Assembly (NCBI GenBank): GCA_015143295.1
Contig: CM026571.1
Span: 33,446,505-33,510,504, forward strand
DNA: 64,000 nt
Origin: Tetracentron sinense
Lineage: Eukaryota > Streptophyta > Magnoliopsida > Trochodendrales > Trochodendraceae
Direction: 5' to 3'
In this document: in pieces, positions 1 to 64,000 of the stretch
How positions within the stretch are numbered: the stretch's first letter is position 1
Layout: each line of letters opens with the position of its first letter
Program-made: the position numbers and the translations under genes
Notes under the pieces: generated by a model
The model's input: the letters and a program-made list of their open reading frames with translations, nothing else
Told to the model about the DNA's origin: nothing
Databases searched by the model: none

Positions 1-828
1 CTGAATCTTCCCCTTCATTTGTTTAATGATTCAGCTCTTACATCCATTGGTACCATTCTCGGTAAGGTCTTAAAGCTTGATGGAGCAACAAAATCTATTT
101 CTAGGCCGAGTGTTGCTAGAGTGTGCATTGAAATTAATCTCCTCAAACATAATCCAGATTGGTTCTGGCTAGGTTTAGGGGATCACGGAAGATGGAAATC
201 CATAGAATATGAGAAGAAATTTCGATATTGTGTAAGGTGTAAAAAGCTTGGTCACGATGTTCAATCTTGTTCGATGGGTAGATCTAAAACCAAAAATACA
301 GCACCTATGGAAGAAGAGGAAGGTCCCTCAAAGAATACTACTAAACAGTGGGTGGTAAAAAATGCTAATTCGGAAGAGCCATCCCAAATAACACATCCTT
401 TTCTGATCTCGTCTAAGGATCCCACTCCAGTACTCATGCTAAATTCGGATCGTGAAGAGATGGAAGTTTCTAATTCTTCATTACAAAAAGCAACAAAGGC
501 AATCAATCTGAATGATCCAAGATCATCTAATGCAGATCCTTTTATTCCAAATCAGAAGGATAATACAGAATAGCCAAGGAATCAAACGAAGCAATGGGTG
601 ATAAAGAGTTTTGGTTCGGTGGAAACTAACCATGCTGTTACTAATTTTCTGTTACAATCTCCTGTGGCTAATGGTCCAAATCTTATGCAAGCTGATGAAG
701 AGATGGGCTTATCATTTGCTGATCCCGATCTTACTATCTTAAACCCAGCAATAGGAAATTTGAAGGAGCTTAATGCAAGATTTATACAGGCGATAGGGAG
801 AAAGGTATGGATAGAAACCCAGTTTTAA
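1..828 (+). pseudogene. LINE ORF1 (gag-like, CCHC zinc knuckle), broken
   Basis: ORF1 of plant LINEs binds element RNA and forms the RNP. One frame is open from before 19 to a TAG at 571-573, then continues in the same frame to 828. The knuckle CVRCKKLGHDVQSC is encoded at 229-270 and fits CX2CX4HX4C. Upstream residues (WFWLGLGDHGRWKSIEYEKK) resemble the DUF4283/zf-CCHC_4 arrangement of plant LINE ORF1 proteins. The part after the knuckle is acidic, Ser/Asn-rich and not conserved. The true start is outside the window. The in-frame TAG makes it a pseudogene. Confidence 0.8.
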
Positions 829-1542
829 AAACTCCTATTACAATTGATGATGTTGGTAACAATACAGGTATGGTTTTCCATAATAATTTTTCTGAATCTC
901 AACTAGGAAATTTTGATCATTCTACTTTAACAAATCATAGGATATCCGAAATGCATTATTATGATAAATCCATTGACTTAGATGAGATTGAAACTAAATC
1001 TGACGAAGGGAAAATTTCTGCTCACTTGGAGGACAATGATATTCTAAAAAATAGTCCTCCCATTATTCAACCTATAGACGAGTTCCATGGTTATAAAACT
1101 GATTTAAATTTCTCAAACTCTTTGCCTTCTACTGTTTTTACAGAATTTAGTTTTAACAATAATACTAAGTTTAATTGACATTTCCATAATTCTAAACAAT
1201 ATCATATGTGGAAGAAATTAATTATAACTTTAGAGGATTCTCCAAATCCCAAAAAAAAAACTCAACATTGGTAATATTTTATGGGAGAACTCTCAAACTT
1301 GGGAATACCATGATGATTTTGAACCTTGTTTGCTAAATGATATTGATTTATTCAAAGAAGATGCGAAAAAATTCTCTCTAAGATTACTAAAGTCTGAAAT
1401 TTTTTAAAAATTTCCTTCATGAGGATATGAAGACTAAATCAAAAAAACCTAAAACTGTGATTTCAACTGGTAGAATGACTCGATCTAGAACTGCGGTTCG
1501 ATCTTTGGTTTCGGAGTCAAATAAATTTATTAATGAATAATT
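807..1542 (+). pseudogene. LINE ORF1 C-terminal remnant and ORF1/ORF2 spacer
   Basis: A shifted frame at 807-1178 carries on the low-complexity, acidic and Asn-rich style of the ORF1 tail. From 1179 to 1542 there is A/T-rich sequence with no usable frame leading into ORF2. I assign it to the LINE only by position and composition; no domain is visible. Confidence 0.5.
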
Positions 1543-2980
1543 TTCTCCTGTGGAATATCCGTGGTATTGGTAATTAGCTTCTAAGTCTAGATTGAAACAA
1601 CTTATATCTTCTAATCATATCATCCTATTTGCTATTATGGAACCAAAAAAGAACTATGATACTTTGCATGAAACTTGCTCTTTTATTGATATGGATAACC
1701 ATTTGGACTCTCATCTTTCTCATCCTAAGATATGGCTTTTTTGGAAAAGCTATATACAAGTTTCTTTTATCTCTTCTTCTAAACAAATGATTGTTGTTGA
1801 TGTATATTCTCATTCTATTTCTCCCATCAGATGCGCTTTTATATATGCTAAATGCACTAGCAGCAATCGTCTCTCTTTATGGATGGATCTTTGTAATTGC
1901 TTTTCCTTCTATGCAGGCCCCTTTTTTATTGGAGGTGATTTCAATGTTATTGCTAGATCTGATGAAAAACTGGGAGGGAGGGATGTTAATATTGATTCTC
2001 TTTCTGATTTTAACAATATGATTAATGATTTGGGCTTGATGGATTCTCTTTCTGATTTTAACAATATGATTAATGATTTGGGCTTGATGGATGCTGGCTA
2101 TATTGGTAATAAATTCACTTGGTATAATAACCGAGAGGGTTTGAATCGTATATATGCCCGTTTAGATCGTGTCCTTTTTAATGCTGATTGGAGGATAAAA
2201 TTTTCTCATACTTCTGTTTCTCATCTTACTAGATTAACCTCTGATCACTCCCCTATTTTATCCTCTTTTGGTGAAGATAATTCTAGGATTCCTGCCCCTT
2301 TTAAATTTCAACAGATGTGGATTTCTCATGCTGATTTCCAAAAAACTGTTTCTAAATCATGGGAAAACCCTATTTATGCTAATCCTCTTATGTCATTCTT
2401 TTTAAAATTAAAAAGACTCAAAATTACTTTAAAAAATTGGAATAAGAATGTTTTTGGAAATATTTTTCATAAAATTAAAGATTTTGAATGTAGTATTAGT
2501 TCTCTTGAGGAAGACATTCAAAATAACTGGGATAAATCGAAAGTTTCTCAACTTCAGAACTTGAAAGATGATTTAAAAAATGTTCTCCTTCAAGAAGAAA
2601 TTTTTTCGCTTCAAAAATCTAGAATTAAATGGCTTCAAGAAGGGGACAATAATACTAAATTTTTTCACATGGTTACTCAATCCAAAAGGGGCAAGAATTT
2701 CATTTCTAGGATTAAAGATTCGCAAGGAAACTGGTTGGAATCTAGAGATGATATTGGTGAAGCAGCTGTTTCTTATTTTAAAAATTTATTATCCTCATCT
2801 AATGGTATTATTGATCAAAATATTGTTAATTACATCCCTTGCCTTGTTTCGGAGGAGGAAAATAGGTCTATATCTAGCTCTCCTTCCATGGATGAAATCA
2901 AGAAAGTGGTATTTGATATGTCTGCTGATAGTGCCCTGGGTCCGGATGGTTTTTCGGGTCATTTTTATAGGTCTTGCTAG
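1543..2980 (+). pseudogene. LINE ORF2 N-terminal part: APE-type endonuclease and start of RT
   Basis: The endonuclease nicks target DNA to prime reverse transcription. Visible motifs in order are NIRGIGN (start, about 1555-1575, followed at once by a stop), AIMEPKK (catalytic Glu, near 1633), FIYAKC, GGDFNVIA (near 1930), an LDR motif, and SDHSPIL (catalytic Asp-His, near 2240). These are the ordered signature of exo/endo/phosphatase-fold LINE endonucleases. After about residue 300 the frame enters the coiled RT-flanking region ending in SALGPDGFSGHFYR. A TAG at 2978-2980 sits where a Trp codon is usual. A 16-residue in-frame duplication lies at 1996-2091. Confidence 0.88.
1996..2091 (+). repeat. 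48 bp perfect tandem duplication inside the LINE endonuclease
   Basis: Two adjacent identical 48 bp units (1996-2043 and 2044-2091) encode a 16-residue stretch containing SDFNNMINDLGLMD twice, between GGDFNVI and the LDR motif. The duplication keeps the frame. Lack of divergence suggests it is recent relative to the stop codons. Confidence 0.95.
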
Positions 2981-4359
2981 AATACTATTAAAAATGATCT
3001 CTATAGTGCTATCTCTCATTTTTTATTCAATCTGATATTCCTAAAGTCATCAATGCTACTGCTATTGCACTCATCCCCAAATGTAGATCTCCTGTTTCCT
3101 TTGCTGATTACAGACCTATTAGCCTTTGTAATTTTTTAGATAAGATTATATCGCGCTTACTGACTGATCGGATAGGTATTCTTCTTCCTCATATTATTTC
3201 TGATGAACAAAGTGGTTTTGTTAAGGGAAGGAATATTACTGATAATATAAGTTTAGCTCAAGAGATGGTACTGGACATTGATAGATCGACTTCGGGAGGT
3301 AATATTATCTTCAAACTGGACATGTCGAAAGCTTATGATCATATGGAATGAAATTTTATTATTGCTGTTCTTCACAAAATGGGCTTCTCAAATGTAGTGC
3401 TCAGATTAATTAAAGGTTGTCTTTACTCTCAATCTTTTTCTATTATTATTAATGGTAGTCTTCAAGGTTATTTTCAGAGTTCACGTGGACTTCGTCAAGG
3501 AGATCCCCTTCCCCCTACTCTCTTTATATTAGCTGAAGAAGTTCTTAGTAGGGGTCTGAAGGCTTTATCTGAAAATCTTTCTATGAATTATAAACTAGGG
3601 AAGTATGGATTTCCGATATCTCATCTTCTTTTTGCTGATGATAGGCTTATCTTTTGCAATGGTAGAAAACAGAACATCATGAAAATATTTGAATTTGTTT
3701 CTAATTATGAAGCTTCTTCTGGTCAGCTGATTAATCGTGCTAAAAGTGCATTTTATTGTTCATCTAAACTTTCTAGAATCAGAAGTAATGCTATCTCCAA
3801 TTGGATTAATATCCCTAATAAAAATTTTCCTTTTACTTATTTGGGTGTCCCTCTTTATAAAGGATGTTTAAAAAAAGCCTTTTTTAATCCTTTACTTGAT
3901 AAAATTCTAAATAAGATTGAAGGATGGGAAGGAAATTTTTTATCTACTGGTGGTAGATTGATTCTCATTAAGCATGTTCTTTCTTCAATACCTACTCATC
4001 TTCTAGTTGGCCTTTATGTTCCTAAAGCTATTTCTGCTCTCATTGATAAAGCTATGGCAAAATTTTTTTGGAATAATAAGGTTGAATCTAAAAAAAGACA
4101 TTGGATTAATTGGAACACTTGTGCCCTCCCCTTATTGGAAGGTGGTCTGGGCATTAGAAAAATGCAAGATTTTTCTTCAGCCTTTAGAATGAAGCAAGCT
4201 TGGATGCTTTATCAATCTGAGAATCTCTGGTTTAATTTTTTAAGTCTAAGTTTCAATTTACTCACATTTGGTATGCTTCTTTTCGTCCTAGTGCTTCCAA
4301 AACTTGGACTCGTATTAGTAAAATGTGTAAGGATATTGTTTGTAATACGTCAGCTTTAA
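2981..4359 (+). pseudogene. LINE ORF2 reverse transcriptase, broken
   Basis: The RT copies LINE RNA at the nicked target. A frame change in the T-run near 3020 is followed by an open stretch with ALIPK, YRPISLCN (about 3110), DEQSGFVKGR, and KLDMSKAYD. A TGA at 3349-3351 follows, where the family normally has Trp. The frame resumes at once and runs with GLRQGDPLPPTLFILAEE and the catalytic FADD at 3631-3642, then the thumb region with TYLGVPL and GGRLILIKHVLSSIP. It ends by frameshift near 4250-4359. Length and motif order fit an L1 RT of plants. Confidence 0.92.
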
Positions 4360-4792
4360 TTGGTAATGGTAATAGAATCAATTTTTGGCTAGACTGCTGG
4401 TTTGGAGATGCCCCTTTGATTTTAAATTCTATTAATCCTCCTGTTGTTTTCCCTTATATTTCGGAAATGCTTGATAACAATGGTTTATGGGATTTCAGCC
4501 TTGTTTCTAATTATCTTCTTGAGTACCTCCTAAATGATATTAGAGATGGGGGTTTTTTTACTTCGGATGCTGAAGATGCTTTCATTTGGAAACTAAGTTT
4601 GTTTGGAATAAGATCATCCCAACTAAAATCCAAATTTTTGGATGGAAGGTAATGTATGGAGTTATTCCTATTGATTATATGATTCAATCTGTTGGTATTC
4701 TCCTAGCTAGTTGTTGTTCTTGTTGCTCTCAAGGTCATTATGAAACTTTAACCCATTTTCTGTTAAAAAGTGACATTGCAGGTGAGGTTTAG
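4323..4792 (+). pseudogene. LINE ORF2 zf-RVT connector, frameshifted
   Basis: Two overlapping frames (4323-4652 and 4586-4792) together carry the connector between RT and RNase H. The first has NGNRINFWLDCWFGD; the second has WNKIIPTKIQIFGWK followed by a Cys-rich patch ASCCSCC and HYETLTHFLL, matching the zf-RVT layout of plant LINEs. A frameshift between about 4586 and 4650 and a TAG at 4790-4792 break it. Confidence 0.8.
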
Positions 4793-4855
4793 AGGTACTT
4801 TGGTGGGCTTTGCTCTATTCTTCCTCAATCAAGCGACAACATTCACTGTTTTCTC

Positions 4856-5563
4856 ATGAGATGGTTTAGATCTTTTGAGAGACATCATAAAGAGGGCTTT
4901 TCTATTCTTCCTCTTATTTCTATTTGGGGGATATGGAAAGAACGATGCTCTCAAAGATTCAACAATGTGCGCAAACCAATAGAAGTCATCATCACTAGAA
5001 TTCAGAAATGGATGTTTGATCTGGGCTCTCTTCCATCTAAAAAGCCTAAGGATTTCTCATTTCTCCAACATATGCCCCCTCCTATTCATAAAAGAATTTT
5101 TATCTCTTATATCAAGTGGATTAGACCTCCTAAAGGCCGAATAAAATTAAATGTGGATGGAGCTTCCAAAGGTAACCCTTGTTTATCAGGAGGAGGGGGT
5201 ATTATTAGAGATCATAATGGAGCTATGATAGCTTGCTTCTACTCTTTTTATGCTACTTGCTCGAATTATGTTGCTGAAACTAGAGCACTTCTGGATGGTC
5301 TTACTCTATGTCAAAGTCTAGGCTTTCTTCAGGTGGAAGTTGAATCTGATGCTAAATCCCTAGTGGAAGCTTGGAAGGGTAATAATAGCCATCCTTGGAA
5401 TGTTTGGTACTGGAATAGAAAGATAACTCAAGTGATGGAGATTAGTTATTCTATTTCTCATATTTATAGGGAAGCTAATATGGTGGCTGACTTTCTTGCA
5501 AATCGTGGTTGTTCCACTCAGCGATCAGGAAATTTTTTTTCTATTCAAGAGGGTCCTTCCTAG
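4856..5563 (+). pseudogene. LINE ORF2 C-terminal RNase H (RVT_3 type)
   Basis: This removes RNA from the RNA:DNA hybrid. The domain begins near 5110 with WIRPPKGRIKLNVDGASKG (first catalytic Asp, codon 5156-5158), then GGGGIIRDHNG, AETRALLDGL (Glu), VEVESDAKSLVEAW (Asp) and YREANMVADFLAN (last Asp). All four acidic positions are present. The frame is shared with the upstream connector, so the 4856 start is only the first Met after the TAG at 4790. Plant L1 LINEs characteristically have this domain at the end of ORF2. Confidence 0.92.
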
Positions 5564-5932
5564 CTTAGATCTCTTATCTTTCTTGACAAAACAGGTTTGG
5601 GTAATGTTCGTATGGGAAATGGTAATTGATTGTATTTCTTTTCTTTTTCTCCTCTTTGTTCTTTTAGGGGTAAGGTTTTATGTCCCCCCTGTTTTTTGGT
5701 GTTTTGTTTAGGGGTAAGGTTTTATGTCCCCCCCTTGTTTTGGTCTTTGTAGGGGTAAGGTTTTTTGTCCCCCCCCCCCCCCCCTTGGTCTTTGTAGGGG
5801 TAAGGTTTTATGTCCCCGCCATTATCATTTTATTTTATTAATAAACAGGTAGGGGTCCGCCAAGCCCCCCACTCCTTCTAAGTGGATTTTATTTTATTTT
5901 TTAAAAAAATTTATTAAATTGGGGAGACAACA
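5564..5932 (+). repeat. LINE 3' UTR with four GGGGTAAGG...TGTCCCC units
   Basis: Units starting AGGGGTAAGGTTT occur at 5666, 5710, 5751 and 5796 (spacing 41-45 bp), each followed by a run of C; the third has a 16 C run near 5769. G-runs and C-runs in one unit can pair as a hairpin. A further GGGGTCC...CCCCCC pair lies at about 5852-5871, before the T/A-rich tail. Confidence 0.85.
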
Positions 5933-6236
5933 TGTCGCGACCCAAAATACCCCCTAGGAGTTAAGGATACTTTGACTCGTGACCGCCGTATCATACCTCC
6001 AGTATGATACATAAGGCACACGTGGAAACCTGTCAGAGTACCTGAATATACATAGCGGAAACGAAATACAATGCACAGCGGAAAATAAAATACTAAACAT
6101 AGCGGAAGCAAAAAGAAAACTCCTATAACTTGGCTCAAGTAAGAGCCAACAAGTATACATGTGTGAGAAACCCAAAAGTGGAGTGGACAAACCCCACACT
6201 CACATAACAAAAAGACACAAGTTCGAAGTCGGTCGA

Positions 6237-6381
6237 TCAACATAAATCAAAGTCACGACTCCTATCTAGAGCACCATCGTCATGATAGTGATCCATGGAA
6301 GGCTCCGGGTCACGGTACTCTTCCTCGACCCAAGGTTCTTCGCCACACAAATCGAATGGAACCCGAGCACCTGCCGATCAT
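6237..6381 (-). pseudogene. LTR A copy of the conserved acidic mini-ORF, frameshifted by 1 nt
   Basis: Reading the minus strand from the ATG at 6381-6379, an extra base right after the ATG shifts the frame. Past it the frame carries PFDLCGEEPWVEEEY and ends after DFDLC at a stop (6239-6237). Copies in LTRs C, D, E and B have the same order of features. The total of 145 nt is one more than a multiple of three, which is the shift itself. Function unknown. Confidence 0.6.
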
Positions 6382-6392
6382 AACAATATCGA

Positions 6393-6411
6393 CTGAGCAT
6401 GGAATACTCAG
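6393..6411. promoter_or_regulatory. Conserved LTR hairpin CTGAG...CTCAG (copy A)
   Basis: CTGAGCATGGAATACTCAG is a near-palindrome with a 5 bp stem. Equivalent sites occur at 37754-37772, 45077-45095, 50898-50916 and 53783-53801, always 410-465 bp before the LTR 3' end and just upstream of the mini-ORF. Role unknown. Confidence 0.7.
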
Positions 6412-7322
6412 TGTATACAAACTAATAACAATAAAGCGGTTAGGCATGGAGCATACAAGACATGGAGAATGAAATCCGTAAAATCCTTAAAGCATGGAAA
6501 CCGTGAAAACATATGTGAGATAATATTCGAAACCAAAACTGTAACCGTGTGAGTCAATCGATAATCATAGCCTTATGAGTTCTTGTGAGTTCATGGAGTT
6601 ACTTAGAGTCATTATGATCCGTAGAGACATAGAGCATAGAGCAATACCGTAGAGCATTTCCATAGAGCATAACCTTAGAGATCTTAGAGCATTTCATTGT
6701 GATCCGTAGAGCTTGTGAGAAGATCTTAGAGCATTATCATAGAGTTTCCTTGTGAGCATGGTATGATCCTTAGAGCTTGTGAAACGATCTTAGAGAAATC
6801 ATAGAGTTACTTAGAATCATACATTAATCGTCTTTTCGTGAAGAACCTTTGTTTGTACTTTGAGAAATCCATGGAAACCATCGGTTCATGCGAGACATGC
6901 GAGCATATGCACTTAATAAGAGAAATCATCATATTTACGCATAGAATCCCTTAGAGGTATTTTATCAAACACTTAGAGTGCATCATAATAGTAACCTTCA
7001 TCCAAGTATATAATCACACATTTTCATACATAAAATCAATACATATAGATAGGGCATAGATAAGAAGAATCATATTTAGTAACTAGTAGGATTGCAAGAT
7101 TGTAGTAGAGTGTATCTACCTTGGTGAAATTAAAGACTTTGATTCCCAAAGGCTTGAACAAGCAATAACCTTGTGTTCTTGGTTGTGAATCACCAAGGGA
7201 AGTGGAAGAACCTTGATCTTCCACAAGCTTGATCAACAAGTAGTTCCTTTCCTCCTTCTCCTCTTCAAATCCCTCAAAAACAATGCACAAAGGGTTTGTG
7301 AAACCCTAAGGCACGAACCCAG

Positions 7323-7332
7323 CCCTTTTATA
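7323..7332 (-). promoter_or_regulatory. Probable TATA box of LTR A
   Basis: TATAAAAGGG on the minus strand, about 60 bp downstream of the palindrome cluster in LTR orientation. Position and sequence fit a plant LTR promoter. Confidence 0.65.
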
Positions 7333-7388
7333 GGCAAAGGGTGATGGTTAAAGTCTTAAACACCCTTAATGAAGAAAATCTGCGCATG

Positions 7389-7571
7389 ACCGATCGATCG
7401 GTGGTATGGACCGAGCGATCGGTTACCGGTCGATCGGTGTTATGGACCGAGCGATCGGTCAAAAACACACTCTCTGGAATTTTTCCCCATACAAAAAAGT
7501 TAACCGTGTGACAGCCATCGAGCGATCGGTAGTGGACCGATCGATCGCAGGTAATGACCGAGCGATCGGTG
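7389..7571. repeat. Cluster of GATCGATC-type palindromes in U3 of LTR A
   Basis: Seven variants of ACCGAKCGATCGGT occur in two groups (about 7389-7459 and 7517-7571). They lie immediately upstream (minus strand) of the TATA box. Related clusters are found in the other LTRs of the window. Confidence 0.85.
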
Positions 7572-7782
7572 CTCTGTATGTCTGGACTGTTTTGACCATA
7601 TCTTTTGACTCGCTCGTCGGATTTCGACGATTCAACTTGCGTTGGATCCGCCTTTCGAAAATGAACATTTCTGACGTTTCGGAATTTCCGATTTCTCCCT
7701 TATTTATTAATTAGACTACGAAAACGGCCAATTAGCTACGAAGGCGCTATTCATTAAGGATGAAAAAGTCCGGGGTGCTACA

Positions 7783-8309
7783 CAACAAATTCAAAAAAAT
7801 TCAAACTATACTTTCTCTCTCTTGTATTTAATAACTGATCACATATGAAAAGACTGAAATACCCTTAACTTTAGTGAGTTTTGATAATTAGTACCGGGTA
7901 AAAATGTCTCTCCCTCTATATATATATATATATATCATTCTACTAATAAAGTACAAGGAATATACTAAACTTTATTTTGACTAAAATACCCTGTAATTTA
8001 TTTTAGTTTATAAATAACTTAGGGTATTTGAAGCTTTAAAGAGATAATTTTTTTTGTAGGACCCACTAAAAATTAATAGTTAATGATTCTCTTAATTAAA
8101 TAATAAATATTCTTATTCGTAGGACTCTATTAGGGGAGACTTTGAAGGACTGTTAGAGAGTCCTTACTCATCTATGTAGAGTTAGAGATTTGATCCTTAT
8201 CGTTAAGTAAGTGGTTTAAAGATTTAGGTTTCTTAATATGAAAGAATAAACTTTGCTTTGGGACTTAGTGGAGGGTAAGAGGCTTATAATTATCTCTTTA
8301 TAGTTTCCT
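7783..8309. other. A/T-rich gap with TA microsatellite
   Basis: No coding signal. It holds a (TA) run at 7917-7935, directly followed by TCATTCTACTAATAAAG, which looks like a Helitron 5' end (A|TC), but no matching 3' end was found. The last six bases before the CACTA element (8304-8309, after TTTATAG) may be the first bases of the BLOS2-like exon continued at 30245. Confidence 0.4.
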
Positions 8310-8595
8310 CACTACAAGAAATCTTTCGGATAGAAACGGAAGATTATACATGGATCCATTTCCATGTCTAATACCTATTTTTAGACACGGAAATGGATCC
8401 ATGTCTAATATTCCGTATCTAATTTTGATTTCAATATTTATATAATTTTGATGACTAATACATTTATGGGAAACGGAATATTTTCCGTATCTAATACGGT
8501 TAGACACGGATATTGATTTTAGAGAAGGAAATATTTCCGTGTCTATTTTTGAATGATCATTAGACATGGAAATATTTCCGTGTCTAATACCTTTT
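8310..8595. repeat. Left CACTA terminus and subterminal repeats
   Basis: After CACTACAAGAA there are direct and inverted copies of TTAGACACGGAAAT and ATTTCCGTGTCTAAT up to about 8590. In En/Spm elements such motifs bind TNPA. The same motif fills the right end. Confidence 0.9.
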
Positions 8596-9278
8596 AAGTT
8601 ATTTCCTATTCCCTAACCCACGAAGATCCAAAATTTCCCCATTTTCTTCTCTACCGTGCTTGTCTCTCTCTCTCTCTCTCTCTCGCTCCTTCTCCTTCTA
8701 GCTCTGACGACACTCACCGGTCACCGCCACCGCGAAGCTCCAATCACCGCCACTGCCAAGCTCCGATCACCGTCTCCGGCAAGCTCCGATCACCATCGCC
8801 GTCTAGCTCCGACCCCCACTGTAAGTCCATGTCGATGCTTACCTCTTCAAGTTGAGTTTCCTCTTCAAGTATGAATTAGAACTGTAAATATGGGATTCTT
8901 GCCCTAATTCATAAACATGCATGTATACTTTAGGGAGTTCCGACTCGAGTTCGAGTTTTGGGTGTGGCTGTTGATGCCCACCTTCAGTACTTACTCTAAC
9001 CTGCTAACCGGGGTTGCGGGCTAACCGTATTAGTGATAAACTAAAATCTTCCAGTTGATAGTACCAGCTTCCATTTTTAGTAAAAGTAAACATAAAAACA
9101 TGGGTTGTTGTCATAAATTCTTCTTATTGCTTCACATCTCATTAATTTGAAGCCAATCCAAGCCAATATGAGGAAATGCTATAGCTTATTCCATTTTCGA
9201 ATAAGAGGGCAGATGAAAAGCCATGTAGAAGAAACGGGAGATCCTTACCAATTGCCAAGCAGAAAAATAATAGTGTAC
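8596..9278. other. CACTA 5' non-coding region with CT microsatellite
   Basis: A (CT) run lies at 8662-8684, followed by a GC-rich, C-rich stretch (8700-8820) whose short frame is low in complexity. The layout resembles a promoter/leader, or a captured 5' exon, but I recognise nothing. From about 8900 to 9278 no gene signal is visible. Confidence 0.4.
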
Positions 9279-10475
9279 CTGAAAATAATGATCTAATCAG
9301 GCTTCCTTTTCCCAGCAGTACTTACATAGAAGTCCACCAATAGCTCCTTGCAGTAATTAACACAACAGTCATCCTTTCAGCAATGTGTGATGACTAACTA
9401 AACTCATAGCAGTAAAACTAGAGAAAATCAGTCACGAAGAAACAGACTTGGCTTTTTAGAAAGCATTCACTCTTGTCATTGAAGTAAATAAGAGAAATTG
9501 CAAAACCAACAACTATAGAAACTTTGAGAACATTAATTGAGTGAGGTCAAATTACAGAGGTTACAGAAACCTAACCGAACTATGATTCCATCCTCTGTAT
9601 CTGATACTGGCTTAAATAGAGAATCTATCATGTCAACTTTTGGTGACTTTGTACGGACATATGCCCTATAACGAGAAACCATTGATCATTGCCTAGAGTT
9701 GACTACCTAAAAAGTTCATCAATATATAAAGCACCAGAATCAAAATGATGATAAAAAGGTGTCTTTTTACATGTTAGATAGTGTTTTCTGTAACCTTGAA
9801 AAATATCCAAATTTTGGCCTAGAGTAGTTGATTGATTGTACACAAAGCAATTAGAGAAGTAAAACACAGTATGTTACCGTAGCAATAGACGATACATCAG
9901 ACTGGTCAGGAGAGCCATGTGAGACATCCATCCTAATGATTATGGTGGGCATCTTAGAAACTAGAGGAATAGAAGGAGATTGTTCAACGGCCATATATAA
10001 ATTTATTCCACCAAGCTGTAGCAGGAAGTTTTGATTTGATCTGTTCAAACATATTCTCAACTCTAACACTTAGGAGGCGGCGCCCGTCTAGACTGAGGAT
10101 TCTCTTCAAATACATCAAATGGGGGATCTCTTCAAAACCATCAAATAGTAGTATACACACCAGAAAAGAACTCACTATTCCTTTCATTTCTCCACACTTG
10201 ATTAGATATCGGCAAAGGTTGCATATATCACAGCGAGCAGAGAAGTTTATAACAGCTCATTACTCAATCCTAGTTGGCTCAACTAGTTTCTACACAAGTG
10301 TGAATCAATTGTCAAGACCACTAAAATCAATATTTCAATTTGGTGAAAAAGCCCATACATGTCATACAAAGATCATCAGGGTAGATCCAACAATACATAA
10401 CGCACAAGTACATACAAATGAGCAAGGATATAAAATACCTTAGGGGCAGACTGAACACGACCTTCAATTTCCGTT
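9279..10475 (-). pseudogene. Captured antisense fragment of an AGO4-clade Argonaute gene
   Basis: Minus-strand exons in order: 10475-10439 (EIEGRVQSAPK, donor GTATTT); 10289-10176 (KLVEPTRIE, two stops, AVINFSARCDI...CGEMKGI, donor GTGAGT); about 10130-10016 (IPPFDVFEENPQSRRAPPP, then after a shift VRVENMFEQIKSKLPA); 10015-9878 (LGGINLYMAVEQSPSIPLVS, then MDVSHGSPDQSD with the first catalytic Asp of the PIWI domain, donor GTAACA); 9706-9576 (VVNSRQ, stop, then RYRAYVRTKSPKVDMIDSLF and KPVSDTEDG); 9347-9279 (ELLVDFYVSTAGKRKPD, stop, IIIFR, donor GTACAC). The text matches the L2-MID-PIWI part of plant AGO4/6/9 proteins, known to me from family memory. Introns are kept, so the capture was at DNA level. 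About 55 codons between KSKLPA and LGGIN are missing. The last acceptor reads AA instead of AG. Confidence 0.88.
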
Positions 10476-11400
10476 TAAATTGAGTATTAATTAATCTAAT
10501 TTATCTCAGCTTTGTACATCCGAGATAAAATGAACCAATTTATGATGTGGTTATGAGTCCAACTTCTATGTTTATGGATAATTACTGCTACCGCGTTACA
10601 GTTGGTTGTGTTTTTGTTTGGCTCAGGAGTATTGAACATGATATTGTTATTTTTATTTCTGCAAAATATTATGTCTATTGCCTATTATTGATGATTTTTC
10701 TACTTATATTGACGAATGTGGGTTGTTTTAGATTATTGCAATAATCTGGAACTCTATTCATTATAATTTTCAACTGTAAGTTCCATAATGATTCTTGCAT
10801 CCCTCAAGGTCATGGTGAATGTGCATGCATTGAAACTTAGATCCCCTGTTCAAGAATGATTGTTGGATAAGTGCATCTCTTACCATCACTATGGACGGAT
10901 TCGTTGTAGATAACGATATACAGTTCCTATGTGGACTAGATAACCTCTAACAGCTGATCCATCCTGGAGGTGAAGAGGAGTAATTGTCTGCAAATGATTC
11001 TTGAATTTTCCGTGTGGACAGTTTGGGAATGCATAATCCCGAAGCATGTCTCAGTCGCTCGTGCACCATCAATTTTGGGAATATCTTCGTCAGTCATCCT
11101 TATTGTTCTCTGGGTACATATTTGGACAGGGAATGCATCTGCCCCTAGTCTGAATTGTGTACTTGGAGAGCCATAGAGAGATGCTACCGAAATTTCCTGG
11201 AAATTATAAAAAGCACGTGCGGTACTGATTCTTGGGGATTATGTATTCCTGAATGGGATAGGAACACCCCACCCAATAAGTATTCAATAATCATGGTGCT
11301 TGCATGCATTACCATAATTATTTTGGTGTCATTTCTATATCATTCACTAATGACATGTATATATTATCTGTTGTTGTTAGTGATTTCGAGACCTGATCAA
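10476..11400. other. CACTA region between AGO fragment and TNP2
   Basis: No recognisable gene. The frame containing TNP2 is open upstream to 11155, but residues before the Met at 11401 are hydrophobic and not family-like, so I take this as leader or intron. Confidence 0.4.
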
Positions 11401-13041
11401 ATGACCATGGATAAAAGTTGGGTTTCTACAAATAGGTGGAGTGATATATATAAAACGGGTGTCAACAATTTTTTAGATTTTACATGTATCCAGTCACCAC
11501 AACCCGGCAGTACCATCAAGTGTCCATGTAATAAATGTAGTAATCGATATTATTACAACCGGAGCAATGTGTACGAACATTTGATTTGTGATGGATTTGA
11601 TAAACATTATGCCACGGCTACATGGATTTTCCACGAGGAAAGACCGCATCCTACATCTTCAACTGTCCAAGTGGTGAGAGACATTAATAACCCGGTAATA
11701 GATGAAATGCAAGAGATGTTGCATGCGGCTTTTGGGCCCAATTGTGCAAACGAAGTGACAGTCGATGGGGGGCCAAGTGAAACAAGAGAGAGTCTCAACG
11801 CTGAAGCTGCAAAATTCTATAAGTTGGTTGAAGATGCCGAACAACATTTGTATCCCGGATGTAAAAAATTAAGTAAACTATCATTTATCATCCGCTTATA
11901 TAACATTAAGTGTCTGAATGGATGGAGCGACAAATCATTCACGATGTTACTTCAGTTACTGAAAGAGGCACTTCCCAAAGGCGAGGCGTTGCCTTCATCC
12001 TTCTACCGAACTAAAAAGATAATCGGGGAATTAGGTCTTGGTTACAATAAGATTGATGCTTGTCCAAACGATTGCATGTTATACTGGAAGGAACATATTG
12101 ATGATATTGCATGTTCCGTTTATGGAATTTCACGGTGGAAGACTGCAGACTCCTGTATTCCGCCGTCATCTAGGAAGGAAGACAAAATTCCCGCAAAGGT
12201 TTTGCGTCATTTTCCATTAAAGTCCAGACTTCAAAGACTTTTCATGTCAGACAAGACAGCTGGTTCCATGAGATGGCATGCAGAGGGTCGGACTCGAGAT
12301 GGGGTTCTAAGGCATCCAGCTGACTCTGAAGCCTGGCAACATCTGGACAAACGATACCATGAATTTTCTGTAGAACCTCGCAATGTAAGACTTGGGTTAG
12401 CAAGCGATGGTTTTAATCCTTTTGGTTCCCTTAGCATCGCGCACAGTACTTGGCCTATTGTTTTGACTCCATATAATTTGCTGCCTTGGATGTGTATGAA
12501 GCATCCTTTTTTGATGATGTCATTACTTATTCCCGATCCTCGTGCTCTTGGAAATGACATTGATGTCTACTTACAACCACTTATAGATGAGTCATTTGAT
12601 CTGTGGACTGATGGCCTACAGACATATGATGCATCAAATTGTCAAAAATTTCAAATGAGAGCAGCATTATTGTGGACAATCAATGACTTCCCTGCATATG
12701 CAAACTTATTTGGATGGAGCACAAAGGGCCGATACGCTTGTCCACATTGCAATCATGGCATCTATTCCCAGTACCTGAAACATGGTCGTAAGTTTTGTTA
12801 TACTGGTCATCGACGATTCTTGGGAGCTAGTCATAGATTTCGCAAGAACAAAGCGTCATTTAATGAACAGTCCGAAACAAGACCTGCTCCTGTTGCACAC
12901 ATAGGGACCGAATTGTTGGGGAAATGTGTAGTCTGAACGTCTAATTTGGGAAGCATAAATTAAACACCTCGAAAGGAAAAAGAGTCCGCGACGATGATGT
13001 AGAGTATATTGGATGGAAGAAGTTAAGTATTTTTTTTCAAA
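11401..13041 (+). pseudogene. TNP2-type CACTA transposase, N-terminal and central part
   Basis: This protein cuts and joins CACTA ends. Starting at the ATG at 11401 (MTMDKSWVSTNRW), the transposase-associated domain runs to about residue 90 with CPCNKCSN. The TNP2 domain follows, with MRWHAEGRT (about 12270), RHPADSEAWQHLD, LGLASDGFNPFG, VLTPYNLLPWMCMK, NDIDVYLQPLIDE, FPAYANLFGWSTKG and ACPHCN. The frame closes at 12934-12936. Between there and 13041 the family sequence continues in other frames (KGKRVRDDDVEYIGWKK, then LPYWEHLL after a shift in the T-run near 13030). Conserved residues are mostly intact, so decay is recent. Confidence 0.93.
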
Positions 13042-13690
13042 TTACCTTACTGGGAGCATCTACTAATAAGACACAATTTGGATGTGATGCATATTGAAAA
13101 AAATATTTGTGATAGTATCACAGGGACGTTATTGAATATTGATGGAAAAACAAAAGACTCTTGGAAAGCACGTCTTGACCTAAAGGAAATGGGTATTAGA
13201 ACTGCACTTCACCCACATGCATTAGGACAAAAAACATATTTACCTGCTGCATGCTTTTCCATGACGACTGATGAGAGAAGTATTTTCTGTAACGTACTAG
13301 CAAATGTCAAAACTCCAGATGGATATGCGGCTAATATTTCAAGATGTGTGAACCTGAAAGAGCGCAAGATAACAGGGTTGAAAAGTCATGATTGCCATAT
13401 TATAATGCAACATCTACTCCCATTGGCATTACGGAAAGCACTACCAAGGAATGTAAATAGACTGTTGATTGAGTTGAGTAGATTCTTCAAAGGGTTATGT
13501 TCTAAGGTTGGCACCGTCGAAGAATTTACAGAACTTGAGGCTGGATGTGCAGTTACACTTTGCAACCTCGAAAGGATTTTCCCACCTACATTCTTTGACA
13601 TCATGGTACATCTAGCCATCTATTTGGCAGGCGAGGCCAGGGTAGCAGGTCCAATACAGTACCGATGGATGTACCCCATCGAAAGGTATG
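13042..13690 (+). pseudogene. TNP2 transposase, DUF4218 region
   Basis: The frame resumes with KLPYWEHLLIRHNLDVMHIE and runs through CDSITGTLLNIDGK, the DUF4218 block (SHDCHIIMQHLLPLALRKAL, LCSKVGTVEEF, CNLERIFPPTFFDIMVHLAI, GPIQYRWMYPIER). It ends at a donor GTATGT at 13686. This is the normal segment after the TNP2 domain in CACTA transposases. The Met at 13078 is internal and not a start. Confidence 0.9.
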
Positions 13691-13785
13691 TGTTACGCAT
13701 TGAAAATTGTATTTCCTGCAATATGTTACTAAGTTAGTCATATTCTGTCATATGACGTTGACATTGTTATGTTCTGTGTATAACA

Positions 13786-14759
13786 GATATCTCCATACAT
13801 TGAAATCATATGTCTGTAACAGAAGTAAACCAGAAGGTTCTATAGCAGAGGGATATCTTGCTGAAGAATGTGTCACTTTTTGCTCAAGGTATGTGCAAGA
13901 TGTTGAAACAAAGTCCAACCGTGTAGCTCGCAACTATGATGCAGATGTGGTTGGGACATACAACAGCTTGTCAATCTTTTCTACATCGAGCCGTGCTATA
14001 GGAAAGGCGGTGACTGCATATTTGTCTGATGAAGTATCTAAACAAATACACTGTTATGTCTTGTTCAATTGTCCTGAAGTAGCACCATTTATTGGGTAAC
14101 GCGACTCCACTCTATATTTATATTCATTGAAAGCACCTGCAAGTGGTATGTGCTAATTAACTATGATTTTTGAAATGCAGGGCACACTTGGAAAAAGTAA
14201 TGCTTGAAAATCCACATAGGTGGCAAGTAGTCATTGACCGCATCCATAATAGAGATTTTCCAAATTGGTTTGCATCCAATGTTAGTAATATATGAAAAAT
14301 ATGTTTAAACTGAGAACAAAGTATCTATTTGTGAATGTTGACTAACATCAATTTTCCTATACACTCATAGGTTACTATGTTGAGTGGTGGAAGTTCAAAC
14401 CATGTACGTCATGATCTAAAACGGCTGACTCGTGGCCCATCGAAGATTGCATTGAGCTTTCAACTGTTTGTCATGAATGGCTTTCGGTTTTGAACGAAAT
14501 CGGTTGACTATACCAAGAAGACACAAAATAGCGAGGTGGCTTTGACCGCAGACACACCGCGGACAGGCGATGTTACATACTATGGCGTTTTGAAAGAAAT
14601 AGTTCAAGTGGACTATTACGAAAGAAGAAATTTTGTGTTATTTAAGTGTGATTGGGTAAATGTTATGTCAAAAGGTATGGGCATCAAGGTAGATGAATTC
14701 CAGTTGACAGTTGTTAATCTGGAACGGATGCTAAAAATCGATGAACCTTTTGTGCTTGC
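13786..14759 (+). pseudogene. TNP2 transposase, C-terminal exons (DUF4216) up to the copia insertion
   Basis: After acceptor ATAACAG (13785) the protein continues LKSYVCNRSKPEGSIAEGYL, CVTFCSRY, then exons from about 14181 (HLEKVMLENPHRWQVV) and 14371 (SGGSSNHVRHDLKRL, NGFRF then a TGA). The DUF4216 part follows (DVTYYGVLKEIVQVDYYERR, VLFKCDWV, DEPFVLA). At 14760 it is cut by the copia element; LASQAMQVFYVEDPLEKD resumes beyond it at 21892. Family sequence on both sides of the insertion joins precisely across the CTTGC duplication. Confidence 0.88.
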
Positions 14760-15410
14760 TGTAAAGTCCATGTTTTTGTATTGGCATATTCCGGTGTAAA
14801 AACAAGTGAGTCTAGGTATCTAGGAGTAGTTCTTGTGTCATTGCCGTCAAGCATCCACGACAAGTGAAGTTGAAGCGCTTTGAAGAATCGCTTGATCCAC
14901 TCGGATGATCATTTCCTTTATAGGATGGTAAGTGACCTAGATATCATGTGGCCATAGGTGGGATTTGACCTAGAATAATCCTAACTTGATGCCTTAAGTG
15001 GTAAAAGTGTCCTAGTCTAATCATACGGACCCTAGGTGATGACATAAGTAGTGCAAAACAAGTTAACAATGCTAAAAGGTTGCTTGTTTTGCGCATATCT
15101 CCAAAACCGTAGATTAGATTTTGCTCTATAATATGTCAAATTGACCGTGTCAAAAATAGCTACAACTTTCATGAGGGGACCGAAATCTGGAAATGAAGTT
15201 TTAAACCCTAGGTGATGAGATAAACAGTTCAAAACTTGTTTTAAAATCTGAAATTTTTTCAAAAAACCAAGGTTGCTTGTTTTGGGTGTATCTCACAAAC
15301 CGTATCTCAGATTTTGCTTTATATTATGTCAAAATGACCGCGTCATAAAGAGCTACAACTTTTGTGAAGGGTGCAAGACCCAAAAATGAAGTTTGAATTT
15401 CGGGTTGGCA

Positions 15411-15566
15411 CCTCAGGGTCGACCCTGACCATTTTGGGTAGACCCTGGGTATAGCAATATTTGTACCAGATTTTTTGGTAGAGAGTAATTTTTTTAAGGG
15501 TCGACCCTGAGGACCATCCGGTCGATCGAAAGGCACCATCTGGTCGACCGAATCTGCCCCATGGGT
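15411..15566. repeat. GTCGAC palindrome cluster, copia 5' LTR
   Basis: CAGGGTCGACCCTGA (about 15413), AAGGGTCGACCCTGAGG (15496), CCGGTCGATCG, TGGTCGACCGAA and ATGGGTCGACCCTGA occur within 160 bp. The 3' LTR has the same set at 20867-21021. Confidence 0.85.
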
Positions 15567-15662
15567 CGACCCTGATATGTGGGTTTTGCTAAAACGATTC
15601 CTTGGTTCCTTCTTTGGTTTTTAACCTAGTTTAGCAACTTCTAAGCATGGTTTTCACTTCCC

Positions 15663-15672
15663 TATTTATATA
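15663..15672 (+). promoter_or_regulatory. Probable TATA box, copia 5' LTR
   Basis: TATTTATATA 100 bp after the palindrome cluster. The same sequence is at 21112-21121 in the 3' LTR. Confidence 0.6.
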
Positions 15673-16444
15673 GAACCCTTCCACTTCATGGAGTACAACT
15701 TAGGGAGTGTGTGGAGAGGGTTTTTAAGTTCCTCCAGAGGTTATAAAACCTATGAAAATTGGTGCTCTCCTCCCCTTTTGTTAATGCTTTTAACCTAGAG
15801 TTTGCAAGCCCAAAGTTCGACTTTTGCTTGTTTGGACTTGTGCATTGAAGGAGTCCATCTAGGTGATGATTCTTATAAAACCATCAAACCATTCTGGATA
15901 GAACACCTTGGCCGGAGTGTTTCGGAGCTTTTGCAAAGGAGATCGAATCGAGAAGGATTGTGGTAGAGTGATTTGGTCGGTGGATTCCGAAGCCGTCATT
16001 GACGGAGATCGATTGGAAGATCGTTGACTGTTTTCGAGACACAAAGAGAAGTACAAATGGCTGCGGTTGATCACGAAACTTGAGAGTACGTGATGAATTT
16101 TCAAGGCATGGAGGACTAAGAACTGAAGGATCATGATGTCGAGTCCGAAGGAGTCAAGTTCGAGTCTTGTAAGTTCTTGTTTACTTTGTCTTAGTGGATT
16201 CTCATGGCTGGACTAGGTCCCGTGGTTTTTCCCGGAAGGGTTTCCACGTAAAAATCTTTGTGTTGTGGTTTGCTTGGTTTTCCTTACTCCGCACTTAAAT
16301 TTTATCATCTCTTAACTAAATAACTTAATTGTTAAAATCATAGAAAGGGTTGATAGACTTATAGGAAAACCTATTCATCCCCTCAACTTTGTGAGTTCTC
16401 AACTCAAACATAGATTTGGGATTCACCGAATTAATTTTTTCAAT

Positions 16445-16456
16445 TGGTATCGAAGC
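16445..16456 (+). promoter_or_regulatory. Primer binding site of the copia element
   Basis: TGGTATCGAAGC two bases after the LTR end resembles the initiator tRNA-Met site TGGTATCAGAGC used by most plant LTR elements. Confidence 0.8.
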
Positions 16457-16498
16457 AGGTTCACTTACTTTTTAGTGTGATCTTGACTCATATTTTCA

Positions 16499-18193
16499 GT
16501 GAATATGAATCTCCAAAGAGAGAGAAGATCCATCACTTGTCCCCCATTATTTGATGGGAATAATTATGCCTATTGGAAAGCTCGAATGGGAGCGTTTCTT
16601 AAATCATTGGACGAGAGAGTATGGTTCTACATTGAACAAGGTTGGACCCATCCAACAAAGACCATAAATGATCAGACCATCCCTAAACCTTCTTCTGAAT
16701 GGACCAATGTAGAGCTTGAGAGTTGTAGATGGAACAGTAAGGGTCTAAATGCAATCTTCGCTGTTGTCACACTCGAAGAATTTTGACGTATTGCTACATG
16801 TGACACTTCGAAAGAGGCATGAGACATTCTTCAAATTACCCATGAAGGGACTACAACTGTCAAGATCTCCAAACTTCAATTACTGACCTCTAAGTTTGAA
16901 AAGTTGATGATGGATGATAATGAAACTTTTGATAGTTTTTATGCCAATCTGAGTGACATTGTCAATTCTAGTTTCAATCTAGGGGAAAAAATTCAAGAGT
17001 CCAAAATTGTGAGAAAAGTTTTGAGATCTCTACCTGAGAGATTTTGATCGAAGGTTACCACCATCGAGGAGAGCAAAAATGTTGATGCTCTCAAACTTGA
17101 AGAGTTGGTTTCTCTCCAAACCTATGAGTTAAATCTGAATCCATCTAAGAAACCAAAATCCATTGCCTTGAAGTCCATCAAGGAATCCATAGATGGTTCA
17201 GATAGTGACTCTAAGGATGAAGAAGAAGAGTTGGCTTTGTTTGCTAAGAAATTCAGAAAATTTTTGAAACTGAATAAGAGATTTAATTCGAAAGGACAAA
17301 AATCTTTTGAAAAGCCCAAGTCCAAGCACTTTGAAAACAAGAAACATTTTAAAAGTGTGGACAAGAAATCCCAAGGTGTTCAATGCTATGAATGCTAAGG
17401 CTACGGCCATATTGCCGCTAAATGCTCCAATAAGAAAATATTTAAGGGCAAGGCAAGGGATGACAGTGAATCTGAATCTAAAGAATCAGATAGTTCTTCT
17501 TGTGAGGAGACTAGGGGTTATGTGGCCTTCACTGCATCCTTATCTGGGATTGAGGAATCTTCTTCAAATGCTGTGAGTAACCAACTCTATAGGGATGGTG
17601 AGGAGGATGATGTGAGTCAGAATGACTCAGATTCTGAGGGAGACCTTGAGGCAACCTATGATGAACTATTTCAGGAATGCCTAAAGCTGAAAAAGGTTCA
17701 GTTTTCCATGTCCAAAAAGATCAAATCTATTGAAATGGAAAAAGATGCCTTAGACCAAGTGGCTTCAGGGTTGAGAGCTCTTGTGTCACAGCTTGAGGAA
17801 CAGAAGGCTCCCCTCCTTGCCAAGACTCAGCTACTTGAATCTGAATTACATGTTTGTTTTGATGAAAAGACAAGTCTTGAAATCAAGTTGGCTGAACTTG
17901 AGCAAAACCAGAGGTGTAGAGATGTGAAAGGAACTCCATCCACCTTGAACACTGAGCCTGGTGCTAAAAGGCACCCTCCTGCTAAAGGGAAAGACCCTTC
18001 TATTCAGAAATTCATTCCTACATGTCATAATTGTGGAGTGAAGGGTCATATTAAGCCTCGATGTCCTAAACTTCGAAGAATGCCCAATCATAGTTCAAGG
18101 AACCAACAAAACTTTAATGAGAATCTTCAAAGGAGAGTTGAGGTCCTAGTGGAGAAGTCTAGGAGTTTGTGTGAAGATGGCTCACAACTCTAG
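16499..18193 (+). pseudogene. Copia gag, one frame broken by stop codons
   Basis: A single reading frame spans the region from about 16505 (MNLQRERRSITCPPLFDG, NYAYWKARM) to 18193. It is interrupted by TGA at 16784, another TGA near 16820, TGA near 17046 and TAA at 17396. The gag core (WFYIEQGW, FETFDSFYANL-like text, VRKVLRSLPERF) matches Ty1/copia Gag of SIRE/Maximus type. Two CCHC motifs are present: CYEC, stop, GYGHIAAKC (17385-17430) and CHNCGVKGHIKPRC (about 18022-18063). An acidic Ser/Asp/Glu region and a coiled-coil-like segment (MSKKIKSIEMEKDAL) lie between. Stops probably arose before this copy moved, or since. Confidence 0.85.
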
Positions 18194-20178
18194 ACAGTGG
18201 CATAGTCATGACACTCCTCATGCTAGATATAGAGGAGGTAACAGGGAGAACCATAATGCCCACCATAATTTTAGGACTCAATCCTGGAAAAGGAAGAACA
18301 GGAGGAAGAGGCGGAAGGTCATACCTACCTCAACTGAAATGGTTAGAAACCATAGGGTCAATCAAACTTCTAAAACCGTTTGGGTGAGAAAGGAAGACCT
18401 GAAGGGCTTCACTTAGCCCGTGCCTGTCATGGCCTAGGGTGTGCTGTTAGTGATATATATTATCTTAGTGCTATGCTATCTATGTATACTAGTATGTTTT
18501 TTCTTTTTACTAGTGTTTATTTGCTTTGGTATGTTTTTCTGTTTTCCTTATTTTGAAAAATCCAAAAATACTGAAAAACCATAAAATCCAAAAAGATTTT
18601 TTTTCATGTTGCCCTTGTTTGACTTGCATGATCTGCATTCCTTGTGTGATCTTTATTTCTATACTTGTCCAAGGTTGAACATGACTTTGTTACTGATTGA
18701 GGATATATCACCTTCATAGTCTCTTGGTTAGGCTGAAAATTGGACCGAACAGTTAGAGACTTATTCATGTGTGTATGCTTTACAAATTTCACATGCACTC
18801 TGACTGATTCTATTGAGAGGTCTATTTTCCAATCTATAGGTGTATGGCTTATCCCTTAAGTGTGACCTTGGATGACCAATATAGAATGACCATATTTGTT
18901 AGTCATCCCCATTTTGTGTATCCTCCATGAGCTTAATTTTTTTGCAATGAAAAGGGCTACCTACTGGGATAGTGTGAAAGTCACTATTTGATGCAAACAG
19001 TATGAAATGGCTACCTAGGCGGACAGTAGGTATCTATCTGGGTCACTAGAGTGAAAGCCTCTGCTGCTAATAGCCAGGACTACCTACCTAGATAGTGTGA
19101 AAGCCATCATTGCATAAAAAGAAATGATAAGATAAAGATCATCAAAATAAATCTTACAATGTTTGGAGGTATTTGACCAAAAGTAAAAGAAAAAATATTG
19201 AGTCAAATAAAATGGAAAAAGGAGCACTAAAATGTAAAACATCAGCATATCTGGATCTAACTAGGTTTGACTTCTAAGATTTATGTCTTCGGGAGTCCCC
19301 TTAGTGGTTAATGTCATACCCTTGGAAAGGGAAAGAAACCTTGATCTAGTATCTTGTTAGACCACCACTACACACAATGCTTCACTTTTGAACTGTTCAC
19401 TAAATATGTCTAAGTGAATTGGCTATGCTTTAGCATTCCATGAAATTTAGTTAGATGGGTATCCTCAGTCAGACTAACTAATCATGTTCTTCATTGGATT
19501 TGTAATTTTAAATTACTACTGCTTGGAATGCTTTTGATCCATGTTTGTGTGGTAGGTGATATTTTTTTTGTATTATTATTATGTGGTCTCTTATTGGTTT
19601 ACCATGGTCCTTTCTAGCATAAATGCCCAGTTTTTGGTGGTATCCTTGATTTTAGGGGGAGAAGATCAGGGTGAGTTGTTGAGGGGGAGTTTTGTGCTTG
19701 AGTTGTTAAGGGGGAGTTTGTGCTTTATATTTCTATCTCGTTCCCCGGTTTTTAGTCCCTCATTGTCTGTTTTGATTGGTTGTACTGTGGTTGCCTTGAT
19801 ATTTCACTTTTGTTAAATTGGTATATTCTTTTTGAATATTAGCTTCCTGCCTTCATTTGGGAATTATGCCAAAAAGGGGAGAATGTTAGGGTAGTATTTC
19901 TCTCGTTCAGTACATTCCTTGCTTCACCTGTGATTACTTATTTTCATATTCCACACATGCTTCACTGGGTATTTTGCTTTTGAGCATGTGCAGGTGCAAG
20001 GTTGCAGCAGACTGATTTTTATTGGCAAGAGCTTAAGTGTCTTAAATTAAGATGATTTGTCGATTGATGTCATGTAAGAGTGTTGGAGTCATGTAATGTC
20101 CTGATTCACATTTTTGATGTGTTTGGGTGAGTTTGTGTCAAGTCATGTACTTCAGTTTGGTTTTGCCATGGAATTGTC
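18194..20178 (+). other. Copia internal non-coding region with repeated AGGGGGAG motifs
   Basis: A basic, Arg/Lys-rich frame ending VWVRKEDLKGFT (18416) is the last gag-like sequence. The rest has no pol similarity. Near the 3' side AGGGGGAG-type purine tracts recur at about 19654, 19681, 19708 and 19875, each like the true polypurine tract. Repeated purine tracts near the 3' end are a SIRE/Maximus habit. Two copies of a CTACCTA...GATAGTGTGAAAG unit are at 18957-19105. Confidence 0.6.
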
Positions 20179-20189
20179 AAAGGGGGAGA
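20179..20189 (+). promoter_or_regulatory. Polypurine tract of the copia element
   Basis: AAAGGGGGAGA immediately before the 3' LTR; primes plus-strand DNA synthesis. Confidence 0.85.
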
Positions 20190-20190
20190 T

Positions 20191-21891
20191 TGTAAAGTCC
20201 ATGTTTTTGTATTGGCATATTCCAGTGTGAAAACAAGTGAGTCTAGGTGTCTAGGAGTGGTTCTTGTGTCATTGCCGTCAAGCATCCACGACAAGTGAAG
20301 TTGAAGCGCGTTGAAGAATAGTTTGATCCACTCGGATGATCATTTCCTTTATAGGATGGTAAGTGACCTAGATACCAAGTGACCATAGGTGGGATTTGAC
20401 CTAAAATAATCCTAACATGATGCCTTAGGAGGTAAAAGTGTCCTAGTCTAATCATACGGACCCTAGGTGATGAGATAAGTAGTGCAAAACAAGTTAACAA
20501 TGTTGAAATGTTTTTAAAAAAACCAAGGTTGCTTGTTTTGCGCATATCTCCCAAACCATAGATTAGATTTTTCTCTATAATATGTCAAATCGACTGTGTC
20601 AAAAATAGCTACAACTTTCATGAGGGGACCGAGATCTGAAAATTAAGTTTTAAACCCTAGGTGATGAGATAAACAGTGCAAAACTTGTTTTAAAATCTGA
20701 AATTTTTTCAAAAAATCAAGGTTGCTTGTTTTGGGTGTATCTCACAAACCGTAGCTCAGATTTTGCTCCATATTATGTCAAAATGACCGCGTCATAAAAA
20801 TCTACAACTTTTGTGAAGGGTCCAAGACCCAAAAACGAAGTTTTAATTTCGGGTTGGCACCTCAGGGTCGACCCTGACCATTTTGAGTCAACCCTGGGTA
20901 TTGCAAGATTTGTACCAGGTTTTTTGGTAGAGAGTAATTTTTTTAAGGGTCGACCCTGAGGACCATCCAGTTGCCCGAAAGGCGCCATCCGGTCGACCGA
21001 CTGTGCCCCATGGGTTGACCCTGATATGTGGGTTTTGCTAAAACGATTCCTTGGTTCCTTCTTTGGTTTTTAACCTAGTTTAGCAACTTCTAAGCATGGT
21101 TTTCACTTCCCTATTTATATAGAACCCTTCCACTTCATGGAGTACAACTTAGGGAGTGTGTGGAGAGGGTTTTTAAGTTCCTCCAGAGGTTATAAAACCT
21201 ATGAAAATTGGTGCTCTCCTCCCCTTTTGTTAATGCTTTTAACCTAGAGTTTGCAAGCCCAAAGTTCGACTTTTGCTTGTTTGGACTTGTGCATTGAAGG
21301 AGTCCATCTAGGTGATGATTCTTATAAAACCATCAAACCATTCTGGATAGAACACCTTGGCCGGAGTGTTCTGGACCCTTTGCGAAGGAGATCGATCCGA
21401 GAAGGATCGTGGTAGAGTGATTTGGTCGGTGGATTCCGAAGCCGTTATTGACGGAGATCGATCGGAAGATCGTGGACTGTTTTCGAGACACAAAGAGAAG
21501 TACAAGTGGCTACGGTTGATCACGGGACTTGAGAGTACGTGATGACTTTTCGAGGCATGGAGGACTAAGAACTGAAGGATCGTGGTGTCAAGTCCCAAGG
21601 AGTCAAGTTCGAGTCTTGTAAGTTCTTGTTTACTTTGTCTTAGTGGATTCTTATGGCTGGACTAGGTCTCGTGGTTTTTCCCGGAAGGGTTTCCACGTAA
21701 AAATCCTTGTGTTGTGGTTTGCTTGGTTTTCCTTATTCTGTACTTAAATTTTATCATCCCTTAACTAAATAACTTAATTGTTAAAATCATAAAAAGGGTT
21801 GATAGACTTATAGGAAAACCTATTCATCCCCTCGACTTTGTGAGTTCTCAACTCAAACATAGATTTGGGATTCACCGAATTAATTTTTTCA
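20191..21891 (+). repeat. 3' LTR of the copia element
   Basis: Begins TGTAAAGTCCATG directly after the polypurine tract and ends TTTTTTCA before CTTGC; 1701 bp. Confidence 0.95.
20867..21021. repeat. GTCGAC palindrome cluster, copia 3' LTR
   Basis: Same arrangement as in the 5' LTR; two of the palindromes have lost symmetry by point change (CCAGTTGCCCG and ATGGGTTGACC). Confidence 0.85.
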
Positions 21892-22212
21892 CTTGCCTCA
21901 CAAGCAATGCAAGTGTTTTATGTTGAAGACCCGTTGGAAAAAGACTGACATGTCGCTATTCAGTTCAAAACAAGGAATACTTTGACATGGGAGAGGGCGG
22001 TCATTCAAATTTTGCTGAGGCATTGCCTGAAATTCTGTAACCTAATGTTGTACGATTAGATGACACTGGGCTAGATGTTGAAAATATTAGTGATATTAGT
22101 TGCAGATATCCCTGGAACAACAATCTATGTACCTCTACCCATCACCGAGGTGGAGTCTTTACATGACCGCTCAAGCGATTTTGAAGAAAATGATGATGGA
22201 CTCTCTATATAG
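21892..22212 (+). pseudogene. TNP2 transposase, 3' end beyond the copia insertion
   Basis: Starts inside the CTTGC target duplication and reads ASQAMQVFYVEDPLEKD, then TGA at 21946-21948 where Trp is usual, then HVAIQFKTRN. After frame changes the acidic tail FEENDDGLSI ends with TAG at 22210-22212. It is the conserved C-terminus of TNP2 proteins. Confidence 0.82.
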
Positions 22213-22751
22213 ACACTTGATGTGATTAATAACATTCTTGTAGTAAATTACTATGTTGGTGTTTGCTATTGGAACTCATTGTTAAACGTTGTTACAACAA
22301 GACTATGATGTGTGAACTACACAACATTGACCATATTTATATTTTTATAATATCCAGTTTGTTGATGCAATTGTAATGGTCATAATCTTATTGTCAGGGT
22401 TATCAGGTATACCCAAACTTATATTATGTTTCTTAGATATAATAGATGACTAACCTTAGAAGAATGAGTAACCTTATTATTAGGGTTATCATTTGTAGAC
22501 ATGATGATGTCATGGGTTGTTTATTTGCACCAGTAATCAAAATGAAAATATTCTTATTGCTTTCATCTCATTAAGTATGAGATTTACTTTAATGAGTTGT
22601 TTATTTGAATGTTAATGGCGAAATCAATGCAATTTTAAATATTAGAACTCTCTAAGTATGCAGTTTCCTATGAGTTGTTTACATGCATGTTCTTTTAAAA
22701 TATATTTATCCTTGTTAAATGCATTATCTATATTGTACTGTAATAGCAGGA
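22213..22751. other. Spacer between the two CACTA genes
   Basis: A/T-rich, no coding signal. Positions 22490-22618 are repeated at 25336-25464 (about 125 bp direct repeat). Confidence 0.6.
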
Positions 22752-24564
22752 TGCAGTCATATAATAGACGCCCGCGTATAGACTGTGAGGCCTCATCTTC
22801 TTCTGGGGTTGGTACAGCCCAATCAGTGATCGACCCCCCGCAGGACCCGGGTCATGAGATGGAACAAGTAGGGGCACCCCAGCAGGATGCAGGATCGTCT
22901 GCATCAGGTACATATTCCATTGAACAACAATTTATTTACGATTACTCCAGTATTTTACATGTTCATTATGTATGCTAATGTCATTATATTTATTGCACAA
23001 CACCCCGCAGACGCACCAGGGGTGCAAATAGGATGCCGCCACTGCCCCCATCATGGGAAGGCCTGAAGATTGTGAAAGTTAACAGACTGGGGCAGCCCAT
23101 TGGGCCACTTGGGTCGGAGCTGACTACGGCGATAGGAGTCCTAGCCAAGGACGGGAATATCATTCCTTTAGATATACATACGGACTAGAGGCATGTCCCT
23201 CGGGAGAGGAAGCAGGCGATGCTAGATATCATCTTGGTAAGACAAATGTGTGTTTTCCCTACTGTTATATATTTCCTTATTGTCATGTTCAATGTACTGA
23301 CCCTAATGCTGTGGTTGCATGCCTTTCTTTTTCACAGACTACGTATCACCTCCCCGACGAGCGGATGAGAGCTTGGGTGGTGAAGAAGTGCAATATGCTA
23401 TGGAAAGCTTGGCGGAAGCGGTTGTACGACAAATGGTATAGGTCAAATCGCCCACTTGAGGCGCAGTATACTCATGTGTCTAATAGGGTATAGCCAGACC
23501 AGTGGAGGGCACTTGTGGACCACTGGAGGACGCAGGAGGCCATAGTATGTTTTCAAATCTCAGCTTTCATATTTTGTTATCACTAATGACCCTCAAAATA
23601 ATACATGACTGACATCATGTAAATAATAGACTACCAGGGCGAGGAATAGGCGGAGTCGAGCGAATCTCACTATGTCGCACACAGTTGGGACAAGACCATA
23701 TGCTCATTATAGGGAGACTGAGGTATAGCTATCACACAATCATTTACGGTCTAAACGTTTTTTCAAAATTTGGAACGTCAATTTCCATTACTTGAATTAT
23801 TAATCCCCTCTTAAATTGTTCATGAAGCGTGCAAACCATCCGGACGGGCTGGAGTCGGACCGGCTCCATATGTTTGGGGTGTTTCATACATACAGAGATG
23901 ACACTTTCGCCGACCAGACCTCGCAGCGGTTGCACGTAAGTGTATGCATTTATTCATTAAGTATTATTGACGTTGCATGGAAATTTCCTTTTTATTGTTA
24001 GGTGTGATTATCTTAATTGAAGATATACCTATTACTATAGATGGAGATGACTGAGTGATTGAGCCATCATCCTGAGGGTACCGAGAGTAGTACTGCTCGA
24101 AAGGAGGTATTCACCCAGGTGATGGGTCCAGACGGACACGGGCGTGTCCGCACATATGGACTGGGTGTTACCCCTTCGTAGTTCCACGCTCCAGATGTAG
24201 ATCATTGGAGGCGAAGGGCACAGGAGGCTGAGGCTGCACAACGGATTACAGAGACTGTGCGACTAGCAGTAGAGGACCCACACCGAGCGACTATCTTGGG
24301 GTTGGAGGATGAGCTTGCCATGCACCGGCAGTACATGGCCCAGATTGTAGGGTTCTTCCAGGCAGGGGCATTCCCATCCTTCCCTAGCATACCATCCCAA
24401 TCTGGAGCATGCGAGTCCCACCCTGCCGAGCCACCCAGTTTCCCCCTGGGGAACCATCCCAGTCTTGCCCTGCTCATGATGATGATGCGACACAGTCCCC
24501 TGAGTTCCCCCTTGAGTAGAGATATATTAGATGTCGTTGGTTGGCTTGACTGGATGTTTCACTA
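22752..24564 (+). pseudogene. Second CACTA gene (TNPA/TNP1-type, transposase_24 family)
   Basis: TNPA-type proteins bind subterminal repeats. Exons with GT/AG borders: from ATG 22752 to about 22908; 23013-23236 (MPPLPPSWEGLKIVKV, DIHTD then TAG then RHVPRERK); 23338-23545 (LPDERMRAWVVKKCNMLW, RKRLYDKWY, stop, PDQWRALVDHW); about 23629-23722 (NLTMSHTVGTRPYAHYRE); about 23822-23937 (ESDRLHMFGVFHTYRDDTF); 24041-24564 (MGPDGHGRVRTYGLGVTPS, stop, then a coiled segment LEDELAMHRQYMAQIV). The order and motifs match the plant transposase_24 proteins beside TNP2 in CACTA elements. Three or more in-frame stops make it non-functional. Exons are clearly more G/C-rich than flanks. Confidence 0.85.
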
Positions 24565-24989
24565 GACTTCACATTACTTTACTTGACTGTTCATATTTTG
24601 TTATTATGCACTTTTGGACTGAGTTGTTTTGGTTAAACTATGCCCACATTGCCTCTGTGTTATTTGACAGATTATGACACGATCTATATATTTCATTAGG
24701 GATTATTTCATTGCTTAGAGTAGCTCATGATTCTTTAACTGCCATATATAAATTTACTTAGACTAGATCAGAATATTTCAATTGCCATAATTCATTTTAC
24801 TTGACAGACATATTCTGATTAGACTAGCTCGTGATTCTTGCTCTGGGTAAATATATGTCACTCTTCTTCATATAACCATTTAGGCATAAAGCAAAATTTG
24901 GGTCTCCTTCACCTTTTGCTTTGGTCGAAGCATTTTGTTTTCTGTTTGTCATTTAGGGTGTAGTTGCTAGATCTTGTTTTGCGTATCAG
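24565..24989. other. CACTA non-coding region
   Basis: No recognised coding sequence. Motif AGACTAGCTCGTGATTCTT-like text occurs twice (about 24716-24737 and 24818-24841). It may include intron sequence of the LRR fragment that follows. Confidence 0.4.
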
Positions 24990-25275
24990 GCTTGCGTAAG
25001 CTTATTATGTTGAACATTGAGGGATGCCTCATTACTCCTGAATGCTTGGAGTCTATTTCAGGTTCACATTCTTTTCAGCCATCAACCTTTCTACTGGTAA
25101 TTGTAATCTTTCTCATCATTGATATCATAGCATAGAAGATTGTAAAGAAAATCCTATATTAATCTTGTGGAAACCACTAACAAGATAATCCTATTTTCTG
25201 CAGTTCTTCATAGCCTGTCATACTTGAATCTCAACAGATGTAGCCTATTTGATGACGGTTGTGAGAAGTTTTGTG
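24990..25275 (+). pseudogene. Captured fragment of a plant leucine-rich-repeat gene
   Basis: Two exon-like pieces of exactly 72 bp (24990-25061 and 25204-25275) are bounded by consensus AG and GT. They encode one LRR each: GLRKLIMLNIEGCLITPE with CLESIS, then LHSLSYLNLNRC with LFDDGCEKF. The 24-residue repeat with LNIEGC/LNLNRC is of the RNI/AMN1-type LRR family, in which each repeat is often its own exon. A 142 bp intron is retained, so this is a DNA-level capture by the CACTA element. Earlier and later exons are absent. It is in plus orientation, unlike the AGO fragment. Confidence 0.72.
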
Positions 25276-25335
25276 GTGAGTGATATTCAGACTTCAAAGA
25301 TGAATTATTATGTCAGATGCCTATTATCATGCATA

Positions 25336-25464
25336 CATTTGTAGACATAATGATATCATGAGTTGTTTATTTGCACCAACAATCAAAATGCAAATATTGT
25401 TATTTGTTTAAACTCATTAAGTATGAGATTTACTTTAATGAGTTGTTTATTTGCATGTTATTGG
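25336..25464 (+). repeat. Direct repeat of 22490-22618
   Basis: Both copies start CATTTGTAGACAT and end ATGTTAATGG/ATGTTATTGG, sharing GAGATTTACTTTAATGAG. They bracket the second CACTA gene and the LRR fragment. Confidence 0.85.
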
Positions 25465-26050
25465 TGGTAGTGGTTGTGGGTACGTGTCGTGGTGGGTAGT
25501 GGTGATGGTGGTGGTGGTAATGGTGGTGGTAGTGGTGGTGGGTAGGTGATGGTAGTGGTGGTGGTAGTGGTGATTGTAGTGGTGGTGGGTAGGTGATGGT
25601 TGTGATGGTAGTGGTGGTGGTAGTGGGTGGTGGTAGTGGTGGTGGTAGTTGTGATTGTAGTGGTGGTGGGTAGGTGATGGTTGTGATGGTAGTGGGTGGT
25701 GATCGTAGTGGTGGTGGGTAGGTGTCGTGATGGGTAGTGGTGATGGTAGTGGTGGTAGTGATGGTGGGTAGGTGATGGTAGTGGTGGAGGGTAGGTGATG
25801 GTTGTGATGGTAGTGGGTGGTGGTGGGTAGGTGTCGTGGAGGGTAGTGGTGATGGTAGTGGTGGTAGTGGTGGTGGGGAGGTGATGGTAGTGATGGTGGT
25901 AGTGGGTGGTGGTAGTGGTGGTGGTAGTGGGTAGGTGTCGTGGTGGGTAGTGGTGATGTAGTGGTGGTAGTGGTGGTGGGTGGTGGTAGGGGTGATGGTA
26001 GTGGGTGGTGGTAGTGGTGATGGTAGTGGTGGTAGTGGTCATGGGTAGGT
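25463..26050. repeat. GGT/GAT-rich minisatellite, about 590 bp
   Basis: Purely G/T/A variants of GGTGGTAGTGGTGATGG with higher-order units ending GGGTAGGTGATGG and GGGTAGGTGTCGTGG. The strand is very asymmetric: almost no C on the plus strand. Minus-strand frames rich in Thr, His and Pro are a by-product of the repeat, not genes. Confidence 0.95.
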
Positions 26051-26154
26051 GATGGTATTATTGTGTAAGATGTCAAATGAAACCTTGAATGTGATTTGCC
26101 AAAAAACAAATCTCCCAACTGTTGGTACTAAGAGCATTCCTAGCAGCCTCACCA

Positions 26155-26490
26155 AATTTTAGACCTATTTAGTTAGTATGTTAGTAATGGAAATACCTCA
26201 TATTCATAAGTTGGAACACTTTACTCTGCAAATCTAAATCTTATACCTATTTAGTTAGCATGTTAGTAATGGGAATACCTCATTTTCATAAGTTGGAACA
26301 CTTTACTCTACAAATATGAATCTTAGACTTATTTAGTTAGTATGTTAGTGAAGGATGAACCTTACTTTTGTGAGTTGGACTCTATACCGTGCAAAATCTG
26401 AAATATATGTGATTGCTTAGCACATTAGTGATAGAGATACCTCACTTTCGTGAGTTGGAACACTATACTCTACAAATCCGAGATTTAGTT
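26155..26490. repeat. 82 bp tandem repeat, about 4 copies
   Basis: GAGTTGGAACACT-like landmarks at 26211, 26293, 26375 and 26455 give spacings of 82, 82 and 80 bp. Unit contains TTAGTAATGG, ATACCTCA and TTTAGTTAG. Copies differ at several positions. Confidence 0.88.
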
Positions 26491-26684
26491 AGATTAATTG
26501 GAGATTTCCTAAGGTTAAAACTTAAGGGTTAGCTTCAAGATCGGGAATTCGGCTTTTCGGTGCCCAAATCGGGCATCAAAAGGTGCTGATGTAACTCCAA
26601 CACTAGCTAGCTAACACTAAATTCAGAACATGGATAAACTTTGACTTACAGATTGCATGTTATGCCTCAATGTACCACCCGATT
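26491..26684. other. Spacer between the 82 bp repeat and the foldback
   Basis: No gene or repeat recognised beyond weak similarity of its last 30 bp to sequence after 27510. Confidence 0.4.
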
Positions 26685-27510
26685 CCTGCACTGTTTATTA
26701 CAACCGTATTTATGGAAGAAGATATTTGATAAATTTTCTTACTAAATGACCCTTACAGGGGTCAGGAATGTCCTCATTCTTAGACTGCTTATGCGGACAC
26801 TCTTTACAATAAAAAGTCTAGTGATGTTGAGGTTCGTGATTCATAGATATACATTCTTTTAGAACCTCTTCCTTGACCAGACCTTCACATGCGTATGCAC
26901 ACGGAATGGATGATGATGACATACAATGACCAAAACAACGTGAATAACAATATTCACCTTTAGTTATGTCGTTAACATCGTGGAAGGTTCTGTGTTACTA
27001 AAAAACCACCAAACTACGTGAATTTGAATAACTTGAACTTTTTCATTTCTTTCTCTTCTTATCCCTATCACCATTACTGTTCCCGATAACTTTCTTTTTG
27101 GGATAGAGGTCATCTAAACAATTCAGAGATAGAAGAAATGACATCTTGATGCCTAAATAGGGCTTACTTCCACATACCTAGTCCTGTAGTCGTTTAGTAG
27201 CGCGGAATCCTCCACGATGTTAACGATATAACCAAAGTTGAATATTGTTGTTCACATTGTTTTGGTAACCGTATATTATCATCATCGATTACGTGTGCAT
27301 GCTAACGTGAAGGCCTAGTCAAGGAACAGGTTCTAAAAGAATGTATATCTATAAATCACGAACCGCAACATCGTCGGACCTTTTATTTTAAAGAGTGTTC
27401 GTATGAGCGGCCCAAGAATGAGGACATTCCTGACCCATGCAAGGGTCATTTAGTAAGAAAATTTATGAAGTATGTACTTCCATAAATGCGGTTATGATAA
27501 GCAGTGCAGG
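26685..27510. repeat. Long foldback (inverted repeat), arms about 320 bp
   Basis: Left arm 26685-27005 and right arm 27190-27510 are reverse complements with scattered differences; the loop is about 185 bp. Outer ends are CCTGCACTG and CAGTGCAGG. Shared stretches include AAATTTTCTTACTAAATGAC, GGTCAGGAATGTCCTCATTC and ATAGATATACATTCTTTTAG. A transcript through it would form a long imperfect hairpin. Confidence 0.93.
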
Positions 27511-27574
27511 ATTTGGTGGATTTAGGTCATAGTTTGGATTTGGTGGAAGATTATAGGTTTATGCCAAAGTATAG

Positions 27575-29090
27575 TTGAGAAAACACATTAGAAGAAACGA
27601 GATCGAAATCCCACCCCCAGGTTAGAAATTGTGGGACGATGTAGGTTTAGGCCAATGTATAGGATCCAAGTATGGATTTCGGTCGTCTCGGTGCTCATAT
27701 TGGGTATACGACCTCGGATTCGCTCGAAACCAACTCAAACACTAAGGAAGTATTGAAACACACGCGTTAGAAGAAACGGGATCGAAATCCAACCCCCGGT
27801 GTGGAAATGGTGGGACGATGTAACTTTAGGCCAAAGTATAGTATCCAAGTATGTATTTCGGTCGTCTCGGAGCCCAAATCGAGCATATGGCATCGGATTC
27901 GCTCGAAACCAACTCAAACACATAAGATGTATTGAAATACACCCATGAGAAGAAACGGGATCGAAATCCGACCCCCGGTTTGGAAATTGTGGGACGATGT
28001 AGCTTTAGGCCATATTATAGTATCCAAGTATGGATTTCGGCCGTCTCGGCACCCAAATCAGGCATGCAGCATTTGATTCGCTCGAAACCAACTCAAACAC
28101 ATAGGATGTATTGAAATATGTGTGTGAGAAGAAACGGGATTGAAATCCAACCCCCGGGTTGGAAATGGTGGGACGATGTAGGTTTAGGCCAATGTATAGG
28201 ATCCAAGTATGGATTTCGGCCGTCTCGGTGCCCATATCGGGCATACTACCTCGTATTTACTTGAAACCAACTCAAATATTTAGGATGTATTAAAATACAT
28301 GCATTAGAAGAAACAGGATTGAAATCCGACCCCCGGTTTGGAAATGGTGGGACGATGTAAGTTTAGGCCAATGTATAGTATCCAAGTATGGATTTTAGCC
28401 GTCTCGGCGCCCAAATCGGGCATACGGCCTCGGATTCGCTCGAAACCAACTCAAACACATAAAATGTATTGAAATACGCGTGTGAGAAGAAACGGGATCA
28501 AAATTCGAGCCCCGGTTTGAAAATGGTGGGACAATGTAGGTTTAGGCCAATGTATAGTATCCAAGTAAGGATTTTGGCCGTCTCGGTGCCCATATCGGGC
28601 ATACGACCTCGGATTCGCTCGAAACCAACTGAAACACATTGGATGTATTAAAATACACGCGTTAGAAGAAACGGGATCAAAATCTGACCCCCGGTTTGGA
28701 AATGATGGGACGATGTAGGTTTAGGCCAATGTATAGTATCCAAGTATTGATTTCGGCTGTCTCGGCGCCCAAATCGGGTATATGGCCTCGGATTCGCTCG
28801 AAACTAACCCAAACACATAGGATGTATTGAAATACATGCGTGAAAAGAAACATGATTGAAATCGGGCATACAGTTTGGAAATGGTGGGACGATGTAGCTT
28901 TAGGCCATATTATAGAATCCAAGTATGGATTTCGGCCGTCTTGAGGCCCAAATCGGGCATACGGCCTCGGATTCGCTCGAAACCAACTCCAACACTTAGG
29001 ATGTATTGAAATACACGTGTTAGAAGAAACGAGATCGAAATCCGACCCCCAGTTTGGAAATGGTGGGACGATGTAGCTTTGGGATGTATG
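27575..29090. repeat. 179 bp satellite array, about 8.5 copies
   Basis: The landmark TGGGACGATG (allowing single changes) falls at 27632, 27811, 27990, 28169, 28348, 28527, 28706, 28885 and 29064: an exact 179 bp period nine times. Each unit also holds GGATTTCGGYCGTCTCGG, CGGATTCGCTCGAAACC and AGAAGAAACGGGATCGAAAT. Units differ by substitution but not by length. Short minus-strand frames across units (for example 28677-29093) are repeat by-products. Confidence 0.97.
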
Positions 29091-29632
29091 CATTTTTTAC
29101 ATTAATTAATAAACATCATAATGTGTAATAATACGACCGATTATTCTTTTGGATTCTCCAACAACATCAAATTATTTCTCATCCAACGTTTCAAACGCAA
29201 ATTGTTTATAGTCATTGCTATGAATATGGATATTTTTTCTGCACTATCAAATATTGATTCAAGGTAATTGAATGTTTGACTTTTAGGTACTAGGGAAGTA
29301 TGAGAACAATGTCATAACACTATTGAGACGAGGGAAAGCTAGGGGAGAACTGGGGATTGACAGATGGTGCTCGGGAGGACCTTCGTAAGGCTTGTAAATA
29401 TGCACCTGAAGACATGCAAGGTTGTTGCGAGGGAGTTGTCTTTACGTGATAAACATGACAAGGCTGTTTCAAAAGTAGATTTACAAAGGACATTGAATTT
29501 ACAGATATAGTTATGGATGTGGATGTGGAATGTATAGATTTTGATATGAATTTTTCTATGATGTGAAATGTTTGAACACAGGTTACAGGTTTTCTTGAAA
29601 AACAGGCTATTGAAAATAAAAAATTTAAGTAT
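29091..29632. other. CACTA region between satellite and right subterminal repeats
   Basis: A/T-rich with no recognised gene. A 29339-29500 stretch is less A/T-rich and may be a decayed exon, but I cannot assign it. Confidence 0.35.
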
Positions 29633-30241
29633 CAGAGACGGAATAATTTCCGTCTCTGATGTTAATTGCGACAGATGTATATAAACGTGTAAAATTGTAT
29701 TAGACACGAATCTATTTCCGTCTCTCATATTTCTGTTTCCAATATGATAGTATGAGAGACGGAAATCGTTCCGTGCCTAATACCTATTAGACATGGAATT
29801 ATTTCCATTTCAGATATGTTTAGAGACAGAAATAATTTCGTGCCTAATACTTACTAGACACGGAACTATTTCCGTTCCAGGTATATTTAGATACGGAAAT
29901 TTTGTCGTGCCTAATACCTATTAGATACGGAATTATTTCCGTGTCAGATATATTTAGAGACGGGAAAATATCCGTGTCTAATAAGAGTATTAGACACGGA
30001 AAAATGTGATGTCATAAATGTTTTCGCATTTTCCATAATTCTCATTAGCGACGGAATTTTCCGTCTCTAATAACAGTATTAGGAACGGAAAATTTCTTCC
30101 GTGTCTAGTAGCATCAGTGACGTGAGCAACTGAGACAGTTTAGAGACAGTTTTTATTTCCGTGTCTAATAGGTATTAAGCATGGAAATTCGATATCAGGC
30201 ACGGAAAATTTCCATCGTTCATAGGTTGTTTTCTTGTAATG
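29633..30241. repeat. Right CACTA terminus and subterminal repeats
   Basis: More than a dozen direct and inverted copies of AGAGACGGAAAT / ATTTCCGTGTCTAAT, ending GTTTTCTTGTAATG at 30241. Longer and denser than the left array. Confidence 0.9.
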
Positions 30242-30244
30242 CCT

Positions 30245-30408
30245 ACTCCAATTAAGTTACTTGGAATTATGGAGGATATGAATCTTAAAGTGGGGGAAGA
30301 ATATACATGTTTTGCTGATTTGGCTTCTGGGTTAAGAGTTTTCATAGAGTTGTTGAAGGCCAATAGTGGCATCTTTGATGAGTATGTTCAGCACATTGAT
30401 GCAATAGA
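30245..30408 (+). pseudogene. BLOS2-like exon, interrupted by the CACTA insertion
   Basis: The frame reads LLGIMEDMNLKVGEEY, then FADLASGLRVFIELLK, then SGIFDEYVQHIDAIEQ, a TAA, and VTKFKAVI. It matches the central coiled-coil part of plant BLOS2 (BLOC-1 subunit 2, endosomal sorting), where the stop position is normally Gln. The exon probably starts at 8304 after acceptor TTTATAG: joining 8304-8309 to 30245 across the CCT duplication gives an open frame. After about 30440 the similarity stops. Family assignment rests on memory of the conserved SGLRVF...DAIEQ block. Dead or dying copy. Confidence 0.65.
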
Positions 30409-30905
30409 ACAGTAAGTGACGAAATTTAAAGCTGTAATATATGAGGATCTGTTGTTTAAAGCAATGCAGGTCATTGTACAAGCCATTGATGAGAAGCTTG
30501 GACGAGTAGTGACCCGTGTGATGCTTGCTCATGTTGTCATACATTCACTATATCATTATGGGGCAACTCACAAGTCCTAGATCTTTATCATGTGTTAATG
30601 GTTTTTTCTTTTGCTAGAGCAACATGCATTGAAAGAGAACATTTTTTCAAGTCTTTATGAGTTTTGTTTCCAACCATTGAGTTTTTCATTGGCAGGCATT
30701 CTCTGAGAATCTTCATCGTCTTTGTTCTTACAATGTTCGATTAATTATTGATCACGAAAATTTGCATCGACTATTGGATGTCAACATTGAAGTGCATAAC
30801 TGTCATCTTAAACCAAAAATTTATTGTATATTGTGATGTTTATGGACACGTTGGATTATACAATGTTAACTTTTTTGCTTGAAACTTGTTTTAGATTATT
30901 ATAAA
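30409..30905. other. Region downstream of the BLOS2-like exon
   Basis: Open in the same frame to about 30580 without family similarity; then A/T-rich, intron-like sequence. Nothing else recognised. Confidence 0.35.
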
Positions 30906-31181
30906 CTAGTGGTTGGCATGTGCGATGCACGTGAGAGCGAAGGGAAGGAGTTAACCACAGTCAATAGGAGTTAAAAGGGACACATGTTAACCCGCGGGTG
31001 CGATTGAACTCTCCCCGAGTTCAATCGCGATTGACTGTGATTCTATTCTTTAAATAGATAGATGAGGGTAGTTTGGGAATTAAAGTAAAACATTAAATTA
31101 AAGTTTTGTTTTATATAAGGGTAGTTTAGGAATTTCGGAAAATTCAGGCTACTCTTGCCTCTCCCATTATAATAGTAAAGA
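30906..31181 (-). mobile_element. Small non-autonomous Helitron, 276 bp
   Basis: On the minus strand it starts TCTTTACTATTATAATGG, preceded by A, and ends with a GTGC/GCAC hairpin, then CCACTAG followed by T. That is the A|TC...CTAG|T signature of Helitrons. A relative is at 36556-36929. No coding capacity. Confidence 0.72.
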
Positions 31182-31356
31182 TGTTCATAAAGGTTATTGA
31201 AGAAGAAACAGATAATAAATACTGAACTTAAATATGATACTTGTACTCATTATGTATAAATGAAAATTTGATCAGTAAGGACAATGCAGTGCATCCAATG
31301 TTTATATTAAATCTGTGGTTGCATTTGGTACCTAGCTACTAATTATAATATGACAG

Positions 31357-31517
31357 ATCCTCTTGGTTTTGCAATATGTGGAAGGGAGAATACCATTGCA
31401 ACACAATACAATTGTCGGACTGTACATATAATAGGGAGGGAGGCAGAAAGTTACTGCCCAATTGTAAGTTATAGTGGAGACCTCATTGGGCCTGCTACTC
31501 TCCATGGGCTAACAAAG
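31357..31517 (+). pseudogene. Exon-like fragment of an unknown gene
   Basis: Bounded by acceptor ATGACAG and donor GTGTGTGC. It encodes a protein-like 53-residue stretch including FAICGRENTIATQYNC, VHIIGREAESYCPIV and SGDLIGPATLHGL. The residue composition (Cys, Gly, mixed hydrophobics) is that of a real exon, but I do not recognise the family. Could be a piece of the locus the CACTA element entered, or another fragment. Confidence 0.4.
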
Positions 31518-33419
31518 GTGTGTGCTTGTGACTTTATTTTTATTTTTTTTCATTTTTTATTAGATAGTCCTTACGTTTAAGTGTTCCATTTTATGTAAAT
31601 TACATTGTTTGTTTATCCAATTATTAATAGTGTTTTATTTTATATAAATGAGGCTAGAGTGTTGTATATTACATTTTCTGCACTTTTGTTTCTGAAATAT
31701 GATTTCTCTAAGATATTTCTTTGTTTTATTATATTAAATTTGTATATTTATATTAATAAAAATTAATATGTGCACGTGCATGTGCACATTTACTAAGTAT
31801 ATATGTGTCTAGACCTTGCAAAATCAATGACGTTTATAATTAAAGTAAATAAAGTATAATGAACTTAGTGGTTAATGTTGACCCACTACAATCTCCGAAC
31901 GATTGGATTCAAAATTTACATGTTGCGGGTCTGAATGGAGAGGGGGAATAAACTTCTACCAAGTATAATATCCCATTGTAAAAATCTTGGAACTCTACCT
32001 CATACCCAATTGTTAAAATCTTTGGAACTCTGCCTACATTATGAATATCTCAACTCATAAAAAGTTAGGCAGGTCAGAAATTGTGCAACCCATAAGTAGG
32101 GGTGTCACCTTATCTCGGTACCTCCGACCCCATCTAATTAATTGCTGGGTCTAAAAATAGTCATAAAGAACCAAAGTGGTATACAAATTATAAATTGTAT
32201 GTCAGGGTAATTAAATTTTTTTTCTAAAGTTGTACCCAAATGCCACATTTCCTAGATCAGAAATGTAGACCCAGTTGCAGTTTCCCTAGACGTAAGGTGA
32301 TGACAAGAAGTAAAAATTTTAACTTATTGCAATAGGGGCTGGCACTCCTTTTCCTCGATGTGAATGTGATGGACATCTCCTTTTGAAGAATAAGATCCAA
32401 TAACAGTTAATTTCGATTGAACTCAGGTTAAGTTCAATTGTACCCACAGGCCAACACGTCCCTTTGAACTCATATTAATTATGGTTAAAATTTATTAACT
32501 AGAACAAAAAAAAATTTAAAAAAATTAACCTTAGATATTATTTATTTTCACTCATTCATGTAGTTAATTTTCTAAAAACTAAGGATAAATTATTTAACCC
32601 TAAAGATGAGTGAATCTTAATCACAGTTACTAGGTATTAAAGAGGACACATGGTGATCAGTTGGGGAGGTGCGTGCGCACTGCCCAACGAAAATTCCAAA
32701 ATAGATGCTATCAATTCCTTAGTGAAACACCATTGCCCGTTAGTTGAAGAGGCTTGCCCCCGAGTGTGATACTCGGCATCTTCCCTGCGGAAATCTGTTG
32801 CCAAATTTTGGAGTCCGGGTCCCGTATGCGACTCGGCACACAAAATATGGTGCGGTACGACTTTATAAGTAAAACACACTATACACCATGTATTGAAGGT
32901 CGGGAATGCTTTTTTTTTTGCTTGGCCTAATCATTAATCTACCCTTGTTTGCTTGGGTGGTGTGAGTATTCCCTTGTCTTTGCCTTCAGTCATTGTCTTG
33001 CGGTATGATTGAGTTTACCAAAAAAAAAAAATCATTTATCTACCCTAGGTTAATGGGTAGGGGGTTAGCAGGGTTAACACTCATAGTGGGTGTCAACAGC
33101 CAAATCAAGACTCACGAGTCACACCTTCCCAAAGAGAGATACACTACCACCGGGACAAACCCATGATGTGTAAGGTGGGGTATGCTAGTAGAAACACTAA
33201 GTTTATGTTTGGTTGCCGAGAAAATAGGTAAAAACTGGGAAAAGAAAAGAAATTTTCTAATTCAATCTTTAGTTGCATTTTTTCCAAATGACATGCCTTA
33301 AATTATTATTAAATTTCTAATACGTAAATCTATATGCCGACTACCACAAATGAGGTGCCTTAAATTATTATTAAATTGGTAAACCTAAGATTAGATGAAG
33401 CTCAATGAATCACATATGG
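31518..33419. other. Degenerate A/T-rich region
   Basis: No gene. It contains pieces related to the Helitron family around 32395-32480 and 32600-32660 (AGTTCAATTG, TTAAAGAGGACACATGG), an A-run at 33020, and a T-run near 32911. Confidence 0.4.
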
Positions 33420-33736
33420 GAGGATGTAAAAACCCGAATTTATTATTTCTTAATAATTGTGATCTTTATTAAATGTTATGGAATCATGTGGTTAATTCTT
33501 TTAATGTATTTAAGCTTATAAATTAATGCGAAAAGTAGTGAATTTAAAACCCAAATAAAATGTTAAATTCAAGTCGTTTTTGAAGTTTAATTGCATGAAA
33601 AGAAAGAAAATCAAAAAGTAGCAAAAGAATTAAAAAAAAAAAAAAAATTACCGCCGGCAATCGATCGCCCAAAACACCGTTCGGCGGTGGAATTGCATGA
33701 TCTCTCTTATTGTGGAGTCCATAGGACTCCCAACAC

Positions 33737-33746
33737 TATAAATACC
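33737..33746 (+). promoter_or_regulatory. Probable TATA box of LTR B
   Basis: TATAAATACC, 75 bp after the CAATCGATCGCC palindrome. Confidence 0.65.
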
Positions 33747-35091
33747 CCTTTTAGTCGTGGGTTGAGGGTTTTGAAAGGTCCCTAAAGCTTTCTAAACCTA
33801 AAAAAGAGTGAGAGAATGAATTTTTGAGAGATCCAAGAGGGGAGATTAAAGGCTTTTCAAGGAGAAATGGTGAAAAAGCGTAGATCAACCCCATTCGCAA
33901 GTGCGTGATCGTAGGAAAAGGATCGTGAGAGGTAAATATGATTTCCTTCCTATCAATATAGGGATTTTTGAGATAAATATGATGAAGTCATAGATCTAAA
34001 GCAAGAGTAAATATGCTTGTGATGTTTCAATCTATTATGAAAAATAAATATGATGATCTTATGATGTTTATACCTGGATTTTCTTATGGAAAATATATGT
34101 GATGACTTTGTGATGTTTAAATCATGATTTTCCCTTGAAAAAAAAAATCTATATATGATGTTAGGGAATTTTTAGATTTTGATTTTCTTATGGATGGTAT
34201 ATATGATTAATGGAAAATGTTCTTAACGGTGATTTCCTTGTGAAAATTTTTATGTGAAGGATGTTCTTCATGATTTAAATTTTGTATCAACAAGGGGAAA
34301 GGGATTGATTTTATAGTGTAAGGAAGATGAGAATGGAGGAAGGGGATGATATTTACAATTGATGAACTATTCTAAGTATGCTTTGAGATCATGATGTGTA
34401 TTAAAAACCAGGGTCCTGTGAGATGTATTTGATTACAAACGTGTATTAAAAAAATAGACAGGATAAATAAAATTGTCTTTTATTTTATTTGACAAATCTA
34501 TGTTTTATATTGATCATTTATGAGAACCCCTACATGTTTAAATGTATGCATGATTTACAAGCTTTTATTTCACTCACACGGATTCACGAAATCTATACAT
34601 GAACAAGTATGAGAATAAACAAGATGACAAGTATTATGCAAGTACACAAGGACACAAGCATCATGCATGATTGAGTTTTGCACTGACTGAGTACCCACAG
34701 GCCTATAATCAAGGCAAGACCAGCCGTATACACCGGCGAATGTGTAGACAAGCCGTATACATCGAATAATGTGTATATTGTGTGGTACTTCGGAAAGTAG
34801 CGTATATGTTAGTCTTTACTCGATATATGGGATAGAGTTATATTAAGTTATTACATTTGCATGTTGTTGGATAAATTCACGAACGGAAAAATAAGCAAGA
34901 TAAACAAGAGAAATAAGCACAAGTGATCATGTATAAGAATCGAAATTGAATTATGCTTCCGCACTCTGAATTGTTACATGTTTATATGATATGTGAATCT
35001 TAAAAACCATGTTTGTATTAAATCTCGTTATATTGTTAGATATGATTTTATATATACGTTGGGTAATATGTTACTCAGCTGATGACTGTTG

Positions 35092-35214
35092 TTGTCGGCA
35101 GGTTATAGTTTCGATACCGATGCTCCAGGACATTGGGAGGAAGAAGAGTATGAGGAGGAGCAGGAAGAGCCAGCAGGTGACTACCGTGATGGAGAATGGA
35201 ATTTGGATTGTTAG
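35092..35214 (+). pseudogene. LTR B copy of the conserved acidic mini-ORF (TTG in place of ATG)
   Basis: Reads LSAGYSFDTD, then WEEEEYEEEQEEP, and ends EWNLDC before TAG; 40 residues. The first codon is TTG where the copies in C, D and E have ATG. A stop lies three codons upstream. The Glu-rich core and Cys end match the LTR C and A copies. No known domain. Confidence 0.6.
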
Positions 35215-35713
35215 CCATACACTGGACATGAGATCACTAGTATTTTGGATTTTGAATTTTAGACCTTGTAATAGACTAATTATAGATTTATAGTTAATTG
35301 AATTTATGATTGGGGATTCATAGAGGATGATTTTAAATTGATTATGATATCTTAGTATTTATTTCAGATATTGGACTTGATTAGCATTTATTTGAAGAGA
35401 AAATTTTTCAAGTCCATGTTTTTAGAATTGCCTTAAATGCTTTAAGACAGGAAGTGATGGAATTAATGTTTAAGTCACGTGCTAAGATCTCACATTAAGT
35501 TAGGTGGGTTTTTGGGGCGCGACAGAGGAGTATCCATTTCAGTGCCAAACAGTGTGCCGGTAAATGTACGAGTCGGCTGGATTCTTCATCAAAACAACTT
35601 GCTGACACAAATTATTTATTGACTTTGAGGGGGGTAGGTGACACCATTTATTCTCATAATCATGTTTGAGTTGTTAGCATAAAAGTGACTTTCTACCATT
35701 AAATATAAAAGGG

Positions 35714-36190
35714 AAGTGATTTAAAACTCTCGTTACTACTTGCTATCGAGAGCTGGACAGTTTGATTTTTAGTCTAACGGTATCAAACATTAAGGCGGCG
35801 TTTGGTAACAGTAATCTAAATAGGTAAAGCTTATTTAAAAATTATACTTAGTTGGACTTTAGATTGTTAAGTTGAAGGTTAATTGCATGCCCACATATTT
35901 TTAAAGTAGAAATTTTAGAGATATAAACCTCTACTTTAAAAGTAGTTTATATCTACTTTCTATTTTAGAGGTAAAACATATATTTTAAAAAGATGTAAAC
36001 ATCCAATTAACCTTCAACTTAACAATCTAAAGTCTAACAAACAACAATTTTCAAATAAGCTTTACATATTTAGATTAGTGTTACCAAATGCTACCTAAGT
36101 GGGGCCATCATTTAAAACAAGTGCGAGTAATTGGATTTTCAATCCAACAGTCCAGCTCTTGATAGTAAGTACTATCAAGAGTTTCTTATC
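35714..36190. repeat. Older foldback enclosing the MITE
   Basis: AACTCTCG...CTATCGAGAGCTGGACAGT (left, about 35724-35760) is inverted at 36147-36190 (GTCCAGCTCTTGATAGT...CAAGAGTTT). The MITE interrupts its centre. Probably a decayed MITE of another family. Confidence 0.65.
35794..36095. mobile_element. PIF/Harbinger (Tourist)-type MITE, 302 bp
   Basis: Terminal inverted repeats of about 90 bp start GGCGGCGTTTGGTAACA and end with the complement (TGTTACCAAATGCTACC). The TSD is TAA (35791-35793 and 36096-36098), as for this superfamily. The whole element folds back on itself; no coding capacity. Confidence 0.85.
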
Positions 36191-36555
36191 GCTTTTAAAA
36201 ATAAAATAATAAAAAAAGAGCAGAGCAGACCACAAGGTCCGCTTCATATCTTACCCCACTCCTCGTGTCTCTTTAACACCCTTTGACCCTGGTTAAGCTT
36301 ATATAAATTAAAGTTAAGATTTTGAGTGTTTTTTTCTTTTTTGAAAAAACAAGGTTGGATTGTTTAACTTTAGGGTAGGTGTATCTTAAACACAGTTGGG
36401 CTATATTTAAAATTGGGGCGAGGACCATAATTGATTCCGTTACAAAATAGGATCCCGGGTGCGTTAAGGATTTTCCTATAAAAAAAATTTGACATTATTT
36501 TTTATAACTATTTTTATGTGTATTTTAATATTTTTTATAATCTTATTATTATATA
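36191..36555. other. Degenerate region, no gene
   Basis: Contains a diverged piece of the Helitron-related family (CACCCTTTGACCCTGGTTAAG at about 36279, with a T/A-rich tail). Nothing else. Confidence 0.35.
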
Positions 36556-36929
36556 CTAGCAGGTGGCACGTGTGATGCACGTGAGAGCAAGGGGAAGGAG
36601 TTAACGACACCCAATTGAACTTGCTAGTGGCACGTGCAATGCACGTGAGAGCGAGGGGAAAGACTTAACCACAGTTAATAGGAATTAAAAGGGGCAAGTG
36701 TTAACCCACGAGTGTGATTGAACTCTCCCCAAGGTCAATTGCGATTGGCTGTGTTTCTAAATAGATAGATGGCAAGAGGTAGTTTAGGAATTAAATTAAA
36801 ACATTAAATCAAATACAAGGGTAGTTTGGAAATCAAAGTAAAACATAAAATCAATATTTTGCTTTTATATAAGGGTAATTTAGGAATTTCAGAAAATCAT
36901 CCACACATGCCTCTTATAATAGTGAAGAA
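36556..36929 (-). mobile_element. Non-autonomous Helitron with duplicated 3' end
   Basis: Minus strand: starts TCTTCACTATTATAAG and has two 3' termini 68 bp apart. The inner one has a perfect 7 bp stem CACGTGC/GCACGTG followed by CACTAG (ends at 36624). The outer one has CACGTGC...CACGTGCC then CTAG|T (ends at 36556). Same family as 30906-31181. Confidence 0.72.
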
Positions 36930-37314
36930 GTAGTAACTATATATGTTGCATCACTTGATGTAATTGAGTCAATGAGTTTGGACCGACAACCTTGACTAGG
37001 CCAGTGTTTGAATTGGGTTTTAAAATATCGGTATATACACCCTAAGGTTGAATTCTTATCTTTTATTTACTAATATAAAGAAAATTCCTTTGTGCAAAAC
37101 AGTGATTGATATTTATATTAGATTCCAAAAATACCCTTGACTTTGATCTATCATTACAATATTACTCCATTTAAAAATGTAGACTAATTTGTGCTAAATT
37201 TCCAAATTACCCTTATCATAATCAAGTATAGAAGATAAAAATTTGATTGAATGTTTGCTTAATTAATTCTCATACTACCCCTTACTAATCTATAGTAAAC
37301 TTGAAATTTTTTAC
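36930..37314. other. A/T-rich region, no gene
   Basis: A TCTTTTATTTACTAATATAAAG sequence at 37059, preceded by A, looks like a Helitron 5' end, with a possible 3' partner at 40740 on the other side of LTR C. Confidence 0.35.
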
Positions 37315-37602
37315 TGTCGCGCCCCAAAATACCCCCTAGGAGTTAAGGGATACTTTAGGTGTGACTATACGTACCTGTCAAACCATCCTGTACAACAAGG
37401 TAAATATAATACTAAAACAATGATAATCAGAGCGCGGAAGCTAAACATAAATGCGGAAGCGTAACTAACCTTTTTCTTTTCTTCTAAGATTTTCAAAATA
37501 GTATTCCAAGTTAACATATATACAAAATATGTCTAAGTCTAAAGTGGACAGGCCCACCTATCAAAATGCCAAAATACATAAGCACCATCTCGTACTCTCC
37601 CC

Positions 37603-37743
37603 TCAACAGTAGTCGAGGTACGACCACACGTCAAGGTCTCGGTCCGCCTGAGGCTGAAGTGGGATAAACGGCTCTCTCTCCTCTATATACTCTTCCTCGA
37701 CCCAAGGCTTCGGGTCGAGGGCTTCCTCAATACCTGCCGACAT
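37603..37743 (-). CDS. Conserved acidic mini-ORF in LTR C (46 residues)
   Basis: Starts MSAG at 37743, runs IEEALDPKPWVEEEY then IEEREPF, and ends YLDYC before TGA (37605-37603). Strongly acidic. The MSAG start, the PWVEEEY core and the Cys end recur in other LTRs of the window although the surrounding DNA has diverged. No signal peptide or known domain. It lies in the LTR 3' third, so it would be in both the leader and the trailer of element RNA depending on where R begins. Confidence 0.5.
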   Translation of the reverse strand: MSAGIEEALDPKPWVEEEYIEEREPFIPLQPQADRDLDVWSYLDYC

Positions 37744-38034
37744 GAAAGTACGGCTGAGCATGAAATACTCAGTGAGTACAAGCTACTAGCTAACCATAAC
37801 AATAAGAACACACAACAACGATAGTACAATACAAAGCAAAAATAGGAGCATCACAAAAGAAATAGCATAAGACACGGTACAATGCAATCATCTTGACGTG
37901 CGTGCATGAATGCGAAAACTCCGATAAAACTCGTGCTTGAAAACCCGTTTCATATCTCGGTATGCCTTGTAGAAATCATGTATGCGTGCATGCATGAATG
38001 CCTCGTCATCATCTTGTAAACTTGCATTTTGTAA

Positions 38035-38310
38035 CTTGTGAGCCAGAGGCTAGCACCCGAATCTCCCTGGGTTGCCAACCTCCTTGATATATGGTTTTCT
38101 TGTGAGCCAAAGGCTAGTACCCGAATGCCCCTGGGCTACCAACCTCCTTGACAATATGTGATTTTTATTACTTGTTTAGTTTTCTTGTGAGCTAGAGGTT
38201 AGTACCCGAATGTCCCTGAGCTACCAACCTCCTTGACAATATGTGTTTTGGGTTTTCTTGTGAGCCAGAGGCTAGTACCCGAATGTCCCTGGGCTACCAA
38301 CCTCCTTGAC
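38035..38310. repeat. Four tandem copies of a 57-63 bp unit in LTR C
   Basis: Units start CTTGTGAGCCAGAGGCTAG at 38035, 38099, 38184 and 38257, and end CTACCAACCTCCTTGA. Spacers of 6-28 bp vary. Inside each, CCCGAATGTCCCTGGG is the most constant part. Confidence 0.92.
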
Positions 38311-39301
38311 ATGCAATATTTTCTTGTTGGTTATTATATGCATATGCTCTTGAAATCTCGATTCATGCAACATGCGTGCTCATGTACGTGTCAATAGTAC
38401 AATCAGGAAAATGAGGATAACAAAAGAGATATTGCATTTCATTTAAATTCATAGCAAATCATGCAAACATTTAGGTGATCAACATAGCATTTGGTCGAGT
38501 CATCACTTACAAGAACAATTACATAAGGCTTACATCCAATTCCTTTAAGTCATCATTTCATAGGTTAGGCATTTATCAAACACATAACATGCGATGTCCA
38601 TTAATAGTTCATCTTCTTCTTCTTTAATGCATATTTTCCATCCAATCACATAAGGGTAAGTTTATTATTTGTAAAATGCCCATCCTCCATTTTCCATTTC
38701 CCACACCACACATATCACACATCATACATTTGGCATCCCATCGCCTCAATCAACATTCCATACACATCCATATCTTTTTTCCTTATCTTGTTTATATTTA
38801 TTGAGATGATACAATTCATAGGGAAGGAAAGCATAATATAAATAATCGCCATTTACAATAAAAAAAAACCTAGGTTATTGCTAGGAAAATTTAGTAGGGT
38901 ATACTAACCTTAGATCAAGGCTTGATCTTGGTAGGAACCTTGATTTGAGCTCCAACTTGAAAGGAGGAAACCTTTTCTTGAGGGAGACTTGGTTTGGGGA
39001 AGAAAATCCTCTTGAAATACCTTGGAGAATGCTGCCCTAGCTTGAGAACGAGATCCCCCCACGAGCTTGAGCCTTGAACTTGAAGCAATCCAAGTTTGAG
39101 GATGATCTAGGGTTGTCAAACCCTTTGATTCCTTCTCCAATGGAAACCCTAGGTGCAAATCCCCTTCTCCTCTCTCTCTAACTCTCAAAACCCTCTAAGT
39201 ATGTTGAATAAGCCCTAAAGGCTCGGGTAAGCCTTATGAAGTAAAGGTTTAACACCCGAAAGACAAAAATGCCCTTACTGAAATTTATGTAAAAACGTGA
39301 A

Positions 39302-39487
39302 GACCGACCGATCGGTGGTTATGACCGATCGATTGGTTGCCTACCGAGCGATCAGTGTTCTGACCGAGCGACCGGCCAAAAACATGCTTTTTGGAAAAAT
39401 TTTCCATATAAAGAAGTTAACCAGTTGATAGCCTCCGATCGATCGGTTTTGAACCGATCAATCGCTGAATGGACCGAGCGATCGGTG
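39302..39487. repeat. GATCGATC-type palindrome cluster in U3 of LTR C
   Basis: ACCGATCGATTGGT, ACCGAGCGATCAGT, CCGATCGATCGG, ACCGAGCGATCGGT and others, in the same two-group layout as LTR A. Confidence 0.85.
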
Positions 39488-39698
39488 CTCTGTAGGTCAG
39501 AACTGTTTTGACCATATCTTTTGATTCGGTCGTCGGATTTTGACGATTCAACTTGCGTTGGGTTCGTCTTTCGAAAAGGAACCTTTCTGACGTTTTAGAA
39601 TTTCCAATTTCTCCCTTATTTATTAATTAGACTATAAGAAATACCAATTAGCTACGAAAGTACCATTCATTAAATATAGAAAAGTCCGGGTTGCTACA

Positions 39699-40420
39699 TT
39701 TATGGTTATACACTCCTTAATTGTGGTTAAGATTCACCCACCCCTAAGGTTCAACCACTTATCCTTAGTTTTTTTTATAAAAAAATTAACACTAGGAGTT
39801 AGTGAATTCTAATCAGGGTTTAAAAATATTAATATTAAAAAAAATTAAGGATAAGTGGGTGAACCCTATGGGTGGGTGAACTCTAGGGGTAGGTGAATCT
39901 TAATCACCGTTAAGGGGTGTCAAAAGAGACACATGGAACCCCTAGGGTTCACCCACTTAATTTTGGCTTTTAGAAAATAAAACATTAATTTTTTTAAACC
40001 CTGCTTAAAATTCACTAACTCCTAGGGTTATATTTTTTTCTAAAAGCCAAGGATAGGTGAGTGAAACCCTAGGGGTAGGTGAATCTTAACTGTAGTTAAG
40101 GAGTGTCAAAAGAAAGAGATGACAACTTTAAGGGCGTAACGAGACTCCAAATGTGGTTAAGATTCACCCACTCGTAAGGTTTATCCACTTATCCTTGGAT
40201 TTTAGAAAAAAATTTAAAATTTCTTTTAACCTCGACTAAAATTCAATAAATCCCAGGGTTAATTTTTTTTCATTTTTTTTCTTTTAAAAAACAAGGATAA
40301 GTGGGTGAACTTTAGGAGTGGGTGAATCTTAACCACTGTTAAGGAGTGTTAAAAGGGAAACATGGCGACCTCAGTGGTGTAAGCAGACCAAGGCCTTGCA
40401 TGCCCCCTTTCTTTCTTGGC
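39699..40420. repeat. Alternating direct/inverted copies of a GGTTAAGATTCACCCAC family
   Basis: GTGGTTAAGATTCACCCA occurs at about 39717 and 40142, and its complement GGGTGAATCTTAA at about 39887 and 40318 (TAGGTGAATCTTAACTG at 40076). Each is paired with CTTATCCTTAG or its complement and with TTAAGGRGTGTCAAAAG. Together they form a series of imperfect hairpins. Similar text is in the Helitron copies and at 41700-41960, so this is probably clustered MITE or Helitron debris. Confidence 0.65.
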
Positions 40421-40464
40421 AAAACGTTCTGAAAGAAGAACGTCTCGCCAAGGCTTTACACCCA

Positions 40465-40740
40465 TCCACTTTATTTGCTATACCAAAAATGTCCCTAAAG
40501 CTTTTTGAGTCCCAAAATGTCTCTACTTCATATTTCTATAACCAATTAACGTATCTCTCACAATTTTTTTTAATAGGCACATCTAGATCTATCTAGATAG
40601 AAGATATCCAAAATGTCCCTCAAGTTTCTATCCCCAAAATAATCCTTAACATTTATTTTCAAATGTCCTCAATAGGATCCCTCTTCCTAGTCTCTCTCCC
40701 CTTCCCCTCTCTCACATGCATCGCATGTGCCCCCTACTAG
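40465..40740 (+). mobile_element. Helitron 3' end (5' end uncertain)
   Basis: CACATGC-ATC-GCATGTG is a perfect 7 bp stem, followed by CCCCCTACTAG and then T: a Helitron 3' terminus in plus orientation, related in design to 36556-36929. The 5' end could be A|TCCACTTTATTTGCTATACC at 40465, or the TCTTTTATTTACTAATA at 37059, in which case LTR C is inserted within it. Confidence 0.5.
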
Positions 40741-41200
40741 TAAACAATAATTGGATTTTATCTAAAATAGCCCTCATAATATTTTTTAATAGGTTTTGGC
40801 TTTGGCTTTTTAATTTAATTTCGATAGCCTTACATGCCTAGTTATCAAACACCCGTATTATACCGTATAGTACTCGTATAATCTTTTTTGGGGGGTCACC
40901 ATTTAAAACTTCAAACTTTTGTTGTGTTACGTGTTATATGCATATCACCGTTTAATATCCGGTTACTACGTGAATTACATATTAAACGGTATAATACACA
41001 TATTTTATCATGCTTTTATCGTGTTAAATGTATATTTCATATTAAATAATTATTACTAGTTAATATCATGAATTTTATTTATATATAATTATTAAAAACA
41101 TACGTTTACCCTGTTTTTGTTGTATGACACCCGTACTTAGTAAATGGATCATTGCCGTATTATATCCGTTCCCATACTTGGTAACTACGCCTACATGTGA
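40741..41200. other. A/T-rich region with weak terminal inverted repeats
   Basis: TAGTTATCAAACACCCGTA at about 40841 is loosely mirrored by TACTTGGTAACTACG near 41175, suggesting a decayed MITE. No gene. Confidence 0.35.
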
Positions 41201-41278
41201 GAAAGGACACAACGATAAAAGGGGTTGAATATATTGACAACCCTTTTCATGTTGACAACATTCATTGTTGCAACCATA

Positions 41279-41412
41279 TGTGGGGGTGTCGCAGAAGGCA
41301 CCTATGTGGGGGTGTCGCAGAAGGCAGAAAAAAAGGTCACAACTCAAGAGTGCCTTCTGCCACACCCCTACCACTCACGCAAGAGGTGGGGGTGTCGCAG
41401 AAGGCACTCTTG
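41279..41412. repeat. GGTGTCGCAGAAGGCA repeats with a perfect inverted pair
   Basis: GTGGGGGTGTCGCAGAAGGCA occurs three times (about 41280, 41305, 41385), and the complement TGCCTTCTGCCACACCCC at about 41352. The inverted pair spans about 28 bp per arm with a 10 bp loop. Confidence 0.8.
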
Positions 41413-42689
41413 TTCAGGTATGTTGACAACATTTATTGTTGCAACCATACGCGATATTTAAGCTTAAATGTGACCTAACAACTAACTCAACCATACGCGA
41501 TATCTGGTAATTCCAGACCACCATAGTAGCTCTGTACTGAAGGGGCACTGGACAAGACATTTAGGGTCCACATACTCCCAGTAGTCCCCATACATGAGTT
41601 GCCTCTTGGTTGACTGCCATACATTACCTCGATTATCTTCTTTCCAGGTTCAGCCTGAGATCGGATCTTACGATTGAACTCTCCTCAAGTTCAATCGCAC
41701 CCATAGGTCAACACGTGTCTCTTTTAATCCCTTTTAACCGTGGTTAAGATTCACTAATCCTTAGGGTTCAATATTCTAACCATTGTTTTTAGAAAAAAAT
41801 TACCTTAAGGTTAAAAACCGTTGCGTTGGACCGAAACACTCCTGTGGAGGTTCGTTCTATTGGATCCCCTATCATTCCATTGAAGCATGCCAAAAACGTC
41901 ATAACCAAATCAACTAAATCTATTTCAATTCTTAAGATTAGGGTTAATTTTTTTTTCTAAAAACATAAGGTTAGATTATCAAATCCATCACAGTTTTCAT
42001 AATTTGAAATCGCACTCTCACGACAAATCCACTCTCAAATCGTGACAACGAGGTTTGAAAGAGAGAGCGGATATTAAGGTACACGGTTTGGGTTACTAAG
42101 ATTGTAATTGTAAGTCTCATTAAATTAAGTGCTTTGTAGAACGAAAAAATCACTAATAAAAAAAGTTATACGCCGCCCCATATATATGCACGCATAAATT
42201 GGCCTTAACAAATTTTTTTGGTTGATAATAGCAGTTTTAGGTCTTGACGTACGTATATGGCTATAGAGAGTTTGTAGTGGACTCTACGTGTCTGCTAAAA
42301 ATATTGGTAAGTGGACCTCTTACATGTCACTTCTTGAGGGAAGGCTTCCGCCCTTGTCCTTGGAGAAGGGTACACCTCAAGTGATGCCCAAAAGAAAAGT
42401 GAAAGAGAAGGCAAAGGAAATTTGTTTACTTTCCTGCTTTGTATGTGCAATTGGTCATACAGATCTTGTGTGTCCATCTAATAAATAGGGCATATTAGTA
42501 AAAATATAAGTTATGAAGGGTAAATTATTTATCTCGAGTATTTTTACAAATATATCCATAATTTAGATACGGGGCACTTTAATCAACGGGAGACTCAAGA
42601 TTTGTGTGCTGATCAGTTGCACACCAAATGGATTCTCCTTTCCTCCATGTGTTTGCTTAGCAAGAAAAATATATAGAAAAAGCCATATT
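41413..42689. other. Degenerate region; short zinc-knuckle-like frame at 42288-42488
   Basis: Pieces of the GGTTAAGATTCAC family lie at 41660-41970. The 66-residue frame at 42288 ends with a basic stretch and CFVCAIGHTDLVCPSNK, which is close to a CCHC knuckle but one residue short. It may be a remnant of a transposon gag or of a FAR1/MULE-type protein. I do not consider it a gene. Confidence 0.3.
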
Positions 42690-43440
42690 GTTGCCCCAGT
42701 TATTGGATCCTTGGGGGGGGGGGGGGGGGGGTAAGGATTTTTATCGAGGTTCGGCACTCCCGCCTATGTCCCCACCTCAAACTCTCCAGCTCAAAATATT
42801 CAACACGATTTCACTATCGCACGAGTTTATTCCCGGGTGAAGCCCAAACCTTTACAATCTTTTTCTCATGCGAGGATTATCACCTTCAATGTAAGAGAAC
42901 ACCCTCTCTTCACTTACACAAAACTCTCCGGCTTCACAGACAAGAATCCTCAATTCTTGATTTTTTCTAATACAAAGAGTGATTGAATTTGAATCCGAAT
43001 AATAAAACTCTTGAATGAACTGAATAAGATTGAAATGAATGCTCTGTAAATCTCTCAAAAGATTGGGAGTTGAAATCTCTTATACTGAGAATTTGGGATT
43101 CTAGGTTTTCAACGAATGTTCTTGATGAGAAATTGAATGCAACTAAAGATTTGATCTGTATTGGTTCAAAGGTTGTTTGATATTCATAAATGAGCTCAAT
43201 TTATAGCTAAGCATTCAATCTATCCATTGAGAACTCATTAAATGCGAAAATGACCGTTAAAAAACTAGCCGTTAGAGTGTTCCCGCAAATAGTCATCGAT
43301 GAGTGCACCCGAGTGTAGCTCAGTCATCGACGAGTGAAACTACTGAATTGAAGATCAGCTACTATTTCTATAGAGCCCTAGAAATTTGGGTCACTGTTCA
43401 TGTGAATAGTGCCCTTATATGGTATGTGTAAAGGGCTAAA
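42690..43440 (-). mobile_element. Probable LTR or LTR fragment, minus orientation
   Basis: Minus strand: CATCGATG and CGTCGATG palindromes at 43290-43328, then TATAAATT at 43198-43205, then a leader, ending toward GGATCCAATAACTGGGGCAACA at 42690. A 19-20 G run at 42713-42732 interrupts the end. The order palindromes-TATA-leader equals that of the other LTRs. No target duplication was found, so the limits are guesses. Confidence 0.4.
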
Positions 43441-44146
43441 GCCTTACATAGTGTTCTTGGTATTATGGTGAGTCAAGTGAGCATTTTGGGGGCATGTGTT
43501 AAGTCTCAAAGAGAGAGTATAAATATACTCTAAGTGGATAAAAGCAAGGGTATAAAATACCCGAGGTGTTTAATGGGTTGTAGGTGAGCAGTGTTGTGAA
43601 TAGTGCTAGTGCACGAGGCATAAAGAGGCCAGGGCCTCTCACGCATATTGGTAGGAATTCAACGATCACTGAGATGGGCTGCAAACCTATGGGGATCGAT
43701 TCGTGAGGTGTGATTAGGGTGTTGGACCTGAGGGAAAAGAGTGTGAAAGCACTTCTTATGTTCTAGGTGTTGAAGAGGTATGTTTTGGCATTACCCTCAA
43801 CTTTAAAAAGCTCTAGCTTAGTCACCTTTGCCCAGAATTAAGTGATTCTTGAATTTTTGGAAGGGTATTTAAACCTTCTTTGAGGTTCATGCTTTACACG
43901 TTTTCAGATTTTGAGCGTAAGATATGTCAAACGTAAGGTTTCCAAAAGGTGGTCTGTGGTCGATTCAGCAGTTAAGTTGGACTAGTCCACTTGTGGGCCC
44001 ATTTAGACTATTTAAAACTCAAAATTAGGAGTTGGATAAACATGAAAGTTGTGCCCCTTTCAAACAAAAATCTAACGCAAGTTGAATTGTCAAAATCTGA
44101 TAAGGGAGTCAAAAGTTATGGCCAAAATACCAAACCGGGTCAGCAA

Positions 44147-44262
44147 CTGGTCGACTGAACACAAATCCGGTCGACCGACCCTCTAGCCAGTCGACCGAAC
44201 TTGCCAATTTTTGTATGGAAAATATTTCCAGAGAGCTTATTTTGATCCGGTCGATCGAACCA
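44147..44262. repeat. GTCGAC palindrome cluster in LTR E
   Basis: CTGGTCGACTG, CCGGTCGACCG, CCAGTCGACCG and CCGGTCGATCG within 115 bp, 75 bp before the TATA box. Confidence 0.8.
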
Positions 44263-44337
44263 CGTGTTTTTGACATTTTTTAGCCCATTTTAAGTAATTT
44301 CATTAAGGGTATGTTGGTCTTTGACCACCCCAACTTC

Positions 44338-44345
44338 TATATATA
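44338..44345 (+). promoter_or_regulatory. Probable TATA box of LTR E
   Basis: TATATATA followed after about 25 bp by a leader with GAAACCCTCTATGAC. Other LTRs have the same palindrome-to-TATA spacing. Confidence 0.6.
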
Positions 44346-44945
44346 CCCAAATTTAATGGGTTAGGGTTTTAGAAACCCTCTATGACACAAATTGAGAGAT
44401 TTTGGAGAGAGGGAAGAGGGAAGAACTAATGTTCTTCTAGGATTTTCCTTGATTGGTCTTGAGATCAAGGAGAAAGTTTGATCTTACTCTTCAAAGCTAG
44501 AGTTAGCTTCTTCAAGCCTTCTCAATCCTTCTAAAGCTCTCAACAAAGAGGGGTTTAATCTTAAAAAGGTAAATACACTCTACTAGGTTCTAATTTCATA
44601 AACATTTAATGATATGCATGATTTTCTTGACAAGCATAGTTATATATAGCGTCGCGATCCTAAACCCACCCTAGGAGTTAGAGTGAATCTTGGACGACTT
44701 GTCAAGACATATATGTCTTGCTTGACAAAATAACCAGTAAAATACATGGAGCATATACCATAAAGGACAAAATAGCAGAAGCATTTACTACATGGCACAA
44801 CGGAAGTCTACAAAACCTCTATGTATATATACATGATCCAAGTTTGTACAAAATGACATTACAAAAGAAAGTGCGGACATGCCCGCCAAAATACATGGAT
44901 ATAACTCTCAAGCTCACCCACAGTCTCTCATTTAGAATCTACCAC

Positions 44946-45065
44946 CTAATAGTGACCGTCTACCGGAGGTTCCTCCATAGGTTCCTCGACAAACTCCTTC
45001 TTCACCCAAGGGCTCGGAGCACAGATATCAAAAGGAGCAACTGCTCCGCTATCACTTGCCGACAT
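44946..45065 (-). CDS. Conserved acidic mini-ORF, 3' LTR of D (39 residues)
   Basis: Starts MSASDSG at 45065, continues APFDICAPSPWVKKEF and VEEPMEEPP, and ends DGHY. The same frame stays open upstream to 45179 with a hydrophobic stretch (IVIAMLWLLVSVWYP), so a longer protein with a membrane segment is conceivable. In the other LTRs the upstream frame is not kept, so the MSAS start is preferred. Confidence 0.5.
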   Translation of the reverse strand: MSASDSGAVAPFDICAPSPWVKKEFVEEPMEEPPVDGHY

Positions 45066-46404
45066 ACGACGTACGACTGAGCATGGAATACTCAGCGGGT
45101 ACCAAACACTAACCAACAGCCATAGCATAGCAATAACAATACAAGGTAGGAAGCAATTTATATCATAAGAGGAAAGCAAACAGTATATAATTCATGCTTG
45201 CATCACATCAAGTCGAAAATCTCTTGAAAACGTCATGTGCTTAACTCGGCTTGAAATACTCTTTTCGTGTTCAAAACGAGTCTTGTCATGTATCTTGTCT
45301 TGTCGTGTCGTATCGTGTCATGCTTATATCATGCTTGTCATGCATGCTTGCTTGCTTCCAAAATAAACATGTTCATGCTACTTGTGAGGGAGGGGAGGCC
45401 CCTCTTCCTATATGAATGCAACTTGTCATGTCATGTTCTAGCTTGTGATCATGCTTGCTTGGAAAATAAACTACTTGTGAGGGAAGGGAGACCCTTCTTT
45501 CTAAATGCATGCTAGTCTTGTTCTTGCCAAAAGCGAGGTAAAATATATCGTAGGATATGTCCCACCTCTATTTACCAACCCTTCCTTTTGGCCTTGTCAT
45601 GGTGTTCGTAAATCGGGAATAAGACCTTGGAAACAAAACACGGTGTTTAATGCTTGAAACCCTACTCGTGGACTACATGCCGTGCTCGTGGTTTCGTGTA
45701 CAATAAAGGATGACATTGGCATAGAAAGCATTTGCATTTAATCAAGAATTAAATCAAACAATTAAGCATTTAATCTATCCACATGCCATTCTAGAATTTA
45801 AGGAAACTCACGCATATATTTTCTAAGAACAAATCAGCATTTTCTTCATTGTGGCATTTCATCAAATACTTGGTATGTGTATTATGGTAAATCCTAAATC
45901 TCGGATTTCTAGGTGGGTTAATGCTCACAACATACATGTGTGTTCGTTATTAGTACAATGCCCTCCCCATTTCGTTCATTTCATAACATACACACGGCAT
46001 CCAATCGCCCATACACACTCCATCCATACATCCCAACCATCCTTATTCTGAGAAATTAGGGAAAACAAAAAAAAAGGAAGAAAAGAGAGGAGAAGGTGAA
46101 CTAGGAGGGTAGTATAGGGTACCGACCTTGATTTGGGTTGAAGAACACCCTTGATGTGGATTTCCAACTTGAGGAGGAACTCCCACTTGGTTTGAAGGAA
46201 CTCTAGTTGCTATGGGGAAGGCCCCTTGCTTGAAATCTCCAAGCTTGAACCCCCTTTGATCTCCCACTCCAAGCCTCTTTGGAGGATTTTCCCAAAATCC
46301 TCTTCTCCTTTCTCCCCTCTTTCTCTCCTCTCTAGGTTAGAAATACCTCAAATGAGGATCCCTAACAATACAAGGGTTTAAGACCCTCAAATCCGGCTTC
46401 AGTT

Positions 46405-46672
46405 ACGGCATGTGATTGATCGCACACTTATCTGCGATCGATCGCAGGTCCTTGTGATCGATCGCACCTGGATGCGATCTATCGCACATGAACCCGAACA
46501 CATTGGTCTGATTTCCCTCTGTATGCGATCGATCACACATTCTTGCTATCGATCGCAGAACCCTGCGATCTATCGCGCCTGGGGAATCCATCTATCGCAT
46601 ATGACCCCGAGAGTTTGGGAATCATTTCACCTGTATGCGATCGATCACACCTGACTTGCGAGCGATCGCACC
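46405..46672. repeat. GCGATCGATCGCA palindrome array, 3' LTR of D
   Basis: About ten units such as TGCGATCGATCGCAGG, GTGATCGATCGCACC and TGCGATCTATCGCAC, spaced 13-30 bp. The 5' LTR has only about half of them (52155-52314), because segments between units are deleted there. Confidence 0.9.
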
Positions 46673-47035
46673 CTTTAGATTTTGTTGTTTTCTTCCTTTT
46701 TTTTCCCTACTTTGGTAATTCGACCATAACTTTTGACTCGGTTGTCCAATTTGGACGATTCAACTTGCGTTGGATTCGTCTTTCGAAGGGGAACATTCCT
46801 AGGATTTTAGAATTTCAAATTTCTTCTTTATTTATTGACTAAATTGCTCCTGAAGTCGACTGATTCGCAAATTGGTTTCAGTAACTCGGGTTTTCGATAT
46901 ATTCGACTTAGGAATACTACTTCTTAACACTTAGAGTTCTTTAAATTTTCTTATTTCATAGAATTAGGAGGATTACAAAGGAAAACTGCCTTGGCATAGA
47001 TCCCAATACATGACAAAAATTTTTGGGGCTCTATA

Positions 47036-47046
47036 TCCTCCCCCCC
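47036..47046 (-). promoter_or_regulatory. Polypurine tract of element D
   Basis: GGGGGGGAGGA on the minus strand, touching the 3' LTR. Confidence 0.88.
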
Positions 47047-47127
47047 TTATAAAAATTTCATCCTCGAAATTTGGACGACACATGCATTACAAGTCCCAAA
47101 ACATCATTACATAGCATAAACAAAAGC

Positions 47128-47889
47128 CTATTCAAATAACTCTGGGTATTTCGCTTTGACTTCAGCTTCACGTTCCCATGTGGCCTCTTCCCGAGCATGA
47201 TGTTGCCACTGAACGAGCACTAATGGAATACTCTTGTTGCGAAGGACTTGATCTCTTCGATCCAATATGTGAATCGGCCTTTCGACTAGAGTGAGCTCCT
47301 CTCGGATTTCCAACGGTTCCAAGTCTATGACATGCGAAGGGTCCGCAATGTACTCCGAAGCATAGACACTTGGAAAACATTGTGAACCGCGGCCATGTGA
47401 GGTGGAAGAGCTACTTGGTAGGTGACTTCACCAACTTGTGTGATAATCTCAAACGGCCCAACATACCGAGGACTACGCTTGCCTCTCTTTCCAAATCTCA
47501 TAATCCCCTTGCTAGGAGATACTTTCACAAAAACTTGATCCCCTACTTGGAATTCCAAGTCCCTACGGGGAGTGTCAGCATAGCTTTTCTGACGATCTTG
47601 GGCAGCTTTCAACCGATCTCGGATGATCTTGACTATACCCGCAATTTGCTCGATTAACTCCGGACCAAGTATTTTTCTCTCCTACCTCATCCCAGTAGAG
47701 AGGAGACCTACAGCTTCACCCATACAAGGCCTCAAATGGTGCCATTTAGATACTTTCCTGGTAGCTATTGTTATAGGCGAATTCAACCAAAGACAAGTGT
47801 TCTTCCCAACTGCCCTTGAAATCCAACATACACGCCCGAAGCATGCTGACTGCCCAAAGCAACTAGGAAACTTTCATAACATAAGGTAG
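47128..47889 (-). pseudogene. Integrase C-terminal end and chromodomain of element D
   Basis: The minus strand reads MLDFKGSWEEHLSLVEFAYN near 47830, then GPELIEQI, then RQKSYADTPRRDLEFQVGD, VFVKVSPSKG, YVGPFEI, and HNVFQVSML. After a shift near 47325 it reads IDLEPLEIREELT and the chromodomain-like end LVQWQHHAREEATWE, AEVKAKYPELFE. This is the tail of a chromovirus (Tekay/Del type) polyprotein. The catalytic part of integrase is deleted; the join to gag is near 47870-47890. Confidence 0.9.
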
Positions 47890-48602
47890 CATAATTACAT
47901 ACATGCGGCAACTGACTGCCCATGACAAAACACAAAATACATTCATTTCTACAAAATCTCTTCTCTCTCTCACGTCCTTGCGCCCTATCGTTTGGTGCCT
48001 GAGCATTATGTCCTGGCGTGGCAAAGGCTTGCCCCTGGTTAGCCTAGCAAGGTGGCTGTGTGGACTACTGGGGCTTGATGCCTGTGTAGAGCTCTGCAAA
48101 GGTGGCCGTCTAACCGTGGGCCTAACTCCTTGAGAATAAGGTGACATCAGACGATAGGGACAATCTTTGATCATGTGGCCCCGACGACCACAGTGGAAAC
48201 ATCCACTGGAGATCTTCCTACACTCTCTGGCCACATGCCTCCTCCCACAAAGGGTAAATTTCTCATAAGAGTAGGTGGAGGGCACATATCCCGTGGCTTG
48301 AGATGGTGTGAGGCGGGGTGCCTGATGGTAGCCGTGTGCGCAGCCGGTGAAGCAAACGAATTAGGAGCCTGTGGTGTAGTAGGAGGACTCTGTACCTGCG
48401 TATGTCCAGAGGACTGGTACCTAACCCATGCTTCTGCAACCAATGGGTCTATGCTGCCATAAAACACCGGGGGCCTCATCCTCCAAAGTGCCTCAATTCC
48501 TGTGGCATGATGTGTAGGGATAGGTACAAGTACCACCGCAGGAGTGGGGGTAGAGGGCTGCCTAGCTGTAAGCATTGCTAGTGACTCTGCTATGGATCCC
48601 AA
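47863..48602 (-). pseudogene. Gag remnant of element D
   Basis: One frame (from 48602) has the gag start followed by MRPPVFYGSIDPLVAEAWV, the usual chromovirus gag entry. Most of the gag core is missing. A second frame holds two zinc-binding stretches, LCGRRHVARECR (first Cys lost) and CFHCGRRGHMIKDCP at about 48180-48240. It then runs into sequence joined to integrase. Internal deletion, not simple decay, explains the structure. Confidence 0.82.
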
Positions 48603-50455
48603 GACCTGAGTGAGATCAGGCTACTCATTCTCCGATGGAGGAGGAGATACTCTACCTCTCCTAGTGTGGTATCCACGACCCTAATCGCCACGTCTCATGG
48701 GTTACCCCTAAGGACGATAGCAAAGCATGAGTCTAACTCGAATCCCATCATAATTCAACATTACATTTTCATAATAGTAGGTATGCATCAAAGTCTAGAA
48801 CATACATCAAGATACACACACCATAGCATAATAATATACTCTAAGGTTCCTAGCGAAGCCAAGATATGAGGTTGGTTGAGTTGCAACCGGTTATGGTCTA
48901 AGGCTGACTTGTTAGTCGCTACTTGAGGGCAATAAATTCTCTTGGGTGTAAGTTGAACTCAAGCCCCTAACCTATCCGAGCACATCGTATATGTCTAAGT
49001 ACAATTATAATAGTATAATCATACAAGTAGTTTTCCTAGCGATGCTAAGCTTCACACTCGATTATGGTATTAACCGATTACATACTTAAGACCTTAACCA
49101 ATTTAAACTAACACTAATGACTAGTTCATTTATTTGATTTGTTTAAGTGGGATCTCTTTACTTTTTGGTGACACGTATGATGCTTCTAAGATCTACTGGA
49201 TGCATGCAGGATATGCACATGATGTTATGGTATGTGTGTGATGTTCATGCCATGCATGACATGTATGAAAATGTATGATGTGAGTGATATGTATGAAGCT
49301 CATGCGATGTAGGATGCTTATGCAATGCATGGAGTGCATGCTATGTATGATGATCATGAGGTGCATGATGATTATGCTATGTATGAAACGCATTCTACTC
49401 TGTGGAGTTTGTAATTTCTTTATTATTTTGGACTGGGCATCGTGTCTAGAACGTGCTGCAGAATGAACGCGCATCTGTATCTAGACTAGGACCGAGCACT
49501 GAGTCTAGGGCGTGCTACAGACACGCATCTAGAAACGTGCATCAGACATCCGTGAGCTTGTCCAAATTATTATCATTTGGGACTGAGCACTGGGTCTAAG
49601 ACGTGCTGCAGAAAATGCGGAACTATACTTAGAAGCGTGCATCAAGCATCCCTAGGCTTGTTAAAATTATATCTGTTCCTTGAGTTTAAAACATATTGCT
49701 ATTTATATCTGTTTCTACTAGTTGTGGGGTTACATAGACTTATTGTCATACCGTGATGTGCGACTTATGCTTATTTGTGATGAAATACAAATTAAGTATA
49801 GTTTATCAAGTCAAATTACGCCAGATTACGCATAATAGTATATACATCAAAACCTATGTCCCTGTTTTCGCAATAATTCTAAATATACTAGAATTGTAAG
49901 ACCTACAGGCATCCTATAGCCCCTCTTGGGAAAAAGTTCCTACAGAAACCTAATAATACAATGTATGACAAAGACCTACCACCCCTTTGTCAACTAACAC
50001 CTAAGCTGGACTCTAGCCTGAGTATCACTCAACTCATGAGTCTAACTGGGAATTCTTTCATAAAACATTGGTTTTCACTTAACGTGTAACCTACAACATG
50101 CACACCATATAGCATATAGTACCACATAACAATACCACATATAATAGTATAAGTACATAGTACATACACCACATAGCATATAGTACTATATGACAATACC
50201 ACATGTAATAGTTAGTACCATCATATTCATCACGTCAAGTCATCGGAGTATTTATAATATTATATTTTGGTGTTCTAGCATTCCTAAGACCTGTACTTGG
50301 TTGGAGCAACCATTTTTGACAAAGACTAAAGTTTAGTCTTACACTTGGGACAAGACTCACTTCCGACTTACTTCCTTCCCAACTTGTTTCCTGACATATG
50401 CCTTTGTCAAGCCGTGGTATTAGATTCTAAGTGACCCTAGAGACCTAAAGCCTAA
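48603..50455 (-). other. 5' leader region of element D with imperfect repeats
   Basis: No gene. ATGCAT/ATGTATGA-rich repeat at 49190-49390. Three copies of GGACTGAGCACTGGGTCTA-like units with CGTGCTGCAG at about 49431, 49490 and 49589. A 75 bp repeat with CATAGCATATAGTAC occurs twice at 50107-50230. Confidence 0.6.
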
Positions 50456-50467
50456 GCTCTGATACCA
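50456..50467 (-). promoter_or_regulatory. Primer binding site of element D
   Basis: TGGTATCAGAGC on the minus strand, the exact initiator tRNA-Met complement site of plant LTR elements, 4 bp after the 5' LTR. Confidence 0.93.
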
Positions 50468-50471
50468 CCTT

Positions 50472-52676
50472 TGTCGTGCCCAAAACCCACCCTAGGAGTT
50501 AGAGTGAATCTTGGACGACTTGCCATGACTTACATGTCTTGCTTGACGAAATAACCTGTAAAATACATGGAGCATATACCATAGAGGACAAAATAGCGGA
50601 AGCATTTACTACATGGCACAGTGGAAGCCTACAAAACCTCTATGTATATATACATGATCCAAGTTTGTACAAAATGACATTACAAAAGAAAGTGCAGACA
50701 TGCCCGCCAAAATACATAGATATAACTCTCAAGCTCACCCACTGTCTCTCATTTAGAATCTACCACCTAATAGTGACCGTCTACCGGAGGTTCCTCCACA
50801 GGTTCCTCGACAAACTCCTTCTCCACCCAAGGGCCCGGAGCACAGATATCAAAAGGAGAAACCGCTTCGCTATCACCTACCGACATAAGACGTACGACTG
50901 AGCATGGAATACTCAGCAGGTACCAAACACTAACCAATAGCCATAGCATAACAATAATAATATAAGGTAGGAAGCAATTTATATCATAATAGGAAAGCAA
51001 ACAGTATATAATTCATGCTTGCATCACATCAAGTCGGAAATCTCTTGAAAACGTCATGTGCTTAACTTGGCTTAAAATACTCTTTTCGTGTTCAAAACGG
51101 TCTTGTCATGTATCTTGTCTTGTCGTGTCGTATCGTGTCATGCTTATATCATGCTTGTCATGCGTGCTTGCTTGCTTGCAAAATAAACATGTTCATGCTA
51201 CTTGTGAGGGAGGGGAGGCCCCTCTTCCTATATGAATGCAACTTGTCATGTCATGTTCTTGCTTGTGATCATGCTTGCTTGGAAAATAAACTACTTGTGA
51301 GGGAAGGGAGACCCTTCTTTCTAAATGCATGCTAGTCTTGTTCTTGCCAAAAGCGAGGTAAAACATATCGTAGGATATGTCCCACCTTTATTTACCAACC
51401 CTTCCGTTTGGCCTTGTCATGGTGTTCGTAAATCGGGAATAAGACCTTGAAAACAAAACACGGTGTTTAATGCTTGAAACCCTACTCGTGGACTACATGC
51501 CGTGCTCGTGGTTTCGTGTACAATAAAGGATGACATTGGCATAGAAAGCATTTGCATTTAATCAAGAATTAAATCAAACAATTAAGCATTTAATCTATCC
51601 ACATGTCATTCTAGAATTTAAGGAAACTCACGCATACATTTTCTAAGAACAAATCAGTATTTTCTTTATTGTAGCATTTCATCAAACATTTGGTATGTGT
51701 ATTATGGTAAATGCTAAATCTCGGATTTCTAGGTGGGTTAATGCTCACAACATGCATGTGTGTTCGTTATTAGTACAATGCCCTCCCCATTTCGTTCATT
51801 TCATAACCTACACACGGCATCCAATCGCCCATACACACTCCATCCATACATCCCAACCGTCCTTATTCTTAGAAATTAGGGAAAACAAAGTAAAAGGAAG
51901 AAAAGAGAGGAGAAGGTGAACTAGGAGGGTAGTATAGGGTACCGACCTTGATTTGGGTTGAAGAACACCCTTGATGTGGATTTCCAACTTGAGGAGGAAC
52001 TCCCACTTGGTTTGAAGGAACTCTAGTTGCTTTGGGGAAGGCCCCTTGCTTGAAATCTCCAAGCTTGAACCCCCTTTGATCTCCCACTCCAAGCCTCTTT
52101 GAAGGATTTTCCCAAAATCCTCTTCTCCTTTCTCCCCTCTTTCTCTCCCCTCTTGCGATCGATCGCACCTGGATGCGATCTATCACACATGAACCCGAAC
52201 ACATTGGTCTGATTTCCCTCTGTATGCGATCTATCGCGCCTGGGGAATCCATTTATCGCATATGACCCCAAGAGTTTGGGAATCATTTCACCTGCATGCG
52301 ATCGATCGCACCGTTCAGATTTTGTTGTTTTCTTCCATTTTTTTCCCCTACTTTGGTAATTCAACCATAACTTTTGACCCAGTTGTCCAATTTGGACGAT
52401 TCAACTTGCGTTGGATTCATATTTCGAAGGGAAACATTTTTCGCATTTTAGAATTTCCAATTTCTTCTTTATTTATTGACTAAATTGCCCCTAAAATCGA
52501 CTGATCCGCAAATGGGTTTTAGTAACTCGGGTTTTTGATATATTCGACTTAGGAATACTACTTCTTAACACTTAGAGTTCTTTAAATTTTCTCATTTCAA
52601 AGAATTAGGAGGATTACAAAGGCAAACTACCTTGGCACAGATCCCAAAACATGGCAAAAAGTTCCGGGGCTCTACA
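50472..52676 (-). repeat. 5' LTR of element D
   Basis: 2205 bp; begins TGTAGAGCCCCGGAAC and ends GGGCACGACA on the minus strand. Shorter than the 3' LTR through deletions in the palindrome array. Confidence 0.95.
50767..50886 (-). CDS. Conserved acidic mini-ORF, 5' LTR of D (39 residues)
   Basis: MSVGDSE then SPFDICAPGPWVEKEF and VEEPVEEPP, ending DGHY. It differs from the 3' LTR copy at several residues yet stays open with identical length. Several differences are conservative or at variable positions. Confidence 0.5.
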   Translation of the reverse strand: MSVGDSEAVSPFDICAPGPWVEKEFVEEPVEEPPVDGHY

Positions 52677-52681
52677 TATAG

Positions 52682-54195
52682 TCTCTTATATGTGGAAATA
52701 CTCTCTTGTAGCTATTGATTTCATGAAACCCTCTCTGCATCAAGATAAAATCTTATGAATAGTGAAGTGAGCTAACTTGTGATGATGCTATGCCTTTAAC
52801 CCATGAATAAAAGGTGTAAATGGTTATATGTTTTATATGTTAGTATCCAAAGATGAAAAGCATGTTAAAAGCCACAAGTTTTGGGAAATACAAGTAGAAA
52901 AACCTTACTTTCAATGTGATTGGAATGATGTAAAGTTATTATATATGGATTATTGTGATGGATGAATTATGTTTAGTATTGGACATATGACCATATGTAA
53001 AGTGTTTCCTTTAATCTCTACCATGTTATATCACAATTGCTACACGGACACATATGTATATGCGTGATCGAGTTTTTTTAAATTATGGGTATCCAAAAGA
53101 AGAAGTACAAGTATATAAGATGTAATACAAGAATAAGAAGAGGAAAAGTATAAGATACAAATGAACCAAATGAAAAGTACAAGAAGCAAAAGTGGTATAC
53201 GAAAAGTACAAGAAGTACAAGATGTATATGAAAACTATAAGAGGCAAAAGAAGTTACAAGAAGTACAAGAAGATGGAATGTATATGGAAAAAGTCGATGG
53301 CAATGCATGATAGCAGGCCACCTGGAAGGGAAATGGATACTGGCTTCGGACTCCGATAATAGCAAGCCGCTCAGAAGGGAGATGGATAATGGTCGTCTAC
53401 TCCGAAGGTAGCCAAAGGTGAGGCTAACATTAGGCCACCCAGCTTACGTGGGTACGGGTACTGGTTGTCCGACTCCGGAGGTAGCAAATGATGAATACCA
53501 AGGTATTTTAAATACCCGTACATGAGATGACAATAAAAGATGAAAACCAAAATATTTTAAATACCTGCATATGCAAGGATAAAAGATGACAAAAGATGAT
53601 AAGAAGACGTTTTTGATAAAAGATGATAAGAAGATGTTTTCCGGTGGTATTTTTCTGAGATAGATGCACATGATATGATTTGGTTTTCCACTCTCTGATT
53701 TCAGGAATGCATGTGAAGTGATTAAACTGTGACATATGTTGTATTGCTGTTTATGATATTACTATCTAGTGGTTTGTATACGCTGAGTATTCCATACTCA
53801 GTCGTACATATTATGTCGGCAGGTCCCTTCGATATCTGTGGCGAGCGCCTTCAGGAGTCGTGGGTTGAGGAGGAGTCCACTCCTGCTGAGCTTCAGGAGC
53901 ATCAGAGGTTGCTCGAGAGGTGGCCTCATGTTTAAGCAAGAGAGAGAGAGACTTGTACATAAATTTTGTTGAGCGAGTATGTTTGCTCTTTGTTTTAGGT
54001 TATATATAAATGGAGATATATTATGTATAGATATTTTGTAGTACCCTTCTGCTACCATACATAGATTTGTATTATGCTTCTGCTATCACATGTCTTATAC
54101 GTTGTACATGATTTACATGTTGTATAGGATGGTTTGGTAATGAGTTCACGTCGCCAAAGTATCCTACCTCTTAGGGAGTATTTTGGATCATGACA
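52682..54195 (+). mobile_element. LTR E, right part
   Basis: Continues LTR E after element D. It has a region with AAGAAGTACAAG repeats (53095-53290) and two to three copies of a GGAAATGGATACTGG...ACTCCGA unit (53284-53490). The hairpin CTGAGTATTCCATACTCAG is at 53783, then the mini-ORF, and the LTR end is TCATGACA at 54195. The polarity is opposite to D. Confidence 0.82.
53813..53935 (+). CDS. Conserved acidic mini-ORF in LTR E (40 residues)
   Basis: MSAGPFDICGERLQESWVEE then EESTPAEL and a Glu/Leu/Arg-rich end, RWPHV. It has no spacer between MSAG and PFDIC, whereas D has six residues; such length differences are multiples of three. The frame also remains open upstream to 53729. Confidence 0.5.
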   Translation: MSAGPFDICGERLQESWVEEESTPAELQEHQRLLERWPHV

Positions 54196-54200
54196 GTTTT

Positions 54201-54212
54201 TGGTATCAGCGC
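54201..54212 (+). promoter_or_regulatory. Primer binding site of element E
   Basis: TGGTATCAGCGC, 5 bp after the LTR; one change from the initiator tRNA-Met site. It proves the LTR is the 5' LTR of a plus-strand element and not a solo LTR. Confidence 0.85.
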
Positions 54213-54408
54213 TTAGGCTCTAGATTCCCTCGGACTGGGGTTGTTGTTTCAGGGTAGATATGTCTCCTTCGAGTTAGAGCATGTTCAAGTCTAAGAATTA
54301 GAATGGTATGGGTAGAAGTGGTCCTTTAAGTTGAACCTTGAACTCAGATGAACTTGAATTTTGGGATGATACAACGACACAATAGGTACCAAGTAAGGGT
54401 ATTAGATC
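54213..54408 (+). other. Internal leader of element E
   Basis: Non-coding leader cut by the Tat-lineage insertion. The rest of E lies beyond the window. Confidence 0.6.
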
Positions 54409-56394
54409 TGTGAGCATGCGATTTCACTCCCTATAAGAATCTCATTGGATTGTTTAAGAGTCGCCACTTATTCATTCAGAAGGGATAAGTCCCCCGGGAA
54501 ATGTTGGATAAGGACTTGGTCTAGATCAAAGATCGAGGTAAGAGGTTCGGTTAAGTTCGGGGAAGAGGTTAGGCACCTTGATACTTCCACACATGGTGGT
54601 TCCCTACTTACTAGGTTTAAGCCAAATTAAATGTCAAGATTAATCGAATGCCTAAGTATTTAAGTTAATACTAACCGGAAGAAAGTAAAAGCAAACTATG
54701 GTCGAACCTAGGTCTGGAATTTTACAAAGAGCCAGAGAGGAGTAAGGGCTTCCCAATAGACCTACAGTGGGCCCCAGGAGTTGAGGTATGTGGGCCCTAC
54801 GAAGGCCCAAAGCTACTATAAAAAAGGCTCATAATGTCGGTAATAGGATTACCGATAGTATGCTGGTTTAGGTTTGCAGACCCACTAACCATGGTTAGGG
54901 GTCGAGTTAGGGTCTGGCTTTTGGCAGGGAGTTAGCTAAGGGTCTAAAGTGACAAATCTTGGCCTTGGAACTGACCAGGGCTCAGCCTAACTAGGGTTAA
55001 AGCTCGAGTTACAGGGGTTGTGCATAGTGTCGGTAATGTAACTACCGACCACTAGCAGTTTTGCTAAAAACGCCATTTCCTCTTTTTGGGCTTGAACCAG
55101 TAGACATCTAGGGGTTCCGTCATGGACTGAGGGACCCCTAGACCTCTTAGGGAGTAACCATGCATGAAAAAAAGGGTCTTGTACCTGAGTACAGCTAAGG
55201 GAAGTCCCCAATGCCTATGGTTAAGGTAAGGGGACTCCCTATCTTTGGTGGAAGCTACAGTCAGAGAAGATGATAAATGGGACCCCTGGAGTAGGACCAG
55301 GGGTCCTTTACATTGGTAAATAGAGAAATCAAGAAGGGGAGGGCCTGTTACCCTTATACAGCACTGCTCACTGCGGTGGCTGCTACCGGTGTTGGGTGGA
55401 GGTGCACGGTGGCCCCTGGCAGGTTATGGAGGACTGGTAGGGACAAAGGATGAAGGTCTAAGCAAGGATTGAGCTCAGGTAAGGCTGAGTTGGGCTGGAC
55501 ACAGTTGGGCAGAGGTTTGATCCTTCAAAATCGGATCTAGAAGAAGGAGGGGTGGTGGAGCTTATATAGAGGAGTGGAGGATAGGCTAGGGGCATTTGAG
55601 TAATCCCTACAAGCGTGGGGAACCGGCAGTGAAGGACCCAGGTGGCCAATAGGGTCCTGTAACACGCAATTATAGAGAACACAGAGTGGCGGAAATCAAA
55701 TTACTGCCACACCCAAACAGAGGCAAAAGGAGGGTGTTGGTAATTCGATTATCGACACTCTGAGGTTGTTGCTATTACAGGCAACACCCTTACTCACTTG
55801 GGCCAAAAGCAAGTAAGGCACCTATTTGGGGGTCTTTCCTGCCTGTTTTCGAACTCATGAGGGGTGTGGGTCCCACCCTAGTGGGCCCCTAAGGTTGGTG
55901 GACCCTTGCTTGGGCCTACAAAGGTCTAGGCTATTGGTTTTAAGGCTTTAGACTAGGTAAGTGGGCCTTGAGCCCGAGGGACTTGTTATAGGGTTTTACT
56001 AGGTTCTAAGCTAGAGTTAGGTCTAGGGTTTGATCTAGGGCACACCTAGGATTAGTCTTAGGGTTTAGCTAGGGTCAGCCTAGGGTTTGGACTAGGGCTA
56101 GGGTTTTGGGAGTTTGGCTTTGCTAAATGGGCTTTGAGCTCGAGGGGTTTGTACCTAGGCTTGCCTAGGGTTTAAGCTAGGGCTAGGTCTAGGGCTTACC
56201 TAGGGTTTAGCCAGGGTCACATTAGGGTTTAGCCTAGGGTTTAGGGTTTTCCTAATGGTAACGGGCTTTTAGCCCAAGGGTTTTGGTTCTAGGGTTTTAG
56301 GGTCTTAGGACCTACCTAGGATTTTTTTAGGGTTCTACAGAGGACTTCACTAGGGGACAAGGTTTTGACAGGGTGTAAAAATTGGGTGCTTACA
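54409..56394 (-). repeat. 3' LTR of a Tat-lineage Ty3/gypsy element
   Basis: Minus strand begins TGTAAGCACCCAATTTTTAC at 56394 and probably ends GCATGCTCACA at 54409. The end region has GAATAAGTGGCGACTCTTAA, a text common near the LTR end of Tat-lineage elements. Part of it (55950-56340) is an irregular CTAGGGTTTAGCCTAGGG repeat. The element's other LTR is outside the window, so the target duplication cannot be checked. Confidence 0.82.
55950..56340. repeat. CTAGGGTTTAG-rich repeat within the Tat LTR
   Basis: Irregular units of CTAGGGTTTAGCCTAGGG and AGGGTTTAGGG. Similar to but distinct from the plant telomere repeat; no perfect CCCTAAA tandem is present. Confidence 0.8.
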
Positions 56395-56395
56395 G

Positions 56396-56411
56396 CTGCC
56401 CCTCTTTTCCG
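56396..56411 (-). promoter_or_regulatory. Polypurine tract of the Tat-lineage element
   Basis: GGAAAAGAGGGGCAG on the minus strand next to the LTR. Confidence 0.85.
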
Positions 56412-59185
56412 GAGAGTGCTAGGATGGGAATTGAATGACAAAGACTGGAATCATCCTATTTTTACACTGAAATAGATGAGATGGATGATGAGATGTATGC
56501 ATGTTATGCCCATGCTGATTACGGTGAAGTGATGAAGACTACTACTAGGGGATGATGAGTAGCTGGGGAAGAGAGGTAGATGCAGAGATGGCATGGCCCG
56601 AAGGCGCTGGCCGAAAGCGAGTCACTCGGAAGCGGTGAGGGGATTGATCGTAACGGTGTTTCCTGGAGGATATTAACCGAATCGGTCGGAGGACACACAG
56701 GGTATCAGAAACACACGGAGTGTTAGGAACACATAGGGTGTTGGACATGTGAGGTGTCGGCATATTGACTCGGCGTTAATGGAGACCTGGGATGTCAAAG
56801 ACACACGGGGTGTCAAAAAAGAGGAGATGCAGCGAGTGTTGGCAGGTTGACAAGATGTGTTTTATCAAAGGAGACTCGGATGTCGAGATCACACGGGGGT
56901 GTCTTTAAGGGTACATGCGGTGAGTGTCGGCGTGTCGACAAGACATGTTTTTGTCGATAGAGACTCAGAGGTTGGTGGACAAGCATGGTGTCGGCATATT
57001 GACTCGGCGTCAATGGAGACCTGAGATGTCGAGAATGTATGGGCACGTCTCTGAGGGGACATGCGGTGAGTGTCAACAGGTTGACTCGGTGTCAATAGAG
57101 ACTCTATGATGTCAAACACACACAGGGGTGTCGAGGGGTGTACACTATCAACGTACAAGATGTTTCAAAGTTTTAAGGCAAATGATGTCGGATTGACTTT
57201 GGTATGGCCGAGAGGCGCTGAAGTTTGATCATGTTGATGATGCTGGGATGTTGGTCATGCAGGGTATGACATTATGCAAGTGGTGTTATGCAAGAGATAA
57301 AGGCGAGGGTGCTTCCCCATGACTCTATTGACTACTGCTTGTTGGGGAGGCGCGGAAGCTGCTTCTTCGGCTTGTTCGTCGGGGCTGCTCGGTGCAGGTT
57401 GGTTCAAATGGATTTTTGAGACCAAAAGTTTACTTTTGAGAACCTTTTTTTCAGAAAAAGTGTAGAAGACTTTTGTAAAAGATTTTTGATTTTGACAAAA
57501 GTATGCTTTGTTAGCTTTCAGATTTTACTAGTAAATTACCTTAGTTCAGGGCTTAAGGGGGTTGTAGGTTCCCTTTTAAAGTATGACTCAGAGTACAATA
57601 CTGTTGGGAATAGACGAGCTTGTCTAAATGCTGTTGCAAGCTCATACCAGGGAAAACCTTTCTGCCAGGCTTCGGAAGCTGGTTAAACTCTTGCTGGGGC
57701 AGAGTAATGTTGAGAGTTGTCGGAGGCTTCTGTCGAGGGATCCGTTGGGGATTTGAAGACTGTCATGGCCTGTTGCCGAGGGATCTGGTGGGGAGTAGGC
57801 CTCTGTTGTAGACTACTGGCTGGGGAACTTGGGATTTCCAGTCTGTTGGGGATTTCCTGATATTTTTCTGTATGCTAGAGACATGTCCTGGAGTAACTCA
57901 TCTGCTGAGGGTATTCCCTATTGGAATCTCTGCTGGGGACATGCCCTGGAGTAACACATCGCTAGGCGTTTTCCCTGTTGGAATCTCTGCTGAGGATGCT
58001 GACCTGTCGAGAGATGCTAACTGCTGAGGGTAACTGAGGAGTTTGATGAGCCTGATCGCTGTCGGATTGTGTTGCTAAACAGGTTTTCAGCTTTTTCGCC
58101 ATTTTTTACCCTTGGAATGACCAAATCATGGGGTTCGCATAATTTTTGCGCAATGAGGCTGTTGCCGGTTTTCCTCATGCCTATGAAACTGTTTGATTTT
58201 TATCCATTTTTTACCCCTAGCCGTAAGACTAGGTCCGGGTGTCGCGTAATTTCTGTGCAATGAGGCTGTTGCCGATTTTCACTCATGCCCATGACTTGTT
58301 GGGGAAATAAGTATGCTCCCTTCATCGCCCTGATAAACACTTGGGGTTGATACTCTACTAAGGGATGTATAGCTGATATTGTGCTTTGCACTCGCAGTTT
58401 CTAGGGGATCTAGGAGGACTTAGAGTGGGACGAAATGTAGGCTGGGGGACCAAAGTTTGGGACACCCTGGAGTTGTTTCCTTTGCCGCAATTGACTTGTA
58501 TGATGATTTTCTACTGGAGATTTGCACTTTTGATGCTTCCAGTAAATAGAGAGATTTTTTTTTTTGCGTTCCACCGGGGACCGTCCTCTCTGGTAAGGGT
58601 TGACTCTTTGGGGATTTTTCTCCATATGGGGAGAGTTTGGATTTGTTTCCACTAGGGAGAGCTGTTTTGGGAGAAGTGGATTCTGTTAGAGATAAAGCCC
58701 AAAGAGATTGTTTTCGCTCGGGGAGTCCCTGACTTGGAGAATGTTTCGACTTCTATTTTGGGTCTTCCTTTGATGGAATATTTTGTACACTTGGCGTCGA
58801 CTTCGCCGGGGAAGTTAGGAGAGTTTGTCTCTGCTTGGGGAGTGACTCTGTGGTGGAGAGTTAATGACTTCTTTCCAGGAAAGAAGGACTCTGCTTGGGG
58901 AGAGTTGGGGAATGATTACCCATTTTGTGACCGCACCTGATTTGTCAGGTTGCCTACGTACCCTTTGCAGGATCAGGTCATGATGTAGTTCAGGCAAATG
59001 CCACGGATGGCGAGGGAGGGTGTCCCTGAAAAGTTTGTTTGAAAGAAAAACTGTCAGGCTCAAGGGGCTAACTAGCGGTTTTCATTGATTGTAAATAGGT
59101 TACATTGAAAAGGGATAGGAATTATGCCAAGGATGGCCTCCTGTCATTTCCCGAAGATTCTACGAGTGCAAAGCGCCTATTAGAT
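56412..59185 (-). other. 3' untranslated region of the Tat-lineage element, with tandem repeats
   Basis: No domain. 56680-57150 holds repeated GTGTCGGCATATTGACTCGG and GATGTCRAAGACACACGGGG units. 58087-58290 has a unit of about 110 bp twice (GCAATGAGGCTGTTGCCG, CCATTTTTTACCC). 57690-58010 has TGCTGGGGACATGCCCTGGA repeats. Repeat-rich 3' regions are known for this lineage. Confidence 0.75.
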
Positions 59186-59215
59186 CTAGACCCTAAGCGT
59201 AGTATCATTTAACTT

Positions 59216-60290
59216 TGTCCATGTTGACGGGCTCGGGGAGGTCTTCGTCATCCATATATCCGAGACGAAGGGCGCCGCCTGAGAATTTGTCTCGGATGAT
59301 GTATGGGCATTCTTAATTTGGAGTGAACTTGCCCCTGGGATCAGGGCGGTTTGGCAACACTTTCCAGAGAACCAGGTCACTGACTTCGATACTGCGAGGC
59401 TTGACTCCCTTGTTGAACGCCCCAACCACACGCCTCTGATAGGCCTGTGAATGATTGATGGCTTTTAGTTGCCGCTCTTCAATCAGATTCAACTGCTTAA
59501 ACCGGATCTGTACCCATTCTGTTTCTGAGACTTCTGCTTCCATTATCACCCGGAGTGATGGAATCTCTACTTCGATAGGGAGGACTGCTTCCATACCTTA
59601 GGCCAGAGAGAAAGGCGTTGCTTCTGTTGAAGTTCTAATGGACGTTCTTTAGGCCATGAGTGCGTATGAAAGCATCTCATGCCAAGCAGAGTGTTGGTTG
59701 TCATCTTCTTAATGATCTTTTTCAGGTTTTTTTTGAACGCTTCCACTGCACCGTTAATCTGAGGCCTGTATGGAGTGGAATTGTGATGTTGTATCTTGAA
59801 TTTCTAGTAGAGGTCAGTCATCCCCTTGTTACAAAAGTTAAGAGTGTTGTCTGTCACAATCTCAAATGGAACGTCGTATCAACAGATGATGTCTCTTTTT
59901 AGAAAGCGCTGAACCACGGAGGCTATCACATTGGCATAAGAGGCTGCCTCGACCCATTTTGTGAAGTAATCGATTATAACCAGGATGAATCGATGGCCGT
60001 TCGATGCTTTCATAGCTATGGGTCCGATGACATCGATGCCCTAGGTAGAGAATGGCCAAGGAGCAGTTAGATTTTACAGCCTTGTCGACCCTGTCGGCGT
60101 AGATTTGGCACTGGTGGCACTTCTGTATATGCCTGCAGCAATCAGCTTCCATGGTAGACCAGTAGTAGCCTAGCCTGAGAATTTTCTTGGAGAGCATTAA
60201 CCCGTTCATGTGTGGGCCACAGGTTCCCCTGTGAACCTCTTTGGCTACCTGTGCTGCTTCACTGGTGTTTAGGCATCTGAGCTAAATCAT
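59216..60290 (-). pseudogene. Integrase of the Tat-lineage element
   Basis: Integrase inserts the DNA copy. The minus strand has GTCGPHMNG and the zinc-binding end CHQCQ (about 60105). The core shows GIDVIGPIAMKASNGH (first Asp), FTKWVEAASYA, IVTDNTLNF (second Asp, about 59845) and YRPQINGAVEA (Glu). The C-terminal part has AVLPIEVEIPSLRV, YQRRVVGAFNKGVKPR, DLVLWKVLP and DPRGKF. Stops precede YDVPF and follow TDLY, and there are frame changes near 59620. The catalytic triad is visible. Confidence 0.9.
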
Positions 60291-60479
60291 GTTCAGTGAC
60301 CACCTGTACAAGACTCCCCCTAAAAGGACAAAATGAATAGCCAGTCTCCGGATTGCTCGGCGATCTGTTTTGGTAGCATCGAGAGGGAATGTCCCGTCCT
60401 CGAGGTACTGCTTGATGTCTGTATACCAAGGCTTGTTGTCTATGACTGCGTCTAGCTCTAGACAGTAGGCAAGCTAATC

Positions 60480-60970
60480 CTATTGCTCAATTTTAATCGG
60501 CCAGAATAGGATGCCCCTAGGGATCTGAACCATGGAAGCAAGAGTGGCCAGTGCATCGGCGAATCTGTTATGGTTCCTAGATCTATGGCTGAAGGTGAGT
60601 CTCCTGAATTGAGTGATCAGCATGTTGAGGTAGGCTAAGTACGGAACCAGCCTGGCTTCTCGGATGGTCCAAGATTTGTTTGCCTGACAGATTACCAAAG
60701 ATGAGTCACTGTAGACATCTATCTCCTCGATCTCGATGCCCAGGGCTTCCTTAAGAATGGCTATGCATGCCTCATACTCTGCTTCATTGTTGAAGCATCT
60801 GAACTATAGCTTGACCGAGATAGGAAGGTGTGCTCCCTTAAGTGAGATCAAGACTGCTTCTGCTCCATGCCCATGACTGTTGGCAGCTCCATCAAAGTAC
60901 AACTCCCAGTCGGAGTACTCTTTCTCTTCTGCTTCTACGTATTGGATGGCTTCGTCTAGAAACAGATCAT
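60480..60970 (-). pseudogene. Second RNase H (archaeal-like, aRH) of the Tat-lineage element
   Basis: WELYFDGAANSHGHGAEAVL (Asp) is at about 60905. After a stop at 60809-60811 the sequence continues NNEAEYEACIAIL (Glu), VYSDSSLVICQ (Asp), and ends HNRFADALATLASM (Asp). A second RNase H between the RT-linked RNase H and integrase is a mark of the Tat lineage. Confidence 0.87.
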
Positions 60971-61470
60971 GTACAGACACGTAGTCTTGGGTCGGACTGT
61001 GGGTGGGGTAATCTGCTATCGCCTGCCCTTTGATTGATTTCTGTGTCATGTACGTGATGTCAAATTCAGACAACATCATAAGCCATCGGGCAGTCCTTTC
61101 GACGGTGGTTGGCTTTTTCAGTAGATACTTCAGTTGGTCCAATCGGGAGATCAGGATTACCGGATAGGAAAACAGATAATGCCGAATATGCTGAGTTGAT
61201 CAGGCCAGTGCTAGACATGTCTTTTCAAGAGGGCTGTACCGCTCTTCACACTTAAGCAGACGCTTACTGATGTAGTAGATGGCTTGCTCTGCTCTGCCCA
61301 TCTCGTCATGCAGTGTCAGGACACACCCCATGGAGGTTTCTTCCACAGAGATGTAGAGTAGCAAGGGCCGTTCTGGCATAGGAGGCACTAATACTGGCGG
61401 GTTGAGAAGATACTGCTTTAATCTGTCAAAGGCTTCGTAGTATTCTGCTGTCCAGACTGTCGGTGTGTTC
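60971..61470 (-). pseudogene. RT-linked RNase H of the Tat-lineage element
   Basis: LLLYISVEETSMGCVL (about 61340) followed by IYYISKRLLKCEERYSPLEK, then a stop, HIRHYLFSYPV, and YLLKKPTTVERTARW, MLSEFDITYM. Normal order after RT. Stop at 61199-61201 and a frame change near 61450. Confidence 0.85.
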
Positions 61471-62400
61471 TTCCAGAGAAGCTTGAAGGCTCACAGATCG
61501 GAGTTAGCTGAGAGATGAACCAACTGATGTACTTAATTATGCCCAGGAAACCACGGATCTCCTTTTCAGTCTGGGGGGCTGGCATTTCAATGATAGCTTT
61601 GGCTTTAGCTGGATCAATCTCAATGTCTCTCTTGCTGACTATGAAGCCAAGGAGCTTTCCTGATGAGGCTCCAAATACACATTTGACCGGATTCAGCCTC
61701 AGGCCGAACTCTCTGACTCTGTCGTAGAGTCTTTTTAGATCTTTCAGGTGTTGCCAGACAGTTGGAGATTTGACGATCATGTCATCCACATAAATTTCTG
61801 CTATCTTGTGGATCATGTCATGGAACAGTGCCGTCATGGCCCTCTGGTAGGTTGCCCCTGCGTTCTTGAGTCCGAAGGGCATCACCTTGTAGCAGAACGT
61901 GTCCCAAGGTGTAATGAATGAGGTTTCCTCTATGTCTTCCTCTGCCATCCTAATCTGGTTGTATCTAAAGAAACCATCCATGAATGAGAAAGTCTCGTGC
62001 CCTGTAGTATTGTCGACTAGGATGTCGATATGCGGGAGAGGGAAGTTGTCATTGGGACTGGCCTTGTTCAGGTTTCAGTAGTCGATGCACATCCGGACTT
62101 TACCGTCCTTCTTTTGTACTAGGATAATGTTGGCCAACCACTTAGAATAGTTTGCTATTGTCAAGAAGCCTGCACTGATCTACTTTTCAACTTATTCCTT
62201 GACCTTCTGTGACCATTCGGGCCTCATCCATCTCAACTTCTGCTTAACTGGTCTAACGTTAGGATTTAGGGACAGTCTGTGTACCACCAACGCTGGGTCC
62301 AGGCCAGGCATGTCTGCATAAGACCAGGCAAAGACGTCACTGTAACTCTTTAGGAAGCTGATCATGTCCGCTCTTTGCTGCGGGCTCATGGTTGTGCCAA
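61418..62400 (-). pseudogene. Reverse transcriptase of the Tat-lineage element
   Basis: The minus strand starts with FAWSYADMPGLDPALVVHRL and RPVKQKLRW. After stops near 62190-62160 it reads WLANIILVQKKDGKVRMCID, and after another stop FMDGFFRYNQIRMAEED, FCYKVMPFGLKNAGATYQRA and the catalytic YVDD at 61781-61792. Then KCVFGASSGKLLGFIVS and GFLGIIKYISWFI. Motif order is complete; at least three stops make it inactive. Confidence 0.92.
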
Positions 62401-63464
62401 TTTTGACTAGCTGAGGGTTGTCTTTAGAACCGAGGTTGAAGGTCTCAGTGTCTTCGATGTTTGACTGTATAAGCCCTTTGCTGTGTTCTAGGAGGTCTAG
62501 TATCTTCAGAAGCGGTTCCTCATCCTGCTCTGCTTCCTGCTTTGAGTCATACTCAACTTCTAAAAGCTCAAGGAGGGTTTAGGGGTAGCCTTGTCAGAGG
62601 CGATTTCCTGGAAAATCATCAAGCTTATTTTATCATGCTTATATTTTTATGTTTATGTTGGCTTTAGGGCACTAGGCCTTCTAGGGAAAGATTCCGCGTG
62701 ATTTTGTCATCAGCCGATGCAAATGTTTTTTGGAAAACATGTTTTTGAGTCAAAATTCTAGATTTTATTGATAATAGGTGGACTTCTTACAAAATGACTC
62801 GACAAAAAGAGGCCTACAGATGGATGACAATTTTGGATTTTGCAATGGGAGCAAAAGAGAGATAGATTAAGAGAAGAAAGAGGATGATGCTGGATCACTG
62901 CTGATTGAAGCAACCTTCCTTGCACTGTGCTGACCCCGGCCCTGAGCAGCTCGACGGTAAGAGCATCGGTCCACCAACGGATCAGTGGTCGGCGGTTGGA
63001 AGATGCTTCTGTACTGTTGGAGATGGTATAAACCTGTTCTCCCACTAAGTATTCTGGTTCTGTTTCTGCATCTCTGATAGCCAGCTCTTCAAACATTTGG
63101 GTGACGCTGAAGACTTCCGATTTGGGAATCCCTGAAGATTTGGTGCCGGGTTGAGGGTAAGGAATGTTAATAATGGGTGCAGGGAAAGTTTATGGATAGG
63201 TTTCAAAGATTCCTATGGGGAAAGTGACAGATATATGGGGTCGGGGTTCCGGATTTGCCAACTATTTGCTCTTTTGGGTTAGCTTGGAGAGATAGTCCTC
63301 GTACTTGGGCTTGTATCTCAGTCCAAAAGGTGAAGTGTAGCGAGGAGGCACGTATCTCCTTTTCATGCCTTGCTTCCTGGCCCCGAGGCCTTGCCCTGGC
63401 TGGTACTTCATTTTGGCCATTATTCGGACAAACAGCGGTACTGTTTTTTGTTGTGCTCTTCCAC
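62401..63464 (-). other. Linker between protease and RT of the Tat-lineage element
   Basis: No conserved domain; a minus-strand frame at 62758-63096 is not similar to known proteins. Linkers of this kind are usually poorly conserved. Confidence 0.5.
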
Positions 63465-63989
63465 CTAGAAGATAGAGCTGACCTGCTTAAACTGAAAGGA
63501 CATAAATGTTGAACCCTGTCCTAGCTCTTGGATGTCCCCGAAGGAACTTACCAATTCCTCAGACGGCACGATGACTAGGTGGTCATCCTGTATGAATTTG
63601 ATCCTCTGATGCAAAGAAGAGGGAATGGCTTCGGCCGTGTGGATCCATGACCTCTCCAGGAGCAAGGTGAACGAGGTTGGCACATTCACAACCTGGAAGT
63701 TCGTTGTAAACTGCGCTGGTCCGACCCCGATGGTCAAGTCTATGTCACCCAGATTCTGCCTAGTGGTATTGTTGAACGCCCTAATGGTCATGGGCCTCTT
63801 CTTCACTTGGCTGAGATCCAAGCCCAGGCTTTGCAAAGTAGACAAAGTGCAGACATTCAGGCTAGAGCCGTTATCAATGAGCACTGAGGAAAGAGTTTTG
63901 TTCATACATTGACCTGTAATGTAGAGGGCCCGGGTGTGGTCCATGTCTCCGTTAGGTATCTCTTCTTCCGTGAAGGAGATGATTCTCAA
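63465..63989 (-). pseudogene. Aspartic protease region of the Tat-lineage element
   Basis: Retropepsin processes the polyprotein. The frame has ISFTEEEIPNGDMDHTRALY and the active-site segment VLIDNGSSLNVC (Asp-Asn-Gly-Ser instead of the usual Asp-Ser/Thr-Gly), TIRAFNNTTR, and SFTLLLERSWIH, where the family normally has LLGRPWIH. The DNGSS variant is known in this lineage. It is open to the right edge; gag lies beyond the window. Confidence 0.88.
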
Positions 63990-64000
63990 TTCGAGTACTT

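Follow-up and report, generated by a model that had tools for sequence, protein, structure and literature searches.

Divergent LTRs of Ty3/gypsy retrotransposons in the Tetracentron sinense genome carry a short open frame at the same place, which raises the question of whether this frame codes for protein and, if so, how its reading begins. The window is the whole 64,000-nucleotide stretch of DNA analysed here. LTRs are usually masked and treated as non-coding, whereas here a motif with about 19,900 genomic matches marks a coding exon, which is under selection in the copies examined. Our reading, to which we assign a probability of roughly 0.55, is that a chromodomain Ty3/gypsy retrotransposon has an alternative 3′ exon whose coding part is this LTR stretch, and that the gag donor joins it.

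The LTR block in the window

The six frames (LTRs A, B and C, two copies of D, and E) lie where a first-pass annotation had placed them, and the frame starts 381–446 nt from the LTR end, as against the 0.3–0.45 kb given there. Searching the window with a profile for LTR 3′ ends gives six of them (next match, E 0.054), and the block is present at 6/6; since the profile was built from five of the six LTRs that it then recovered, this shows only that there is no further recognisable LTR end without the block. The block consists of a hairpin (CTGAGTAT..ATRCTCAG) followed, about 20 nt further on, by TCGGCAGGT and the open frame. The hairpin motif, read off these same LTRs, has five exact matches in the window against none in 100 shuffles.

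In LTR E, on the forward strand, the hairpin (CTGAGTAT...CTCAG, 53783..53804, called by motif and folding) is located 5′ of a 3′ splice-site-like TCGGCAG (53816..53822), which is based on base counts in 25 cluster representatives. The proposed exon adjoins this motif (53823..53935), is in phase 1 and reads PFDICGERLQESWVEEES...HV before the stop, by frame reading and profile. Right behind the LTR is a primer-binding-site-like TGGTATCAGCGC (54201..54212, forward strand), and LTR E is, judged by its sequence, a 5′ LTR or the remnant of one. LTR B, also on the forward strand, has a proposed exon at 35102..35214 (YSFDTDAPGHWEEEEY...LDC, stop) without an in-frame ATG. Its hairpin (35058..35079) differs from that of the other LTRs by a T-A to A-T double change.

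The other LTRs are on the reverse strand. The proposed exon of C (37603..37733; IEEALDPKPWVEEEY...LDYC, stop) is accompanied by a hairpin at 37751..37772. Element D includes an upstream copy, with its proposed exon at 50767..50876 (DSEAVSPFDICAPGPWVEKEF...GHY, stop) and a hairpin called by motif at 50895..50916, and a downstream copy, with the exon at 44946..45055, where the splice AG is mutated to AA, and the hairpin at 45074..45095. A primer-binding-site-like TGGTATCAGAGC is found behind the 5′ LTR of D (50456..50467, reverse strand). In LTR A the proposed exon (ARVPFDLCGEEPWVEEEY...FDLC, stop) lies at 6237..6370 and the hairpin at 6390..6411; like those of C and of the downstream D copy, this hairpin was called by motif and folding. 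The frame that the first-pass annotation described in LTR A does exist, but reading from the start which it gave, at 6381, does not give that frame. The open stretch begins downstream of the ATG, at 6377, and the peptide reads PFDLC and not PFDIC.

The encoded peptide is under purifying selection

The assembly (1.16 Gb) contains 19,267 exact hairpin matches, and a looser motif with TCGGCAGGT matches 19,928 times against 7 for a reversed control. From one chromosome-scale contig and the window we obtained 63 copies, picked by the exact hairpin (window B apart) and therefore not a random sample; they fall into 25 clusters by k-mer grouping and 61 of them were scored. The longest open member represented each cluster in the comparison between representatives, with copies open for fewer than 24 codons dropped, and copies open for fewer than 30 codons were dropped from the comparison of close pairs. 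These choices bias the set towards intact frames; the controls in the wrong frames were computed on the identical set of copies.

For 148 close copy pairs within clusters, pN/pS is 0.29 in the proposed frame and 1.27 and 1.20 in the wrong frames. The flanks give 0.91–1.12 downstream (47 pairs) and 0.74–1.11 upstream (27–28 pairs). Without CpG sites the proposed frame gives 0.44, and with transversions only 0.30. By cluster, the values are 0.28 (120 pairs), 0.37 (21), 0.18 (3), 0.12 (3) and 1.38 (1), where the last cluster has two members; the ratio is 0.34 once the largest cluster, the source of 120/148 pairs, is left out. Between cluster representatives (22), pN is lower than pS in 224/231 pairs, and within the window pS exceeds pN in all ten LTR family pairs of a peptide-guided alignment. 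The BLOSUM sum over the ten LTR pairs, which are not independent of each other, is 294 in the proposed frame against 84 and -79 in the others, and 0/1000 column shuffles reach the proposed-frame value. Nucleotide alignments made blind to the frame are in frame for every aligned pair in 3/10 settings and for 94–96% of pairs in the other seven.

The divergent LTR families encode a conserved acidic peptide, as the first-pass annotation had proposed, and the ratio of 0.29, compared to about 1 in the controls, reveals purifying selection on this stretch as protein. Among the 22 representatives, a Trp is present in all, preceded by Pro in 19 and followed five residues on by Tyr in 19, and the mean charge of the peptide is -8.4. 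No homologue of the peptide was found in the protein collection searched, a Pfam search returned one match, under its cut-off, Rfam gave no match above cut-off for positions 52700-54600, and scans of IMG/VR yielded no result of use. We consider it almost certain that the LTR stretch is coding.

That these are chance frames in a few old LTRs, as might be thought from the frequency of single frames this long in local shuffles (0.02–0.09 per LTR) and from the moderate result of a third-position test on the window alone (P 0.01–0.06), is a reading to which 25 clusters, 61 scored copies and 148 close pairs leave next to no weight. Selection could also preserve the block at the DNA or RNA level, through a regulatory hairpin or a binding site, with the frame as a by-product. 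The hairpin does fold in all five LTR families tested and B retains it by its double change. It lies outside the frame, however, and the frame is closed upstream in A and B, while the conservation downstream is codon-phased, with the ratio of 0.29 confined to one frame and a BLOSUM sum that no shuffle attained. A role as DNA or RNA is thus very improbable as the explanation of the frame. The first-pass annotation had named a dN/dS of about 1, indels that are not multiples of three in intact families and a conserved RNA structure as findings that would refute coding. The ratio is in fact far under 1 and frames are largely kept across indels; preserved RNA structure fails as an explanation because the signal is codon-phased, even though a hairpin does occur just upstream.

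The frame opens at a YAG|GT motif

The frame runs from a YAG|GT motif rather than from an ATG. The spacing between this motif and the hairpin is almost constant, with YAG present in 44/49 and GT in 46/49 fetched copies. Among the 25 representatives, position -1 is G in 21, position +1 is G in 24 and position +2 is T in all 25, and the bases beyond +2 are variable; the search pattern itself required Y at -3 and A at -2. The acceptor pattern has no match in 2/63 copies (L012 and L025). The sequence before GT swaps among GGCAG, GACAG, GTCAG, TTCAG and TGTAG, exchanges which, from their sequence, all preserve a 3′ splice site. GT provides the second and third bases of a codon, making this a phase-1 exon, and at least 34 codons are open in phase 1 in 47/61 copies, compared to 13 for phase 0 and 7 for phase 2. 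An extra AG between hairpin and acceptor is rare (3/49 copies; 4/100 copies). The acceptor is weak, with no strong pyrimidine tract. It is very likely that a splice site opens the frame, and the block has the appearance of a single exon within a larger, spliced gene.

The first-pass annotation had instead seen a free-standing mini-ORF beginning at an ATG, with a 1 nt shift in A and the missing ATG of B as exceptions. Neither is an exception, since the ATG sits outside the constrained frame. A short ORF of this type, starting at the ATG before TCGGCAGGT, could be a uORF in the leader of the genomic RNA or belong to an LTR transcript. An in-frame ATG is indeed present in 33/49 fetched copies and in 50 of the first 100 matches listed and, if splicing took place at CTCAG|YCG, this ATG would come first in C, D and E. 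It is missing, however, from the other 50 of those first 100 matches. The frame is kept with no in-frame ATG in L009, L024, L028, L032, L040 and window B, and in LTR A, where the ATG is out of frame; the ATG-less pair L002/L028 shows pS 0.43 and pN 0.06. In addition, 40–59 ATGs precede the ATG in question in the stretch taken as intron. The short ORF is therefore an unlikely account of the frame, and an exon opened by splicing is the reading retained below.

The element and its probable gag-pol intron

Three pieces of the element L049 provide Retrotrans_gag and zf-CCHC; RVP_2, RVT_1 and RNase H; and Integrase_H2C2 and SH3_Tf2-1. Its rve match (24.7 bits) is under the curated cut-off of 32.6 and its Chromo match (23.2 bits, E 6.3e-05) slightly under that of 25.1. 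The order gag, protease, RT, RNase H, integrase and C-terminal chromodomain identifies the element, on its domain matches, as a chromovirus, a Ty3/gypsy element with a chromodomain. In the window, element D has a degraded pol end, chromodomain-like, which finishes with ...KAKYPELFE and a stop (47131..47427, reverse strand). The chromodomain-like end and an intron before the protease separate these elements from Tat/Ogre. We place them tentatively in Tekay/Del, on the landmarks of an initiator-Met-type primer site, a polypurine tract and the chromodomain end.

The gag frame ends in ...ASDDVVQG (...DDVVRGT in L044) and the protease begins with GTLLVNE or GALLVNE (GILLVNE in L056). In the seven distinct elements that were read through, the two are separated by 124–146 nt, with a CAAG|GTACGC donor and a CAG acceptor. 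Intron lengths modulo 3 are mixed, yet each of the seven elements has a joined codon in phase 1 and an open frame across it. In five elements with pol still open, the first Met of pol is 86–88 codons in. The donor pattern was preset, so that its presence in the element rows is by construction; it is absent from L055 among eight long stretches. Gag donors were read only in C- and D-like elements (8) and in none of the ATG-less families.

In the genome, 50 places have the exact gag|pol exon junction without the intron (32 exact matches, 9 with a single mismatch, 9 with two), and the control has none. The intron-bearing donor pattern has 2,834 exact genome matches; the resulting ratio of about 1% is rough, since the patterns are unequal in length and reach. 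Gag and pol form one open frame through the junction in both intron-less copies examined, L057 and L058. These also keep the unspliced leader, its acceptor intact, which fits the fact that only RNA that keeps the primer-binding site, located in the leader, can be copied. A short intron that splits gag from pol and is removed precisely at a phase-1 donor is strongly indicated by these patterns, and splicing appears to be the best explanation of the 50 junctions, which are not 50 independent events. The remaining alternative is that they stem from an ancestral intronless lineage.

A candidate leader intron

A donor-like motif early in the LTR, AAG|GT..RTAC..CTACTA with variants, was called in 40/61 copies and 15/25 clusters, the call in L028 being doubtful. 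In the window, candidate 5′ splice sites of this kind are found in LTR A, where the site would close leader exon 1 (CCAAG|GTAGATAC, 7118..7119, reverse strand), in B (GAGAG|GTAAATATG, 33932..33933, forward strand), in C, whose relatives were also examined (CTAAG|GTTAGTATACC, 38907..38908, reverse strand), and in the downstream and upstream copies of D (ATCAAG|GTCGGTACC, 46125..46126 and 51945..51946, reverse strand). The 180 nt before the called donor contain 15 ATGs against 48.4 expected (15 clusters) and in 9/15 clusters none. The LTR from -700 to -40 before the acceptor has them in excess (559 against 302.0 expected). An acceptor-like TCTCAG|GA.. directly precedes the gag ATG in 8/8 distinct elements with the gag donor.

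From these features we infer a leader intron, running from the LTR donor to the acceptor that adjoins the gag ATG. Its removal would strip the AUG-filled leader together with the primer-binding site and leave gag with an AUG-poor leader. As the intron carries the primer-binding site, spliced messages and unspliced genomic RNA would be separate pools.

Rough donor and TATA matrices place TATA-like boxes also 3′ of the exon in C, D and E. A position of the exon in U3, upstream of the TATA box, was dropped as less probable on the early TATA-like boxes and the candidate leader donor. In L049-L052, the leader past the primer-binding site includes further donor-like sites (GGAAGKAAGT and GGAAGTGAGT). 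Arrays of GATCGATCGC-type short repeats occupy the early part of the LTR at 46451-47036 and 52152-52677 and are also found in LTRs A and C; their repeat number differs between copies.

Proposed splice partner of the LTR exon

In the reading that we favour, the gag donor would skip pol and join the YAG|GT of the 3′ LTR, both being phase 1. The product would be a Gag ending in ...DDVVQ-G and extended by an acidic tail of 26–43 residues with a PWVEEEY core. Use of the near acceptor would give Gag-Pol and use of the far acceptor, in the LTR, Gag with the tail, so that the choice between the two is proposed to set the Gag to Gag-Pol ratio by splicing. The tail would end inside the 3′ LTR, whose poly(A) site must then fall beyond the exon. 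The 5′ LTR would hold the exon as a passenger, since a single RNA is the template for both LTRs.

The agreement in phase between gag and LTR would, on its own, occur by chance in one case in three. A genome search for a fossil gag|LTR-exon junction gave 0 places; none would be expected, since an RNA joined in this way has lost the polypurine tract. The PW.EEEY tail is present in none of the 10 gag homologues viewed out of 12 matches (P0007 reads DDVVQGT followed by other sequence), so that these provide no outside support. In reports on sunflower, the expressed elements included no Tekay elements or fewer than their share.

Anchoring at a splice site does not tell which donor is used, and the exon might have a partner other than gag, such as the end of pol, a leader exon or an upstream exon within or outside the element. 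The candidate leader donor, present in the same LTR, would be one source. Leader exon 1 joined to the LTR exon was rejected as a coding path on account of the missing ATG in A, C and D and of an in-frame stop that immediately precedes the junction in A and C. A search by exact matches with one sequence type likewise found no fossil of leader exon|LTR exon (0 places). That RNA could have been copied, and its absence thus lends no support to use of the LTR acceptor. The gag donor, by comparison, has the right phase and appears active. We consider a partner other than gag possible and distinctly less probable than gag itself.

With gag as the partner, the simplest role of the tail may be in Gag dosage, and a CERV-like or chromatin role is possible. 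Somewhat more tentatively, the element might follow a three-way splice programme with an AUG-rich leader intron, the gag-pol intron and the LTR last exon, in which the tail serves as a separate functional module. The AUG-rich leader intron would then keep the genomic RNA from translation and the tail might act, for example, in RNA export or chromatin contact, as CERV serves Cer1. The LTR would be promoter, terminator and coding exon at once.

Relation to known systems

Plant LTR elements are described as generally intron-less in the accessible part of a 2025 review, with exceptions such as Ogre and EVADE. Against this rule, the chromoviruses described here appear to hold at least one spliced intron. 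Ogre (Tat) has an intron between GAG-PROT and the rest of pol (PMC6317226). As in Ogre, whose full polyprotein comes only from spliced RNA, a short intron would split the polyprotein, but Ogre is not a chromovirus and its intron follows the protease, whereas the intron here precedes it; the portion of the Ogre paper available describes no LTR-encoded alternative exon (PMC6317226). In the Ty1/copia elements EVADE and BARE, splice choice yields a Gag-only message, a likeness in which the junction proposed here is an inferred one, and BARE has separate RNA pools for translation and packaging, according to the available parts of these studies (PMC12786077, PMC3735527). Both differ from the present elements in being copia elements (PMC12786077, PMC3735527), and the short Gag of EVADE, as described there, ends at a premature stop just past the junction and not in a conserved exon in the 3′ LTR (PMC12786077).

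CERV of the C. elegans Ty3/gypsy element Cer1 is a second protein made by splicing, from an N-terminus that has peptides in common with Gag and a 3′ exon, and is required for export of the genomic RNA (PMC10309623). CERV has 517 residues with a long C-terminal half, and the text available gives no LTR location for it (PMC10309623). The additional ORFs of plant elements likewise represent coding capacity beyond gag-pol that is conserved across families, but their place is internal, for the most part in the interval from pol to the 3′ LTR, in the part of that work consulted (PMC7264820). A literature search outside subscription papers and preprints listed neither a plant element with an exon encoded in its LTR nor an intron in Tekay; it did return one paper mentioning, in the text available, an ORF in an MMTV-type LTR. 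We file the arrangement as a variant of known splice strategies, in a chromovirus.

MMTV Sag and HIV-1 Nef are proteins that the 3′ LTR encodes and that are made from spliced RNA. They are larger, independent proteins of animal retroviruses, and the likeness is one of arrangement, with no sequence relation claimed. It has long been asked how elements with a single polyprotein make an excess of Gag over Gag-Pol. If one phase-1 donor serves both a near and a far acceptor, this would be directly testable by ordinary long-read RNA, in a very abundant element family whose LTR exon is possibly added to the tail of Gag, the shell protein.

Other repeats in the window

Several other repeats were observed in the window. 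Positions 27586-29138 contain a satellite-like array of eight tandem copies with a spacing of 179 nt and 73–87% identity to the reference copy. A large inverted repeat is present at 26679-27516, with arms of 341 nt that are 83% complementary and 156 nt between them. A pair of 1.7 kb direct repeats, 94% identical (14760-16446 and 20191-21895), represents a separate LTR element, and the region between them includes what appears, by eye, to be copia-like gag sequence.
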